NCBI RefSeq assembly: GCF_000495475.1
Contig: NZ_ASGZ01000060.1
Location: 1 to 64,000 of the forward strand
Direction of reading: 5' to 3'
Origin: Candidatus Halobonum tyrrellensis G22
Lineage (GTDB): Archaea; Halobacteriota; Halobacteria; Halobacteriales; Haloferacaceae
DNA: 64,000 nt
Shown: piece by piece, positions 1-64,000 of the stretch
How the letters are laid out: each line of letters opens with the position of its first letter
Numbering within the stretch: the stretch's first letter is position 1
Made by a program: the position numbers and the translations under genes
Notes under the pieces: generated by a model
Seen by the model: only the letters and a program-made list of their open reading frames with translations
Databases searched by the model: none
Told to the model about the DNA's origin: nothing

Positions 1-663
1 CCCGCGGCCGTCGGCGCGGTCGCGCTCGGCCGCCGCCTTCGCGCGTGGTGGACGCCGACCCGCCCGTCGCCTCCGACCGGCGCCGGCGCTCCCCCCGACT
101 CCTCGGCCCGCGCGCCGGCCCGCCTCCGCGCGCTCGCGGTGGGGCTGGTCGTCGCACTCGTCGTCGCCCAGACGGGGTTCGTCGTCTACACCACCGCCTA
201 CACCACGCCGGTCCCGCGGCCCAACTTCCTCGCGCAGGGGGCACAGCCGGGCGACGACCTCGACCCGCTGGTCGCGGACATCGCGTCCGCGCGGGACGCG
301 GGCGGGGTGCTCTACTACGGCGAGACGCTCGCGCTCCCCGCCGGCGCGGCCGCCGACCGCCCGCCCCGGGAGAACCCGCCGTGGCTCGCCACCTGGCTCG
401 ACCGCCTCCCGATGGCGTGGTACGTCGAACGCGCGGGCGTCGAGCACCGCCAGGCGGCGACCGTCGCCGACCTCCCGGCGGACGTGCCGCCGGTCGTGCT
501 AACGACCCCCGCCGAGGCGACCGACCTCGCGGGCGAACTCCCCGGCTACGAGCGCGCCGAGTACGACCGCTACCTGTTCGGCGGGACCGTCGTCGCGTTC
601 ACCGACCCCGCGCGGACGCGGCCGCCGCTCGCGTCAGATAGGGGGCGGCTTCGACGCGCTTAA
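1..663 (+). CDS. C-terminal part of membrane protein, possibly Agl23-like
   Basis: The reading frame is open from the first base of the window and ends at TAA 661-663, so only about 220 C-terminal residues are present. One hydrophobic segment (around window residues 45-60, LVVALVVAQTGFVVY) is followed by a soluble extracytoplasmic-looking domain rich in Trp, Tyr and acidic residues (WYVERAGVEH, ending near YLFGGTVVAFTD). This tail resembles the C-terminus of the TIGR03663 family (Agl23, a flippase-associated membrane protein of haloarchaeal glycan assembly), but the diagnostic N-terminal membrane domain lies outside the window. The family assignment is therefore tentative. The gene ends 26 bases before the next gene, whose TATA-like element overlaps this stop codon. 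Confidence 0.6.
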   Translation, partial: PAAVGAVALGRRLRAWWTPTRPSPPTGAGAPPDSSARAPARLRALAVGLVVALVVAQTGFVVYTTAYTTPVPRPNFLAQGAQPGDDLDPLVADIASARDAGGVLYYGETLALPAGAAADRPPRENPPWLATWLDRLPMAWYVERAGVEHRQAATVADLPADVPPVVLTTPAEATDLAGELPGYERAEYDRYLFGGTVVAFTDPARTRPPLASDRGRLRRA

Positions 664-689
664 CCTACTGGGAAGGGAACTCTACCGGG

Positions 690-2123
690 ATGAGTGACCC
701 GGCAGTAGACGTGGTCGAACTCCTCGTCACGGCCCACCGCTACGACGAGGACCGCGACCTCGACGCCGACGACCTGCCGCCCCGTTATCGCCGCGTCTTC
801 TGGAGTGACACGTCCGAGGACGACGCCGACCCGGGGGGGATCGAACGCCCGCTTCACGCGACCGAATCGTCGATCTCGACCGCGACCGGTGTCGAGCGAC
901 CGTGGGAGGCCGTCTCCGACCTGCTGTTCACCCAGCGCGACGACTTCTCGGGCGAACTCTCGTTGACCCAACCCGAGATGGCCGTCGACTGGCTGGTCGA
1001 ACGCGTCGACGACGAGGCGGTCCGGGCCAACCCGACGCTCGCGAAGGTGGCCGAGGAGACCGACGCCGACTTCGACGCGAGCTACGAGGAGGCGCGCGAG
1101 GAGAACCGCCCGATCCGCGCCGACCGCGTCTGGATCGACGCCCTGCTCTCGCAGTACTTCGACGAGGACGACGACGCCGAGATGCTCGACCTCGTCACGG
1201 TCCGCGCGCCCGAGGAGATCGAGATGACGCTCGACGACCTCGTGCTCACGGACGACCAGGAGGGTGAGATCCGCAAGCTGATGAAGGCGATCGAACACCG
1301 CGAGTACCTCGCCACCATCGGGCTACGGGAGATCGGCAAACTCCTGTTCGTCGGCCCGCCGGGCACCGGGAAGACGACGGCCGCCCGCGCGCTCGCGCAC
1401 GAACTCGGCCTGCCGTTCGTCGAGGTGAAACTGTCGATGGTGACCAGCCAGTACCTCGGCGAGACCGCAAAGAACGTCGAGAAGACGTTCGAGGTGGCCA
1501 AACGGCTCGCGCCGTGTATCCTCTTCATCGACGAGTTCGACTCGGTCGCGAAGACCCGCCGCTCGGACGAACACGCCGCGCTCAAGCGCGCGGTCAACAC
1601 GCTGCTCAAGAGCATCGACGACATCTCGCTGGTCCGCGACGAGGTGCTGCTGATCTCGGCGACCAACCACCCCGACCAACTCGACGCCGCGGCGTGGCGC
1701 CGGTTCGACGAGATCGTCAACTTCCCCAAACCCGACCGGCAGATGCGCGCGGACATCTTCCGCGTGATCACCCGGCAGATGGAGATCGCGGAGTTCGACC
1801 CCGACAGCGTCGCGGACCGGACGGAGGGGCTGACGGGGTCGGACCTCAGGATGGTGCTCCGCGAGGCGGTGCTCGAAGCGCTCACCGACGAGCGAATGTC
1901 GATCACCCAAGCGGACATCATGGACGCCGTCGAGGACTTCGAGGAGCGCGACAACCTCAAGAACATGGACATGATCGACGGCGAGGGCGCGCAGGTCGCG
2001 GGCGACGGCGGCCACTCGCACGACCACGAGGACGCGAACGCGGATTCGGATACGGATGCGGACGTGGACCGCGCGGATTCGGACCACGACCACGACCACG
2101 CCGACCACGCGCACGACGACTGA
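690..2123 (+). CDS. AAA family ATPase with His/Asp-rich tail
   Basis: 477-residue single-ring AAA ATPase. An N-terminal region of about 190 acidic residues precedes the AAA core. Walker A (GPPGTGKT) is near residue 221, Walker B (LFIDEFD) near 277, sensor 1 follows (LISATNHPD), and an arginine-finger-like WRRFDE lies near 335. A helical lid domain (GLTGSDLRMVLREAVLEAL) completes the core. The architecture matches Cdc48/katanin-like AAA unfoldases with one AAA domain. No PAN coiled coil is evident, so a proteasome role is not implied. The last ~38 residues alternate His and Asp (HSHDHED, DHDHDHADHAHDD), a likely divalent-metal-binding or low-complexity tail. A TATA-like CTTAACC at 660-666 lies about 27 bases before ATG, which suggests a leaderless transcript. 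Substrate unknown. Confidence 0.85.
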   Translation: MSDPAVDVVELLVTAHRYDEDRDLDADDLPPRYRRVFWSDTSEDDADPGGIERPLHATESSISTATGVERPWEAVSDLLFTQRDDFSGELSLTQPEMAVDWLVERVDDEAVRANPTLAKVAEETDADFDASYEEAREENRPIRADRVWIDALLSQYFDEDDDAEMLDLVTVRAPEEIEMTLDDLVLTDDQEGEIRKLMKAIEHREYLATIGLREIGKLLFVGPPGTGKTTAARALAHELGLPFVEVKLSMVTSQYLGETAKNVEKTFEVAKRLAPCILFIDEFDSVAKTRRSDEHAALKRAVNTLLKSIDDISLVRDEVLLISATNHPDQLDAAAWRRFDEIVNFPKPDRQMRADIFRVITRQMEIAEFDPDSVADRTEGLTGSDLRMVLREAVLEALTDERMSITQADIMDAVEDFEERDNLKNMDMIDGEGAQVAGDGGHSHDHEDANADSDTDADVDRADSDHDHDHADHAHDD

Positions 2124-2197
2124 GCCGGGTCGGTCCGCGCGCTCTCCGTCCCGGACCGACACCGCTTACTCCCCGGAAACCCTCCTCCCGGTAGCGA

Positions 2198-3022
2198 ATG
2201 CGCGTGACCCTACTCGGGACGGGGGACACCACGGGGACGCCGACGGTGGGGTGTGACTGCGACACCTGCCGGACGGCGCGCGAGCGGGGGGTGGAGCGCT
2301 CGCGCTTCTCGGTCCACGTCGAGAACGAACGGACCGGCGACTGTCTGCTGGTCGACTGCTCGCCCGACTTCCGCCAGCAGTTCCTCGACCACGACGTCCC
2401 CCTCCCGGACGCCGCGGTCGTCACGCACGTCCACTTCGACCACCTCGACGGTCTCGGCAACGCCTACCGCGTGTTCGACGACCTGCCGGTGTACGCCGCC
2501 GACGCCGTCGACCCCGCGACCGGCGAGAGCATCGCCGACCACATCCGCCGGAAGTACGACTACCTCGACCGGGTGTCCGTCCGCGACGCCACCCCCTACG
2601 AGTCGGTCCGCGTCTGCGGACTCGACGTGACGCTCGTCCCCGTCGACCACCCGCCGCTCGCGTGTTACGGCGTCGTCGTCTCCGACCCCGAGACGGGCGC
2701 GAAGCTCTCCGTCTCGGGCGACACCACCTACGATATCCCGCCGGACTCGCGGGCGGCGCTCGCCGACCCCGACCTCCTGCTCGCGGACGGCATCGTCCCG
2801 GCGGCGCTGTGTGAACACCACCCCGCGGGCGGGAGCCACCACGCGCCCGACGGCACGCCGCGGACGTTCGGCACCAAACACATGACCCGCGAGGGAGCGC
2901 TCGCGCTCGCGGACGACCTCGACGCCGACCGGACCCGCCTCGTCCACGTCTCGCACTTCTACGCGGCCGACGAGGCGTTCGCGGAGCCGCTGGCGGTCGA
3001 CGGCGAGACGTACGACCTCTGA
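2198..3022 (+). CDS. PhnP-like metallo-beta-lactamase-fold hydrolase
   Basis: 274-residue MBL-fold protein. The di-metal motif HVHFDHLDG gives H77, H79, D81 and H82, and a later GDTTYD supplies the bridging aspartate. Near the N-terminus C19-x-C21-x2-C24 matches the position of the structural zinc cysteines of PhnP-type phosphodiesterases, and His-rich segments (CEHHPAG, GTKHM) lie in the C-terminal half. The family cleaves cyclic phosphodiesters such as phosphoribosyl 1,2-cyclic phosphate. No phosphonate genes are adjacent, so the natural substrate is uncertain. It could also belong to the broader lipoate/octanoyl-associated MBL group. Start chosen at the ATG immediately before the conserved beta-strand MRVTLLGTGDTTGTP. 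Confidence 0.85.
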   Translation: MRVTLLGTGDTTGTPTVGCDCDTCRTARERGVERSRFSVHVENERTGDCLLVDCSPDFRQQFLDHDVPLPDAAVVTHVHFDHLDGLGNAYRVFDDLPVYAADAVDPATGESIADHIRRKYDYLDRVSVRDATPYESVRVCGLDVTLVPVDHPPLACYGVVVSDPETGAKLSVSGDTTYDIPPDSRAALADPDLLLADGIVPAALCEHHPAGGSHHAPDGTPRTFGTKHMTREGALALADDLDADRTRLVHVSHFYAADEAFAEPLAVDGETYDL

Positions 3023-3098
3023 GGCCGACCGCTCGAACGTATCACGCCGCTGTCGTACAACGAGGCTTTGCGCGTCCGGCCCTAGCGATCCCCTATCG

Positions 3099-4685
3099 AT
3101 GACCCGGCTCCGCGGTGCGGCCGTCCTCGTCGCGGCCGCGCTCCTCCTGTCGGCGCTCGCCCCCCTCCCGTTCGCCGCGGTCGGCACCGCGGGCGCGGTG
3201 CCCGACGCGCGGGTCGCGGTGACCGACGCGACCGTCTCGCCGGCGACGCCGACCGCGGGCGCGCCCGTCACCGTCTCCGCGACGGTCCGGCTCTCGGCGG
3301 GGAGCGCCTCCGCGGCCGACCTGACCCGGGTCGAACTCCGCGACGGCGACGACGCCGTCGGGGTCGCGCGCGACCTCGGGTCGCTCTCGCCGGGCGAGAC
3401 GCTGACCGTCCCCGTGACCGCGACGTTCGACGACCCAGGCGAGCGCTCGCTGACCGTCGTCGCGCGGTTCGAGGACGCCGACGGCGACGCCGCGACCGCG
3501 CGCCGCCCGCTGTCGCTCGTGGTCGAACCGGGGGCGCCCCAAGTCGAGTTCGACGTCGACGACCCCGTCGCGGGCGCGCCCGCGCCGCTGCGGGTCACCG
3601 TCTCGAACCCGACGACGGTCGCGCTCCGCGACGTGACCGTGACCGCGACGGCGCCCGCCGAGGGTCCCCGCACGCGCCGGACGGTCGCCAGCCTCGACGC
3701 GGGCGAGGCGACGACGCTCAACCTCTCGGTGACGCCCGCCGAGGCGGGTGACCGCGAGTTCGCGTTCCGCGTCTCGTACGCCACCGCCGCGGGCACCCGC
3801 GGGGAGACGACGTTCGCGCGGACGGTCGCGGTGGACGGACTGAGCGCCGACGTGGGCGTACGCGCCGCGCCGGTCCGCGAGTCCGACTCCGAGCCGGGAG
3901 GCACCGACATCTCGTCCATCCTCGGCGGGGGCGCGGCGGGGGCGCTCCAGCCGCAGACCGGGAGCGGCGGGGGTGACGGCGGCGCGGGCGACGCCGCGCT
4001 CGTGGGCGTGACGGTGACCAACTTCGGCAACGCGCCCGTCGACGACGTGGTGGTGGTGCCGCGTACGGCCAACGGCAGCCGCCTACCCGGCGTCGGCCGC
4101 TACGCCGTCGCCGACACGCTCGCGCCGGGGGAGTCGACGACCGCCGAGGTGGACCTGTCGGCGACCGACGCCGCCGGCCCGGTGACGTTCGTCGCGGCCT
4201 ACGACCTGGCGGGGAGCGCCCGCGAGAACCGCACCGTCTACGAGTTCCGGCCCGCGCGCGGCGCGGTCGAACTCACCGACCTCAACGTCTCCGTCGCGGA
4301 CGGCCGCGCGACCCTCCGGGGGAACCTGGGGAACGTCGGCGGCGGCGAGGTGACCGGCGCCGTCGTCTCCGTCGTCGAGAGCGAGGGCGTCGACCCCGCC
4401 TACCCCCAGCGGAGCTACTTCGTCGGGAGCGTCGCGGGCAGCGAGTTCGCGCCGTTCCGGCTGGCGGCCGGCGTCGATTCCGAGGGCGCCGACGCCGTGA
4501 CGGTCGAGGTGCGCTACACCGCGGGGAACGACCGCGTGACCCGCCGGGTCGACGTGCCGCTCCCGGACGAGGGGACGGGTGCGAGCCCCGCGCTCGGCGA
4601 GCGGCTGGTGCCGGTCGGCGCGGTGGTGCTCCTCGGCGTGAGCCTCCCGGTCGCGGCCGTCCTCGTCCGCCGGTACCGCCGATGA
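3099..4685 (+). CDS. secreted CARDB-like protein of ABC exporter operon
   Basis: 528-residue exported protein. An N-terminal signal peptide (hydrophobic residues about 8-33, AVLVAAALLLSALAPLPF) is followed by repeated beta-sandwich segments with the pattern N-x-G/ T-V-x-V/ SLxPGET. These resemble CARDB/NEW3 or COG1361 S-layer-like domains at roughly residues 40-145, 148-245 and 300-480. A C-terminal transmembrane helix (about 505-523) ends in a basic stop-transfer RRYRR. The stop overlaps the start of the ABC ATPase by 4 bases (ATGA), so the three genes 3099-6731 are one operon. By context it is probably an extracytoplasmic adaptor or substrate-binding partner of the MacB-like transporter. 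The ligand is unknown. A Gly/Gln-rich spacer near residues 268-300 separates the domains. Confidence 0.8.
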   Translation: MTRLRGAAVLVAAALLLSALAPLPFAAVGTAGAVPDARVAVTDATVSPATPTAGAPVTVSATVRLSAGSASAADLTRVELRDGDDAVGVARDLGSLSPGETLTVPVTATFDDPGERSLTVVARFEDADGDAATARRPLSLVVEPGAPQVEFDVDDPVAGAPAPLRVTVSNPTTVALRDVTVTATAPAEGPRTRRTVASLDAGEATTLNLSVTPAEAGDREFAFRVSYATAAGTRGETTFARTVAVDGLSADVGVRAAPVRESDSEPGGTDISSILGGGAAGALQPQTGSGGGDGGAGDAALVGVTVTNFGNAPVDDVVVVPRTANGSRLPGVGRYAVADTLAPGESTTAEVDLSATDAAGPVTFVAAYDLAGSARENRTVYEFRPARGAVELTDLNVSVADGRATLRGNLGNVGGGEVTGAVVSVVESEGVDPAYPQRSYFVGSVAGSEFAPFRLAAGVDSEGADAVTVEVRYTAGNDRVTRRVDVPLPDEGTGASPALGERLVPVGAVVLLGVSLPVAAVLVRRYRR

Positions 4686-5452
4686 GTCCGCCCCCCGCGG
4701 ACGGCCCGACCGCCGGCTGCGACGGCCCCGAGTCGCGACCGGCGGGCGCGGGCGAGTACACCCGCGACCCGTCCGCGGACGCGCGCGACGACGCGCCGGT
4801 CAGACTCGACGGCGTGAGCAAGCGCTACGAGGGCGGCGGCGGGAGCGTCGTCGCTCTCGACGACGTGGAGTTCCGGGTCGACCGCGGGGAGGTGGTTGCG
4901 GTCGTCGGTCCCTCGGGGTCGGGCAAGAGCACGATGCTCAACCTGCTGGGCCTGCTCGACGCCCCGACCGAGGGGCGGGTGCTCCTCCGCGGCCGACCGA
5001 CCGCCGGACTCTCCGACCGGGCGACGACCGACGTACGCCGCGAGACCATCGGCTTCGTCTTCCAGGACTTCCACCTGCTCCCCACGCTGTCGGCCGTCGA
5101 GAACGTCGCGCTCCCCACCACGTTCCTCCCCGACGACGCCACCGCGCGCGCCGAGGAGCTACTGGAGCGGGTGGGACTCGGCGAGCGACTCGACCACGTC
5201 CCCGGGGAGCTGTCGGGCGGGCAGAAACAGCGGGTCGCCATCGCCCGCTCGCTGGTCAACCGGCCGGACGTGGTGCTCGCGGACGAACCCACCGGGAACC
5301 TCGACCGCGACACCGCACGCGACGTGCTCGCGGAGTTCCGCCGCGTCGCCGACGGCGGGGTGGGCGTCGTCGCGGTCACGCACGACGACCTGGTGACCGA
5401 GTACGCCGACCGGACGGTCGAACTCGTCGACGGGGTGGTGCGGCGTGAGTGA
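4682..5452 (+). CDS. ABC transporter ATP-binding protein (MacB/LolD type)
   Basis: 256-residue nucleotide-binding subunit. After an N-terminal extension of about 40 acidic residues come Walker A GPSGSGKST (about 77-85), a Q-loop (FVFQDFHLLP), the signature LSGGQKQRVAIARSL (about 177) and Walker B VVLADEPTGNLD (about 197). An H-loop VTHDD closes the core. The NLD following Walker B and the GFVFQ loop are typical of the LolD/MacB/FtsE clade, which powers export or membrane extraction. Start and stop overlap both neighbours (4 and 8 bases), so translation with the secreted partner and the permease is coupled. Substrate not deducible from sequence. Confidence 0.95.
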   Translation: MSPPPADGPTAGCDGPESRPAGAGEYTRDPSADARDDAPVRLDGVSKRYEGGGGSVVALDDVEFRVDRGEVVAVVGPSGSGKSTMLNLLGLLDAPTEGRVLLRGRPTAGLSDRATTDVRRETIGFVFQDFHLLPTLSAVENVALPTTFLPDDATARAEELLERVGLGERLDHVPGELSGGQKQRVAIARSLVNRPDVVLADEPTGNLDRDTARDVLAEFRRVADGGVGVVAVTHDDLVTEYADRTVELVDGVVRRE

Positions 5453-6731
5453 CGGGTCGGACGCGGGTCCGGGTTCCGACCCCGACGGCGGAGGGGATCC
5501 GACCCCCCCGCCGAACGCGGACGCGCTCCCGGCGGCCGGGTCGGGCGAACGCGGGGTCCACGACCGACTCCCGCCCGCGCTCCGCGCGGTGGTGCCCAGC
5601 CCCGGCCGGGGGTTCCCGGCGGTCAGGCTCGCGGTCCGCAACCTCTCGCGACAGCGGCTCCGGGCGGCGCTCGCGGCGGTCGGCATCGTCATCGGCGTGT
5701 TCGCCGTCGTCTCGCTCGGGATGCTCGGCACCGCCCTCCAGGTCGCGGCGACCGACGAACTCGGCGGCATCGGCAACCAGGTGGTCGTGAGTCCGAACGC
5801 GGAGGCCGGGGTGGAGTCGCTGAACGACCGCGACCTCTCGGCGATCCGCCGGGCGGCCAGCGGCCGCGGGGAGGTGATACCGCTGAAGGCGACCGGGACC
5901 ACGGCGTCGAACGGCGACCGCCGCACCGTCGCGCAGGTGTACGGCACGACCGACCCGCGGGCGCTGTTCGGCGAGAGCGCGGGCGCCGCCCCCGCCTACC
6001 TCCGCGGCGGCGCGGTCGTCGGCGCGGACGTGGCCGAGGCGCTCGACCTGTCGGTCGGCGGGACGGTCACGGTCGAGTCGAACGACTACCACGTGGTCGC
6101 GATTCTGCCCGAGGCGACCGCCATCTCGCCCGTCCAGGCCGACTCCGCCGTCGTAATCTCGCCGGGGGAGTTCGCCACCACGGGCTACTCGCAGGTGGTG
6201 GTGCGCGCCGACTCCGCCGCGGACGCGAGCGCGGTCGCCGACGGGGTGCGCGAGCGGCTGAACGCCCGCGAGGTGCGGGTGTCGGTGTTCTCGCTGTCGA
6301 GCCTGCTCGACCGGATCACCGAGTTCTTCGCGCTGCTCAACGGCTTTCTGATCGCGGTCGCCGCCGTCTCGCTCGTCGTCGCGGGCGTGAGCATCTTCAA
6401 CGTCATGCTGATGACCGTCTCCGAGCGGCGCGGCGAGATCGGCGTCCTCCGGGCGGTGGGCATCCACCGAACCGAGGTGCTGCGGACGCTGCTGGTCGAG
6501 GCGACGCTGCTGGGCGTCGCGGGCGGCGCCGTCGGGGCGACGCTCGGCCTCGTCGGCGTCCTCGCGGTGGCGCTGTCGACCGAACTCCCGGTGACTGCGG
6601 TGTTCGTCCCGACGAACGCGCTGGTGTTCGCGGGCGCGTTCGGGTTCGGCGCGCTGGTCGCGCTCGTCGGCGGGCTCTACCCCGCCTACCGGGCGGCGAC
6701 CGACCCGCCGGTCGAGGCGCTCCGCGGCTGA
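5445..6731 (+). CDS. ABC transporter permease (MacB/FtsX family)
   Basis: 428-residue permease with a GTG start overlapping the ATPase gene. A ~60-residue disordered acidic N-terminus leads to an amphipathic stretch (AVRNLSRQRLRAALAAVG) and the first transmembrane helix at about residues 75-98. A large extracytoplasmic MacB-type periplasmic domain of about 190 residues follows. Three C-terminal helices (about 295-325, 350-380, 395-418) carry the FtsX signature (MLMTVSERRGEIGVLRAVG, then YPAYRAATDPPVEALRG). Together with the ATPase and the CARDB-like secreted protein it forms a complete MacB-like tripartite set without an outer-membrane component, as expected for an archaeon. Confidence 0.95.
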   Translation: MSDGSDAGPGSDPDGGGDPTPPPNADALPAAGSGERGVHDRLPPALRAVVPSPGRGFPAVRLAVRNLSRQRLRAALAAVGIVIGVFAVVSLGMLGTALQVAATDELGGIGNQVVVSPNAEAGVESLNDRDLSAIRRAASGRGEVIPLKATGTTASNGDRRTVAQVYGTTDPRALFGESAGAAPAYLRGGAVVGADVAEALDLSVGGTVTVESNDYHVVAILPEATAISPVQADSAVVISPGEFATTGYSQVVVRADSAADASAVADGVRERLNAREVRVSVFSLSSLLDRITEFFALLNGFLIAVAAVSLVVAGVSIFNVMLMTVSERRGEIGVLRAVGIHRTEVLRTLLVEATLLGVAGGAVGATLGLVGVLAVALSTELPVTAVFVPTNALVFAGAFGFGALVALVGGLYPAYRAATDPPVEALRG

Positions 6732-6791
6732 GGCGTCGGGTCGGACGGGGAGGCCCCGACTCGCGGCGCGGCCGACCGCGGCGGCGGGCGA

Positions 6792-7784
6792 TCAGCCGAA
6801 CCGGTCGAGCCCGCTCTGTCTGCGCGCCGCGCCCGCGGGGTCGCGGACCCACGGCGTCCGCGCCCCGCGGAGGGCGTCAAGGTCGGCGTCGACGGCCGGC
6901 GGGTCGCCCGCCTCGTGGCCGGGACAGTCGGGCCCGCACGCGGTCGCGGGGTCGACCACGCGGCCGAAGTAGTCGCACCGCGGGCGGCCGTCGTCGGTCG
7001 CGACACACCGCGTACACGCGGGGAACTCGTACGTCCGCCAGCCCTTGCCGTACGCCCGCTCGGCGACCCGGCGCCGGCGCCGCGCCTTCGCGGCCGGGGT
7101 GACGAACGCCACGTCCGTCCGGAGGGGGTGTTCGTCGCGCACCTCGACGCCGGGTTCGTCGACGGCGAGCGGCGTCGCCTCGCGCACGACGGTCCGGTCG
7201 CCCGTCTCGGGGTCGAACCGCCAGACGCCGACCGACGCGGGCAGCCGGTTGAGGTGGGCGCCGGTGACGTGGCTCTCGGTCGCCACCCACACCTCGTCGA
7301 ACAGCCCGAGCGCGGCGTCGACCCGGGCCTGCCGCCGTAGGTCGCCCGGCCGGCCCAGGTCGGGTTTGTTCTCGATCCCAACCAGCTTCCCCACCCAGTC
7401 GTCGGGGTAGCGCGCCGCCTGCCTGACGTACGTCCGGCCGCCGCGGCGCTCGCGCTCGAAGAAGCCGCAGTCGACCGCGCGTTCGAGCGCCTCGCGCGCC
7501 CAGTCGTCGTCGCGGTCGAACGCGTCGCGCCAGTAGCGCGCCTCCCCGACGCCCACGTCGGCGTCGATGGCGGCGTCGGGGACGGTCCGGTCGGTGAGCC
7601 GCGCGCGCGCGTCGAACCCCGGACCCGGGACGACACCGACCACGTCCATCACCCGGCTCCCGGGGGAGACGACGGCGGCGCCGAGTTGGCGCGCGACCAC
7701 CCAGTCGGTCGCCCGCTCCAAGTGGGCGCACAGCGCCAACTCGAAGCCGAACTCCCCGGGCTGGGCGGACTCCCCGGACTCCAT
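6792..7784 (-). CDS. DUF5787-like haloarchaeal protein
   Basis: 330-residue protein read from ATG 7784. The longer upstream open frame is not used because it runs antisense through the next gene and lacks haloarchaeal composition. The N-terminus starts with EFGFELALCAHLE. The middle holds VGIENKPDLGRPGDLRRQ, a nuclease-like I-E-x-K arrangement, followed by FDEVWVATES. The C-terminal part carries a cysteine cluster (CTRCVATDDGRPRCDYFG, then ACGPDCPGH) that looks like a zinc site. I believe this is the DUF5787 family, known only in haloarchaea. The ENK motif with an acidic context hints at a PD-(D/E)xK nuclease fold; that is inference. Convergent with the ABC operon, divergent from the lipoprotein gene. 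Confidence 0.75.
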   Translation of the reverse strand: MESGESAQPGEFGFELALCAHLERATDWVVARQLGAAVVSPGSRVMDVVGVVPGPGFDARARLTDRTVPDAAIDADVGVGEARYWRDAFDRDDDWAREALERAVDCGFFERERRGGRTYVRQAARYPDDWVGKLVGIENKPDLGRPGDLRRQARVDAALGLFDEVWVATESHVTGAHLNRLPASVGVWRFDPETGDRTVVREATPLAVDEPGVEVRDEHPLRTDVAFVTPAAKARRRRRVAERAYGKGWRTYEFPACTRCVATDDGRPRCDYFGRVVDPATACGPDCPGHEAGDPPAVDADLDALRGARTPWVRDPAGAARRQSGLDRFG

Positions 7785-7861
7785 GCCTCGCGGTCGGCGG
7801 CGGACGGACAAAAGCACACCGCGGGGGCGTGGCGTTCTCGGATCGGATAGACGGGGCGACG

Positions 7862-7870
7862 GCGTTATAC
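7862..7870 (+). promoter_or_regulatory. TATA box of the lipoprotein gene
   Basis: The AT-rich element GCGTTATAC sits about 27 bases before ATG 7894 in otherwise GC-rich DNA. This spacing predicts transcription starting at or next to the start codon, i.e. a leaderless mRNA. Confidence 0.6.
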
Positions 7871-7893
7871 CCGCCGTCGCGACACCAGTTGAC

Positions 7894-8661
7894 ATGCACC
7901 GACGACGGTTCCTCGCTGGCGCGGCGGTCGCGGGCGCCGCGGGGCTGGCGGGCTGTGGCACCGCCTCGGGGGCGCCGCGGCCGCCGAGCCTCCCGGACGA
8001 ACGGCTCGACGACGGCGGCTGGGAACGGACGACGGAGACCGAGCAGGCGCTGTTCTCCGAGACGGTCGCGGGCGCCGAGGTGTCCGCGACGGCGGTCACC
8101 CGCGTCTACGACGACGCCGCGCTCCGGGCGACGGTCAGCGAGCGGACGCTCGGCGCGGTCGACGCGCCCCTCGCCACGTTCTTCGCCAGCCGGGTCACCT
8201 TCCGGCCCAACATCGCGGAGGTCCCGCTCGAATCCGCGCGCGAACAGCTCGCGGCCCGCGCCGCCGAGGCGGCCCGCGCGGAGTTCGAGGCGCAACTGCG
8301 CGCCGCGGGGCTGTCGGACGTGACCCCCGCCGACGGCGGGACGACGACGGTGGCGACCGGCGAGTCGGCCGACCGGACCGACTACACCGCGGCGTTCGCG
8401 TTCGACGACCTCTCGTTCCCGGTCGGCGAGCGCGACCTCACGGTCGAGGGGGGCGAGGTGGCCGTCGCGGGCTTCCTCGCGGCGTGGGTCCACGACGGCG
8501 GACTGCTCATCGCCGGCGGCGCCCACCCCGCGGAGAACTTCGCGCGCACCGTCGAGCGCGACCTCTCCGACTCCATCGCCGTCACCGTCGACGTCGACTT
8601 GGGACTGACCCCCGAGGCGTACGCCGCCGACCTGAACGCGCTCGTCACGAACGTCGGCTGA
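7894..8661 (+). CDS. Tat-exported lipoprotein, DUF6517-like
   Basis: 255-residue protein. The start is fixed by a twin-arginine signal with lipobox (MHRRRFLAG, then GLAGCG), so it should be exported folded by Tat and lipid-anchored at Cys about residue 21. The mature part has no recognisable catalytic motif. It contains repeated beta-strand segments (EVSATAVTRVYDD, FAFDDLSFPVGERDLTVEGGEVAVAGFLAAW). This fits the haloarchaeal DUF6517 lipoproteins as I remember them; function unknown. Monocistronic, divergent from the DUF5787-like gene and driven by the TATA element just upstream. Confidence 0.8.
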   Translation: MHRRRFLAGAAVAGAAGLAGCGTASGAPRPPSLPDERLDDGGWERTTETEQALFSETVAGAEVSATAVTRVYDDAALRATVSERTLGAVDAPLATFFASRVTFRPNIAEVPLESAREQLAARAAEAARAEFEAQLRAAGLSDVTPADGGTTTVATGESADRTDYTAAFAFDDLSFPVGERDLTVEGGEVAVAGFLAAWVHDGGLLIAGGAHPAENFARTVERDLSDSIAVTVDVDLGLTPEAYAADLNALVTNVG

Positions 8662-8902
8662 CCGCCCGAGCGCCGCGCTGTACGTCGGGTTCGACTCGCG
8701 CGACTCGCCGCTCGGACGCGACGCGTGGCGGCGGACCTTCCCGGTCGAAGACACCGACCGCGGCGGCGGTCGCACGGCTGGCCGTCGCGCGTCACGCCAG
8801 AAGGACGGCTCGGGTGAAGACCCTCGTCACACGGGGCTCGGTGGGGGTAACCCTCGTCACGGCCGCCCGACCGCGGGTTCGCCCGCGGACGGTTTGACTC
8901 TT

Positions 8903-10216
8903 TCACTCGCCGGACCGCTCGTCCGGGTCGGCATCGCCCGAGCCGTCCGGGTCGGCGGTCCCGTCGGCGTCGCCGGAACCGGCGTCGTCCCACGCGGCGA
9001 GCGCGCGGTGGTCGGCGGCCACCGCCCCCACCGCCGCGGCGTCGAGCGGTCCGTCCTCGGTGACGACCGTCACCAGGTCCGCGGGCGTCCGGTCGAACAG
9101 CGGCGCGAACGCCCCCACGCCCTCGGGCGCGTCGAACTCGCCGGCGGCCGACCCGGGGTCGAACCCCTCGCTCCCCCGGACCTTGTCGCGCGCGGTCACC
9201 GCGTACGTCGGGACGCCCTCGCGGGCGGCCGCGAGCGCCAGCCCCCGGGTGCCGACCTTGTTGGCGACGGAGCCGTCGGGGAGCACCGCGTCCGCGCCCA
9301 CGAGCGCGGCGTCCACGTCGCGCTCCGCGAGCGCCGCCGCCACCGCCGAGTCGGGGAGGAGCGTCACCTCGCGGTCCGCCCCCGCCAGTCGGGTCGCGAC
9401 GCCGCGCCCCTCGCCGCCGGGGTCGGAGACGGCGACGAGGACGGCCCCGTCGTGTCCGTCGAGCGCCGCCGAGACGGTGCCCGACCGCGAGAGCGTGAGC
9501 ACCGTCCCCGACAGCAGGTCGCGAACCGCCCCCGCCGCCCGGTCGTCCGCCTCGACGGCGGTTTCGACCGCCGCGACCGCGCGGTCGCGGACCGCCGCGG
9601 GCGTCCGGTAGGCCTCGCTCATCACGCGGTTCACCCGGGTCGAAAGCGCGGTCATCCCCGGCCGGGCGTCCCGGAGCGCCCGCGCGGTGTCGGCGACCGA
9701 CTCCCACGGGTCGCCCGCGATAGCGGCGTCGGCGGCCGTATCGCGGAGCGTCTCGAGCGCGCGCACCGAGACGTACGCCGAGCCGTGCGTGCGGTCGTCG
9801 CGCACCGACGCGACGGTCGGGCCGACCGCGCGGTACGCCGCCCACAGCTTCGGCACCGTTCGCCGACCCGGCATCGCGGTGGGCTGTACCCACTCGTGGG
9901 CGGCGAGTTCCTCGTTCCGACACACCTCCCTGCTCGCGCAGTCGAACAGGAACGGGTGGACGAGGAACGACCCCTCCTCGTCGTCGACGGCCACCGTCTC
10001 GCCCGCGCGGACGAGCGTCAGCGCCGACGTCTCGACGCCCGCCTCCTCGCGAACCTCGCGGCGGGCGTCGTCGAGAGCGTCGTCGGGGTCGCCCTCGACG
10101 TAGCCCGAGACGCCGCCCCAGCGGCCGCGGTACGTCCCGACCGCGTCGCTCCGCCGGACGAGCAGTACCTCCCCGCGGTCGCGGAGGAACGCGGTGACGA
10201 CGTGGTCCCCGTCCAT
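8903..10216 (-). CDS. Nudix hydrolase fused to eIF2B-alpha-like domain
   Basis: 437-residue two-domain protein. Residues about 1-140 are a Nudix domain whose core REVREEAGV is intact, although the Gly-to-REU spacing is one residue longer than the canonical box and the first Glu is Asp. Residues about 165-400 form an eIF2B alpha/beta/delta-like Rossmann domain (VLTLSRSGTVSAAL, DAALVGADAVLPDGSVANKVGT). In ribose-1,5-bisphosphate and MtnA isomerases the equivalent strand reads HCN, with a catalytic Cys. Here it is LSR, so isomerase activity is doubtful. The last ~30 residues are an acidic Gly/Asp tail. Start MDGDHVVTAFL chosen because the Nudix fold begins there. Probable role: sugar-phosphate or nucleotide sensing coupled to pyrophosphate hydrolysis. 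Confidence 0.85.
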   Translation of the reverse strand: MDGDHVVTAFLRDRGEVLLVRRSDAVGTYRGRWGGVSGYVEGDPDDALDDARREVREEAGVETSALTLVRAGETVAVDDEEGSFLVHPFLFDCASREVCRNEELAAHEWVQPTAMPGRRTVPKLWAAYRAVGPTVASVRDDRTHGSAYVSVRALETLRDTAADAAIAGDPWESVADTARALRDARPGMTALSTRVNRVMSEAYRTPAAVRDRAVAAVETAVEADDRAAGAVRDLLSGTVLTLSRSGTVSAALDGHDGAVLVAVSDPGGEGRGVATRLAGADREVTLLPDSAVAAALAERDVDAALVGADAVLPDGSVANKVGTRGLALAAAREGVPTYAVTARDKVRGSEGFDPGSAAGEFDAPEGVGAFAPLFDRTPADLVTVVTEDGPLDAAAVGAVAADHRALAAWDDAGSGDADGTADPDGSGDADPDERSGE

Positions 10217-10415
10217 ATCCGTCGTTCGGGCGTGGTCCTCTCGAACGTTGCGGCTGGCCGTCGCGGTCCGTGGACCCCGCGGCGCGGTCGGTACCTCGGG
10301 CCGCGCGGGCGCCGACCGGCCCGGCTCGGACCGGCCGGCCCGCGGGCGCTCCCGACACCGGCGACCCGTACCACCACCGGCGGTCTTTTTGCCCGCCACG
10401 CACGCACCCGACGGT

Positions 10416-11171
10416 ATGGACCTGTTCGCCGTCCCCGACCTTCCCGAGATCCGGGAGGGGGACGACCTCGCCGCCCTCGTGAGCGACCGCGTCGACCTCC
10501 GGCCGGACGACGTGGTGTGTGTCGCCTCCACCGTCGTCTCGAAGGCCGAGGGCCGGACGGTCGGTCTCGACGAGTTCCCCGCCGGCCCCCGGGCGCGCGA
10601 GATAGCCGCCGACTTAGAGGAGCGCACCGGCGAGGAGAAGGACCCCCGGTTCGCGCAGGCCGTCCTGGAGGAGTCGACCGAGGTGATCATGGACGCGCCG
10701 TTCCTCCTCACCGAGACCCGGTTCGGCCACGTCGGCGTCAACGCGGGCATCGACCGCTCGAACGTCCCCGACGGCGACCTGCTGCTGTTGCCGAAGCGGC
10801 CGGCCGCGTCGGCCGAACGGCTCCGCGAGGGGCTCGACGCCGACCGCGTGGTCGTGACCGACACCTGCGGGCGGCCGTTCCGCCACGGCCAGCGGGGGGT
10901 CGCGCTCGGCTGGGCGGGCATGCACGCCTCCCGCGACTGGCGCGGCGAGTCCGACCGCGACGGGCGCGAACTCGGCGTCACCGTCGAGAACGTCGTCGAC
11001 GAACTCGCGGCCGCGGCCAACCTCATCGCGGGCGAGGGCGCGGGCGGCACGCCGGTCGTCGTCGTCCGCGACTTCGAGTGGGGCGAGCACGCGGGCAGCG
11101 ACAACCACTTCCGCAACGTGGAGGGGGACTTCATCAGGCAGGCGATCCGCGGGTGGTCGCACGATGGCTGA
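10416..11171 (+). CDS. cofE: coenzyme F420-0:L-glutamate ligase CofE
   Basis: 251-residue enzyme of the CofE family, which adds gamma-linked glutamates to F420-0 using GTP. Recognisable segments are VCVASTVVSKAEGR near the N-terminus, FGHVGVNAGIDRSN in the centre, DTCGRPFRHGQRGVALGWAGM, and the C-terminal ENVVDELAAAANLI. Length is normal for the family. ATG 10416 follows a T-rich stretch (CTTTTT at 10384-10389) that may serve as promoter core at about -30. The gene overlaps mer by 8 bases, coupling production of the cofactor to an F420-dependent enzyme. Confidence 0.95.
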   Translation: MDLFAVPDLPEIREGDDLAALVSDRVDLRPDDVVCVASTVVSKAEGRTVGLDEFPAGPRAREIAADLEERTGEEKDPRFAQAVLEESTEVIMDAPFLLTETRFGHVGVNAGIDRSNVPDGDLLLLPKRPAASAERLREGLDADRVVVTDTCGRPFRHGQRGVALGWAGMHASRDWRGESDRDGRELGVTVENVVDELAAAANLIAGEGAGGTPVVVVRDFEWGEHAGSDNHFRNVEGDFIRQAIRGWSHDG

Positions 11172-12171
11172 CGGCGGTCGGCGACTGGCCGTCGAACTCG
11201 CGCCCGAACACCCCGTCGAGCGGCTGGTCGGCCTCGGCACCCGCGCGGAGGAGGCGGGCTACGACACCGTGTTCGTCGCCCACCACTACAACAACCGCGA
11301 CGCGTTCGCGGTCCTCTCGCGGCTCGCCGCCGCGACCGAGCGGGTCCGGCTGGGGCCGGGCGTGGCGAACCCGCTGGAGAGCCACCCGGTCACGCTCGCC
11401 TCGCGGGTGGCGACGCTCGACGAGGCGTCGGGCGGCCGCGCCGTCTTCGGCATCGGGCCGGGCGACCCGTCGACGCTCCGCAACCTCGGACTCGCGGGCG
11501 AGCGGGGACTCCGGCCGGTGGTGGAGGCGTTCGCGGCGGCCCGGCGGCTCTGGGCGGGCGAGCGGGTCGACGGCGGGGCGACGTTCGACGCCGCGAGCGC
11601 GGGGCTCAACTACCGGCCGCCGCAGGGGGACGACCTCCCGGTGTACGTCGGCGGCGAGGGACCGGGGATGTGCCGGATGGCGGGCGAGCGCGCCGACGGC
11701 CTGCTGTTCAACGGCTCCCACCCCGACGACCTGGCGTGGGCGCGTGAACGGGTCGAGGAGGGGCTCGCCGAGCGGTCGGGCGGCGCGGGCGCGGTCGACC
11801 GCGCCGGCTTCGACCTGGCGGCGTACGCCGCCGTCAGCGTGGCCGACGACGGCGACGCGGCCCGCGAGGCGGCGCGGCCGCCGGTCGCGTTCGTCGCCGC
11901 GGGGGCGGCGCCGCCGGTCCTCGACAGACACGGTATCGACCGCGCGGCCGCCGAGCGCATCGGCGACGCCATCTCGGCGGGGGAGTTCTCGGCGGCGTTC
12001 GAGGCGGTGACGCCCGCGATGCTCGACGCGTTCGCCGTCGCCGGCACGCCCGACGCGGTCCGCGAGCGGATGGCCGCCCTGCTCGACCACGCGGACTCGC
12101 TCGTCGTCGGGTCGCCGCTCGGGCCGGACCCCGAGTCGGCGGTCGAGTTGGCGGCCGAGGCGGCGCCGTAG
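11164..12171 (+). CDS. mer: 5,10-methylenetetrahydromethanopterin reductase-like F420 enzyme (Mer)
   Basis: 335-residue luciferase-like (LLM) F420-dependent oxidoreductase most like Mer, which reduces methylene-H4MPT (or a haloarchaeal folate) with F420H2. Seen motifs: AEEAGYDTVFVAHHYNNRD, the RLGPGVANPLESHPV strand-loop, SGGRAVFGIGPGD and VYVGGEGPGM near the F420 phosphate site. It overlaps cofE by 8 bases on the same strand. In a non-methanogen this supports a C1-carrier rather than methanogenic role. The start ATG GCT GAC lies inside the 3' end of cofE. Confusion with other LLM reductases (e.g. F420-dependent dehydrogenases) is possible but the Mer-type length and motifs fit well. Confidence 0.88.
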   Translation: MADGGRRLAVELAPEHPVERLVGLGTRAEEAGYDTVFVAHHYNNRDAFAVLSRLAAATERVRLGPGVANPLESHPVTLASRVATLDEASGGRAVFGIGPGDPSTLRNLGLAGERGLRPVVEAFAAARRLWAGERVDGGATFDAASAGLNYRPPQGDDLPVYVGGEGPGMCRMAGERADGLLFNGSHPDDLAWARERVEEGLAERSGGAGAVDRAGFDLAAYAAVSVADDGDAAREAARPPVAFVAAGAAPPVLDRHGIDRAAAERIGDAISAGEFSAAFEAVTPAMLDAFAVAGTPDAVRERMAALLDHADSLVVGSPLGPDPESAVELAAEAAP

Positions 12172-12243
12172 CCGGCGCTCGCGGGGGACGAGCGCCGGAG
12201 GATCGGTGTCGCGTGCGCGGCGTGTCGGGCGCGGGTTGGCGCT

Positions 12244-12504
12244 TCAGTGCTCCTCGGACTCGCCGGTCGGGCGGCCCGCGGTCGGCGGCCGGTTCGACGC
12301 CGAACTCCCGAAGCCGAACAGGCTGGCGACGGCGCCAAGCGTGAGGTAGCCGAACACGGCGATGGAGACGCCGACGAACAGCGCGCCCGTCAGGAACGCC
12401 ACGAACCCCAGCACGCTGTTGAACGCGACGTTCACGAGGAAGATGCGGAGCAACTCGACGACGCTCAAGCCGAGTTGGGTGAGGAAGTCGATGACAGTGA
12501 CCAT
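12244..12504 (-). CDS. small two-helix membrane protein
   Basis: 86 residues from ATG 12504. Two closely spaced hydrophobic segments (about 16-42, ELLRIFLVNVAFNSVLGFVAFL, quoted as a span only; and 43-66, GALFVGVSIAVFGYLTL) are followed by a short hydrophilic C-terminal tail ending EEH. No catalytic residues are visible. Unknown function. It is convergent with mer and divergent from the zinc-ribbon gene; codon use (GC-rich third positions) matches the neighbours, supporting a real gene. Confidence 0.65.
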   Translation of the reverse strand: MVTVIDFLTQLGLSVVELLRIFLVNVAFNSVLGFVAFLTGALFVGVSIAVFGYLTLGAVASLFGFGSSASNRPPTAGRPTGESEEH

Positions 12505-12579
12505 GCCGGCTCTCGGGCCGGCGGGAACTTGAGCGTTGGTGCTCCGGGCGCTCGCCCGCGTCCGCGTCGCGTCGGAGTT

Positions 12580-13068
12580 ATGGCCGTGGCGCGCGTCGAC
12601 TACCGCGTGAGTCGCGACCACTCGCTCGACGACTTCGCCGGCGACGCGCCCGGAAACGACGCGGCCGATACGGGCGACGCGGAGCGGACGGACGTGGCGG
12701 ACACGACCGGCGACGCGGCCGATACGGCCGATACGGAGCGGACGGGTGCGGCGGACCCGGGCGGCGACGCGGCGCCCGAGACGGACGGCGACGACCCCGT
12801 CGGGGCGGACGACGGCTCCGGGGCGGGCGGCGGGACCGGGACGGGCGGCGGGACGGACGCGGACGGGGCGGACGAGGCGGGCGACACGAGCGACGCGGAC
12901 GACACGGTTTCCGCGGACAAGGCGGACGACGCGGGCGACGCGGCGCCCGCCGAGCCGACGCGCGCGTGGTCGCCCGACGGCGCGGCCTGTGCGGCCTGCG
13001 GCGCGACGGCGGCGGTGCGCTGGCGACAGGACGGCGGCTACGTCTGTCCCGACTGCAAGGAGTGGTGA
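12580..13068 (+). CDS. zinc-ribbon protein with long acidic linker
   Basis: 162 residues from ATG 12580; GTG 12607 (SRDHSLDDF) is an equally good start. A short conserved N-terminal helix (HSLDDFAGD) is joined by about 100 residues of Asp/Ala/Gly/Thr low-complexity sequence to a C-terminal treble-clef-like zinc site: CAACGA, then YVCPDCKEW at the very end (four Cys). Such N-helix plus C-terminal CPDCKEW proteins are common in haloarchaea (I recall DUF7573). Likely a small nucleic-acid- or protein-binding adaptor; function not known. The repeated DTADTxxTGAAD-like units in the linker look like slippage-prone expansion. Confidence 0.7.
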   Translation: MAVARVDYRVSRDHSLDDFAGDAPGNDAADTGDAERTDVADTTGDAADTADTERTGAADPGGDAAPETDGDDPVGADDGSGAGGGTGTGGGTDADGADEAGDTSDADDTVSADKADDAGDAAPAEPTRAWSPDGAACAACGATAAVRWRQDGGYVCPDCKEW

Positions 13069-13141
13069 GCGGCGCCGGGGTCGCCCCCGGGAGCGCTCGG
13101 ACGGGCGAACCGGCACGCTCCCGCGTCCGGTCGCGGCCCCG

Positions 13142-14128
13142 TCACGTCCCCTCCTCCACGTACCCCAACTGCTGGAGCCGCTCGCTCACGTAGTCGTCGT
13201 CCATCCCGCCGGACGCCCGCGGGTCCTCGCTGGTGACCCGGCGGCGCTCGCCGTCGACGGTGAACCAGGGCACCTGCCGCAGTTTCAGCGCGGGAACGCC
13301 CGGCGGGTGGTCGAAGCCGCGCCACGGGACCGGCCACGCCCGCTCGCCGAACAGGTCGCCGTGGTCGGCGGTGATCACCGTCTTCCCGTCGAGCGTTTCG
13401 AGCAACCCCTCGACGGCGTCCAACGCGAGTCTGAGGTTCTCGGCGTACGCCTTCAGGAGGACGCCCTTCGAGATCTTCCCGTCCTCGAACGCGTCGATGG
13501 CGTGGTACCAGTCCTCGTCGCTCACCTCCTCGCCCATCGCCCGGTCGCGGCCGGCGGCGTCGCCGGTCCGGATGCCGACGTGTTCGCGCGCGAACTCGCC
13601 GATGTACGGCGTGTGCGGCTGCATGAAGTGGGCGTACAGCCGCTTGTTCGGGTACTCCTCGCGCGCGGCCAGAATCCCGTCGACGACCGGTCCGGGTGGC
13701 GTGACCTTCAACTCCTCGTCCCACCCGCGGTCCCAGACGTGGTCGACCGCGTGGAACTGCGACTCGTACCGCGCCAGGCGGGGCTGTGCGGTCACGCAGA
13801 CCGTGTCGTGGTACGTCCGGTCGCTGACGGCGTTCGCCAGCCACTCCAGCGTCGCCGACCCGGGCGAGATGCGGTAGTCGAGGTCGCCCTCCAGCGTCGC
13901 CACGGTGGCGAACGTGTCGTACCGGCAGGCGTCGAGCACGAGGAGGTTGTCCCAGTCTTCCGTCAGCTGGTTCGTCGGCCGCCCGTACTGCGCGTACAGA
14001 ACCGTCTCGAAGGCGTCGTTGAGCCGAGCGCGCGCCAGCGACCCCGCCGCCCCGGGGATCGCCCGGGGGTTGTCGAGCGCCCGCCTGAAGACTGATGACA
14101 CGCTCCGCGCTTTCGCCCGGTTCGACAT
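13142..14128 (-). CDS. sulfatase/alkaline phosphatase-superfamily protein
   Basis: 328-residue protein. The metal-site Asp lies in LLVLDACRYDTF and the second site in VITADHGDLFGER, both typical of the sulfatase/phosphoglycerate-mutase-like superfamily. QPHTPYIGEF fits the substrate-side histidines. The residue after LLVLDAC is Arg-Tyr rather than the C/S-x-P-x-R formylglycine motif, so it is unlikely to be a true arylsulfatase. Members of this subgroup often occur with haloarchaeal cell-surface glycan genes. Here it follows mutL by 112 bases on the same strand. Probably a cytosolic or membrane-associated phosphoester or sulfate-ester hydrolase; substrate unknown. Confidence 0.8.
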   Translation of the reverse strand: MSNRAKARSVSSVFRRALDNPRAIPGAAGSLARARLNDAFETVLYAQYGRPTNQLTEDWDNLLVLDACRYDTFATVATLEGDLDYRISPGSATLEWLANAVSDRTYHDTVCVTAQPRLARYESQFHAVDHVWDRGWDEELKVTPPGPVVDGILAAREEYPNKRLYAHFMQPHTPYIGEFAREHVGIRTGDAAGRDRAMGEEVSDEDWYHAIDAFEDGKISKGVLLKAYAENLRLALDAVEGLLETLDGKTVITADHGDLFGERAWPVPWRGFDHPPGVPALKLRQVPWFTVDGERRRVTSEDPRASGGMDDDYVSERLQQLGYVEEGT

Positions 14129-14240
14129 AAACCCGGAGTGTCGACCCGGCGTCGTCGGTCGCTCGCGCGACCGCCCGCCGGTCGTCCATGGCCGTGGCGC
14201 TCGGCGTCAGGAGGCGTCGACGCCGCCCCGACGCCCGCGC

Positions 14241-15950
14241 CTACCGCCGCGTGTTCGGCCGCTCGAACCCGCTCGCCAGCGTCGCCTCCGAGACGCTCAA
14301 CACGGTCGGGCGGCCGTGCGGGCAGGCGTACGGCCGCTCGCACTGGCCCAGTCGGTCGAGCAGTCGTCCGGCGTCGTCGTCCGACAGGACGTCGCCCGCC
14401 TTCAGCGACGGGTGACACGCCAGGTCCGCGAGCAGGTCCGTCCGGCGGTCCGCGTCGCCGCGCGCGAGCGCATCCGCCGTCTCGCGGAGCGCGTCGGGGT
14501 CGGCCACGCGCCCCAGCGGCGCGGGCACCGCGGTCACGCGGTAGGTGCTGCCGCCGAACGGCTCGACCCCGAAGCCGAGCGACCGGAGGTCGTCGGCGTG
14601 CTCCTCGACGGCCGCGGCGGTCGCGGGGTCGAGCGAGACGGTCTCGGGGGGGTCTATCTCGGCCGAGGGGACGCCCTCGTCGTCGAGCGCCGCCCGGAGG
14701 CGCTCGAAGTTGACCCGCTCGTGGGCGGCGTGCTGGTCGACCACCAGCAGGTCGCCGTCGGCCTCACACAGCAGGTACAGCCCGCGGAACCGCCCGATCA
14801 CCGAGGCGTCCGCGAACTCGGAGTCGGCGTCGCCCCCCTCGACGGGCGCGAGCGACGAGTCGAGGTCCATCGCCACCTCGCCGCTCCGCCGGAGGTCCGC
14901 GGTGGTGAGCGCGTCCGCGACGCCGGTTTCGAGCGCCTCGGCCACCGCGTCCGCGTCCCGCAGGGCGACCCGCGCCTTCGCGGGGTGGACGTTCGCGTCC
15001 ACCGCCGCGGGCGGAAGCGAGAGGCGGACGACCGCCACGGGCTCTCTCCCCGACGGCAGGAGCGTACCGTAGCCGCGCGCGACGGCGCGCGCGAGCGCCT
15101 CGTTCTCCACCGGGCGGCCGTTGACCGAGACGCGGACGTGTTCGCGCGTCGACCGGGTCACCGACGGGTAGACGAGCGCCCCCTCGGCGCGCACCTCGGC
15201 CGTCGTCCCGCCGGCGTCGGGGCCGAGGTCCGCGCGGTGGTCGAACGCGGTCGACCGCGACGCCGTCTCGCGGTCGTACACCGCGAGCAGCGCGTCGGTC
15301 GTCCCGGTGCCGGGCGTCGAGAACGTCTCGCGGCCGTCGTGTGAGAGCGCGAACGCCACCTCGGGTCTCGCGAGCGCGTAGTCGGCGAGCAGGTCGGAGA
15401 CCCGGCCGAACTCGCGGGCGGGCGACGCCAGCGACTCCTCGCGGGCGGGCCGGTCGGCGAACAGGTCGGTCACCTCGACGGTCGTCCCGCGGGCGCGGCC
15501 CGCGTCCGAGACGCGCTTCTCGCCGCTCTCGACCACCACTCGGGTGCCGGTTCCGGTTTCGGGGTCCGCGTTCGTCGTCAGGTCGAGCGTCGCCGCCTCC
15601 GCGACGCTTGCGAGCGCCTCCCCCCGGAAGCCGAGCGTCGTCGACGCCCGGAGGTCGTCGGCGTCGCGTATCTTGCTCGTCGTGTGAGGGTCGACCGCGC
15701 GGGCGGCGTTCTCCCGGCTCATTCCGCGGCCGTCGTCGCGGACGCGTATCCGCTCGGTGCCGTCGCCGGCCACCTCGACGGCCACCCGGTCGGCACCCGC
15801 GTCGAGGGCGTTCTCGACGAGTTCCGCGACGACGCGCGCGGGGCGCGTGACCACCTCGCCCGCGGCGATCCGTTCGACCGTCGCCGGGTCGAGTTCCCCC
15901 ACCCGCTCGCCGTCGGGGGCGCCCGCCCCGGACCGCCCGGAGTCGTTCAC
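14241..15950 (-). CDS. mutL: DNA mismatch repair endonuclease MutL
   Basis: 569 residues from GTG 15950, whose GTGA overlaps the mutS stop by 4 bases. The GHKL ATPase motifs are [11 protein letters not shown] (about 43-53), DDGRGM (72-77) and TLGFRGEAL. The MutL-type transducer domain has [11 protein letters not shown] and [11 protein letters not shown]. The C-terminal domain keeps [12 protein letters not shown], matching the DQHAx2Ex4E endonuclease motif, plus [10 protein letters not shown] and CPHGRP. It should therefore be a nicking MutL as in organisms lacking MutH. It acts with MutS in mismatch repair. The spacer between the two domains is short and acidic. Confidence 0.97.
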
Positions 15951-18745
15951 GGCCGGGGTCCCCCGTCGCGGTCCCCGTTCCGGCTTCGGCTCCCGTCGCC
16001 CCGCTCGCGCGCGCTCTCGGCGTCGGCCGCCGCGAGTTCCCGCTGGAGGTCGTGCAGGCGGGTCAGCGCCTCCATCGGCGTCGTCTCGGCCACCTCGACC
16101 CCGCGGAGCGAGTCGAGCACCGCGTCGACCGCCTCGGTCCGGTCGGGTTCGCCGGGTCCGTCCACCTCGGTCGGCCTCCCGGCGCCCGCCGCGCCGTTCG
16201 CGCTCGGGTCCGGTCCGGCGCTCGACTCCACATCCGATTCCGTCCGCGCGCGCCCGTTCCGGTCGGCGCCCAGGTCGGTCAGCGTCCGCTGGTCGGGGTC
16301 GGCGTCGGGTCCGTCCGGTCGCTCGCCGCCCTCGTCGGCGACGAGTTCGCGCGCCCGGCTCACGACCCGGTCGGGGACGCCCGCGAGTTCGGCCACCTCG
16401 ACGCCGTACGACGACGACGCCGCGCCCGGGCGGACGCGGTGGAGGAACGTCACGCCGTCGTCGTCGCGGGTGGCCGCGAAGTGGAGGTTCTCCACGCGGT
16501 CGTACTCGTCGGCGAGGCCCGTCAGGTCGTGGTAGTGGGTCGCGAACAGCGTCGTCGCGCCCGTCTCGTCGTGGAGGAACTCCGCGGCGGCGCGCGCGAT
16601 GGCGCGTCCGTCCGTGGTCGCCGTCCCCCTCCCGACTTCGTCGAGGAGGACCAGCGAGTCGGCGGTGGCGTCGTGGAGGATGTCGGTCAACTCGCTCATC
16701 TCGCGCATGAACGTCGACTGCCCGCCCGCGATGTCGTCGCTCGCGCCGACGCGGGTGAACACCCGGTCGACGACGGGCAGGCGCGCCGCCCCCGCGGGGA
16801 CGAAACTCCCCGCCTGCGCGAGGACGACGTGGAGCGCGACCTGTCGCATGTACGTCGACTTCCCGCTCATGTTCGGGCCGGTGACCAGCGCCACCGTCCC
16901 CCGGGGGAGGTCGGCGTCGTTCGGGACGAACTCGGGTTCGGTCCGCTCGACCACCGGGTGGCGGCCGCCCTCGACGTACACGCCGTCGGCGCCAACCTCC
17001 GGGCGGACGTAGTTGCGGTCGACCGCGACCGCCGCCAGCGACGCGAGCGCGTCGAGGCGGGCGAGCGCGTCCGCGAGTTCCTGCACCCGGTCGCTCTCGG
17101 CGGCCACGTCCGCGCGCACGTCCGCGAACACCTCGTACTCCAGCGCGTCCGCGCGCTCCTCCGCGCCGAGTATCTCGTCCTCGCGGCGCTTCAACTCCGG
17201 CGTGTAGAAGCGCTCGGAGTTCTTCAGCGTCTGTCTGCGGGTGTAGTCGTCGGGCACCTTCTCCAGTTGCCCGTTCGTCACCTCGATGTAGTAGCCGTGG
17301 ACCTGGTTGTAGCCGACCTCCAGATTGTCGATGCCGGTCCGCTCGCGCTCGTTCGCTTCGAGGTCGGCGACCCACTCGCGGCCCTCCCGCGCCGTCGAGC
17401 GCAACTCGTCCAACTCGTCGTGGTAGCCCGAGCGGACCACCCCGCCCTCGGTCACCTCCTGGGGCGGGTCGGGCGCCACCGCCCCGTCGAGGAACGCGCG
17501 GAGCTCCGAGAGCGGGTCCAGATCCTCCCGGAGGTCGGCGAGCGCGTCCACGCCGGCTATCGCCGCCCGTATCTCGGGGACGACCGCGAGCGTGTCGTGG
17601 AGCGACCGCAGGTCGCGCGCGTTCGCCCGCTCGCGCGACACCCGGCCGACCAGCCGTTCGAGGTCGTACGCCGCCGCGAGGTGCTCGCGCACCTCCTCGC
17701 GGACGAGCGACCGCTCGGCGAACGCCGCGACCGCGTCGTGCCGGGCTTCGATCCGCTGTTCGTCCACGAGCGGCCGGCGGAGCCACGACCGCAGGCGGCG
17801 GCGGCCGAGCGCACACCGCGTCTCGTCGAGCGAGTCGAACAGCGTCGCGCCGCTGCCCGTCCGGTTGTCGAACAGATCCAGCCCGCGGAGAGCGGTGGCG
17901 TCCAGCCGCAGCGACCGCCGGGGGTCGTACCGCCGGACGCGCGTCACGTACGCCAGCGGCCCGTCGTCGCCCTGGGTGTACTCCGCGTAGCCGAGCAGCG
18001 CCCCCGCGGCCGACGCCGCGGCGGCCGGGAAGCGGTCGGGCGAGGCGTACGGCGAGAGGCGTTCGCGGGCCGCCTCGGGGGCGAACGCGTCGGGGTCGTA
18101 GTCGGTCGTCATACAGGGCGCGTCGAACTCCGCGTCGGGTCCACGCAGGAGTTCCGCGGGCGACACCCGCGCGAGTTCCTCCTCGACGTCGGCCGCGCTC
18201 CCGGCGGTGGCGGCGCACTCGCCGGTGGAGACGTCGACGTACGCGAGTCCGTACTCGGGGTCGTCGCCCGCGTCGCCCGCGCCGTCCGCGCCGGTCTCGC
18301 CGCCGCCGTCCGGCGCGCGCGCGACGCACGCGACGTACGTGTTCGACCCCGCCGCGAGCAGTTCCTCCTTGACGACGGTGCCGGGCGTGAGTATCTGCGT
18401 GACCGCACGATCCACGAGGCCGGACGCCTCCTCGGCGTCCTCGACTTGGTCGGCGACGGCGACCCGGAAGCCGGCGTCGAGCAGGCGGTCGAGGTACTTC
18501 GGCGCGTTGTCGACGGGGACGCCGCAGGCGGTGTACGTCCCCGTCGAGTCCTCGCGTTCGATCCGGGTGAGTTCACAGACCCGCGCCACCTCGTCGGCCG
18601 CCTCGCAGAACGCCTTGTAGAAGTCGCCGACGCGAAACAGGAGCACGCAGTCGTCGTACTCGTCGGCCAGGTCGACGTACTGGGCCAACATCGGCGTCAG
18701 CTCCTCGCGGCGGTCGAGCATCTTCGCCGGCGCTCCCGTCACCAT
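15947..18745 (-). CDS. mutS: DNA mismatch repair protein MutS
   Basis: 932-residue MutS1. It has the mismatch-binding domain I ([11 protein letters not shown] near residue 37), connector, lever/clamp, and a C-terminal ATPase with Walker [10 protein letters not shown] (about 621), [10 protein letters not shown]-type loop, Walker [13 protein letters not shown] and ATHYHDL. The C-terminus has an acidic, Pro/Gly-rich stretch followed by a short helix ([11 protein letters not shown]). The canonical Phe-x-Glu mismatch wedge motif reads FYK (codon AAG) instead of FYE. Start: ATG 18745; ATG at [12 protein letters not shown] is an alternative. The gene leads the mutS-mutL operon. Confidence 0.97.
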
Positions 18746-18826
18746 ACCGCGTCTCGGGCGGGCGACGGGCGAAAGGGTTTCGGGCCGCGGTCGGCGCCGG
18801 GAGCGCGTTCGGGTGGTCCGCGTCGC

Positions 18827-18970
18827 CTACCCCCCGGCGACGCCGTACGCCGACCCGCCGCGGCGCCTCCGCCGCCCGAGATAGAACGCGAGCATGGCTA
18901 GCCCGCCGAGTAGGAGCACGAAGGGGAAGCCGACGACGAACCCGACGGCCCACGTGTCGGCGGTGTCCAT
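18827..18970 (-). CDS. 47-residue single-pass membrane protein
   Basis: Read from ATG 18970 (MDTADTWAVGF); an upstream in-frame ATG at 19048 would add 26 residues. One strong transmembrane helix (GFPFVLLLGGLAMLAFYL) is followed by a basic patch (GRRRRRGG), so the C-terminus should be cytoplasmic. No family recognised. It sits between the CPBP protease and mutS on the same strand. Support is limited to composition and the clear topology signal. Confidence 0.45.
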   Translation of the reverse strand: MDTADTWAVGFVVGFPFVLLLGGLAMLAFYLGRRRRRGGSAYGVAGG

Positions 18971-19100
18971 CCGCCGGTCGCGGGCGTCACGGTAGCTCCA
19001 GGGGGCGCCGAGAAGGGCGACCAGCGCGGGGACGGTTCTCTCGACCACGACGGGGAGTTCGGGTCGCCACCACGCAACTGCCGTGAGCGGGCGTCACCCG

Positions 19101-19823
19101 CTACAGCGCGGTCAAGAGCGAGGCGGTGCTCAGGAGGTTCACGAGGACGTGCGCGACGGTGCTGCTGGTCGTCCCGTACCTGGCGCGGAGCGCGCAGAAG
19201 ACGACCGCGAGGACCGCCAGCGAGAACACCCTGAACGGCATGGCCGCCAGGTCGACGACCAGGTGTTTCGCGACGAACCCGACCGCGGTCACGCTGACCG
19301 CGACGGACGTCCCGTACGCGTCGGTGAGTGCGGTCTGGATCACACCGCGCCACGCCAGTTCCTCCGCGACGGGGACGACGACACCGTTGCCCAACAGGAA
19401 CAGCGCGACGACCCACGCCGGCAGGCCGGCACCGCCCGACCCGCCGGCCAGCCCGCTCGACGGCTGGCTCCCCGCCAGCGACGCCGCGAAGAGCGCGGCC
19501 GCCGCGACGGCGACGTACGCGACGAACCCGGCGACGCCCGTCCCGACCGCCCGGCGGGAGAGACGGTAGTCCCAGTCCGCGGGGTCGACCCCCGCCCGGC
19601 GGCCGAGGAGCGCGACGGCCGCGGCGATCAGCGGGAACCCGACGACCATGACCACCGCGTCGGCGCCCAGCGACGTCCCGAGTTTCGGTGCCAACAGTGC
19701 GTAGGCGAGCCCCCGGCGGAGCGCGAACTCCGCGAGCACCCACAGCAACATCGCGCCCGCGGCGACCGCCGGTAGCGGGAGCCGCCGGTCCGCGCCGGCC
19801 GCGGCCGCGCTCGGCTCACTCAT
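19101..19823 (-). CDS. CPBP family intramembrane metalloprotease
   Basis: 240-residue protein with about seven hydrophobic helices. The CPBP/Abi active-site signatures are present: EELAWRG (EExxxR), FVAKH (FxxxH) and HVLVN (HxxxN/B). The family includes CAAX proteases, bacteriocin-immunity proteins and membrane-anchored regulators. It is third in an operon with an XRE repressor (8-base overlap) and a DUF2178-like membrane protein, and shares the operator array upstream of that operon. It may cleave or regulate a membrane partner encoded in the operon; that is inference from context. Confidence 0.9.
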   Translation of the reverse strand: MSEPSAAAAGADRRLPLPAVAAGAMLLWVLAEFALRRGLAYALLAPKLGTSLGADAVVMVVGFPLIAAAVALLGRRAGVDPADWDYRLSRRAVGTGVAGFVAYVAVAAAALFAASLAGSQPSSGLAGGSGGAGLPAWVVALFLLGNGVVVPVAEELAWRGVIQTALTDAYGTSVAVSVTAVGFVAKHLVVDLAAMPFRVFSLAVLAVVFCALRARYGTTSSTVAHVLVNLLSTASLLTAL

Positions 19824-20031
19824 CGGCGAGCCGCCCGTCGAGTTCGGGGTCGAACAGCTCCTCGACGCGGCAGTCGAAGTGGGCGGCGAGCTTGAACGCG
19901 AGTTCGAGCGACGGGTCGTACCGCTCGCGTTCGATCGCGTTGATCGTCTGCCTGCTCACGTCGACCGCCACCGCGAGGTCGGCCTGGCTCATGTCGGCGG
20001 CCTCCCGGCGCTCCCTGACCCCGTTGTTCAT
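19816..20031 (-). CDS. XRE/Cro family helix-turn-helix regulator
   Basis: 71-residue minimal HTH_3 protein: MNNGVRERREAADMSQADL, then VDVSRQTINAIERERYDPS, the classic Cro-like HTH with recognition helix SRQTINAIE. It has no extra sensor domain, so it should act as a small dimeric DNA-binding repressor. Its start overlaps the upstream DUF2178-like gene by 4 bases (ATGA) and its end overlaps the CPBP gene by 8. The dyad GTAAAGC-GT-GCTTTAC sites before the operon are the obvious candidate autoregulatory operators. Confidence 0.93.
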   Translation of the reverse strand: MNNGVRERREAADMSQADLAVAVDVSRQTINAIERERYDPSLELAFKLAAHFDCRVEELFDPELDGRLADE

Positions 20032-20450
20032 CGGCGCGAGCGGACGTAGCCGTACGCCAGCGCGAACACGCCGAACAGGGCGACGTAGCCGTACAGCGCG
20101 CCGCGAACTTCGGGCGGGACGGTGTAGTCGGTCACGTGCGGCACCAGCCGTGCGACCGACGCGCCGAGGATCAACACGACCGCGAACACGTTGAGCGTGA
20201 GCTGGCTCGCCCGGCGTTCGAGCGTGGCGTCGCGTTCGTCGAACAGCGTCACCGGCGCGCCGAACAGCACGGCGAACAGGCCGACGGCGCACAGCAGGTA
20301 CGCCGCCTCGGCGGCGACCGGGTAGCCGGTGGCCCTGAGCGCGAGGTTGGCGGCGACCCCGCCGAGGACGAGGCCGCCGAGCAGTCGGCGGTAGCGGCGT
20401 CGCGTCGAGAGTCGGTCCGTGGGGGTGGGCTCCGTCGAGTTCGTGGGCAT
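20028..20450 (-). CDS. DUF2178-like membrane protein
   Basis: 140 residues. After a charged N-terminus come four predicted membrane helices: about 24-40 (LLGGLVLGGVAANLAL), 47-70 (AAYLLCAVGLFAVLF), 85-106 (LTLNVFAVVLILGASVARL) and 117-136. The loop FDERDATLERRASQL is the feature that recalls DUF2178 proteins, which are regularly paired with a small XRE regulator in archaea. First gene of the DUF2178-XRE-CPBP operon. Function unknown; a membrane target or sensor for the other two is plausible. Confidence 0.8.
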   Translation of the reverse strand: MPTNSTEPTPTDRLSTRRRYRRLLGGLVLGGVAANLALRATGYPVAAEAAYLLCAVGLFAVLFGAPVTLFDERDATLERRASQLTLNVFAVVLILGASVARLVPHVTDYTVPPEVRGALYGYVALFGVFALAYGYVRSRR

Positions 20451-20805
20451 GAGCGTGCGTGGAAGGGGGTTTCGAGTGGTCGGAGGGCTGTCGCGTCAGC
20501 GTCGTTCCGTCGTCCGAGTGTAAAGCACTGTTTCCGTAAAGCGTGCTTTACAGTAAAGCGTACTTTACACTCCCACTTAGCTCTGTCGCCGCACCGGGTC
20601 GGCGCCAGGCCGGACGGTCGCGCCGGACCGGCGTCGGACCGGGTCCACCGACGGGTCGGACCGACGCCGGGGGCCTCGGATCGACCGGCCGCGTTCCGGT
20701 CCGCGGCGTGCACGGGGGCGGCAGAGTTAGGTCCGTGCGGACCGATACCGGGCTTGTGAACGGCACCCAAGGAACCATTCACGCGGGTGTGCGTCTCCCC
20801 GACCA
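20451..20805. other. 355-base divergent intergenic region
   Basis: Separates the XRE operon (leftward) from the moxR operon (rightward). Apart from the operator array at 20516-20572, I see only GC-rich non-coding sequence. The moxR side has no clear TATA box; GTTAGG at 20723-20728 is a weak candidate. Confidence 0.5.
20516..20572. promoter_or_regulatory. concentric palindromic operator array
   Basis: A 57-base array. An inner perfect dyad GTAAAGC-GT-GCTTTAC (20536-20551) is followed by GTAAAG-CGTA-CTTTAC (20553-20568) and preceded by a half-site GTAAAGC (20520-20526), with 16-17 base spacing. The ends form a perfect 10-base inverted repeat, GAGTGTAAAG (20516-20525) and CTTTACACTC (20563-20572), centred within a base of the inner dyad. 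It lies 66-122 bases before the start of the DUF2178-XRE-CPBP operon and probably binds several dimers of the encoded XRE protein. Confidence 0.75.
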
Positions 20806-21765
20806 ATGAGTGACGCTGACACCGACCTCGACGGTCGGGCGGCCCTCCCCGTCGACGAGGCGGCGGACCTGGTCGACCGTGTGACGACGAACATCCAGCG
20901 GGTCATCGTCGGCAACGACGACGCCGTCGAACATCTCATGGTGACGCTGCTCGCCCGGGGACACCTCCTGTTGGAGGACGTGCCCGGCGTGGGGAAGACG
21001 ATGCTCGCGCGGTCGCTCGCGCGGTCGGTCGACTGCGAGTTCAAGCGCGTCCAGTTCACGCCCGACCTCCTGCCGTCGGACGTGACGGGCGTGAACGTGT
21101 TCAACCAGAAGACGGGGGAGTTCGACTTCCAGCCCGGTCCGGTGTTCGCCAACATCGTCCTCGGCGACGAGATCAACCGCGCGCCGCCGAAGACCCAGTC
21201 GGCGCTGTTGGAGGCGATGGAGGAACGGCAGGTCACCGTCGACGGCGTGACCCGCGAGTTGCCCGACCCCTTCACCGTGATCGCGACCCAGAACGACGTC
21301 GAACCCGGGCGGACGTACGAACTCCCGCTCGCGGAGGTCGACCGGTTCATGAAGAAACTCCGGCTGGGCTACCCGGACGCCGCCGACGAGACCGCGCTGC
21401 TCGACCGGACGGCGGGCGAACACCCAATCGAGTCGCTCGACCCCGTGGCGACGGTCGAGGGACTGCGGCGGGCGCGGACGACCGTCGGCGACGTCGAGGT
21501 GAGCGAACCCGTCCGCGCGTACGTCACCGCGCTCGCCAACTACACGCGCGAGAACGCCCAACTCGGCGTCAGCCCCCGCGGGAGTATCGCGCTCGTCAGG
21601 GCCGCGCAGGCCCGCGCCGTCGTCGACGACCGCGACTACGTGGTCCCCGACGACGTCCAGACCGAGGCGCCCTCCGTCTTCGCCCACCGCATCCGCCCCC
21701 GAACGGGCGGCGAGACCGGCGCCGACGTGGTCGCGGGCGCGCTCGACGACGTCCCGGTGGAGTGA
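20806..21765 (+). CDS. MoxR family AAA ATPase
   Basis: 319-residue MoxR protein. Walker A region is EDVPGVGKTMLARSLA, Walker B GDEINRAPPKTQSALLEAMEE, sensor FTVIATQND, and the lid has SPRGSIALVRAAQA. All are hallmark MoxR segments. These ATPases act as chaperones that assemble or insert metal or cofactor into partner proteins, usually those with VWA or DUF58 domains. The DUF58 protein is encoded 6 bases downstream, followed by the transglutaminase, giving the standard MoxR-DUF58-TGase operon. Start ATG 20806 is preceded by a run lacking a Shine-Dalgarno sequence. Confidence 0.95.
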   Translation: MSDADTDLDGRAALPVDEAADLVDRVTTNIQRVIVGNDDAVEHLMVTLLARGHLLLEDVPGVGKTMLARSLARSVDCEFKRVQFTPDLLPSDVTGVNVFNQKTGEFDFQPGPVFANIVLGDEINRAPPKTQSALLEAMEERQVTVDGVTRELPDPFTVIATQNDVEPGRTYELPLAEVDRFMKKLRLGYPDAADETALLDRTAGEHPIESLDPVATVEGLRRARTTVGDVEVSEPVRAYVTALANYTRENAQLGVSPRGSIALVRAAQARAVVDDRDYVVPDDVQTEAPSVFAHRIRPRTGGETGADVVAGALDDVPVE

Positions 21766-21771
21766 CCCCCC

Positions 21772-26793
<5,022 letters not shown>

Positions 26794-26872
26794 CCGGATC
26801 GGCTGGTATCGACCGGGCGGTGAAAAGTCCTGTAGCCGCCATCTCCGGTCGGCGTTTCGGGTCGCCGGCCGC

Positions 26873-27247
26873 TCAGAACGGTGCGTCCGGCCCCTCGTCG
26901 GCAGCGCCGTCGCCCGAGGCGTCGGGACCGCTCGCCGACGAGAGGTCGCCCTCCCACTCGGTGATGCCGCCCGCCATGCTCTCGACGGTGGCGTCGGCCG
27001 TCCCCTCGTAGGACTTGATCAGTTTCGCCGCCTGCACGCTGGCCTTGCCGTGCGGGCAGACGGTGACGATGCGGTCGGCGCCCGCCAGCCGGTCGACCCA
27101 GTCGGGCAGGCGTTCGAACGGGACGTTCTCCGACCCGGGGATGTGCTCGCGGGCGAACGACCCCTCGTTGCGGATGTCGACCACCCGCACGTCCTCGTCG
27201 CCAGCGATGAGTTGCTCCACCTCGCCGGACGATATCTCGCCGTCCAT
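26873..27247 (-). CDS. rhodanese-like sulfurtransferase domain protein
   Basis: 124 residues from ATG 27247 (MDGEISSGEVEQLI). An upstream ATG at 27274 would add nine residues. Single rhodanese domain: VVDIRNEGSFAREHIPGSENVPF, then the active-site loop VTVCPHGKAS with Cys64. The loop length suits a thiosulfate or persulfide carrier. An acidic tail follows. Stand-alone single-domain rhodaneses typically shuttle sulfane sulfur in tRNA thiolation or cofactor synthesis. No such genes adjoin it, so the partner is unknown. Confidence 0.92.
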   Translation of the reverse strand: MDGEISSGEVEQLIAGDEDVRVVDIRNEGSFAREHIPGSENVPFERLPDWVDRLAGADRIVTVCPHGKASVQAAKLIKSYEGTADATVESMAGGITEWEGDLSSASGPDASGDGAADEGPDAPF

Positions 27248-27374
27248 ACCCGGTCGAACCCGGTCGCCGGGCAAAAACGCGTCGGGCCGCCGGCGGGTGG
27301 ACCGATCGGCCGGTCGGCGTCGGGGCGAACGGTCGGGTCGGTCGGCGTCGGGGCGGGCCGGTCGAGTCGGCCGG

Positions 27375-28010
27375 CTACAGGTGGCCGGTCTCGCGCGCCC
27401 ACAACAGCGGGGTCACCGCCCACCCGACGCTCCGGTCGGCGAGCGTCTCCCGCACCGCCGCCGCGACGGGCACGCGGTGGACGGTTATCTCCTCGCCGTC
27501 GTCGGGGTCGGACGCCCCGGGCGTCAGGTCCGTCGCGTAGACGACGTGTTTGGTGTTGCGTGTCCACACCGACGGGTGGTACGAGCCGAGCAGTTCGACG
27601 CGGCCGGCGCGGAACCCGGTCTCCTCGCGGAGTTCCCGCTCGGCGGCCGCCGTCGGCTCCTCGTCCGCCTCCACCTGCCCGCCCGGGCACGTCCGGAAGC
27701 GGCGGCGGAAGCGCGGGCGGTACTCCTCGACCAACACCACCTCGTCGGCGTCGGCGTCGTGTGCGACCACCGACACCGCGTCCGCCGGGTCGACCCAGTA
27801 GTAGCGCGCCGCCCGCCCGTCCGGGGGTTCGACCGCGTCGTACCCCGCGTCGAACCACGGCGTCTCGTACTCGGTGGTGACGCCGCCGACGGGCCACTCG
27901 GGGGCGCCGTCGGAGCCGTCCCACGACTCGGCGTCGTCGGCATCGGCGTCCGGGTCGGCATCGGCGTCGGGAGTCGAGTCGGCGTCCGACCCCGGGTCGG
28001 AGCCGGTCAC
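27375..28010 (-). CDS. Nudix hydrolase (ADP-ribose pyrophosphatase-like), copy 1
   Basis: 211 residues. A disordered Asp-rich N-terminus (about 1-35) precedes the Nudix fold. The complete box runs G111 to F133 (GQVEADEEP, then RELREETGF), and VVLVEEYRPRFRR upstream of it is typical of ADP-ribose/nucleotide-sugar pyrophosphatases. It overlaps the following Nudix gene by 4 bases. The two proteins share the layout W-x-x-x-x-YETxWxxAGYDxVExPDG and are tandem duplicates. Expected reaction: hydrolysis of NDP-X to NMP and phospho-X with Mg2+. Confidence 0.9.
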   Translation of the reverse strand: MTGSDPGSDADSTPDADADPDADADDAESWDGSDGAPEWPVGGVTTEYETPWFDAGYDAVEPPDGRAARYYWVDPADAVSVVAHDADADEVVLVEEYRPRFRRRFRTCPGGQVEADEEPTAAAERELREETGFRAGRVELLGSYHPSVWTRNTKHVVYATDLTPGASDPDDGEEITVHRVPVAAAVRETLADRSVGWAVTPLLWARETGHL

Positions 28011-28693
28011 AGCAGCCCCTCGTCGGCGGCCAGCAGGACGCCCTCGACGGTGGCGTCGTTCGTCGGCTCCTCGCGGGCGACCCGGACGGCGTCGTCGACG
28101 GGCACCGCCCGCGGGGTGAGGAACTCGTTGTCGTCAAGCGACTGCTCGACCGGGGTGAGGTCCTCCGCGAACACGAACGCCCGGCGGTGTCGCAGCAGGC
28201 CGGTCGAACACCACAGCGTCTGGAGCAGCGACGTGCTGCCCGCGCGGAACCCGGTCTCCTCCTCCAGTTCCCGCTCTGCGGCCGCCGTGAACGACTCCCC
28301 CGCCTCCACGACGCCCGCCGGGAGCTCCGTCTGTGTCCCCCGCACCGTCGGGCGGTACTGCTCGACGAACGCGATGCTGTCGTCCGCGCGCGCGACCACC
28401 ACCACCGCGGTGGCGAGCTCCGCCCAGTAGTAGCGCTTCGTCGACCCGTCGGGCTGTTCGACCAGGTCGTACCCCGCGGTCACCCACCCCGTCTCGTACT
28501 CGACGGCGCTGTCGACGACGGGCCACTCGGGGTCGCCCGGCCAGTCGTGCCGCCGGCCGTCGTCGAACGCCGGCGCGTCGTTCCCGTCGGCCGCGCGGCC
28601 GCCGTCGGCCGCCGTCCGTCCCCCGTTGCCGCTACGGTCCCGCTCGGTCCCGGTCCCGGCTCCGCCCGTCCCCGCCTCGTCTCGGTCGGTCAT
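28007..28693 (-). CDS. Nudix hydrolase (ADP-ribose pyrophosphatase-like), copy 2
   Basis: 228 residues. A Gly/Asp-rich N-terminal extension (about 1-45) precedes the Nudix domain; the complete box is G127 to F149 (GVVEAGESF, RELEEETGF). FVEQYRPTVRGTQTELPAG matches the ADP-ribose pyrophosphatase substrate loop. Upstream gene of the tandem pair and overlapping the small membrane-anchored protein before it by 4 bases. Divergence from copy 1 in the box flanks and C-terminus suggests different substrates rather than a recent copy. Confidence 0.9.
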   Translation of the reverse strand: MTDRDEAGTGGAGTGTERDRSGNGGRTAADGGRAADGNDAPAFDDGRRHDWPGDPEWPVVDSAVEYETGWVTAGYDLVEQPDGSTKRYYWAELATAVVVVARADDSIAFVEQYRPTVRGTQTELPAGVVEAGESFTAAAERELEEETGFRAGSTSLLQTLWCSTGLLRHRRAFVFAEDLTPVEQSLDDNEFLTPRAVPVDDAVRVAREEPTNDATVEGVLLAADEGLL

Positions 28694-29076
28694 GGTTGGA
28701 CGACCGATACCCGGTAGCGCGTCCCGTTGTAGCTGACGACCACGGCGTCGTCGGTGGTCGCGTTCGCCGGCGCGAACTGCCGGACGGAGCGGTACTCGTC
28801 GAACGGGGAGTTGGCGAACGCCTCCTTCACGCCGAACCGCCCCCGCTGGTAGGGCTCGGACCGGCCGTCGTCCGAGCCGAGCGCCCCGAACAGGTAGGGG
28901 TAGCGCCGCTCGGAGTAGTCGGTCACGTTCACCGCCGGGCCGTCGCCGTCGGCGGGGGTCGCCGTCAGGTAGTACGGGTCGCCCGACCCGAGGTACGACG
29001 GCACCGCCCCCAACGCGAGCAGCAGGAGGAGGACCGCGAGGACGCCGGCCGCGAACAGCCGGGTGACACGTCGCAT
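28690..29076 (-). CDS. membrane-anchored small protein of unknown function
   Basis: 128 residues. An N-terminal basic stretch (MRRVTR) is followed by one hydrophobic helix (LFAAGVLAVLLLLLALGAV), i.e. a signal anchor or uncleaved signal peptide. The extracytoplasmic part has two Asn-x-Ser/Thr sequons (NVTDYS, NATTDD, NGTRYR). No family recognised. First gene of the apparent operon with the two Nudix hydrolases (4-base overlap). Confidence 0.7.
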   Translation of the reverse strand: MRRVTRLFAAGVLAVLLLLLALGAVPSYLGSGDPYYLTATPADGDGPAVNVTDYSERRYPYLFGALGSDDGRSEPYQRGRFGVKEAFANSPFDEYRSVRQFAPANATTDDAVVVSYNGTRYRVSVVQP

Positions 29077-29107
29077 GCCCGCCGTTGGGGCGTCGCGCGC
29101 AAACCCG

Positions 29108-29734
29108 TTACGACTCGCCCGGCCGGTCGGGTCCGCCCGACCCGTCCGACTCGTCCGCATCGCCGGCGCCGTCGGCTCTCCCCGCTCCGTCCGCCGCGTC
29201 CGCGTCCGCCCCCGCCGACGCCCCGGCGTCGTCGACGCCGAGGCGCTCGCGGTACACCGCGCCGAACGCGCGCCGGCGGAGCGTCCCGACGGCGGCGTCG
29301 CGTTCGTCCTGGTACGTCGCCGCGACGACGAGTCCGCCGCCCGGCGTCTCGTTCGCCTCGCTCGCCCCGACCGCACCGTCGGTCCCGGCCTCCGCGCCGT
29401 CCACGTCGCCCGCCCCGGCGAACGGGACGGGGTGCCAGACCACCCGGTCGACGTTGTCGCTGCCCGCCACGTCCGCCTCGTAGTCGGGGTGGTCGGCCAG
29501 CCAGCCGTCGAACTCCTCGCGCGTCCCGACGTGCACCCGGAGCAGCGACGCGAACAGCGCGTCGCGGACCGTCCCGACCACGTCGCTCGTCACGCGCTCG
29601 CGGTACTCCTCGCGGTCGAACTCCATCGCCTTCGCCGCCTCGCGGGTGGTCACCTGCGCCGCCGGTCCGAGTTCCTCGTACGCCTCCCGCGCCGCCGCGG
29701 CCGTCTCGGGTGCGAGCGTGCCCTCCGTGTCCAT
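29108..29734 (-). CDS. DUF5809-like haloarchaeal protein
   Basis: 208 residues from ATG 29734. The N-terminal helical part (LAPETAAAAREAYEELGPAAQV, a span of about 22 residues; then AAKAMEFDREEYRERV) looks like a small winged or helical domain. A beta-rich core follows (VVWHPVPFAGAGD, LVVAATYQDERDAAV). The C-terminal 50 residues are Asp/Ala/Gly low complexity. It adjoins the DUF5810-like gene on the same strand, an association I recall as conserved in haloarchaea. Function unknown. Confidence 0.75.
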   Translation of the reverse strand: MDTEGTLAPETAAAAREAYEELGPAAQVTTREAAKAMEFDREEYRERVTSDVVGTVRDALFASLLRVHVGTREEFDGWLADHPDYEADVAGSDNVDRVVWHPVPFAGAGDVDGAEAGTDGAVGASEANETPGGGLVVAATYQDERDAAVGTLRRRAFGAVYRERLGVDDAGASAGADADAADGAGRADGAGDADESDGSGGPDRPGES

Positions 29735-29807
29735 ACCGACCCTGCGGCTGGCCGAACCAAGAGTCGTTTCCTTCTGGCGTGCCGGGCGCCCGCGGCGTCC
29801 GGTCGCG

Positions 29808-30374
29808 TTACGCGCCGGCGTCGTCGTCGTCACTCCGGTCGCCGTCGCGCGCCGGGTCGTCGGCCGCCCCGTCGCCGTCCGCGGTCCCCCCGCCCCTCTC
29901 GTCGTCGGTTCCGGCCTCGTCCGTTCCGTCCCCGTTCGCCCCGTCTTCGTCCGCGCCGTCGGTCCCGTCGAGTCCGTACATCTCCTCGGTGAGATCCTGC
30001 GCCTCGCTGATCACCGACTCGACGGCGTCGTCGACGACGCCGTCGGCCATCGACTCGAACCCGCCCGCCCCCTCCGCGCCGCCGGCCCCGCCGGCCCCGC
30101 CCGCGGCCGGACCGCGCCCGGCGCCCGGCGAGTGGTCGTGGTCGTGGCCGCCGCCGACGGTGTCCTCGAACACCTCGTCGTACGCCGCCTCGTCGGCGAA
30201 CTCCGTCACCCGGTCGGCGAGGTCCGCCGGTCGCTCCTCGCCCCACCCGGGGGCGTGCTCGTCGAGCCACGCCTCGTGCTCGTCGCTCCGGAGCATCGCG
30301 GTGAACGCCAGGTGGTTCGCCAGGTGCTCGCCGTCGCGCTGGGGGGTGTCACACACCGGACAGGCGTATCCCAT
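29808..30374 (-). CDS. DUF5810-like zinc-binding protein
   Basis: 188 residues from ATG 30374. The N-terminus is a C2H2-like zinc site: YACPVCDTPQRDGEHLANHLAFTAM, with C-x2-C and H-x3-H (given as spans around residues 3-27). A helical middle carries WLDEHAPGWGEE. HDHDHS at about residue 106 is a second histidine patch. The Gly/Ala and Asp-rich C-terminal third is low complexity. Probably a haloarchaeal DUF5810 protein; the zinc-finger start suggests nucleic-acid or protein binding, which is inference. Confidence 0.75.
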   Translation of the reverse strand: MGYACPVCDTPQRDGEHLANHLAFTAMLRSDEHEAWLDEHAPGWGEERPADLADRVTEFADEAAYDEVFEDTVGGGHDHDHSPGAGRGPAAGGAGGAGGAEGAGGFESMADGVVDDAVESVISEAQDLTEEMYGLDGTDGADEDGANGDGTDEAGTDDERGGGTADGDGAADDPARDGDRSDDDDAGA

Positions 30375-30425
30375 GCCCCTCGATGGGACCGCGAGCGGCA
30401 TAAGGTGCCGGCCCCGCCGCGCGGC

Positions 30426-31007
30426 TCAGGCCGGGTCGGCGTCGTCGCCGCGCGCCCACTCGTCGACGTCGAGTAGCATCACGAACGCCGCCTCGCCGTC
30501 GGCGTAGTAGCGGGGGATCCGCCGGGCGGGGTCGAACCCCTCGTCGGCGTACAGCGACTGCGCGCGGTGGTTCGACTCCCGAACTTCGAGTTTCACGACC
30601 GACGCGCCGTCGCCCGCGAGGACGTACAGCGCGCGCCGGAGCAGCGTCCGCCCAAGACCCTGCCCCTGTGCGGCCGGGCGGACGGCGATGTCCTTGACGT
30701 GGCCGATGTCGCGCCCGTGGTTCGGCGTCAGGTCGCCCACCACGTAGCCGAGCACGTCGCCCGCGGCGACGCCGTCGTCGCCCGACCCCCGGTCGGTGCC
30801 CGCGCCGTCGGCGACGAGGAACGCGGGCGCGTCGAGCAGTTTCTCGAACGCCGCGAACGGCCACGGCTGGGTGAACACCGCCTTCTCGACCCGGAACACC
30901 CCGAGCAGGTCCGCCCGTTCGGCGGACCGCACCGTCACCCCCGCGGGTGGGCGGTCCCCGGCGCCGCCGAGACCGTCGCCGCTCATCGGCTCCGTGGGCG
31001 TCGTCAC
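30426..31007 (-). CDS. rimI: RimI-type N-terminal (alpha-amino) acetyltransferase
   Basis: 193 residues, GNAT fold: VRSAERADLLGVFRVEKAVF, then the acetyl-CoA loop RPAAQGQGLGRTLL (about 113-126), and the RimI/Ard1-type C-terminal EVRESNHRAQSLYADEGF and RRIPRYYADGEAAFVML. Archaeal homologues acetylate N-termini of many proteins, including ribosomal ones. A glycine/aspartate insertion at about residues 67-83 (GTDRGSGDDG) expands a surface loop. ATG 31007; the downstream ATG MSGDGLGG is an alternative start. Confidence 0.93.
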   Translation of the reverse strand: MTTPTEPMSGDGLGGAGDRPPAGVTVRSAERADLLGVFRVEKAVFTQPWPFAAFEKLLDAPAFLVADGAGTDRGSGDDGVAAGDVLGYVVGDLTPNHGRDIGHVKDIAVRPAAQGQGLGRTLLRRALYVLAGDGASVVKLEVRESNHRAQSLYADEGFDPARRIPRYYADGEAAFVMLLDVDEWARGDDADPA

Positions 31008-31133
31008 AGATCGACTATGGTAGACCGACGCATAAACACGGCGGCCCGCGCGCGGGTGCGGCGGCTCCCCGAACGGCGGGTGCGAGCCGAAAGAAGAACG
31101 GACCGAGGTCGGGAGTCGGCCGCCGCGGCCGGC

Positions 31134-33125
31134 TCAGTCGTCGGCGGGCGCCGCGCCGCTCGACCCGGTGTCGTCGTGTTGCGCCTTCGTCCACGAGAGC
31201 TTCCCGCCGGCCGCGAGGATCTCGCGTTCGCGCTCGGAGGCGTCGAGGTGGGCGGTCGCCTCCCAGTCGTCGTTCACGCGGATGGTGAACTCCTCGGCGC
31301 CCGAGCGGACGGCCTCGCCGACGTCGTCGACGATCGCGACGTCGTCGCCCTGCTCGATCTTCTCGTACGTCTCCTCGTCGATCGTGAGCGGCACGAGACC
31401 GAAGTTGAACAGGTTGGCCTTGTGGATCCGCGCGAAGCTCCGTGCGAGCACGCCCTCGATCCCGAGGAACATCGGGCACAGCGCCGCGTGCTCACGCGAA
31501 CTCCCCTGCCCGTAGTTCTCGCCGGCGACGAGGAAGCCGCCGTCGGCGTCAAGCGCGCGGTCGGCGAACGTCTCGTCCACGCGCGAGAGGGTGAACTCCG
31601 AGAGCTTCTCGATGTTCGAGCGGAACTTGAGGATGTCCGCCGTCGCGGGGATGATGTGGTCGGTCGTGATGTTGTCCTCCATCTTGAGGAGCGCCTCGCC
31701 CTCGATGTTCGGGTCGAGTTCGTCCTTCAGGGGGACGTCGCCGATGTTGGGACCCTTCACGAGGCCGTCGTCGACCGCCTCGTCGGGACCGATGATGTCG
31801 GGGTCGTCCTGACCCATCCCGGCGCTGTAGGAGTCGCCCATCTCGAAGCCGGGGTCCTCCAGGTCGCCGAGTTCCTCCGCCAGGTCGCGGGGGTCGACGA
31901 GTTCGCCCTTGATCGCCGCGGCGGCGGCGACCTCCGGCGAGCAGAGGAACACCGAGTCGTCCTCGATGCCCGACCGCCCCTCGAAGTTGCGGTTGAACGT
32001 CCGGACCGACACCGAGTCGGAGGCGGGGACGTGACCGATACCGATACACGCCCCGCAGGTCGCCTCCGAGAAGTTGACGCCGGCGGCCATCAGTTCGGCC
32101 GTCCAGCCCTCACGCGAGAGCATCTCCGAGGCCTGCTTCGACCCGGGCGCGACGATCATCTCGGTCTTGCGGTCGACCTCGCGGCCCTCGAGCATCTTCG
32201 CGGCCGGGAGGATGTCCTCGTAGGCGCCGTTGGTACAGGAGCCGACCATCACCTGCTCGACGTCCGTGCCGGCGACCTCGCTGACGGGCACCACGTTGTC
32301 GGGCATCGACGGCGCCGCGACGAGCGGTTCGAGATCCGAGAGGTCGAGTTCGATCGTCTCGGCGTACTCGGCGTCGTCGTCCGGCTGGAGGTCGACGTAC
32401 TCGTCGCCGCGGTCGAACAGGTCGAGCCAGTCGCGCGTCTTCTCGTCGGTCGGGAAGATCGAGGAGGTGGCGCCGAGTTCCGTCCCCATGTTGGTGATGG
32501 TGGTCCGCTCGGGCACCGACAGCGTCTCGACGCCCGGGCCGGTGTACTCGAGCACCTTGCCGACGCCGCCCTTGACGGTGAGACGGCGGAGCATCTCGAG
32601 GATGACGTCCTTCGCGGTGGCCCACTCGGGGAGTTCGCCCGTCAACTCGACGTTGACGACCTCGGGCATCTCGACGTAGTAGGCGCCCCCGCCCATCGCG
32701 ACCGCGATGTCGAGACCGCCCGCGCCGATCGCGAGTTCGCCCAGCCCGCCGGGGGTCGGCGTGTGCGAGTCGGAGCCGAGCAGCGTCTTGCCGGGCGCCG
32801 CGAAGTTCTCCTTGTGGACCTGGTGGCAGATGCCGTTCCCGGGCCGCGAGAAGTACGCGCCGTACGTCCCCGCCGCCGACCGGAGGAACCGGTGGTCGTC
32901 CGTGTTCTTGAAGTCGAACTGGTACGTCTGGTGGTCGCAGTACTGCGCGGCGAGTTCGGTCTGGACCTCGTCCATCTCCAGCGCCTCGAACTGGAGCCAG
33001 ACCATCGTCCCGGTCGTGTCCTGGGTGAGGACCTGGTCGACCTCGATCCCGATCTCCTCGCCGGGCGTCAGTTCACCCTCGACGAGGTGGTCGTCGAGGA
33101 TCTTTTCCGTAATCGTCTGTCCCAT
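31134..33125 (-). CDS. aconitate hydratase
   Basis: 663-residue aconitase of the compact archaeal/bacterial type, interconverting citrate and isocitrate in the TCA cycle. The [4Fe-4S] ligands are Cys in GSCTNG (about 296) and the pair in CGACIG (about 356 and 359). Other signatures: GSDSHTPTPGG, AMGGGAYYVEMPEV, FNRNFEGRSG and the swivel-domain GSSREHAALCP. The start lies about 26-30 bases downstream of a clear TATA element, so translation should begin at the mRNA 5' end. Protein is acidic as expected for a salt-in cytoplasm. Confidence 0.97.
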   Translation of the reverse strand: MGQTITEKILDDHLVEGELTPGEEIGIEVDQVLTQDTTGTMVWLQFEALEMDEVQTELAAQYCDHQTYQFDFKNTDDHRFLRSAAGTYGAYFSRPGNGICHQVHKENFAAPGKTLLGSDSHTPTPGGLGELAIGAGGLDIAVAMGGGAYYVEMPEVVNVELTGELPEWATAKDVILEMLRRLTVKGGVGKVLEYTGPGVETLSVPERTTITNMGTELGATSSIFPTDEKTRDWLDLFDRGDEYVDLQPDDDAEYAETIELDLSDLEPLVAAPSMPDNVVPVSEVAGTDVEQVMVGSCTNGAYEDILPAAKMLEGREVDRKTEMIVAPGSKQASEMLSREGWTAELMAAGVNFSEATCGACIGIGHVPASDSVSVRTFNRNFEGRSGIEDDSVFLCSPEVAAAAAIKGELVDPRDLAEELGDLEDPGFEMGDSYSAGMGQDDPDIIGPDEAVDDGLVKGPNIGDVPLKDELDPNIEGEALLKMEDNITTDHIIPATADILKFRSNIEKLSEFTLSRVDETFADRALDADGGFLVAGENYGQGSSREHAALCPMFLGIEGVLARSFARIHKANLFNFGLVPLTIDEETYEKIEQGDDVAIVDDVGEAVRSGAEEFTIRVNDDWEATAHLDASEREREILAAGGKLSWTKAQHDDTGSSGAAPADD

Positions 33126-33148
33126 ATCGGGTCGAAATCGACGCCGCT

Positions 33149-33161
33149 CGGATATAAATCC
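33149..33161 (-). promoter_or_regulatory. TATA box of the aconitase gene
   Basis: On the minus strand the sequence reads GATTTATATCC, ending about 26 bases before ATG 33125. It is one of the few AT-rich runs in the area and predicts a leaderless or near-leaderless transcript. Confidence 0.7.
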
Positions 33162-33353
33162 GGCGAGTTATACCCCCGACGTTCGTGATGGATGGGCGCT
33201 GTACGGTGATTTTGATACCGGATCGTATTTTTCTTCCGAATCGAGTAATCGTCGCGCCGTCCCGACGCCGGATGCGGCGCCGTCGCCGGTTTGGCCCGGC
33301 CGGACCGACCGGGTTCGGGGGGTTTTTCGCCGTCGGCTCACCATCCCCGGTCG

Positions 33354-33815
33354 ATGTTCGAGTCGGGCACGTACGTCGCCGAACACGTCGAACCGCTCTC
33401 GGAGCCGCAGGTCCAACCCAACGGCGTCGACCTCACGGCGGCGGCGGTGTTCGAACAGGTCGGACCGGGACGGGTGTCGACCGACGGCAAGCGGGTCGGC
33501 GAGCGGCGGGAACTCGCCCCCGAGGACGGCTTCCACCGCCTCGACCCCGGCGGCTACGTCGTCCGCTACGGCGAGCGACTCCGGGTCCCCGACGGCCACG
33601 TGGGGTTCGTCTACCCCCGGTCGACGCTGCTGCGCAACTCGTGTATGCTCAACACCGCCGTCTGGGATGCGGGGTACGAGGGGCGCGGCGAGGGACTGCT
33701 CCAGGTCCACCACCCGGTCGAACTCGAACCCGGCGCGCGTATCGCGCAGTTCGTCCTCGCGGACGCCGACCACGAGGGTCGGTACGAGGGGAGCTACCAG
33801 GGCGAGCGACTCTGA
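33354..33815 (+). CDS. dUTPase / dCTP deaminase family protein
   Basis: 153 residues from ATG 33354; the longer in-frame upstream start adds an uncharacteristic Pro/Ser-rich leader. Trimeric dUTPase-fold motifs: QPNGVDLTAAAVFEQ, VGFVYPRSTLLRNSCML, NTAVWDAGYEGRGEGLL and IAQFVLADADHEGRYEGSYQG. The sequence is in the Dcd/Dut superfamily. Haloarchaeal proteins of this length are usually annotated as deoxyuridine triphosphate nucleotidohydrolase. It lowers dUTP and supplies dUMP for thymidylate synthesis. The active-site choice between deaminase and diphosphatase cannot be settled by eye. Confidence 0.9.
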   Translation: MFESGTYVAEHVEPLSEPQVQPNGVDLTAAAVFEQVGPGRVSTDGKRVGERRELAPEDGFHRLDPGGYVVRYGERLRVPDGHVGFVYPRSTLLRNSCMLNTAVWDAGYEGRGEGLLQVHHPVELEPGARIAQFVLADADHEGRYEGSYQGERL

Positions 33816-33973
33816 CCGCGAGACGGCGGTGTCGACCCCGGCTGGTTTGTGTTTACGCCGTAAGCAGTCCGACGAAAGATTGTTACCCGCTGGTTCACTA
33901 TAGGACTCTCGACGTACTGTCGTCGGAGTGGGGAGAGCGATGATACAGGACAGGGGAGATACGACGGAGGAGG

Positions 33974-35521
33974 ATGTACAGGCGCGCGTTCCGTGAGACG
34001 GTCATACCGGCGATCATCTCGGATACGAACTTCGTCATCACGGACGTAAACAGGGCGCTCCTCTCGACGTTCGGCTACGACCGCGAGGACGTGGTCGGGT
34101 CGATACCGACCTTCCTGTTCAACGACGAGGGGGTCTATCGGGAGGTCATCGACGCGCTCTCGGAGGGGGAGTCGTGGGTGGGCGACTTCGAGGCGACCAC
34201 CGACGACGGACGGCTCATCCACGGCCGCGGGTCCGCCACCCCGCTGGTCGTCGACGGGACCGTCGAGGGGTACGTGGCGATGTTCACCGACATGACGCGC
34301 CACCGTCGGTACGAGGAGTCGCTGCGCATCCTCAACCGCGTCCTCCGGCACAACCTCCGCAACGACGCCAACGTGGTCCTCGGCCACCTCGAACGCGCGG
34401 CCGACCTGACGGACGACCCCGACGTCGCCGCGTCGCTCGCCACCGCCACCGCCCGCGTCGAGGACATGCTCGCGCGCGCGCGCACCACTCGTCGGTTCAG
34501 CGGCATCCTCACCGACGCCGACACGAGTTCGCTCAAGCCGGTCGACCTCGCGGCGGCGGTCGAACAGGCGCTCGCGGACGTCTGCACCCGGGGGGTTGAC
34601 CTGACCCTCTCGGGGACCGACGACCCCGTCGAGGTGCTCGCCGACGACATGCTCGTACCGGCGCTGCAGGCGGTCATCGAGAACGCCGTCGAACACAACG
34701 ACAAGGACCGACCGGAACTCGACCTCCGGGTGACCGCCGAGGACGACCGGGTCACCCTCTCGGTGGCGGACAACGGTCCCGGTATCGCTCGCTCGCAGCG
34801 CGACACGGTGCTCGGGCGCGAGGAACACACCCAGGTCGAACACGGCGAGGGGCTCAGCCTCTTCTTCGTCGACCAGTTGATGGAACTGTACGGCGGCGAC
34901 GTGAGCGTCTGCCCCAACGGCGACGTGGGAACGGTGTTCGCCCTCCGCTTCCGCCGGCCCGACGAGTCGGGCGAGCGAGCCGCGACCGACGCCGGCGACA
35001 CGGACGGCGGGCTGCCGACCGCCGACCGGTCGGAGGTGTCGGCCGCCGACGCCGACACCGGCGGAGCGACCGACGGAAGCGGAACCGACGCCGACGAACG
35101 CGCGCGCGAACTCGCGGCGGCGGGCGGGCCGTCGGTCACGCCCGCCCGCCTGCTCGGCGACCCCGAGGGCCTCCCGCGGAGCGTCGACGTCCTCGACGAG
35201 GACGACCCGGTCCACCACCTGATCGGGCTCCGGCGCGACGACCCGATCCACCGCGAGGGGACGGCCGACGTGCCGTTCCGCGGCGCCGCCGCCGCGCTGT
35301 TGACCGACGACGCCCTCCGGGTCGTCGTGGCCGGCGGCGCCGGCGGCACGTGGACGCTCCCGTACGCCGACCTCGTCGCGGTCGGCCGCCGCGACGACAC
35401 GCTCGTGCTCGACACCGGCGCGGGCCGGTTCCACCTCCGGCTCTCGCGGTCGGGCGACGAGGACGAGTCGGTCGCGGCGGCGCTGTCGTTCCTCGAAGCC
35501 AAGATCACGGGCGACGAGTGA
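33974..35521 (+). CDS. PAS sensor histidine kinase with C-terminal PH-like domain
   Basis: 515 residues. PAS domain about 8-112 (PAIISDTNFVITDVNRALL, GYVAMFTDMTRHRRYEESL). Haloarchaeal H-box RVLRHNLRNDANVVLGHLE about 121-139 (His about 125). HATPase with N-box ENAVEHN, G1 DNGPGI and GLSLFFVDQLMELYGG, ending about 335. Then about 60 Asp/Gly-rich residues and a separate C-terminal domain (about 400-512). This ends in beta strands ALLTDDALRVVVAGGAGGTW, LPYADLVAVGRRDDTLVLDT and a final helix, the pattern of a PH/GRAM-like fold. The kinase has no transmembrane helix, so it is cytoplasmic. No cognate response regulator adjoins it. Confidence 0.88.
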   Translation: MYRRAFRETVIPAIISDTNFVITDVNRALLSTFGYDREDVVGSIPTFLFNDEGVYREVIDALSEGESWVGDFEATTDDGRLIHGRGSATPLVVDGTVEGYVAMFTDMTRHRRYEESLRILNRVLRHNLRNDANVVLGHLERAADLTDDPDVAASLATATARVEDMLARARTTRRFSGILTDADTSSLKPVDLAAAVEQALADVCTRGVDLTLSGTDDPVEVLADDMLVPALQAVIENAVEHNDKDRPELDLRVTAEDDRVTLSVADNGPGIARSQRDTVLGREEHTQVEHGEGLSLFFVDQLMELYGGDVSVCPNGDVGTVFALRFRRPDESGERAATDAGDTDGGLPTADRSEVSAADADTGGATDGSGTDADERARELAAAGGPSVTPARLLGDPEGLPRSVDVLDEDDPVHHLIGLRRDDPIHREGTADVPFRGAAAALLTDDALRVVVAGGAGGTWTLPYADLVAVGRRDDTLVLDTGAGRFHLRLSRSGDEDESVAAALSFLEAKITGDE

Positions 35522-35692
35522 CGAGTGAGGGCGGCGCACGCGCGGCCGGCGGGCGGCGACTCGGGACCCGCACGCGCCGTCGTCGCCGCGGGGCGTCGGA
35601 CACCCGTCGACGGAGCGGGCGCGCGCGGCGGTGACTGAAACCGGGGTTTGTCCCACCCGAAACCGTATGCCGTCCGGTCGACACCCGGCCGT

Positions 35693-36550
35693 ATGGTCGA
35701 CATCGACTCGGAGACGCTGTTCACCGTCGCGGCCGCGGCCGTGGCGACGGTCGCCGCCGTCATCTTCGTCCTGTCCGTCGACTTCGGCCACTCGCCCGTC
35801 TCGGAGGTGGCGCTCGCGGCGGCGTTCCTCGCGGGGGTGTTCGCGCTCACCCAGCGGACCGACGACCGCCAGTCGGCCGTGCTCGGTTACGGCGTGGTCG
35901 TCGTCGTCTCCGTGGCGCTGTTCTTCGACGTGGTGAACACGTTCGACGTCGGCGACCTGCCGACCGTCGTCGGCCTGCTGTGTATCGCGGCGCTGCTGTT
36001 CTGGCTCCGGACGCGGCTCGACGAGCGGAGCCGGTTCACGACGGGGACGCGCGCGCGGAACGTCTTCGCCGTCGTCGCCGCGCTCGCGGCGGTGGTGGTG
36101 GTCGTCGACGTGGCGACGGGCGGACTCGCGTACGAACTCCGGCCCGCGAGCCAGGTCGAGGTGCCCGACGCACAGCGCGACCGAGTCCGGGTCGCGACGG
36201 TCACCGCGAGCAACCCGACGCCGCTTCCCGAACGCGTCGACCCGCCGCGGTACGAGGCGTGCGCCGCGGGCAACTGGAGCGCGTTCGAGCCGCCGACCGA
36301 ACCCGACGGCCGGCGGCGCGCGGTGCGCGCCACCCTCGACGTGCAGGCCGGCTACGACGAGTACGTCCTCGGGTTCGGCGCGAAGACGTACCCGGTCGAA
36401 CTCTACCTCGACGGCGCGAACCTCACGGGCGAGACGTTCCCGGTCCGGACGACCGCCGACTGCCCCGACGAGGAGACCGGGTCGCCGTACGTCGCGGTGT
36501 TCACCGCGCCCGACGACGCGTACGGCGGCCCCCTCACCGTCACGGCGTGA
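35693..36550 (+). CDS. membrane protein with extracytoplasmic domain, unknown
   Basis: 285 residues from ATG 35693. Four hydrophobic helices occupy about 9-28, 35-50, 62-82 and 85-105, with a fifth (FAVVAALAAVVVVVDVATGG) at about 125-142. A C-terminal soluble domain of about 140 residues follows, with two Cys (YEACAAGNW, TADCPDEE) that could form a disulphide and several beta strands. No family recognised. Downstream is tRNA-Lys on the opposite strand. Confidence 0.65.
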   Translation: MVDIDSETLFTVAAAAVATVAAVIFVLSVDFGHSPVSEVALAAAFLAGVFALTQRTDDRQSAVLGYGVVVVVSVALFFDVVNTFDVGDLPTVVGLLCIAALLFWLRTRLDERSRFTTGTRARNVFAVVAALAAVVVVVDVATGGLAYELRPASQVEVPDAQRDRVRVATVTASNPTPLPERVDPPRYEACAAGNWSAFEPPTEPDGRRRAVRATLDVQAGYDEYVLGFGAKTYPVELYLDGANLTGETFPVRTTADCPDEETGSPYVAVFTAPDDAYGGPLTVTA

Positions 36551-36649
36551 GCCGACCCGGGCGTCCTCGGCCCGCTACTCGGCGTTCCCCGCTCGGAACA
36601 CTCCGCCCGGTTCGGTCACCGCCTCGCTGTCGCTCGCGGTTCGCTGTAC

Positions 36650-36671
36650 GGGCTGGGAGGGGTGTCGAACC
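36650..36671 (-). repeat. degenerate copy of the tRNA-Lys 3' end
   Basis: On the minus strand GGTTCGACACCCCTCCCAGCCC nearly repeats the T-loop-to-acceptor 3' end of the adjacent tRNA-Lys (GGTTCGAATCCCTCCCAGCCC). It lies in the same orientation about 105 bases beyond the tRNA 3' end. A further T-arm-like GGATTCGAATC occurs between them near 36722-36732. This geometry is that of an attachment site left by an integrative element. (Each motif is given only to identify the match.). Confidence 0.55.
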
Positions 36672-36776
36672 GCGGTCGGACGTGCTCGACTCGCGTCCGC
36701 TCGCCTGCGCGTGACCTCTCCGATTCGAATCCTCCAGCGAACGCTGTTCACGCTCGCTCCGTTCGCGTAGAACAGC

Positions 36777-36849
36777 GGGCTGGGAGGGATTCGAACCCCC
36801 GACCGTCCGGTTAAAAGCCGGACGCTCTCCCTAACTGAGCTACCAGCCC
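36777..36849 (-). tRNA. tRNA-Lys (anticodon UUU)
   Basis: 73-nt cloverleaf on the minus strand without encoded CCA. Acceptor GGGCTGG pairs with CCAGCCC; the D-arm GCTCAGTTAGGGAGAGC is intact. The anticodon arm CCGG-CTTTTAA-CCGG gives anticodon TTT, and the T-arm contains GGTTCGAATCC. Directly downstream is a hairpin-forming stretch GCTGTTC...GAACAGC (about 36743-36776) that may help 3' processing or termination. Confidence 0.97.
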
Positions 36850-36947
36850 TCGCCGACTCTTGCCCGCGTGCCCGCATATCGTTTACGAAGCCCGCCCGCG
36901 GCGTGCGCCACGCCAACGCTTACACCCCCCGCGCGATACCGGGGCGT

Positions 36948-38291
36948 GTGCCAGACGACCCCGCTCCCGACACCGACGCGGACCCGGATATCGACCTCTA
37001 CGAGTTCGTCGACCGGCTCTGCCGGTTCGAGACCACCGACGGCGAGGAGGCCGAAGCCGCCGCCTGGACCCGCGAGCAGTTCGACGCCTTCGGCTTCGAC
37101 ACCTACGAGTGGGAGGCGGACGCCGAGACGCTCGCTGGTCACACCTCGTTCCCGAACGACCCCGCCGACATCCGCGTCGAGAACCGGCCGAGCGTCGCGG
37201 GCGTCGTCGAGTTCGGCGACGCCGACGCCGGCCCGACGCTGGTGTTGAACGGCCACCTCGACGTGGTGCCCGCCGACGCCGACCTCTGGACGGGCGACCC
37301 GTTCGAGCCGACGTGGTCGGACGGCCGCGCGACGCTGACCGCCCGCGGCGCGGCGGACATGAAGGCGGGACTGGGCGCGTGCGTGTTCGCGGCGCTCGAC
37401 CTCAGAGACCGGGTCGAGGCGGGCGAGGCGGCGGTCGACGGCCGGGTGGTCGTCGAGGCCGTCGCGGGCGAGGAGGACGGCGGCATCGGCGCGGCCGCGG
37501 CGGCGCTCGACGACCCGTACCCGTTCGACCGCGACGCCGCGCTGGTCGCCGAGCCGACCGACCTGACCGCCGTGACGACCACCGAGGGGACGGTGATGAA
37601 GCGGCTCACGATCCGCGGCCGGTCGGCGCACGCCGCCACGCGGTGGCGCGGCGAGGACGTGCTCCCGCACTTCGAGCGGGTCCGCGCGGCGTTCCAGGAG
37701 CTAGAGACCGAACGGGGCGAGCGGGTCCACCACGACCTCTACGAGGAGTTCGAGGTGCCGTGGCCCATCGTCTGCGGCCGGGTCGAGGCGGGGTCGTGGT
37801 CGTCGACGGTGCCGGGGACGCTGACCGCGGAGTGGCGCTTCGGCGTCGCGCCCGGCGAGACGGTCGACGAGGTGGAGGCGGAGTACGAACAGCGACTCGC
37901 GGCGGTGGTCGCCGACAGCGAGTGGCTCTCGGCGCACCCGCCGGCGTTCGAGCGCTTCTCGATCCAGTTCGAACCCGCGGGGATCGCCCCGACGGAGCCG
38001 GTCGTTCGCGCGCTCGCGGACGCGATGGCCGACGACGGCCTGGCCGACACCGACCCCCACGGCGCGACGTACGGTGCCGACTCCAGACACTACGTCGCCG
38101 CCGGAATCCCGACGGTCGTCTTCGGCCCGGGCACCGTCGAGGAGGCGCACTTCCCCGACGAGAGCGTCGAGTGGGCGGACGTGCTCCGCGCGCGGGAAGT
38201 GATCGCCGCGACCGCCCGGCGGTTCCTCGCGGGCGACTACGACCGCGGGACCGAGTCCGGGCCGGACGCGGACGCCGAGACCGACTCGTAG
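36948..38291 (+). CDS. M20 family metallopeptidase (ArgE/DapE/carboxypeptidase G2-like)
   Basis: 447 residues from GTG 36948. The upstream in-frame start at 36903 would add a basic leader overlapping the tRNA-side promoter region. Metal site: NGHLDVVP (His about 103), GAADMKAGLG, EEDGGIG (catalytic and metal Glu) and the dimerisation-domain His in RGRSAHAATRW. TYGADSRHYVAAGIPTVVFGPG holds the last ligand region. The family deacylates amino acids or small peptides (acetylornithine, succinyl-diaminopimelate, and similar). The substrate is not evident. Its last 55 bases overlap the opposite-strand ParB-like gene. Confidence 0.92.
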   Translation: MPDDPAPDTDADPDIDLYEFVDRLCRFETTDGEEAEAAAWTREQFDAFGFDTYEWEADAETLAGHTSFPNDPADIRVENRPSVAGVVEFGDADAGPTLVLNGHLDVVPADADLWTGDPFEPTWSDGRATLTARGAADMKAGLGACVFAALDLRDRVEAGEAAVDGRVVVEAVAGEEDGGIGAAAAALDDPYPFDRDAALVAEPTDLTAVTTTEGTVMKRLTIRGRSAHAATRWRGEDVLPHFERVRAAFQELETERGERVHHDLYEEFEVPWPIVCGRVEAGSWSSTVPGTLTAEWRFGVAPGETVDEVEAEYEQRLAAVVADSEWLSAHPPAFERFSIQFEPAGIAPTEPVVRALADAMADDGLADTDPHGATYGADSRHYVAAGIPTVVFGPGTVEEAHFPDESVEWADVLRAREVIAATARRFLAGDYDRGTESGPDADAETDS

Positions 38292-38950
38292 GCGTCGAGC
38301 GCGTCGGCGACCACCTCGCCGGGGTCGCGGTTCTCCATCGAGGCGTGCACCCGGAGCCGGCGGTACGCGTCGAACGGGAGGCCGAGTTCGACCCGGCCGG
38401 GTTCGACCCCGTGTTCGCGGAGCACGGTCTCGGGGTCGGCTCCCTCGTTGACCGCCGACGCCATCGTCTGGACCTCCCGAACCGTGAGGTCGTCGTCGAG
38501 CGCCGCCCACGCGAGCGCGAACCGCGCCTCGCCGTCGACGCGCGCGACGTGTTTCGCCGCCGTCGGCGCGAGGTCGCCGCGGGCGACGTGTCTGCGGATC
38601 GACTGCGGGAGGTCGTGGACGCGCGCCCACTTGCGGACGAACGAGACGGAGACGCCGTCGCCCGCGCGCTCGACCGCCGCCTTGTACGACCCGGTCCCGC
38701 GGACGAGCGCCGCACACGCCGCGGCCCCCCGCAGCATCACCACGTTGTCGGCGTCGGTCCCCGGCTCCCGGGCGAACCGCGCGACGGTGTCGGCGGCCTC
38801 CGCCACGCTGTCGGGGTCGGTGGGGTCGAACCCGACCGCCTCGTCCGCGCGCCGCCCCGTCACCTCGGGGTCCCCCCTGACGACCGGCGCTCCGACCTCG
38901 GCCTCGCGGTCCGCGAGTTCGACGTCGTCCGCGCCTCGCTCGTCGCTCAT
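38237..38950 (-). CDS. ParB-HTH-like / ribbon-helix-helix-like DNA-binding protein
   Basis: 237 residues from ATG 38950. The middle (about 90-165) resembles the HTH of ParB/KorB-type proteins: SYKAAVERAGDGVSVSFVRKW, DLPQSIRRHVARGDLAP, TAAKHVARV, then EVQTMASAV. The C-terminus (about 185-225) has a strand-helix-helix pattern VELGLPFDAYRRLRVHASM followed by EVVADALDAY, as in RHH proteins. The N-terminal 40 residues are acidic. No partition ATPase or ParB NTPase domain is present. I recall a haloarchaeal DUF7119 family like this. Probably a chromosomal DNA-binding protein; target unknown. Convergent 55-base overlap with the M20 gene. Confidence 0.7.
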   Translation of the reverse strand: MSDERGADDVELADREAEVGAPVVRGDPEVTGRRADEAVGFDPTDPDSVAEAADTVARFAREPGTDADNVVMLRGAAACAALVRGTGSYKAAVERAGDGVSVSFVRKWARVHDLPQSIRRHVARGDLAPTAAKHVARVDGEARFALAWAALDDDLTVREVQTMASAVNEGADPETVLREHGVEPGRVELGLPFDAYRRLRVHASMENRDPGEVVADALDAYESVSASASGPDSVPRS

Positions 38951-39084
38951 TGCACGTGTCTGGGCGGGGACGTGCAAAAGCATCTCGGGACCGGACACCC
39001 CCTTCGCACTCGCGCGACCGCTCCGCGAGGCGGTTCGAAGCGACGCCGCTAACACCCGGGCGGCCGCAGGGGCGAGCGAACGCG

Positions 39085-39720
39085 ATGCTCCGGTACGTGA
39101 CGACGAACGACGGGAAACTCCGCGAGGCGCGCGAGTACCTCGGCGACGCCGTCGAGGGGTTCGACTTCGACTACACCGAGATACAGGCGGACGACCTCGA
39201 ACCCATCGCCGCCCGCGGCGCGCGCGAGGCGTACCGCCGGGTCGACGGCCCGGTCGTCGTCGACGACGCCGGCCTGTTCGTCGAGGGGTTCGACGGGTTC
39301 CCGGGACCGTACTCGGCGTTCGTCGAGGACACCCTCGGCGTCGACGCCGTCTACCGCCTCGCCGACCGTGAACTCGACGGCGAGCGCCGGGCGTCGTTCC
39401 GCTGTGTGATCGCCTACTGCGACGGCGAGGGGTTCGCGGCCTCCCCGGACCCGGTCGACCGCGACGACCGGGTCGCCGCCGCCGCGACCGGCGCGGACCC
39501 CGACGACGAGGAGGGGCGGGCGCTCCCGGTCAAACTGTTCGCGGGCGCGGTCCGCGGTCGAGTCGTCGCCCCCCGCGGCGACGGCGGGTTCGGTTACGAC
39601 CCGATATTCGAACACGACGGGTCGACGTTCGCCGAGATGGGCGCCGACGAGAAGAACGCCGTCTCCCACCGCGGCCGGGCGCTCGGCAAGTTCGCCGAGT
39701 GGTACGCGAACCGGGAGTGA
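39085..39720 (+). CDS. XTP/dITP diphosphatase (RdgB/HAM1 family)
   Basis: 211 residues. N-terminal TTNDGKLREAREYLG, DDAGLFVEGFDGFPGPYSAF, and GGFGYDPIFEHDGSTFAEM followed by KNAVSHRGRAL are the RdgB/HAM1 motifs for base recognition, metal binding and catalysis. It hydrolyses non-canonical purine nucleotides (ITP, XTP) to keep them out of DNA. Between the second and third motifs there is an acidic insertion of about 30 residues (PDPVDRDDRVAAAATGADPD), a halophilic surface loop. Divergent from the ParB-like gene. Confidence 0.93.
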   Translation: MLRYVTTNDGKLREAREYLGDAVEGFDFDYTEIQADDLEPIAARGAREAYRRVDGPVVVDDAGLFVEGFDGFPGPYSAFVEDTLGVDAVYRLADRELDGERRASFRCVIAYCDGEGFAASPDPVDRDDRVAAAATGADPDDEEGRALPVKLFAGAVRGRVVAPRGDGGFGYDPIFEHDGSTFAEMGADEKNAVSHRGRALGKFAEWYANRE

Positions 39721-39778
39721 GTCCGCCGGCCCCGGACGCCGTACTCCGGAAATTATCTGTAGTGATTCGCGGAGGCGA

Positions 39779-39787
39779 TAGTATATC
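39779..39787 (+). promoter_or_regulatory. TATA box of the transducer gene
   Basis: TAGTATATC lies about 27-33 bases upstream of ATG 39812 and is followed by no Shine-Dalgarno sequence, as expected for a leaderless mRNA. Confidence 0.65.
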
Positions 39788-39811
39788 CTCCCCCGTCTGG
39801 AAGCAGGGTCA

Positions 39812-42172
39812 ATGGCAAGCGGAACGCTACGACGGATCTTACCCGAGCGGGTACGGGGGAGTTACGCGCTCAAGTTCATCGCGGTCATCCTCCTCATCGG
39901 GGTCGTGACGGGGACGGTGGGCGCGTACACGTACACGAACGCGAACACGGAAATCCGCGCGGACACCGAGGCGGAACTCACTTCGGCGGCGGAGTCGCAG
40001 GCGGGCGAGGTGTCGCGGTGGGTCGACCAGCGCACCCGGACCACGCGGATGATCTCGGAGTACCGGACGATGGGGAGCGGTGACCCCGAACGGGTCGACG
40101 AGTTCCTCTCGGCGACGATGATGGAACTCCCGAGCGACGTCACCCACCTCCACTACGTCGACGTGGAGACCAACGAGATCCTCGCGAGCACCGACGACTC
40201 GCGGGTCGGTCGAGTCGAGACCGAGGCGGCGTGGACCGACGACGAACGCGAGTTCACCAGCGTGAACTCGGTGTTCCGCTCGGACCAGTTCGTCCACGAC
40301 GGCGTCTCCACCCTCTCGTTCGTCTCGCCCGTTCCGACCGACAGGGACCGGCTGCTGGTGTTGAGTGCGGACACGGGCGAGATCGCGTCCGCGCTCGGCA
40401 CACGGGTCGAGGGCGGGTTCACCGACGTGGTCGACGGCGGCGACGGCGAGATCATCATGGACGAGACCGGTCGCGTCAGCGACACCGACTACCCGCTCGG
40501 CGCCGACGCGTCCGCGGTGACCGCGGCCCGGTCGGGCGAGGTCGGCGTCGTCGAGATGGAGGCGAACGAGGACCTGCTGAACGAACCGTACCTCGCGGCG
40601 TACGCACCCGTCGAGGGCACCGACTGGGCGGTCGTGATGCACGTGCCGAAGTCGTCGGCGTACGCCGTGCTCTCGGACGTGAGCTTCGGGATCCGCACGC
40701 TCATCGGCGGGTCGCTGCTCGGGTTGGTGGTGCTCGGCCTGACGATCGGTCGGGGCACCGTCCGGTCGCTCGACGACTTAGAGGCGACGGCGAGCGAGTT
40801 GGAGCGGGGGAACCTCGACACCGAGATCGACAGCGACCGGGCCGACGAGATCGGCCGGCTGTACGGCACGTTCGCGAGCATGCGCGACTCGCTCAAGGAG
40901 CGGATCGACGAGGCCGAGGCGGCGACCGAACGCGCGGAGCGACAGCGCGAGGAGGCGGCCGAGACGGCGGCCGAACTCGAACGCACGGCGGACGCGTACG
41001 GCAGCGTGATGGCGCGGTGTGCGGACGGCGACCTGACCGAGCGGATGGACGCCGACACCGACAACGACGCGATGCGTGAGATCGCGACCGAGTTCAACGG
41101 GATGATCGGGGAGTTGGAGGAAACGGTCGTCCGCCTCCAGGAGTTCGCCGACAGCGTCGCCGCGTCGAGCGAGGACGCCTCCGACAGCATCGACGAGGTC
41201 CAGACCGCCAGCGAGCAGGTCAGCCGGTCGACCCAGGAGATCGCCGCGGGCGCCGACGAGCAGAACGACGACCTCCGCGAGACCGCAAACGAGATGAGTT
41301 CGCTCTCGGCGAGCGTCGAGGAGGTCGCGGCCGCCGCCGACCAGGTCGCGGCGAGTTCCGAGCAGGCGTCGAGCCGCGGCGAGGACGCCCAGGAACACGC
41401 CGAGGCGGCCATCTCGAAGATGCGCGAGATCGAGCGTCGCACCGACAGCACCGTCGACGAGGTGGAGTCGCTCGACGAGGAGGTCAAACAGATCGGCGAG
41501 ATCGTCGGGATGATCACCTCGATCGCCGAGCAGACCAACCTGCTCGCGCTCAACGCGTCGATCGAGGCCGCCCGCGCGGGCGAGGCGGGCGAGGGGTTCG
41601 CCGTCGTCGCCGACGAGATCAAGACGCTCGCCGAGGAGGCGGGCCAGGCGACGGCCGAGATCGAGGAGCTGATCGACGGCATCGTCGCCGCGACCGAGGG
41701 GACGGCCGACGACATGCGCGCGACCGGCGAGAGCGTCACCGAGGGCGTCGAGACGGTCGAGCGGGCGCTCGACGCGCTCGACGACGTCGTCGCGCGGTTC
41801 GACGAGGCCAACGACGGCATCCAGGAGATCAGCAACGGCACCGAAGACCAGGCCGCCTCGACCGAGGAGGTCGTCGGCATGGTCGAAGCGATCGCGAGCG
41901 TGAGCGAGCAGACCGCCGCCGAGGCCGAACACGTCTCGGCCGCCTCCGAGGAGCAGACCGCCTCGATCACCGAGGTGACGGCCAGCGTCGACTCGCTCTC
42001 TGACCGCGCCGACCGGCTCCACGCGCTCCTCGACGAGTTCGAGGTCGACGCCGCCAACGTGTCGAACGCGACCGCGCCCGGTTCGCCCGGCGCGACGGGA
42101 ACCGGGACGCCCCCGGCGTCAGCCGACGGCGGGGTCGTGACGCCCGACTCCGGGTCGGACGGCGGCCGGTAA
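39812..42172 (+). CDS. methyl-accepting chemotaxis transducer (Htr type)
   Basis: 786 residues. TM1 about 19-40, an extracytoplasmic dCache-like sensor about 41-288 ([47 protein letters not shown]), TM2 about 290-312. Two HAMP segments (about 312-365 and 395-450) follow, then a long coiled-coil signalling domain. Its conserved hairpin tip is [20 protein letters not shown] (about 573) and [14 protein letters not shown]. Gln/Glu-rich repeats on both arms are candidate methylation sites. A Thr/Ser/Gly-rich tail ends the protein. It should relay an extracellular ligand to CheA/CheW; the ligand is unknown and no che genes are nearby. Confidence 0.96.
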
Positions 42173-42289
42173 CCCCTCCACCGCTCGGCCCCCTCAGCCG
42201 TTCCCTTCTCTTCGCCGTCGACCGGCTTCAGGTAGCCGTCGGGTCGTCGTTCGTCGCCCTCGCCCCGCTCGGACCGCCGCCCGGCGCCG

Positions 42290-42793
42290 TCACTCGCGCG
42301 GGTCGCGGTCGGGACCGGGGTAGTCGCCGCCGACCGCCTCGGCGTGGAGGCTCGCGGGGTCGAACACCGCCGCGAAGGCCGCCGGCTCGCGGACGCTCAC
42401 CGGGAAGCGGTCGGCCAGCCCGGCGCCCGCGCGGGGACCGACCAGCCGGTCGTCGAACGAGAGGACGTGCATCGCGCCGCCGCGGTACGCCGACGCGAGC
42501 GCGGGGTGGTCGCCCGTGGGGTGGCTCACCGGCTCGCGTACCGCGTCGACCCGTTCGCGCCAGTCCGCCGCGAGTCCGGCGTCCGCGAGGTCGGCGACCA
42601 CCGCCGCCGCGTCGTCGACCAGCGGGTCGCTCGCGACCAGCGTGACCCACGAGTGTTCCCGCACCCGGTCGAGCGCGTCGCGCGCGCTCCCCTCACAGAG
42701 CACGTCGGCGGCGAGCACGTCCGCGTCCGCGACCACGCGGGCCGGCGACGGCTCCGGGCGGTCGGCGGACCCGGCCGCCTCCTCACTCGTCAT
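42290..42793 (-). CDS. PIN-like domain protein
   Basis: 167 residues from ATG 42793. PIN pattern: VVADADVLAADVL near the N-terminus (first metal Asp), an internal DHPALASAYRGGA, and HVLSFDDRL for the later acidic pair, as in VapC-like or tRNA-processing PIN nucleases. Acidic residues are all conserved, so nuclease activity is possible. Its start overlaps by 11 bases the end of a 35-residue ORF on the same strand. I recall a haloarchaeal DUF7384 family with this look. Whether it is a toxin or a house-keeping nuclease cannot be decided here. Confidence 0.7.
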   Translation of the reverse strand: MTSEEAAGSADRPEPSPARVVADADVLAADVLCEGSARDALDRVREHSWVTLVASDPLVDDAAAVVADLADAGLAADWRERVDAVREPVSHPTGDHPALASAYRGGAMHVLSFDDRLVGPRAGAGLADRFPVSVREPAAFAAVFDPASLHAEAVGGDYPGPDRDPRE

Positions 42794-42890
42794 CGTCCGC
42801 CTCCCGCCGCTCCGAGAGCGCCTCGCGTACGTCCGCCTCCTCGACGCCGTACTCGGCCGCCCGCTCGAACAGCGTGGCCCACGTCTCCAT
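42783..42890 (-). CDS. 35-residue micro-ORF before the PIN-like gene
   Basis: ATG 42890 to TGA 42783. It begins METWATLFERAAEYGVEEAD, then an EALSERRE-type helix, and ends in DDDE. It is strongly amphipathic and acidic with GC-rich third positions. The size, helix content and 11-base overlap with the PIN-like gene resemble the antitoxin-toxin order of VapBC modules, but it lacks a recognisable DNA-binding fold. Short single-helix proteins of this kind do occur in haloarchaea. Confidence 0.5.
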   Translation of the reverse strand: METWATLFERAAEYGVEEADVREALSERREADDDE

Positions 42891-43251
42891 ACCCGCCGCA
42901 CGGCCGCCAGCGGGAAGAGTCGTCCGCGTCGGTCGGGTCGATCGAGTCGGTCCTACCGACACACCGGCGCACCGGCACCGGGCGTACCGGTACGACCCGC
43001 GTCGGCCGGCCGTCTGACGACCATTTATGTGACCGACGGCGTAGCCACGGGTAGGACGCGCCGGCAACGCCGTGCGACGCGGACCCCGGCTCGCCGCGCG
43101 TCCGGCACACCCCACGTTTCGTTCCCCCGGCCGTTCGCTCCCCCGACCCGCTCGCCCGGCCGACCGGGACGGTTCCCGGTCCCGCGCGGGTCGTTCCCGC
43201 GCCCGCGGGGCGTCGACCGCCGTCCGTCGGGCGCCCGGCCGCGCCGCCCGC

Positions 43252-43902
43252 TCAGCCCAACAGCGCCGTCCGCACCTCGTCCGCGCGGTCCGTCTCGACC
43301 AGGAGCGCCAGCCTGTCGGCGGCGTCGACCACCGTCCCCGGCATCGGGATGACGAGTTCCTCCCGCTCGCGGCCGTGAGCGTACACCCGCGCGCCGTCGA
43401 CCGAGATGTCGTTGACCGACTGGCCGACCACCGGCGCCCCCTCGGGGACGGTGAGCGCGACGAGGTGGAGTCGCTCGGTCAGGTCGCCGATGGCGTTGAA
43501 GTTCCCGCCGAGCAGCGCCGTCTTCGCGCCGACCGCACCCAGCCGTTCGGGGTAGACCACCTCGTCGACCGCGCGCTCGTACTCGTCGTACACCTCCGCG
43601 CGGAAGTCCTCGGAGATGCGCATCACGGTCCGGCAGCCGTACTCCTTGGCGGCCATGCAGATATCGAAGTTCACGTCCGGGTCGCCCGTCAGCCCGCCGA
43701 CGGCGTCGGCCCCCTCGACGCCCGCATCCCGGAGCGTGTCGTCGCTGGCGCCGTCGCCCGCGACCACGTCGAACCCCCGGCTCCGGGCGCGTTCGACCCG
43801 GTCGGGGTCGTCGTCGACCACGACCACGTCGTGGCCCTCCTCGACCAGCACGCGGGCCGTCCGCGACCCCACCCGTCCGGCTCCGACGACGATGAGACGC
43901 AT
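43252..43902 (-). CDS. TrkA-family potassium uptake regulator
   Basis: 216 residues. TrkA-N Rossmann fold with VVGAGRVGS (4-12), VVVVDDDPDRVERA and AGDGASDDTLRDAGVEGAD; the C-terminal half is a TrkA-C-like domain (LVALTVPEGAPVVGQSV, DISVDGARVYAHGR). It binds NAD(H) or nucleotides to gate a K+ transporter of the Trk/Ktr type. No TrkH gene is adjacent. A TATA-like CTTTTTGG on the minus strand (43928-43935) is about 27 bases before ATG 43902, so the mRNA is probably leaderless. Confidence 0.93.
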   Translation of the reverse strand: MRLIVVGAGRVGSRTARVLVEEGHDVVVVDDDPDRVERARSRGFDVVAGDGASDDTLRDAGVEGADAVGGLTGDPDVNFDICMAAKEYGCRTVMRISEDFRAEVYDEYERAVDEVVYPERLGAVGAKTALLGGNFNAIGDLTERLHLVALTVPEGAPVVGQSVNDISVDGARVYAHGREREELVIPMPGTVVDAADRLALLVETDRADEVRTALLG

Positions 43903-44059
43903 ACTCCTCGGTATGACATGACGTACCAAAAAGCTGCGCACGGTCGCAACGCTCCCCCGAGTCGGCCGGACGGGCCGGACGAACCGGACGCGCGACTCGC
44001 TCGCGCGGGCCGAGAGCCGCCGCGCGGGGTTTATCGCCGCCGACCGCCTACCGACTCGC

Positions 44060-44671
44060 ATGATGGCGACGACGCACGCTCTCGCGGGCGTGCTGGTCGG
44101 GATGGGGGCGCTCGCCGTCGTCCCGGAGGCCGGGCCGGCGGTGCTGCTCGCGGGCGCGCTCGGCGGCGCGGCGCCCGACCTTGACTTGCTGTGGGCACAC
44201 CGCCGGACGCTCCACTTCCCCGTGGTGTTCGCCGCGTTCGCGGCCGTCGCGGCGGCGCTCGCGTGGGCGGCTCCGGGGACGGCGACCGTCGCGGCGGCGG
44301 CGTTCTCGGCCGCGGCCGCGCTCCACGCCGCCTCCGACGCGCTCGGCGGCGGACTCGAACTGCGGCCGTGGGAGGCCACCTCCGACCGCGGGGTGTACGA
44401 CCACGTCCGGCGCCGGTGGGTCGCCCCGCGGCGGTGGGTCCGCTACGACGGCGCGCCCGAGGACTTCCTGTTGGGGTTGGCGCTCGCGCTCCCGGCGTTC
44501 GCGGCGCTCGACGGTCCCGCGCGCTGGGCGGTCGTCGGACTGGTCGGCGTCTCGGGAGTTTACACCGCGGGCCGGAAGGCGATGGTCGACGGCGGCGAGC
44601 GACTCGTCCGCCGGCTCCCGCCGCGCCTGCTCCGGCTGATCCCCGAGACGCTGATCGAGGACCTGCGGTAG
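44060..44671 (+). CDS. YdjM/DUF457-like membrane-bound metal-dependent hydrolase
   Basis: 203 residues, four to five hydrophobic helices. The family features are an early T-H (MATTHALAGVLVG), LDLLWAHRRTLHFP with Asp and His, and LHAASDALGGGLE. These match the YdjM (DUF457) integral membrane hydrolases. The C-terminal 35 residues (RLVRRLPPRLLRLIPETLIEDLR, spanning about 180-203) are an amphipathic basic helix. Substrate unknown. ATG 44060 begins MMATTHAL; the second ATG three bases later is equally possible. Confidence 0.85.
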   Translation: MMATTHALAGVLVGMGALAVVPEAGPAVLLAGALGGAAPDLDLLWAHRRTLHFPVVFAAFAAVAAALAWAAPGTATVAAAAFSAAAALHAASDALGGGLELRPWEATSDRGVYDHVRRRWVAPRRWVRYDGAPEDFLLGLALALPAFAALDGPARWAVVGLVGVSGVYTAGRKAMVDGGERLVRRLPPRLLRLIPETLIEDLR

Positions 44672-44840
44672 GGGCGTCCGGCGCGGCGACGGACTAGGAC
44701 GGCGACACGCCGGTCGGAGAGGAACGGCGACTCGGAACGCGCGGCCCGTCGGCGCGGGTCTCCTCCCGCTCGGCTCCGCGCAGTTTGCGTCGGACCGCCG
44801 GACCGACGGGTGTTTTGCCGCCCCGGCCCCTCCGTCCGTC

Positions 44841-45203
44841 GTGGAGAAACTCTCGGTCGACGCGGCGTTCGACTCGTTCGAGGAGACGTGGGCGCCGCGG
44901 CTGGCGGCGGAGCTCAACGGACAGGCGCTCAAACTCGCCCGACTCGACGGCGAGTTCGTCTGGCACGCCCACGACGACGCGGACGAACTGTTCTGGGTGC
45001 TCGAGGGCGGCCCGCTCGACGTGGAGTTCCGCGAGGAGGCGACGGAGACGCTCGGTCCCGGCGAGTTGCTGGTGGTACCCGCGGGGATCGAACACCGCCC
45101 GGTCGCCCGGTCGCCCGCGAAGGTCGCGCTGTTCGAGCCGTCGGGGACGACCAACACCGGCGACGCGGGCGGCGAGCGGACCCGCGACGTCGAGCGACTG
45201 TGA
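44841..45203 (+). CDS. cupin domain protein
   Basis: 120 residues from GTG 44841. Single cupin: motif 1 FVWHAHDDADELFWVLEG (His, His and Glu metal ligands) and motif 2 GPGELLVVPAGIEHRPVA. A metal-binding beta-barrel protein without a fused DNA-binding domain. Substrate unknown; close in type to the mannose-6-phosphate isomerase-like small cupins. Leading stretch EKLSVDAAFDSFEETW is conserved-looking, supporting the GTG start. Confidence 0.88.
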   Translation: MEKLSVDAAFDSFEETWAPRLAAELNGQALKLARLDGEFVWHAHDDADELFWVLEGGPLDVEFREEATETLGPGELLVVPAGIEHRPVARSPAKVALFEPSGTTNTGDAGGERTRDVERL

Positions 45204-45299
45204 TCGGCCGCGCCCCGCGCCCCCCGGTCGCCCGCGCTCGCGCCCGGTGACACCGATGTCTCCTGCCCGGCTAAGTGGCTCGGCGCCCTCCGGTCGGGT

Positions 45300-45926
45300 A
45301 TGAGCAGCGACGACGAGCGAGCGCCCGTCACCGCCGACCGACCGGACAGCGCCTTCCACGTCACCGGCACCGACCACGTCACGCTCATCGGGAGCAACGA
45401 GGCGGACACGATCGAGTTCTACCGCGACGTGTTGGGGATGTCGCTGGTGTTGCGCCAGCCCAACCTCGACGCCCCCGACGTCACCCACCTGTTCTTCGAC
45501 ACGGGCGACGGCCGAATCTTGACGTTCTTCGTCGAGGACAACCGCGACTCCCACGAGGGTCCCCAGCGGGTCGGCGTCGGCGGCGTCCACCACCTCGCGT
45601 TTCAGATCGAGGCCGGCGAGTTGGAGGAGATCAAGGAGTCGCTCCGGGCCGACGGCTACGGGTACAGCGAGTTCGACCGCGGCGCGTTCCACTCGCTGTA
45701 CACCCGCGACCACAACGGCCTGACGATCGAACTCGTCGTCGACAAGTACGAGATACCCGACGACCGCCGGGGGGAGGTGCTCGCGCTCGCGCAGGCGAAG
45801 CGCGTCGACGCGGGCGCGGAGTACGTCGACGACGAGCAGATGCAGGCGGCGCTCGAGGAACTCGGTCTGCCCGCCGAACGCGCGGACGTGCCCGACGCGG
45901 CGACCGGAACGGGCATCTCCGAGTGA
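45300..45926 (+). CDS. VOC family (glyoxalase/dioxygenase) protein
   Basis: 208 residues. Vicinal-oxygen-chelate fold: FHVTGTDHVTLIGSNEADTI with a first-domain FYRDVLGMSLVLRQPN, then GVGGVHHLAFQIEAGEL and FHSLYTRDHNGLTIELV with metal-ligand His and Glu. This is close to ring-cleaving dioxygenase/glyoxalase-like proteins. An acidic C-terminal tail follows about residue 160. Substrate uncertain. Separated from the cupin by a 96-base gap; the shared direction is not proof of an operon. Confidence 0.9.
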   Translation: MSSDDERAPVTADRPDSAFHVTGTDHVTLIGSNEADTIEFYRDVLGMSLVLRQPNLDAPDVTHLFFDTGDGRILTFFVEDNRDSHEGPQRVGVGGVHHLAFQIEAGELEEIKESLRADGYGYSEFDRGAFHSLYTRDHNGLTIELVVDKYEIPDDRRGEVLALAQAKRVDAGAEYVDDEQMQAALEELGLPAERADVPDAATGTGISE

Positions 45927-46013
45927 GGTCGCGGGCGGTCCCGTCGGCGGCATCGGGGAGCGTGGCCCGACGGCGAGCGTACGGCGCCGCTACCGCGCGA
46001 CAGCCACCCAGTA

Positions 46014-46021
46014 CCTATATG
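46014..46021 (+). promoter_or_regulatory. TATA box for the small ORF and PHP gene
   Basis: CCTATATG lies about 25-32 bases before GTG 46046 and about 126 before ATG 46147. The spacing fits leaderless translation of the 32-codon ORF rather than of the PHP gene itself. Confidence 0.6.
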
Positions 46022-46045
46022 CGCGGCCGCCGTAGCTGTGGCATC

Positions 46046-46144
46046 GTGCTACCGAAGGGGGACGCGCGAGCGGAGAGCCAGCGGGCGGCGACGAGGTGTC
46101 GGAGCCGGAACGACTGGTACGACGAACCGGTAGGGGAGCCGTAG
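46046..46144 (+). CDS. leaderless 32-residue ORF upstream of the PHP gene
   Basis: GTG 46046 to TAG 46142-46144. It reads MLPKGDARAESQR, then CRSRNDWYDEPVGEP. About 27 of 32 codons end in G or C, whereas the alternative frame from GTG 46096 (the other possible PHP leader) uses many A/T-ending codons. TATA spacing predicts the mRNA 5' end at this GTG. The stop lies 2 bases before the PHP ATG, so termination here would let ribosomes re-initiate on PHP. It may be a regulatory leader peptide or a small protein. No family recognised. Confidence 0.5.
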   Translation: MLPKGDARAESQRAATRCRSRNDWYDEPVGEP

Positions 46145-46146
46145 CG

Positions 46147-46863
46147 ATGGCCGACGAGGTGACGGTCAGCATCGACCCGCACGTCCACTCGGAGGGCTCG
46201 TACGACGGCCACGAACCCGTCGAACTCCTCCTCGAACAGGCGAGCGAGATCGGTCTCGACGGGATCGTCGTCACCGACCACGACCGGATCGACGAGTCGC
46301 TCCGGGCGGCGGAACTGGCCGCCGACTACGGGCTGGTCGGGATCCCCGGCGTCGAGGTGTCGACCGCGGCGGGGCACCTGCTCGCCATCGGGGTCGAGGA
46401 GCGCCCCGAACCCCACCGCTCGTTCGCGGAGACGGTCACCGAGGTGCGCGACCTGGGGGGTGCGGCCGTGGTCCCGCACCCGTTCCAGCGGACGCGACAC
46501 GGCGTTCGGAAGCGCCGGCTCACCGACTGCGACGCGGTCGAGGTGTACAACTCGTGGGTGTTCACGGGCTACCAGAACCGCCGCGCCAAGCGGTTCGCGC
46601 GGAACCGCGACTACCCCGGTGTCGCCGCGAGCGACGCCCACTCGGCGATGTTCCTCGGCCGCGCGTACACGGACCTGACGGTCCCGGCCGCCGACTCGAA
46701 GGCGACACTCGACGGGAACGACGTGGTCCGCGCGCTCCGGGCGGGGAGCGCGTCGATCCACGGCCGCCGCCAGCCGCTGGTGCGGAGCGCCCGCCACTAC
46801 CTCGCCGGCGCGGGGCGGAAGGCCGGGTGGGCGGTCCGGCGACACACCCCGACGCTCCGGTGA
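46147..46863 (+). CDS. PHP domain phosphoesterase-like protein
   Basis: 238 residues from ATG 46147. PHP motifs: DPHVHSEGSYDGH (paired His), GIVVTDHDRID, AAVVPHPFQRTRHG, EVYNSWVFTGYQNRRAKRFA and AASDAHSAMFLGRAYTDL, supplying the metal-binding His/Asp set. Stand-alone PHP proteins hydrolyse phosphate esters or nucleotides. The C-terminus is basic, unusual here (HYLAGAGRKAGWAVRRHTP). A GTG at 46096 would add 17 residues but has poor codon character. Confidence 0.9.
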   Translation: MADEVTVSIDPHVHSEGSYDGHEPVELLLEQASEIGLDGIVVTDHDRIDESLRAAELAADYGLVGIPGVEVSTAAGHLLAIGVEERPEPHRSFAETVTEVRDLGGAAVVPHPFQRTRHGVRKRRLTDCDAVEVYNSWVFTGYQNRRAKRFARNRDYPGVAASDAHSAMFLGRAYTDLTVPAADSKATLDGNDVVRALRAGSASIHGRRQPLVRSARHYLAGAGRKAGWAVRRHTPTLR

Positions 46864-47294
46864 CCCGGTGCCCCGCCGCGGACCGTTCGGCGACCGTTCC
46901 GACGACTGCTCCGTCGCCAGCGACCGCGCCGGCGTCTCGTCCGGCCGGCGCGACCGACCGTTCGAGGCGGACCACCCGGCGAACCCCGACGGGTGCGGAC
47001 TCGGACTCCGGGTCGGAATCCGGCGCGTGACCGCGCGCGAGACGTGCGACCCCGCAGTGGTCACCTGAACCGGTGGAACGGGCGGCGGCCGACCCTCCTC
47101 GCCGGCGGTTCGCCCGGAACGGCGAAACCGCCGCAGAAACGCTCGTAAATGTTTTCGCGGTCTCTGAAACGTTCGTGAAACGTCACTCTACGTCGGTTCA
47201 CACGGGTTTCGCGGGCAAATTCGACCGAACACCCGCCAACGAATTGCACCTTATACGGTGTCGTGGCCTGTACGGAGGAGTGGAGCCAGTCACG
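46864..47294 (+). other. 431-base intergenic region with promoter elements
   Basis: GC-rich for 220 bases, then noticeably more AT-rich. It holds a direct repeat TGAAACGT at 47165-47172 and 47175-47182 (10-base spacing, one helical turn) and a TATA box TTATACGG (47251-47258) about 37-44 bases before ATG 47295. No gene is supported. An open frame from 47073 lacks haloarchaeal composition before 47295. Confidence 0.5.
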
Positions 47295-47564
47295 ATGTCC
47301 ACGTCCGAAACACCCCTCCCGACCCGCCTCGTGTCGTCCACGAGCCAGACCGTCCCCATCGTCCGTCACGCGATCGGCGGAATCGCCTCCGGCTTCACCG
47401 CCTCCGTGCGGGCGACGGCGTTCTGGGTCGCGGCCCTCCTCCCGCTGAGCTACCTCCCGCTCCTGGCGACGGGGTTCGCCGGCGAACACGCCCTCGCCTT
47501 CCTCGGACTGCTCGCGGTGAACGCGGTCGGGATCGCGGTCGGGAGCGGACACCGGACGGACTGA
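47295..47564 (+). CDS. small two-helix membrane protein
   Basis: 89 residues from ATG 47295. A Ser/Thr-rich N-terminus (TSETPLPTRLVSSTSQTV) is followed by a small hydrophobic region about 40-58 (FWVAALLPLSYLPLLATGF) and a second helix 62-80 (ALAFLGLLAVNAVGIAVG). GGAGGAG-like sequence precedes the start. No family recognised; borderline but codon-consistent. Confidence 0.5.
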   Translation: MSTSETPLPTRLVSSTSQTVPIVRHAIGGIASGFTASVRATAFWVAALLPLSYLPLLATGFAGEHALAFLGLLAVNAVGIAVGSGHRTD

Positions 47565-47876
47565 CGTCGCTGGCTTCCTCGCAGGGCTCACTCGGGTTCC
47601 CACCGGTCCCCGCGCGGGACCGTGTCTCCACGTTTCGTCCGGGTCGCGCGTCGTTTTTCCGTCACGCCACACCGGGAGCCGCAGCTCCACGTCGTACTCC
47701 GTTCGGGGAGACGGGTCACCGGCTCGTGGGACCCGTCACGTCGCTACGAAACTTCGGGGGCTCTCGGTAGGTTCGCCGCCGAACCCGAGTGGTGCGGGGA
47801 GTCGACCGAGGATCGGCACGGTTCCGGACGATCATATATCTCGGCGGGTGGTCCCGGGACGATTATCAACTCACGA
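47565..47876 (+). other. 312-base intergenic region with TATA box
   Basis: No gene supported. ATCATATAT at 47831-47839 is a good TATA element about 38-46 bases before ATG 47877, leaving a leader of roughly 15 bases for the two small genes downstream. Confidence 0.5.
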
Positions 47877-48002
47877 ATGAGTTTTCTGGAAGAGGTGAAG
47901 GACGCCGCCGCCCGGTTCGCGGACGAGCCGTACGTCGAACGCGACGACGACCGGGTGGTCTCGCCCCCGGTCGACCGGGAGACGGTGGGTGCGAATGCCT
48001 GA
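47877..48002 (+). CDS. 41-residue acidic protein
   Basis: ATG 47877 to TGA 48002. It begins MSFLEEVKDAAARFADEPY and has a predicted short amphipathic helix, then a Pro/Val/Asp tail. Third positions are GC-rich and the protein is acidic, as for its neighbours. It overlaps the next small gene by 8 bases. No family recognised. Confidence 0.5.
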   Translation: MSFLEEVKDAAARFADEPYVERDDDRVVSPPVDRETVGANA

Positions 48003-48195
48003 CGGGCGAGCACCCTCGGACGACGACGACCCCGGCAGCGCCGCCGGCGACGCTCCCGGCGCGAACGGCACCGGTATCCGCCCGGCGGACGCCGACGGCG
48101 GCCGGGAGTACCGCAAGACGGTCGAGGGGGCGCTCGCGCGCCTGCGGAAGTACTACGGCGAGGAGGGGTCCGAGGGAGCCGTCACCGAGGAGTAG
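47995..48195 (+). CDS. 66-residue acidic small protein
   Basis: ATG 47995 (GTG 47989 is also possible) to TAG 48195. An acidic Gly/Asp disordered N-terminal half precedes a helix REYRKTVEGALARLRKYYG. It overlaps the 41-residue gene by 8 bases, so the two are probably translated together. Gene-like composition; function unknown. It is the last intact gene before the decayed stretch. Confidence 0.5.
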   Translation: MPDGRAPSDDDDPGSAAGDAPGANGTGIRPADADGGREYRKTVEGALARLRKYYGEEGSEGAVTEE

Positions 48196-48245
48196 TCCAC
48201 CCGGACGGTCCGTTCATCGGGATGGGCCGAACACGACGAGAGCGA

Positions 48246-48449
48246 TCAGTCCCGTCGTTGGACGACATCCGAGTGAACGAGCGCTCCGAGGATACCCGAG
48301 AACCCGAGGACGACACCGTGGAGTCGCAGGTTGGAGACTTCGCGTTTCTCCGAGTCAGCGTGCACGTAGTATCCGACGGTCGGTCAAAATACGAGTAGGT
48401 ACAGGCCGACCCGAACCAGCGGACCGTTGGACGCTGTCGAGAGGCTCAT
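48246..48449 (-). pseudogene. decayed small membrane protein (in-frame TGA)
   Basis: Reading from ATG 48449 gives MSLSTASNGPLVRVGLYLLVF, TGA (48384-48386), PTVGYYVHADSEKREV, and continues open through a second helix (LHGVVLGFSGILGALV) to TGA 48246. It would encode 67 residues with two membrane helices. A TGG-to-TGA change is the simplest explanation for the internal stop. Lower GC content than neighbours. Confidence 0.55.
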
Positions 48450-48548
48450 CTCGTTCTCGCCTCGTCGATACGGGGAACCAGACTCTACCGCCGTCTCCTC
48501 TGTGGGCTATCAGTGATGTGGTTGTGGGGAAACTGAACGAACACGAGT

Positions 48549-48792
48549 TCACCGATGCTCGTCTATCCACCGGCACCACTCGTGGAAGTCGTTCGCCCCG
48601 CTTGCTCCGCGATGCTCTGGAGCGATCCCACACGAACGCGGTCGTGAAGTGGGACGGTGACAGTACGCTTTTCGCCGGTTTGGGGGTGCGTGTACTTCGG
48701 AATCACGTGGTCGCCCCGCGTCCGGTCGTGTCGATAGCCGAACGTCCGAAGGACGTTGACGATATCCTCACCGAAAAGTCGCGTAAGACCAC
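48549..48792 (-). pseudogene. hicA: hicA toxin remnant, two frameshifts
   Basis: HicA mRNA-interferase remnant: GTG 48792 reads VVLRDFS, then a one-base deletion (about 48770-48773) shifts frame. The core EDIVNVLRTFGYRHDRTRGD, VIPKYTHPQTGEKRTVTV and PLHDRVRVGSLQSIAEQAG follows. A second one-base deletion (about 48594-48600) again shifts to the frame ending NDFHEWCRWIDEHR and TGA 48549. Restoring one base at each site gives an 81-residue protein of normal HicA length, with the catalytic His (in RGDHV) and the small dsRBD-like fold. Immediately follows hicB, as in functional modules. Confidence 0.82.
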
Positions 48793-48999
48793 CTACGAGG
48801 ACTCGAACCACGGCGCGTCCGGTTCCGGAGCGGGAGTGTCGTCGTCCTGCGCTTCCTCGGTCAGCTCGACCGCTTCATCGAGGTTGGCGAGTGCCTCGCG
48901 CCGCGTCGCCCCCTGACTCGCGACTTCCGTTTCTTCGTCGATGGCCGACTACTAGCCGTCGTCTTCCTCGATGAGTCGGATTTCGCGCCCGGTACTCAT
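48793..48999 (-). pseudogene. hicB: hicB antitoxin remnant, two in-frame TAG codons
   Basis: ATG 48999 reads MSTGREIRLIEEDDG, then TAG TAG (48949-48954), then SAIDEETEVASQGATRREAL, ANLDEAVELTEEAQDDD and APWFESS, ending TAG 48793. A HicB fold is clear from the ExxGWWxAxD-like strand and the EEALANLDEAVEL helix. HicB proteins carry a Trp pair where the two stops stand, so both TGG codons have become TAG. Everything after is otherwise open, which dates the loss as recent. Ends directly against hicA. Confidence 0.82.
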
Positions 49000-49278
49000 A
49001 CGAACAACCCGTGCGGATTCCGGGATAAGGGTTCGGTCGCGATCGGTGAGGGTCACACCGACGACGACCGAGGGCTAAATCCGACGAATCCTCCTCCCGT
49101 CTCTCGTCGCACCGAGGTCGGGCTATCACATTCCTGACTACCCTTCGCCCACCCTCCACGAGTATGAATTAGTAACGTCCGTAGTGTCTCTGACGGGATA
49201 CATTCCGGCCGACTTTGGGTCTATCCCACCGCTGTCTGCGAGTTAATGTGTTCGTACAAGGCGCGTACGGCAGAAAGA
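49000..49278. other. non-coding flank between hicB remnant and tRNA-Thr
   Basis: 279 bases with lower GC than the window average and no supported reading frame. No att-type repeat of the tRNA-Thr 3' end is seen in it. It may hold the former hicBA promoter. Confidence 0.4.
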
Positions 49279-49349
49279 GCCTAGGCCGGGATTTGAACCC
49301 GGGCTCTCGTCCTTACCAAGGACGCGCTTTACCGCTAAGCTACCCAGGC
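49279..49349 (-). tRNA. tRNA-Thr (anticodon GGU)
   Basis: 71-nt cloverleaf on the minus strand, no encoded CCA. Acceptor GCCTGGG pairs with CCTAGGC (one G-U); anticodon arm CGTCC-TTGGTAA-GGACG gives anticodon GGT; the T-arm CCCGGGTTCAAATCCCGG is perfect. It borders the decayed hicBA stretch, a common place for integrated elements. Confidence 0.96.
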
Positions 49350-49498
49350 GCGTACCCCTGCTTTGCCCGATTCGTCTTTAGGCGTTTCGATCCGAATCTC
49401 CCGTGGCAAAACGCGCCACGGCGCGCCTGCGCCGCCCATCCGCTCCATTCCCCGGGAACCCACCACCCCGAGTACCAGTCGAGATATTTTGACGACTA

Positions 49499-49507
49499 GG
49501 TATTTAC
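49499..49507 (+). promoter_or_regulatory. TATA box of the 122-residue protein
   Basis: GGTATTTAC is located about 24-32 bases upstream of ATG 49531, predicting a leaderless mRNA. Confidence 0.65.
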
Positions 49508-49530
49508 CACGTCTAACCCGATAACTGTCG

Positions 49531-49899
49531 ATGACGAACGCCCAGCAGCAGTGGCAGTTGTACGTCGAGGGGAACGCGCTCGTGGCGGACTTCCCGGCGG
49601 GCATGGACCTCGACGACGAGACGTTCGCGGCGGTCAACGAGCGGTTCGAGGAGTTGGCGAACCGGCCCGCCGTCGACACGCACGTGTCGGTGCTCCGCAT
49701 GGAGTCGCCGCTCCACAGCGACGTGTTCTCGCGGGCGCAGGAGGCGGCGCACGTCGGCAGCGAGTTCGGGATCACACAGTGGATCATCGTCTCCGACGAC
49801 ATCAAGAACCGCGCGCTGCGTAGCCGCATCGACGAGGTGCCCGGCGTGACGATCGAACTCGCGCGCGACCAGGACGAGGCGCTAGAACTCGCACAGTAG
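49531..49899 (+). CDS. 122-residue STAS-like cytoplasmic protein
   Basis: Alternating strands and helices: WQLYVEGNALVADFPAG, DDETFAAVNERFEELANRP, THVSVLRMESPLHSDVF, SEFGITQWIIVSDDIKNRAL and VTIELARDQDEALELAQ. This order resembles a STAS or anti-sigma-antagonist-like fold with a central LRME strand, but no conserved phospho-Ser motif is evident. It is common in haloarchaea as an uncharacterised protein. Monocistronic with its own TATA element; divergent neighbours. Confidence 0.75.
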   Translation: MTNAQQQWQLYVEGNALVADFPAGMDLDDETFAAVNERFEELANRPAVDTHVSVLRMESPLHSDVFSRAQEAAHVGSEFGITQWIIVSDDIKNRALRSRIDEVPGVTIELARDQDEALELAQ

Positions 49900-49947
49900 T
49901 CCACTCCGGCGACGCGACCGGCTTCCGACCCACGTGTCCGTCGAAGC

Positions 49948-50610
49948 TCACGAGTCAGCCGACGAGGCGACCCGCTCCTCCGCGAGCGCCGCGATCCGGT
50001 CGGCCGTGGAGTCGGGGAGCGCGCGCTCGGGCGGCATCGGGTCGTCGCCGTCGCGGGCGAGGTCGGCGGCGTACGTGAGCAGTTCCGCGGGCGCGAGCGC
50101 GCCCACGGCGGCCGTCCCGGTGACGACGGCGAGCTCCAGTACGTCGGCTTCGAGGTTGCGGTCGAGCGCCGCCCCCTCGCCGTCGTCGGCGTCGCGCCGG
50201 AGCGTCTGGTCGCGCCCGAACGCGCGGACCGTGTCGACGGCTTTCTCGGCGGCGCCGGTGCGCGCGAGCAGGTAGAACCCCCGCGCGACGAACACGTCCG
50301 CCGCGAGCACGTCGAGGTCGGCGTCGATGTCCCCCGCGGCGTCGAGGTCGACCCCGCTCCACGGCTCCTCGCGTGCCAGCCCGCGCGTGAGACGGAGGCC
50401 CTCGTAGATGAGTTGGACGCCCGCGGCGTGTTCGCCGATAGCGTCGACGCCGGTCTCCGGGTCGAGCGCTCGGGCGCTCACGAGCGTCAACACGCCCGGC
50501 GTCATCTCGGCGTCGACCAGCCGGTCGGTCAACGCCCCCCGGAGGCGGGTCGGTTCGATGTCGGCGAGCGCCTCGCCGGCTGCCTCCCGGACCCGCTCGG
50601 CGTCGTCCAT
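49948..50610 (-). CDS. all-helical DUF7114-like haloarchaeal protein
   Basis: 220 residues. Helical throughout: RVREAAGEALADIEP, GVLTLVSARALDPETGVDAI, EHAAGVQLIYEGLRLTRGLA, LDVLAADVFVARGFYLLART, EADVLELAVVTGTAAVGAL. The D-x-LAADVFVARGFYLLART segment recalls class I isoprenoid synthase relatives that lack DDxxD motifs, so enzymatic activity is doubtful. I remember DUF7114 as a haloarchaeal family of this look. Lies downstream of nadE on the same strand. Confidence 0.7.
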   Translation of the reverse strand: MDDAERVREAAGEALADIEPTRLRGALTDRLVDAEMTPGVLTLVSARALDPETGVDAIGEHAAGVQLIYEGLRLTRGLAREEPWSGVDLDAAGDIDADLDVLAADVFVARGFYLLARTGAAEKAVDTVRAFGRDQTLRRDADDGEGAALDRNLEADVLELAVVTGTAAVGALAPAELLTYAADLARDGDDPMPPERALPDSTADRIAALAEERVASSADS

Positions 50611-50702
50611 CGGTTTTCCCTAGCCTCGGCTCCGGCAAAGGCCTTTGGTATCGGTCGCGCTTCCGCCCCACGCCGCCGCCCGTCGGCGCTCCCGTACGGG
50701 GG

Positions 50703-51560
50703 CTACAGTCGCAACTCGTCGGGCGCCGGCGGGAACGCGCGCTTGTGTTTCGACACGTCGTACAGCTGCTCGACGCGTTCGACCTGGTCTTCGGTCACGT
50801 CGACGTACCGGGTGGTCGCGGCCGTCGACAGCGGCCCCTCGACGTGGAGCGCGAGCACCGCGTCGAGCGTGTCGTAGTCCATCCCCAACTCCTCCTCGTC
50901 GGTCTGGCCGGTCCACATCTCCGCCGACGGCGTCTTCATCACCAGGTCGTGGGGGACGCCCATCCGTTTCGCGAGCTGGCGAACCTGCTGTTTGTAGAGG
51001 TTGCCGAGCGGGAGACAGTCGACCGCGCCGTCGCCGTACTTGGTGAAGTACCCCGTCGCCGCCTCGCTGTAGTTGCCCGTCCCGAGCACGAGTAGCGACT
51101 CGGCGTTGGCGACGAAGTAGTTGAGCACCGCCCGCACCCGCACGCGGACGTTGCTCGCGGCCATGTGCTCGTCGGCGGCTCCCGGGAGCGCGTCGTAGAA
51201 GGACTCCGCGATGGGTTCGATCTCGACCACGTCGTACTCGATGCCGAGGTCCTCGGCGACGCGTTCGGCGTCGCTCATGTTCTCGTCCGTGTTGACCTTC
51301 CCGGGCATCACCAGCCCGTGGACCGAGTCGGCGCCGAGCGCCTCGACCGCGAGGTACGCGACCGTCGTCGAGTCGATGCCGCCCGAGAGACCGAGCACCG
51401 CGCCGTCCGCCCCGGCGGCGTCGACCTGCGACGCGACGAACTCGACGAGGTGTTCGCGCGTCGCCTCCAACTCCGACCCCGACAGCCGGAGGTCGAGCGG
51501 CGGCTCCTCGCTCAGCAGGACCGACTCGTCCGACTCGCCCGTCTCGCTCGTTTCGCTCAT
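50703..51560 (-). CDS. nadE: NAD+ synthase
   Basis: 285 residues from ATG 51560. PP-loop ATPase motif GLSGGIDSTT (58-67), GLVMPGKVNTDENMSDAERV, LGTGNYSEAATGYFTKYGD, and DCLPLGNLYKQQVRQLAK with KTPSAEMWTGQTDEEELGMDY complete the synthetase core. There is no N-terminal nitrilase domain, so it is the ammonia-dependent type. Final step of NAD biosynthesis: deamido-NAD+ to NAD+. An in-frame ATG further upstream (51596) only adds Pro/Ser residues. Confidence 0.96.
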   Translation of the reverse strand: MSETSETGESDESVLLSEEPPLDLRLSGSELEATREHLVEFVASQVDAAGADGAVLGLSGGIDSTTVAYLAVEALGADSVHGLVMPGKVNTDENMSDAERVAEDLGIEYDVVEIEPIAESFYDALPGAADEHMAASNVRVRVRAVLNYFVANAESLLVLGTGNYSEAATGYFTKYGDGAVDCLPLGNLYKQQVRQLAKRMGVPHDLVMKTPSAEMWTGQTDEEELGMDYDTLDAVLALHVEGPLSTAATTRYVDVTEDQVERVEQLYDVSKHKRAFPPAPDELRL

Positions 51561-51716
51561 CGTCGGCGGGTTCGGCGCCGACGGACTAATAGCCACCCTC
51601 CGCCGGGGGAACGGTGACCGCGCGTCCAGTTCGACGCCGGCGCCGGGGACCGATTAGTTGAAGTGTCGCGACGGGGAACGACCGAGCGCCGTTGATCCGC
51701 CGAGCGACCGAAGGGA

Positions 51717-51787
51717 GCGCCGTTGGTCCAGTGGTAGGACATTAGCTTCCCAAGCTAATAGCCCGGGTTCAATTCCCGGACGGCGCA
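51717..51787 (+). tRNA. tRNA-Gly (anticodon CCC)
   Basis: 71-nt cloverleaf: acceptor GCGCCGT pairs with ACGGCGC, discriminator A, D-arm GGTCCAGTGGTAGGAC, anticodon arm TTAGC-TTCCCAA-GCTAA (anticodon CCC), T-arm CCCGGGTTCAATTCCCGG. CCA is not encoded. Confidence 0.97.
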
Positions 51788-51974
51788 CTCCTGCGACGAC
51801 CGGTACCGACGAGCGGCGCCGCCGAATCCGGTCGGGCGCGTTACGGCCGGACGAGCGGTGCGTCGGGTGACCGGCGCGTCGGGCGACCGGTGAACACGGT
51901 ATGTATCCGGGTCTTAGATACCACTCCCTTGCCCCTGAGTTAAACGCGAACAGATCCGATCCGTTCCTAGACTC

Positions 51975-52205
51975 GTGAGTCAGTTCGAAATCAACGCGTA
52001 CGACGATACGGCCGACGCGGTGCGCGTCGTCGACCGCTACTCGGAACTCTCCAGCGCGGTCGAGGCGGTCGAACGCGAGACGACCGACGACCACCTGGGG
52101 TGGAGTTTCACGTCCACGTCGCTCCGACTCGTCGACGCGGTGCGGGCCGACGACGCGGTCACCGTCTACGTCATCACGCCCGTCGGGACCGACGAAGGGG
52201 GGTAG
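51975..52205 (+). CDS. 76-residue acidic hypothetical protein
   Basis: GTG 51975 to TAG 52205. Alpha/beta pattern: SQFEINAYDDTADAVRVVDR, LSSAVEAVERETTDDHLGW, SFTSTSLRLVDAVRADD, AVTVYVITPVGTDEGG. A TATA-like AGTTAAAC (51937-51944) lies about 31-38 bases upstream. No family recognised, but composition and clean boundaries support it. Confidence 0.65.
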   Translation: MSQFEINAYDDTADAVRVVDRYSELSSAVEAVERETTDDHLGWSFTSTSLRLVDAVRADDAVTVYVITPVGTDEGG

Positions 52206-52306
52206 CGTTGCGGCCCCGCTTCCCTCCCCGTCTCGTTCCCTCCCCGCGTCGGCCGCCGCGGGCGCGGCACCGACCCGTTTAAGGTTCGACGCCCGTCCCT
52301 CCGGGT

Positions 52307-52822
52307 ATGTTTCCGCTCCAGTCCCCGCTCGACGCGGCGGTCGGACTCCTCGTCCGCCTGCTCCTCCTGGTCGTCCCGTTCGTCGTCGTGTTCGGTGGCG
52401 CCCGCCTCCTGCTCCCCCGACTGTTCGAACGCCTCGCTGAGGCGGGCAACTGGTCGGCCAACGGCGAGTCGGTCCTGCTCGCGTTCGCGCTCGGGACGGC
52501 GGCGACGCTCGGCGCACTCGTCGGGGTGATGCTCGCCGCTTTCGAGTTCCTGCGGGTCGGTTCGCTCGTGCTCACGCTCGGCGGCGTCGTCACCGGCGTC
52601 GCCGTCGAGCGCCGCCGCCGGCCGCGCGCGCCCCCGCGGACGGAACTGCTGGCGGTCGTCGCGGGCCTGCTCGCGGTCGGTGTCGTCTCGTTCGCCGCGC
52701 CGAGCCACTTGCTCCAGTCCGTCGGCGTGTTCCTCGCGGCCGGCACGTTCGGCGGACTGGCGCGCGCGGCGGTCGTCTCGGTCGTCTCGCGCGAACCGCT
52801 CGCGACGCGCGTCGACGACTGA
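52307..52822 (+). CDS. integral membrane protein, unknown
   Basis: 171 residues with four predicted helices: about 15-40, 55-78 (SVLLAFALGTAATLGALVGV), 85-103, and 112-133, with a final hydrophobic stretch 143-160. The loop RRRRPRAPPRTE is basic. No catalytic residues or known family visible. Confidence 0.65.
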   Translation: MFPLQSPLDAAVGLLVRLLLLVVPFVVVFGGARLLLPRLFERLAEAGNWSANGESVLLAFALGTAATLGALVGVMLAAFEFLRVGSLVLTLGGVVTGVAVERRRRPRAPPRTELLAVVAGLLAVGVVSFAAPSHLLQSVGVFLAAGTFGGLARAAVVSVVSREPLATRVDD

Positions 52823-52936
52823 CGCGCTCGTCCGGTCGCTCCCGCCGGTCGCCGCCCGTCTCCGCGTCTCCGTGCGTCGTCTTCCTCTCCGCGCGTCGTC
52901 TCCCTCGCCCGGGTCGTCCCTACCCGCCCGTCGTCG

Positions 52937-53680
52937 CTACTCGGCTCCGGCTCCGCCCCCCTCCAGCCACGCCGACGGGTCGCGGTCCAGATACGTCCGG
53001 AGCTGTGCCGTCGCGCTCGCGTCGTACCGGAGGACGCGCCGCCACCACGGTCCCGCCCCGGAGTCGTTCGAGAGGTCGGTCACCAGCCGGTTCGCCTCCA
53101 CGCCCGCCTCGGGGGTCGACAGCGGCACCGCGCGGTCGAACAGCCGCGAGCCGTCGGTGCCGCGGACCAACACCGCGGCGTCGAACGTCTCCCGGCGGAG
53201 GTGCGCGTTCGACCCGAACCGCTCGCGCTCCTCGGCGGCGAGGCGGCGGTACGCGTCGCCGGTCACCGCCTCCGCCACCTCGAACGCGCCGATCAGGAAC
53301 GCGCCCCACTCCGGGGGGAGCCAGTCGGCCGCGTCGGCGTCACCGTCCGCGCGGACGCTCAGCGTCGCGTAGAACAGCAGGATGTCGCCGGGGTCGAGCC
53401 GCGAGAGCGGGCCGGCCTTCACGCCGTTGGGGTCGCCGTAGGTGTAGCGCTCGGCGCCGTGAACCCCGGCGAACTCCGGGTCGCGGTGGACCGGCAGGTC
53501 GACCGCGTCGTCGGGGACGTACTCGCCGAGGCCGAGGTCGGCGTACGTCGCCGCGGGTTCGCGGGTGGGCTCCCGTTCGGGGATCGGGACGTAGACGAAC
53601 GAGCCGTCGCCGTACACCGGCCCCCGGCGGCCGGGGAGGTTCGTGTTCGCGGCGACGTTGATGGCGACGGCTCGGGGCAC
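52937..53680 (-). CDS. Nmad3-like putative nucleotide-modification protein
   Basis: 247 residues from GTG 53680 (VPRAVAINVAANTNLPG). The pattern of N-terminal Asn-rich strand, GPVYGDGSFVYVPIPE, then TYGDPNGVKAGPLSRLDPGDILLFYATL and FLIGAFEVAE resembles the Nmad3 (nucleotide modification-associated domain 3) family as I know it. Such proteins were noted in phage and mobile loci with modified bases. Here there is no recognisable modification cassette around it. The C-terminal 90 residues carry RLFDRAVPLSTPE and a WWRRVLRYD segment. Function is a prediction only. Confidence 0.6.
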   Translation of the reverse strand: MPRAVAINVAANTNLPGRRGPVYGDGSFVYVPIPEREPTREPAATYADLGLGEYVPDDAVDLPVHRDPEFAGVHGAERYTYGDPNGVKAGPLSRLDPGDILLFYATLSVRADGDADAADWLPPEWGAFLIGAFEVAEAVTGDAYRRLAAEERERFGSNAHLRRETFDAAVLVRGTDGSRLFDRAVPLSTPEAGVEANRLVTDLSNDSGAGPWWRRVLRYDASATAQLRTYLDRDPSAWLEGGGAGAE

Positions 53681-54013
53681 GCTCGACCGTGAGGCCCCGA
53701 CCGGCAAAACTCCACCCGGTGTGGGGGTACACCGGCGGCTGTTCGGGACGCCGTTTCGACGACGACACCGATGCGGGACGCGACTCGGAGCGGTTCAGGA
53801 AGCTACCGCCGGACGAGCGGTCGGCCCGGGGCCGAGAGGGGAACGCTACGCCTCTGGGCCCTGCTGTCCGCGCGCTCCGAGAGCGAGCGCGCGCCTGCGG
53901 GGGAGCCTCCGACTCCGGGATGTACTCCGTCGCGTCACTCCCTTCTCTGCGCTTGGTCCAGAGCGCGCCGTCGCGTGCCGCGGCCTCACCGCTTCGCTCT
54001 ACTCGGCCCCGCG
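53681..54013. other. 333-base intergenic region
   Basis: GC-rich, no supported gene or TATA box. It contains short inverted repeats of the CGCTCCGAGAGCG type (near 53872-53884), which could form a hairpin at the end of the acyltransferase transcript. Confidence 0.4.
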
Positions 54014-54931
54014 CTAATCGTCGGCTTCGCGCGCGCCCGGCGGCGCGACGTCGCGCTGGAACTCGTCGAACACGTCGACGTCGTCCGGGACCGAACGCTC
54101 CAGTTTCCGCTCGGCCGCGCGGTTGGTCAGCCGGTCCTCGACGGGGTCGGCCACGTCCTCCCACCCCGGCTTCACCTTCACGCTCTTGGCGGGCGACCCG
54201 ACCGCGATGTGGTGGTCGGGCACGTCGCCCTGGACGACGCTCTTGGCGCCGACGACGCTGTTCTTCCCGACGCGCATCCCGGCGCGGACCATCGTGTCGT
54301 ACGTGACCCGCGCGTCGTCGTCGATGACCGTGTGGTAGTTCTCGACGGCGGTCTGGTCGACGACGTCGTGGTCGTGGCTGAACACGTGCGCGGCGTCGGA
54401 GATGGACACCCGGTCGCCTACCGTCAGTTTTCCCCGGTCGTCGAGGTGGACGTCGTCGTGGACGACCACGTTGTCGCCCATCTCGATGTTGTGCCCGTAG
54501 GTGAACGTGATGCCCTTGAACAGCCGGAGACCGTCGCCCGCCTCCGCGAACAGGTGGTTCGCGAGCATCTGGCGGAACCGCAGCGCGAACGCGATGTTGT
54601 CGGCCATCGGCGTCGCGTCGAACTGCCGCCAGAGCCACTGGAGGTGTTTCGACCGGGTGAACGTCTCCTCGTCCTTCTCGGCGTAGTACTCCGACTCCAG
54701 CGTGGCGTTACACGGGTCGTACCCCTGGAGCCGAACCCGCTCGGCGGGCGTCACGTCGCCGCCCGCTCGCCACCGCTCGTACGCGTCACGGTCGCCGAAC
54801 AGGTCCACGAGCGTGTCGCGGACCACCTCGCAGGTGTCCTCCGCGCCGGAGAGTCGTTCGTCCACCTGCTCGATGAAGGCCGTGACCCCCTCCTCCGCCT
54901 CCGCCGGGAGGGACACGTGACGCTTGGTCAT
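54014..54931 (-). CDS. hexapeptide-repeat acyltransferase
   Basis: 305 residues from ATG 54931. An N-terminal helical region of about 100 residues precedes a left-handed beta-helix of hexapeptide repeats (FKGITFTYGHNIEMGDNVVVHDD, as a span about 137-160; DRVSISDAAHVFSHDHDVVDQ; GMRVGKNSVVGAKSVVQGDV; HHIAVGSPAKSVKVKPGW). The family transfers acetyl or other acyl groups from acyl-CoA to sugars or amino acids. The repeated His (FSHDHD) may be the catalytic or metal-binding site. Substrate unknown. Confidence 0.88.
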   Translation of the reverse strand: MTKRHVSLPAEAEEGVTAFIEQVDERLSGAEDTCEVVRDTLVDLFGDRDAYERWRAGGDVTPAERVRLQGYDPCNATLESEYYAEKDEETFTRSKHLQWLWRQFDATPMADNIAFALRFRQMLANHLFAEAGDGLRLFKGITFTYGHNIEMGDNVVVHDDVHLDDRGKLTVGDRVSISDAAHVFSHDHDVVDQTAVENYHTVIDDDARVTYDTMVRAGMRVGKNSVVGAKSVVQGDVPDHHIAVGSPAKSVKVKPGWEDVADPVEDRLTNRAAERKLERSVPDDVDVFDEFQRDVAPPGAREADD

Positions 54932-55187
54932 GCCGACGGGTTGGCCGGGCGCGGCCAAATGGGTTCGGATGGGCGAACGTCTCCGCCCGGTCGAACGCGT
55001 CGACCGACCGCGGCCGGTCCCATCTCGGAGGCGCGGTCTCACACCCCGGTGACGACCGACCGGACCGCTCCGGCGACGACGCGCCCGGCGCCGGGGGTCC
55101 GACGGCGGGTCGGCCGCCGGCGTCGCGGACTCCCGCGCGGTGGGACGGACCGCGTCCCATAAGTTCACGGGGTCCCGACCCCGGGAC

Positions 55188-56255
55188 ATGCAGTACCGCG
55201 AACTCGGTGATTCCGGCGTCGAGGTGAGCGAGGTGGCCTTCGGCGCGTGGGTCGTCGGCACCGACTGGTGGGGCGACCGGAGCGACGAGGAGTCCGTCGA
55301 GATGGTGGAGTACGCGCTCGACCAGGGGGTCACGTTCTTCGACACGGGCGACGTGTACGGCCACGGGCGCTCGGAGGAGTTGATCGGCGAGGCGCTCGCC
55401 GAACACCGCGACGAGGTCACCGTGGCCACCAAGGTGGGCTACGACTTCTACGACAACCCGCAGGCGGGTCACGGCGAACTCCCGAAGGACCTCTCGCCGG
55501 CGTACCTCCGCGACGCCGTCGAGAATAGCCTCGATCGCCTCGACATGGAGTACGTCGACGTGCTGTACCTCCACAACGCGAACGTCGACGAGGTGACCGA
55601 CGAGGTGCTCGAAACGCTCTACGAGATGCGCGACGACGGGCTGTACGACGCGCTCGGGTGGGCAGTCGGCCCGTCCATCGGCTGGCTCGCCGAGGGTGAC
55701 CGCGCGGTCCAACTCGACTTCGACGTGGTCCAGACCGTGTTCAACCTGCTCGAACAGGCGCCCGGCCAGCACTTCATCGACACCGTCCGTCAGGAGGGGA
55801 GCGACACCAGCCTCGTCGCGCGCGTCCCCCACTCGTCGGGGCTGCTCAACGAGCAGGTCACTCCCGACACCGAACTCGGTGAGGGCGACCACCGCTCGCA
55901 CCGCCCCCAGCAGTGGTTCGAGACGGGCTGGGAGAAGGTCGACGCGCTCCGATTCCTCGAACGCGACGGCGCGAGAACGATGGGTCAGGCGACCATCCAG
56001 TGGCTGCTCAGTCACGACGAGGTGGCGTCGGTCACGCCCACGTTCCGCACCCGCGACGACGTCGACGAGTGGGCGGCCGCGCCCGACACGCCGCGGCTGA
56101 GCGACGAGGAGGTCGACCGCGTCGAGGAGCTGTACGCCGAGAACTTCGGCGTCGACCGCGACGACGGGATGAACCCCGAGGACTACCGGAGTTCGGTCGG
56201 CGACGACGACCTCCGCGCGGCGGGCGTCCTGCCGCGCGAGGAGCCGGCGGACTGA
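55188..56255 (+). CDS. aldo/keto reductase
   Basis: 355 residues from ATG 55188; the frame is open upstream to 55140 but those residues look non-coding. AKR TIM barrel: MQYRELGDSGVEVSEVAFG, FFDTGDVYGHGRSEELIG (Asp, Tyr), VTVATKVGYDFYDN (Lys), and VDVLYLHNANVDE (His) form the catalytic tetrad; C-terminal RTRDDVDEWAAAPDTPRLSDEEVDRV is typical. It reduces aldehydes or ketones with NAD(P)H. The small two-helix gene downstream starts 2 bases after its stop. Confidence 0.93.
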   Translation: MQYRELGDSGVEVSEVAFGAWVVGTDWWGDRSDEESVEMVEYALDQGVTFFDTGDVYGHGRSEELIGEALAEHRDEVTVATKVGYDFYDNPQAGHGELPKDLSPAYLRDAVENSLDRLDMEYVDVLYLHNANVDEVTDEVLETLYEMRDDGLYDALGWAVGPSIGWLAEGDRAVQLDFDVVQTVFNLLEQAPGQHFIDTVRQEGSDTSLVARVPHSSGLLNEQVTPDTELGEGDHRSHRPQQWFETGWEKVDALRFLERDGARTMGQATIQWLLSHDEVASVTPTFRTRDDVDEWAAAPDTPRLSDEEVDRVEELYAENFGVDRDDGMNPEDYRSSVGDDDLRAAGVLPREEPAD

Positions 56256-56257
56256 GC

Positions 56258-56479
56258 GTGGGGACCGACGCCCGAACCCGGCCGGATTCGACGGCCGAGT
56301 CGAGTCGCCCCCGACGGCTCGCCCGCGCGTTCCTCGCGGCGACGCTCGCCGTCCACGCGACCCTCGCGGCCGCCGTCTACATCGACGCGCGCGACCGCGA
56401 CCCGTCCGGGCCAGCGTGGGCGGCCGCGACGCTCGCGACCGGACTCGTCGGCGTCGTCGGTTACCTGCGCCGGCGCTGA
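56258..56479 (+). CDS. small two-helix membrane protein downstream of AKR
   Basis: 73 residues from GTG 56258, which follows the aldo/keto reductase stop by 2 bases, implying translational coupling. After a hydrophilic N-terminus come helices about 27-42 (FLAATLAVHATLAAAVYI) and 51-69 (AWAAATLATGLVGVVGYL) with a basic end RRR. Function unknown. Confidence 0.6.
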   Translation: MGTDARTRPDSTAESSRPRRLARAFLAATLAVHATLAAAVYIDARDRDPSGPAWAAATLATGLVGVVGYLRRR

Positions 56480-56541
56480 CCGGCGGGTCGCGACGTGGCC
56501 GGTGCGGCGCCCCGCCGGCCGCCCGCGCCGCGGTCCCGCTC

Positions 56542-58143
56542 TCACTCGGCGTCGGGACAGGTCGGGTCGGTGTCGACCACGAACCGCGCGCCGTCGCCGC
56601 AGTCGCTGGCGGAGACGCGCCAGCCGTGCGCCTCCGCGATGTCGCGGACGATGGCCAGCCCGAACCCGGTGCCGTCGTCGGCGGTGGTGTACCCCCGCGA
56701 GAACACCTCCTCGCGCGTCTCCGTCGGGATGCCGGGACCGTCGTCTTCGACGTAGAACCCGTCGGCCGTCGATCCCACCGTCACCGTCACGCCCTCGCCC
56801 GCGTGGTCGACGGCGTTGCGGAACAGGTTCTCCAGCAGTTCCCGCAGCCGCGACTCGTCGGCGTCGACGGTGCCGAGGTCGTCGGCGGTGCGGAGGGTCG
56901 CGTCGGCGTCGCCGTCGATACCGTCCCACGTTGCGCGCGCGAGCGGCCCGAGTTCGACCGGTTCGGTGCTGCCGACCGACCGGCCGTTCCGCGCGAGCGC
57001 GAGCAGGTCGTCGATGAGCGCCTCCATCCGGTCGTGCGCCTCCGCCACTTGGTCGAGGTGGGGGCTGTCGTCGCCGTCCCGGCGGGCGAGTTCGAGCCGC
57101 CCCTCCGCGACGTTGAGCGGGTTGCGGAGGTCGTGGCTCACGACCGAGGCGAACTCCTCGAGCCGCTCGTTCTGCCTGGCGAGTTCCCGCTCGCGGGCGC
57201 GCAACAGTTCCTCCTGTTTCGCCCGGTCGAGCGCCGCCTCGACGTTGTCCGCGAGCACGCGCGCCAGCCGGATGTCCGACTCGCTGAACGCGTCGGGGTC
57301 GGGCGCGCCCGCGACGAAGACGCCGTGGTCGCCGAGCGGGAGGACCATCTGGCTCCTGACCGGCGCCCCGGGGTCGACGTCGTCCTCGCGGTGGACGTCG
57401 TCGTACACCTCCACCTCGTCCGCCCGGAACGCCCGCCAGCCGAGACTCCCCGAACCCATGTCGGGCACGTCGCCGCCGAACAGCTCCCGGGCCTCGGCGG
57501 TCACGCTCACGGGGACCAGCCGGTCGCCGCCGGACGCGAGGAGGTACACCGCGTTCCGAGATAGCCCCAACACCTCGTGGGCGGTGTCGGTCGTCACCGC
57601 GGCGACCGAGGCGGTGTCGGTGGTCATGAGTTCGCGCGTCGCCTCGTGGAGGCGGTCGAGCCGGCGTTCGCGCTCCAGCCGGTCGAGCGCGCTCGCGGCG
57701 TTGTCGGCGAGACGTTCGAGCAGTTCGACCGACTCGTCGTCCAGCGGGCGGTGCTCGGCCCCGCCCGCGATGAGCACGCCGTACCCTTCGACGGGGACGA
57801 TGACGCCCGACCAGACGTCGTCGTCGCTCCCCGCGCGGTCGTCGCCGTCGACGCGGAACGTCCGACCGTTCCGGTAGACGGTCTCCACCAGCCCGCCGTG
57901 CGGGTAGGTGGGCGCCTCGCCGAACCGGTCGCGGACGGCGGCGGTTGCCGCGACCGGGGTGAGCCCCTCGCCGTCCTCGTGGAGGTACGCTCCCACCAGG
58001 GGGAGCCCGAGGACGTCCTCCGCGGTGTCGACCGCCACCCAGCACAGCTCCTCCCGCGTCGAGGCCCGCATCAGCTCGCGGGTCGCCCCGTACAGCGACC
58101 GGAGGCAACCGGCGTCTGTCTGGGCGGCGTTGCCGGTGTCCAT
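56542..58143 (-). CDS. dual-GAF sensor histidine kinase
   Basis: 533 residues from ATG 58143. Two GAF-like domains (about 10-165 and 180-325), then HisKA with VVSHDLRNPLNVAEGRLELA (His about 335) and HATPase: ENLFRNAVDHAGEG, DDGPGIPTETREEVF, and GTGFGLAIVRDIAEAHGW. No transmembrane helices, so it senses an internal small ligand or redox state. A TATA CTTTATCC on the minus strand (58170-58177) is about 27 bases upstream, and a dyad CACTC-AC-GAGTG (58189-58200) sits next to it as a possible operator. No response regulator adjoins. Confidence 0.92.
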   Translation of the reverse strand: MDTGNAAQTDAGCLRSLYGATRELMRASTREELCWVAVDTAEDVLGLPLVGAYLHEDGEGLTPVAATAAVRDRFGEAPTYPHGGLVETVYRNGRTFRVDGDDRAGSDDDVWSGVIVPVEGYGVLIAGGAEHRPLDDESVELLERLADNAASALDRLERERRLDRLHEATRELMTTDTASVAAVTTDTAHEVLGLSRNAVYLLASGGDRLVPVSVTAEARELFGGDVPDMGSGSLGWRAFRADEVEVYDDVHREDDVDPGAPVRSQMVLPLGDHGVFVAGAPDPDAFSESDIRLARVLADNVEAALDRAKQEELLRARERELARQNERLEEFASVVSHDLRNPLNVAEGRLELARRDGDDSPHLDQVAEAHDRMEALIDDLLALARNGRSVGSTEPVELGPLARATWDGIDGDADATLRTADDLGTVDADESRLRELLENLFRNAVDHAGEGVTVTVGSTADGFYVEDDGPGIPTETREEVFSRGYTTADDGTGFGLAIVRDIAEAHGWRVSASDCGDGARFVVDTDPTCPDAE

Positions 58144-58272
58144 CAGATCACCGTTAATCGACGATGTGGGATAAAGGTCGCTACTCGCCACTCACGAGTG
58201 ATAGCTCGAAACTAACGAAGGCGTAAGCAAACGGACGCACGAGGGACCAACGACGTTCCTACGTCGACCCGC

Positions 58273-59826
58273 TCACGCGAGGAAGACGTGCCGCGGGCGG
58301 TCCGCCAGCCGTTCCCGGCCGGCCGACACCGTCTCGCGGAACGCGTCCGACCGGAAGAACTCCATGGCGTCCTCCTGTGAGGCCCACTGGCTCGCGATGA
58401 ACATGTCGTTGTCGTCCTCGCGGTTCACCATCAGGTCCGTCTCGTAGTGGCCGTCCATCCCGGCGAGCATCTCGCCCACCGCGTCGAACTGCTCGACGAA
58501 CCACTCGCGGTGGCCGGGTTTCACCGTGTAGAACATCCCCATCGTCCCGAACCCGGAGTCCTCCTCGGACCGTTCGACCACGCCGGGCAGTTCCGAGAGG
58601 AACCCCGCGGCGGTCTCGGCGGCACTCGCGGTGTCCCAGACGCTCACGACCGCCGAGCGGTCGGCGTCGTGACCCTCGTACACCGCCGTCTTGACGTGCG
58701 TGCCGTAGTGTTCGAAGTTGCCCCGCAGTCCCTCCACCTCCTCGAACAGGTCGTCGGGGTCCGCCTCCGAGTACAGCGTCGTCGCGTACACGTCCTCCCC
58801 GTGGGGCGTGCCCGCGTAGATGTCGAGGTCCTCCAGTTCCGCGCGGATGCTCTCCTCGTCGGCGCCGTCGGTGTCGTCGGCGTCGTCGGCGTCGGTCGAC
58901 CCGCGTTCGCCGTCGCCGGGGTGGCCCGCGCCGCCCCCGGTCTCCCCTTCGCCGTGGGGATGGTCGCCCGTGTCGCCGCCCTCCTCGCCGTGGGGGTGGT
59001 CGCCGTGCGGCGACGTGGCGTGCGGCGACACCTCGTCGTGTTCGCTCGTCGGCACCGGGTCGCCGTCGAGGTACGCCCGCAGGTCCGACGGCGGGAACCG
59101 ACGGCCGACGTAGAACGACCCGAACTCGCCGTACTTCGAGGTGGCCTCGTCGAACCGCATGTCGTAGACGAGGTCCTTGATGTCCGTCGGGTCGGAGCCG
59201 AACAGGGTGACGCCCCACTCGTGGTCGTCGAACCCGACCGACGAGGCGATGACCTGCTTGATCCGGCCGGCGTACTCGCGGCCCACGTCGCCGTGGCCCG
59301 ACATCAGTTCCGCCCGCTCGTCGAAGCTCAGGTCGTACCAGTTGTGCTCCTCGCCGCGGCGCTTGCTCATCGGGTAGAACGCGACGTACTCGTCGTCGGG
59401 GATGTCGGGCTTCAGTTTCCCCTCGATGTAGCGGCGCAGCCCCTCGTCTATCTCGTCTTCGTTCCCCTCGAAGTAGTCGTCGGAGACGTACCCCGACACC
59501 TCGGTCACGGAGACGTACGACGTGGGCTGGTCGGTGAACCCCGCGAGCGCCGTCGACTCGAAGCGCCGCTCGGCCGCAGATAGCGCGTCGAGCGTCGGCC
59601 GGAAGTGGACGACGAGCAGGTCGGCCTTGTGTCCCAAAACGGAGAACACGGCCGAGGCGCCCGCCTCGGCGTCGTCGACGCGCTCGTGGCGTTCGAGGTA
59701 GTCGACCCCCTCCTCGACGGCGGCCGTGCGCGCGCGTTCGGGCGCGTCGCGCCACGCGTCCCAGTCGACAGTTCGGAAGTCGTGGAGGGCGAACCAGCCC
59801 TCGTCCGTCTCGGGTGCGTCCGGCAT
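58273..59826 (-). CDS. pitA: PitA: chlorite-dismutase-like plus ABM monooxygenase fusion
   Basis: 517 residues. The N-terminal half (about 1-255) is a chlorite dismutase/HemQ-type heme-binding domain (WFALHDFRTVDWDAW, YVAFYPMSKRRGEEHNWYDL, HEWGVTLFGSDPTDIKDLVY). The C-terminal part (about 340-510) is an antibiotic-biosynthesis-monooxygenase-like domain (GMFYTVKPGHREWFVEQFD, MFIASQWASQEDAMEFF). They are joined by a His/Gly/Asp-rich linker with PHG repeats (about 275-320). This is the known haloarchaeal PitA organisation. Proposed role: heme (coproheme) metabolism; the linker may bind metal. Confidence 0.95.
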   Translation of the reverse strand: MPDAPETDEGWFALHDFRTVDWDAWRDAPERARTAAVEEGVDYLERHERVDDAEAGASAVFSVLGHKADLLVVHFRPTLDALSAAERRFESTALAGFTDQPTSYVSVTEVSGYVSDDYFEGNEDEIDEGLRRYIEGKLKPDIPDDEYVAFYPMSKRRGEEHNWYDLSFDERAELMSGHGDVGREYAGRIKQVIASSVGFDDHEWGVTLFGSDPTDIKDLVYDMRFDEATSKYGEFGSFYVGRRFPPSDLRAYLDGDPVPTSEHDEVSPHATSPHGDHPHGEEGGDTGDHPHGEGETGGGAGHPGDGERGSTDADDADDTDGADEESIRAELEDLDIYAGTPHGEDVYATTLYSEADPDDLFEEVEGLRGNFEHYGTHVKTAVYEGHDADRSAVVSVWDTASAAETAAGFLSELPGVVERSEEDSGFGTMGMFYTVKPGHREWFVEQFDAVGEMLAGMDGHYETDLMVNREDDNDMFIASQWASQEDAMEFFRSDAFRETVSAGRERLADRPRHVFLA

Positions 59827-60008
59827 ACCCGCGGGTTGGGACGCGGGCGGTATGCCTGTTTTCCTTCGCGCGCGACGCCCACCGGACGGGCACGACTACC
59901 CGCCGCGGGCGCCCGCCCGCGGCGACCCGAACCCCGCCCCCGGCCGGGTCGGCCGTCCCGACGCCGGACCCGAACCCCTTTGTCCACGCGCGAATTCCGT
60001 TCGGGTGA

Positions 60009-61817
60009 ATGAGTCCGCTGTTGTGGGTCCTCCTGGGGGTGGTCGCCTACTCGGTCGTCGCGATGGGGCTGCAGGCGCGGGGGTACCTGCCGAACGCCGT
60101 CCGGGTCCAGGGGCCGCTCACCACGATCCACACCACGTACGGTCGGAAGCTCCTCGACCGGCTCTCGCGCCCGAAGCGGTTCTGGCGCGCGTGGAGCAAC
60201 CTCGGGGTGGGGGTCGCACTCGTCGTCATGTTCGGGATGTTCTTCTTCCTCGTACAGGCGGCCGTCGCCACGGTCCGGAACCCCACCGTGACGCAGGCGA
60301 ACCAGCCGTCGAACTTCCTCGTCATCCCGGGCGTCAACGACTTCCTCCCGCTCGAAGTCGCACCCGAAATCGTCCTCGGCCTCCTGATCGCGCTCGTCGT
60401 CCACGAGGGGGGCCACGGCCTGCTGTGTCGGGTCGAGGACATCGAGATCGACTCGCTCGGCGTCGTGTTGCTCGCGGTGATCCCCGTCGGGGCGTTCGTC
60501 GAACCGGACGAGGAGAGCCAGCGACGCGCCGACCGCGGCGCGCGGACCCGGATGTTCGCCGCGGGCGTGACGAACAACTTCCTCGTCACGGCCGTCGCGT
60601 TCGCGTTGCTGTTCGGCCCGGTCGCCGGCGCGCTCACCCCCGCGGCGGGGGTCGCCGTCGGCGGCACCTACCAGGGCGCGCCCGCCGCCGATGCGGGCGT
60701 CTCAGGCGGCGACCGGATCACCGCGGTCGGGGGCGTCGCCGTCCCGAACGAGTCGGCGCTGAACGCGGCGCTGGCGAACGCGAGCGATCCCGCCGTCGAG
60801 GTGGAACTGAACGGCGAGGAGCGTATCACCGTCGACCGGCGCGTCGTCGCGGTGGGGAGCGTCGGGGGCAACCCCGCCAACCTCACGGTCGACCCCGACG
60901 ACGACCCCATCCGGATCGCCGCGGTCAACGGCACCGAGGTGCGGACGATGAGCGCGTTCCGCGACGCCGCCCGCGACCACGAGTTCGCCCGTCTCGACAC
61001 CAGCGAGGGCGTCCGGACGCTCCCGCTCGGCGCGTACGCCACCGTCCAAGACGACGGCGCGTTCGACGCGGCGAGCGACGACGCGCTCGCGAACGAATCC
61101 GTGGTCGTCACCGAAATCGCCGGCCGGCGGGTGCTCGACTTCACCGACCTCGGCGCCGTCGTCGACGCGTACGGACCCGGCGACGCCGTGACCGTCCGCG
61201 CGTACGTCGACGGCGAGTTCCGCGAGTACGACGTCGAACTCGGCGCCGACGAGTCGACCGCCGCCGAGGACGACGCGCTCCTCGGCGTCTTCGGCACGCA
61301 GGGGGTCTCCGGGCTGGTCGTCGACGACTTCGGCGTCCAGGTGTACCCGGCGAGCGCGTACCTCACGCTCCTCGGCGGGGGCGACGGCACGCCGCCGGGC
61401 AACTTCGGCGGTCTCGCGGGGTCGTTCCTCGGGTTGGCGTACATCGCGCTGCTGTTGCCGCTCGCGGGCGCGACGGGCTTTCTCCCGTACAACTTCGCGG
61501 GCTTCTACGGCGAGTTCACCAACTTCTACGACGTGACCGGCCCGCTCGGCGCGTTCGGGGAGACGCCGGTGTTCGTCGCCGCGAACGTGTTGTTCTGGAC
61601 CGCGTGGATCAACGTCCAACTGGGCATCTTCAACTGCATCCCCGGCTACCCGCTCGACGGCGGCCGGATCCTCCGGATGGTCGCGGAGGGTATCGTCTCA
61701 CGGCTCCCCGTCTCCGACCGACAGACGCTCGTCCGCACCATCACCGTCTCCGTCGGGCTGACGATGCTGGGCGCGCTGCTGGTCGTGATGTTCGCGCCGC
61801 AGGTGCTCGCGGGCTGA
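60009..61817 (+). CDS. site-2 protease family M50 metalloprotease with PDZ domains
   Basis: 602 residues. Membrane helices at about 4-24, 62-84 and 120-145; the zinc motif HEGGH (H132, E133, H136) lies in one of them. One or two extracytoplasmic PDZ-like domains occupy about 220-420. The second zinc aspartate is in GYPLDGGRIL (about 546-555), in a C-terminal helix set. It resembles archaeal S2P proteins that cleave membrane-bound regulators after a first-site cut. ATG 60009. Divergent from pitA. Confidence 0.95.
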   Translation: MSPLLWVLLGVVAYSVVAMGLQARGYLPNAVRVQGPLTTIHTTYGRKLLDRLSRPKRFWRAWSNLGVGVALVVMFGMFFFLVQAAVATVRNPTVTQANQPSNFLVIPGVNDFLPLEVAPEIVLGLLIALVVHEGGHGLLCRVEDIEIDSLGVVLLAVIPVGAFVEPDEESQRRADRGARTRMFAAGVTNNFLVTAVAFALLFGPVAGALTPAAGVAVGGTYQGAPAADAGVSGGDRITAVGGVAVPNESALNAALANASDPAVEVELNGEERITVDRRVVAVGSVGGNPANLTVDPDDDPIRIAAVNGTEVRTMSAFRDAARDHEFARLDTSEGVRTLPLGAYATVQDDGAFDAASDDALANESVVVTEIAGRRVLDFTDLGAVVDAYGPGDAVTVRAYVDGEFREYDVELGADESTAAEDDALLGVFGTQGVSGLVVDDFGVQVYPASAYLTLLGGGDGTPPGNFGGLAGSFLGLAYIALLLPLAGATGFLPYNFAGFYGEFTNFYDVTGPLGAFGETPVFVAANVLFWTAWINVQLGIFNCIPGYPLDGGRILRMVAEGIVSRLPVSDRQTLVRTITVSVGLTMLGALLVVMFAPQVLAG

Positions 61818-61882
61818 GGTCGTCGCAGTCGGCGTCCGCGCCGGGCGGACCGGCCCCGCCGGACCCGGACGTTCGACTCGGC

Positions 61883-62545
61883 TCAGTTCGCGGGACCGTC
61901 CGCGACCGCCTCCGCGCCCTCGACCGACTCCGCGGAGTTCGCCGTCTCGTCGTCGGCCGCGTTCTCCGGCTGGTCCGGCTCCGCCGTCTCGCCGTCGGCC
62001 CCGTCCGGTCCGCCCGGGATGTCGGTGTCGCTGTCGGCGTGGCCCATCCGTGCGAGGAACTCCTCGGGCGTGTCGGGGATGCGCTCGAACGTGCCGAAGT
62101 CGCGCTCGTGGTGGCGGATCATCTGTTCCGCGATCCACGCCGAGTAGTCGGCGTCGAACCGCCAGCCGTCGGCGGGCGCGTCGACCGTGAACCGGTCGTC
62201 GGTGGCGAACGCGACGTAGACGTGGTAGAACCCGAGGATGACGTCCGCGAACTCGCGGGCCTTCCCGCCCGTGTCGACGCGCTTCTCCGCGAGGTGGTCG
62301 TGACCCGCCTCGGTGAGTTCGAAGTACTTCCGGTCGGGTTCGTCCGCGCGTTCGATCCGTTCGGCCCACCCCTCGTCTTCGAACTTGTAGAGGATGGGGT
62401 AGACCGACCCGTACGACGGCTCCCAGTGGCCGCCGCTGATCTCGGTTATCTCCTTGAGGATCTCGTAGCCGTACCGGGGTTTCTCCTCGAGGAGTTCGAG
62501 CACGAGATACGAGATGAGGCCTCGCGGCGGGCCGCTCTTCCGCAT
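61883..62545 (-). CDS. PadR family transcriptional regulator
   Basis: 220 residues. PadR wHTH: RGLISYLVLELLEEKPRYGY, YGSVYPILYKFEDEGW, RKYFELTEAGHDHLAE. A C-terminal helical dimerisation region (about 95-160) is followed by a ~60-residue Asp/Glu/Pro-rich tail. Typically represses a neighbouring transporter or stress gene; here the adjacent S2P protease gene is transcribed toward it and convergent, so the target may be its own promoter. Confidence 0.93.
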   Translation of the reverse strand: MRKSGPPRGLISYLVLELLEEKPRYGYEILKEITEISGGHWEPSYGSVYPILYKFEDEGWAERIERADEPDRKYFELTEAGHDHLAEKRVDTGGKAREFADVILGFYHVYVAFATDDRFTVDAPADGWRFDADYSAWIAEQMIRHHERDFGTFERIPDTPEEFLARMGHADSDTDIPGGPDGADGETAEPDQPENAADDETANSAESVEGAEAVADGPAN

Positions 62546-62670
62546 TGTCCCCGTATTCGAGGTTCACAGCCTAAGGGTTTCGGTATCGACACCTCGCTCG
62601 ACTGACTGGTCGGTCGCCGGACCACCGCTCGTTCGTCTCCCGGCTCTCGACGGACCCCGCCGCAGGCGGC

Positions 62671-64000
62671 TCAGCCTTCGCGCCGCAGCCGCCGGACGAC
62701 GAAGTCGCGTTCGAGTTCGCCGAGGAACTCGCCGAGCCGCGGTCCCTGCGTCTCGTCGAAGAACAGCCGGTAGCCCGCCTCGAACAGCGCCGACACCTCC
62801 ACGTCCCGCCGGCGGGCCGTCTCGTACACCTCCCCTTGGATCGCCTCGCCGTCGTGGCCCTCGGCGACGAACCCCGCGAGGTCGTCGAGCGCCGTCCGGG
62901 TCGCGTCGTCGAACTCGTGGGCGGGCAGGTCGGTCTGGAGGCGGTAGTTGTACTCGTTGTCGAACCGCTCGGCCCAGCGGCGGGCGCGTTCGACCCGCCC
63001 GAGCGCGTCCTCTATCGCCCACTCGGGCGTGGTCTCGTCGAAGTGGCCCTCGTCTCGCGCCATCTTGACGCGGAACTCGCGGTCGTCGACCATCCCGAGC
63101 ACCGCGGCGAACGTGTACGGGAGGCGGACGCGGTCCGCGCGCGGTTCGTCGACCACGAACGGGTACGCCCGCTCGGCGAGCGGACCAAGCGTCTCGTCGG
63201 TGTCCTCGCCGAAGTAGAGCCGCTCGAACCGGTCGAACTCGTCGACCAACTGGTCGACCCGCTCGACGTCGAAGTCCTTCGCCTTCTTGGGGTTGCGGAC
63301 GAAGAAGTAGCGGAGCACCTCGGGTTCGATCAGGTCGAGCACCTCCCGGACGGTCACGACGTTCCCCTCCGACGACGAGAGCGCCTCGCCGTTGAGCGTG
63401 AACCACTCGTACACCATCGGCACCGGCGGGTCGACGCCGAACACGTTGCGCGCGACGTCGTCGCCGCTGGGCCACGACCCCTCGGCGTGGTCCTTCCCGA
63501 ACGGCTCGAAGTCGACGCCGAGCGCGTCCCACTGTGCGGGCCACTCGAACCGCCACGGGAGCTTCCCCTCCCGGAACGTCGCGGTGCCCTCGTGGCCGCA
63601 GCCCTCGATGTGCCGCCCGCCGGCGTCGAGACCCGAACACCGGTAGTCGACGGTGTGGGCGTCGACGTTGACGCCGGTGACGTCTTGGGTCAACATTCCA
63701 CACTCCGAACACTGCGGCATGAACGGGACGTACGACTCGTCGACACCCGCCTGGTACCCCGAGAGCACCTCCCGCGCCGTATCCGCGTTCCGCAGGACGT
63801 GTTCGACCGCGTCGTCGAACGTGCCGTCGGCGTACAGGTCGGTGTTCGACAGCATCTCGATCGGGACGCCCACCAGTTCGGCCGACTCGCGCAACAGCGC
63901 CGCGAAGTGGTGGCCGTAGGAGGGGTGGCCGTCGCCGAACGGGTCGGGGATGTCCGTGTACGGCTTGCCGAGGTTCTCGCCGAGCGCGCTCGCGTCGATG
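62671..64000 (-). CDS. lysS: class I lysyl-tRNA synthetase (3' part)
   Basis: 443 codons of the C-terminal part; the N-terminus with the HIGH-type motif lies beyond the window end. The zinc region MPQCSECGML and the Cys pair in DYRCSGLDAGGRHIEGCG are visible. ALSSSEGNVVTV is the KMSKS-loop variant of class I LysRS. C-terminal EYNYRLQTDLPAHEFDD and RDVEVSALFEAGYRLFFDE form the helical anticodon-binding domain. It charges tRNA-Lys; the window's tRNA-Lys gene is 26 kb away. The frame is open to base 64000 (codon ATC at 63999-63997). Confidence 0.96.
   Translation of the reverse strand, partial: IDASALGENLGKPYTDIPDPFGDGHPSYGHHFAALLRESAELVGVPIEMLSNTDLYADGTFDDAVEHVLRNADTAREVLSGYQAGVDESYVPFMPQCSECGMLTQDVTGVNVDAHTVDYRCSGLDAGGRHIEGCGHEGTATFREGKLPWRFEWPAQWDALGVDFEPFGKDHAEGSWPSGDDVARNVFGVDPPVPMVYEWFTLNGEALSSSEGNVVTVREVLDLIEPEVLRYFFVRNPKKAKDFDVERVDQLVDEFDRFERLYFGEDTDETLGPLAERAYPFVVDEPRADRVRLPYTFAAVLGMVDDREFRVKMARDEGHFDETTPEWAIEDALGRVERARRWAERFDNEYNYRLQTDLPAHEFDDATRTALDDLAGFVAEGHDGEAIQGEVYETARRRDVEVSALFEAGYRLFFDETQGPRLGEFLGELERDFVVRRLRREG

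Follow-up and report, generated by a model that had tools for sequence, protein, structure and literature searches.

A hicBA toxin-antitoxin pair lies in the gap beside a tRNA-Thr gene in the window, by which we mean the whole 64,000-nucleotide stretch of DNA analysed here, and its function has very probably since been lost through lesions in both hicA and hicB. HicA is a predicted mRNA interferase that is bound by HicB, forming a type II toxin-antitoxin system. The evidence comprises homology to intact pairs, the lesions themselves, the site, and an asymmetry in the state of the two genes among relatives.

Lesions in hicB and hicA

The features of the pair are listed here in the direction of transcription.

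49024..49036 (-): promoter motif CCGAACCCTTATC (BRE/TATA-like), 25-37 nt upstream of the hicB ATG
48793..48999 (-): hicB antitoxin pseudogene of 68 codons (DUF7387/HicB-like), sharing 87-90% identity with intact relatives
48949..48954 (-): TAG TAG at hicB codons 16-17 (Trp16-Trp17), the sole breaks in an otherwise open hicB
48925..48927 (-): Gly25Glu codon (GAA), private to the window hicB in comparison with intact copies
48549..48792 (-): hicA pseudogene (toxin, 81 residues past two one-base deletions), from Pfam and family alignment
48769..48772 (-), about 48771/48770: first one-base deletion, hicA codon 8 (Gly in most relatives)
48698..48700 (-): Leu32Pro codon (CCG), private, in the HicA core; Leu in 35 of 35 intact copies
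48600..48602 (-), about 48601/48600: second one-base deletion, hicA codon 65 (Cys in relatives)

As the original prediction stated, hicB runs from 48999 to 48793 and is open except for two TAG codons (48954-48949). Its product matches the Pfam family DUF7387 (E=2.2e-12), and the consensus HicB of the intact relatives likewise yields only DUF7387 together with a weak UPF0150-like match. The further claim that the TAGs stand exactly where HicB proteins have Trp-Trp holds throughout for the second codon, which is TGG in all 35 intact copies aligned, but only partly for the first, which is TGG in 23 of the 35 and a Gly codon in the remaining 12. The window copy belongs to the TGG TGG group. Nonsense codons at Trp sites are unsurprising, since 24-48% of the one-step nonsense routes in hicB begin at TGG. 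The placement of both TAGs at Trp positions would also suit recoding or suppression, with TAG read as Trp and HicB still made. We reject this reading as extremely improbable: TAG is the normal stop codon of hicB itself and of a neighbouring 122-aa ORF, a third nearby nonsense codon at a Trp site is TGA and not TAG, and hicA is frameshifted whichever way TAG is read.

The reconstruction of hicA was borne out. Inserting N at codons 8 and 65 gives a protein of 81 residues that matches its family through to the family stop codon, and the open core alone matches the HicA_toxin model (PF07927) over 57 of 58 positions with E=1.4e-11 and 44.7 bits, above the cut-off of 27. The window HicA carries two private missense changes, Thr57Ser and Leu32Pro, the latter two residues past a His that aligns with a His of 1WHZ and that we presume to be catalytic. 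Alignment with intact haloarchaeal HicBA, which had been proposed as a check, revealed intact relatives free of this damage: the lesions of the window occur in none of the 35 aligned copies.

Sequencing or assembly errors in a pair that is intact in the organism are an unlikely source of these lesions. The sequence does come from a draft genome of 72 contigs, one of the hicA deletions adjoins a G pair, and the lesions are accompanied by few missense changes. However, a pair of like substitutions in neighbouring hicB codons is not a usual indel-type error, the second hicA deletion lies outside any homopolymer run, and a membrane-protein gene downstream is likewise broken by a substitution. The neighbouring DUF7114, NAD synthase and PHP genes are all intact, which argues against a generally error-ridden assembly.

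The first deletion does not close the HicA core but shifts it into another frame.

48563..48811 (-): 82-codon open frame, HicA core with altered ends, start codon GTG at 48811, within the 3' end of hicB

HicA residues 9-64 are uninterrupted in this frame, which also retains the presumed catalytic His. The promoter motif upstream is intact, and the solved 70-residue HicA-like protein 1WHZ, which lacks the C-terminal extension, can be aligned to the core, albeit with an E-value of only 0.09. A shifted product that is expressed as an active or weakened RNase, and is tolerated or reused without HicB, therefore deserves mention, but we consider it improbable: the frame lacks HicA's conserved N-terminal residues and its tail, carries Leu32Pro at an invariant site, and would act without an intact HicB as restraint. 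Intact HicA of this subfamily was accompanied by intact HicB in every case checked. The more specific version, in which the shifted 82-residue protein has lost toxicity, has kept RNA binding and outlives its antitoxin as a tamed core, is a shade less probable still. The open core, Leu32Pro, a second pseudogene downstream and the apparent hot spot on the tRNA side (below) were all overlooked in the original prediction.

The motif CCGAACCCTTATC, which we take to be a BRE/TATA element, is identical in sequence and spacing in intact relatives. Its distance from the ATG fits a leaderless hicB transcript, and transcription of the window pair may be ongoing, judging from the intact motif.

Age and order of the losses

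We gauged divergence by pairwise pN/pS and by counts of private residues. The mean non-synonymous distance of the window pair from intact copies of its own group is 0.121, within the 0.10-0.16 found among intact copies, and at sites that are otherwise invariant the window pair has three missense changes of its own (Leu32Pro, Thr57Ser and Gly25Glu), as compared with 0-4 in intact copies. Lesions aside, the window pair has thus diverged no further than intact copies have, and on the time scale of the family's divergence its decay is young. The proposed recent loss holds in these relative terms; synonymous sites are near saturation and therefore give no absolute date.

About 19 missense changes would be expected alongside each random nonsense change in hicB. 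With so few missense changes beside them, two nonsense codons and two indels are a little unusual, being somewhat above the expectation for neutral drift. One event that altered both codons of TGGTGG at once might account for this. This excess of damage and the HicA core that stays open from the GTG at 48811 count somewhat against simple decay.

The order of loss was addressed by searching with HicB and HicA in up to 170 genomes of the family, in 392 of the order, and in a contig collection. Open frames were inspected at each of 55 distinct hicB loci past the score cut-off, and classes were tallied by hand from the resulting tables. Intact pairs account for 35 loci, 18 have an open hicB with a broken or missing hicA, and at two, the window and one other (L053), both genes are broken. 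An intact hicA beside a broken hicB was found at none of the 55 loci, and the HicA-based search gave the same outcome. At 13 of the 18 antitoxin-only loci, hicA wreckage lies directly 3' of the open hicB. The start or end of the hicB frame is altered in a few of the 18. The genome with the closest HicB by protein identity (G029) has an intact hicB next to a hicA broken differently from that of the window. Weighted by gene length, an asymmetry of 18 to 0 has a chance probability of about 2e-5, and one of 13 to 0 about 4e-4; both values ignore shared ancestry, and the cases come from many genera.

The 18-to-0 asymmetry supports toxin-first loss as a rule for this hicBA subfamily. It had been argued that loss of the toxin must have preceded or accompanied that of the antitoxin. 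This stands as a rule, whereas "must" is too strong for a single locus, and for the window itself we infer that the toxin went before the antitoxin.

We considered and rejected the idea that the genome has a spare HicBA at another locus, as no second HicA was found in it and the only other DUF7387 match adjoins a PIN-like frame. This second HicB-like protein (contig C5:35743-35952) is followed by the PIN-toxin-like frame in place of hicA, possibly through an antitoxin partner swap. A viral origin of the pair was likewise rejected, no relative of HicA being detected in a viral collection at the sensitivity used.

The site beside tRNA-Thr

49277..49349 (-): tRNA-Thr (GGT), with hicBA on its 3' side
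48246..48449 (-): membrane-protein pseudogene, 67 codons, downstream of hicA, at the far edge of the insertion site

Homology to hicBA spans 48549-49039, between these two features, in agreement with the predicted position beside tRNA-Thr. The membrane-protein gene is interrupted by a TGA at 48386-48384, where intact orthologues have Trp, and is intact in G094 and G118, two related genomes. Taking hicB and this gene together, the three nonsense codons are all G-to-A changes in TGG.

The tRNA-Thr(GGT) gene is close to the DUF7114 gene in most relatives examined, and the contents of the gap on its 3' side vary. The membrane-protein gene of G094 lies ~100 bp 3' of the tRNA with no gene between them. 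In G118 the gap is occupied by a ParE-like pair and by an antitoxin of the MazE/AbrB type whose neighbour is PIN-like (L205 1510-3146). In G168 an RHH protein and its PIN-like partner are found there (L206 1564-2409), and this genome also has the tRNA 3' end in duplicate (L206 2937-2973). The PIN readings in both genomes were made by eye, Pfam giving no match. A copy of the tRNA-Thr 3' end beyond hicBA, as in integration with a tRNA-end repeat, was not found within the window. Across the subfamily, 9 of 29 hicBA loci lie within 1.5 kb of a tRNA, against about 1.4 expected if some 50 tRNA genes per genome are assumed; five of the nine are at tRNA-Ala(GGC) sites of one genus, and the pair was on the 3' side of the tRNA in every case seen. 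Differing toxin-antitoxin-like pairs sit on the 3' side of tRNA-Thr(GGT) across related genomes, an apparent hot spot.

Two further segments lie nearby. The segment 49059-49257 (-), just 3' of the tRNA, shows conservation across G118, G168, G072 and G104. It lacks an obvious gene and any Rfam match, and may be a remnant or a small RNA. A gene for 122 aa at 49531-49899 (+), between DUF7114 and tRNA-Thr and without a Pfam match, is probably another insertion at this tRNA.

We propose that a two-gene hicBA module with its own promoter arrived between tRNA-Thr(GGT) and the membrane-protein gene, at a site where related species have other toxin-antitoxin modules. Its function would then have been lost in this lineage, hicA suffering two one-base deletions and the change Leu32Pro, and hicB two TGG-to-TAG changes. 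The toxin was probably lost first, leaving the antitoxin free to decay, and presumably no active toxin is produced now.

Comparison with known toxin-antitoxin systems

A single such locus carries little weight, as toxin-antitoxin pairs come and go. The haloarchaeal comparison is of some use in that this subfamily often combines a broken toxin with an open antitoxin and, among the 55 hicB loci, never the reverse. Decayed haloarchaeal hicBA was not the subject of any study found in a literature search. Neither PADLOC nor NCBIfam models produced a match, and Rfam returned only the tRNA and one sub-threshold match on that tRNA.

In Class 2 hicBA, hicB comes first and encodes a HicB of 63-103 codons without a DNA-binding domain (Gerdes 2024, PMC10865869), and archaeal HicA loci are often Class 1 or 2 (PMC10865869). 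The window pair resembles this class in its hicB-first order, a HicB of 67-68 codons, a HicA of 81 residues and an archaeal host, and its gene order and spacing, with a small hicB directly 5' of hicA, are the same as in relatives. It differs from a working Class 2 system in that both genes are disabled, hicA by two frameshifts and hicB by two nonsense codons. The pair is ordinary in kind, a decayed, nonfunctional member of the small hicBA class.

Toxin-antitoxin modules are mobile and cluster in defence islands (PMC10865869). Similarly, related genomes have different toxin-antitoxin-like pairs 3' of tRNA-Thr(GGT), but the gap in the window is small and contains one dead module only. Orphan antitoxins are abundant, for example in a Klebsiella survey (PMC7192599), and the 18 relatives with an open hicB and a broken or missing hicA are of this kind, the toxin being lost and the antitoxin left. 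In the window, by contrast, the antitoxin is broken too, and the locus appears to represent a later stage, one late in toxin-antitoxin turnover on the 3' side of tRNA-Thr(GGT).
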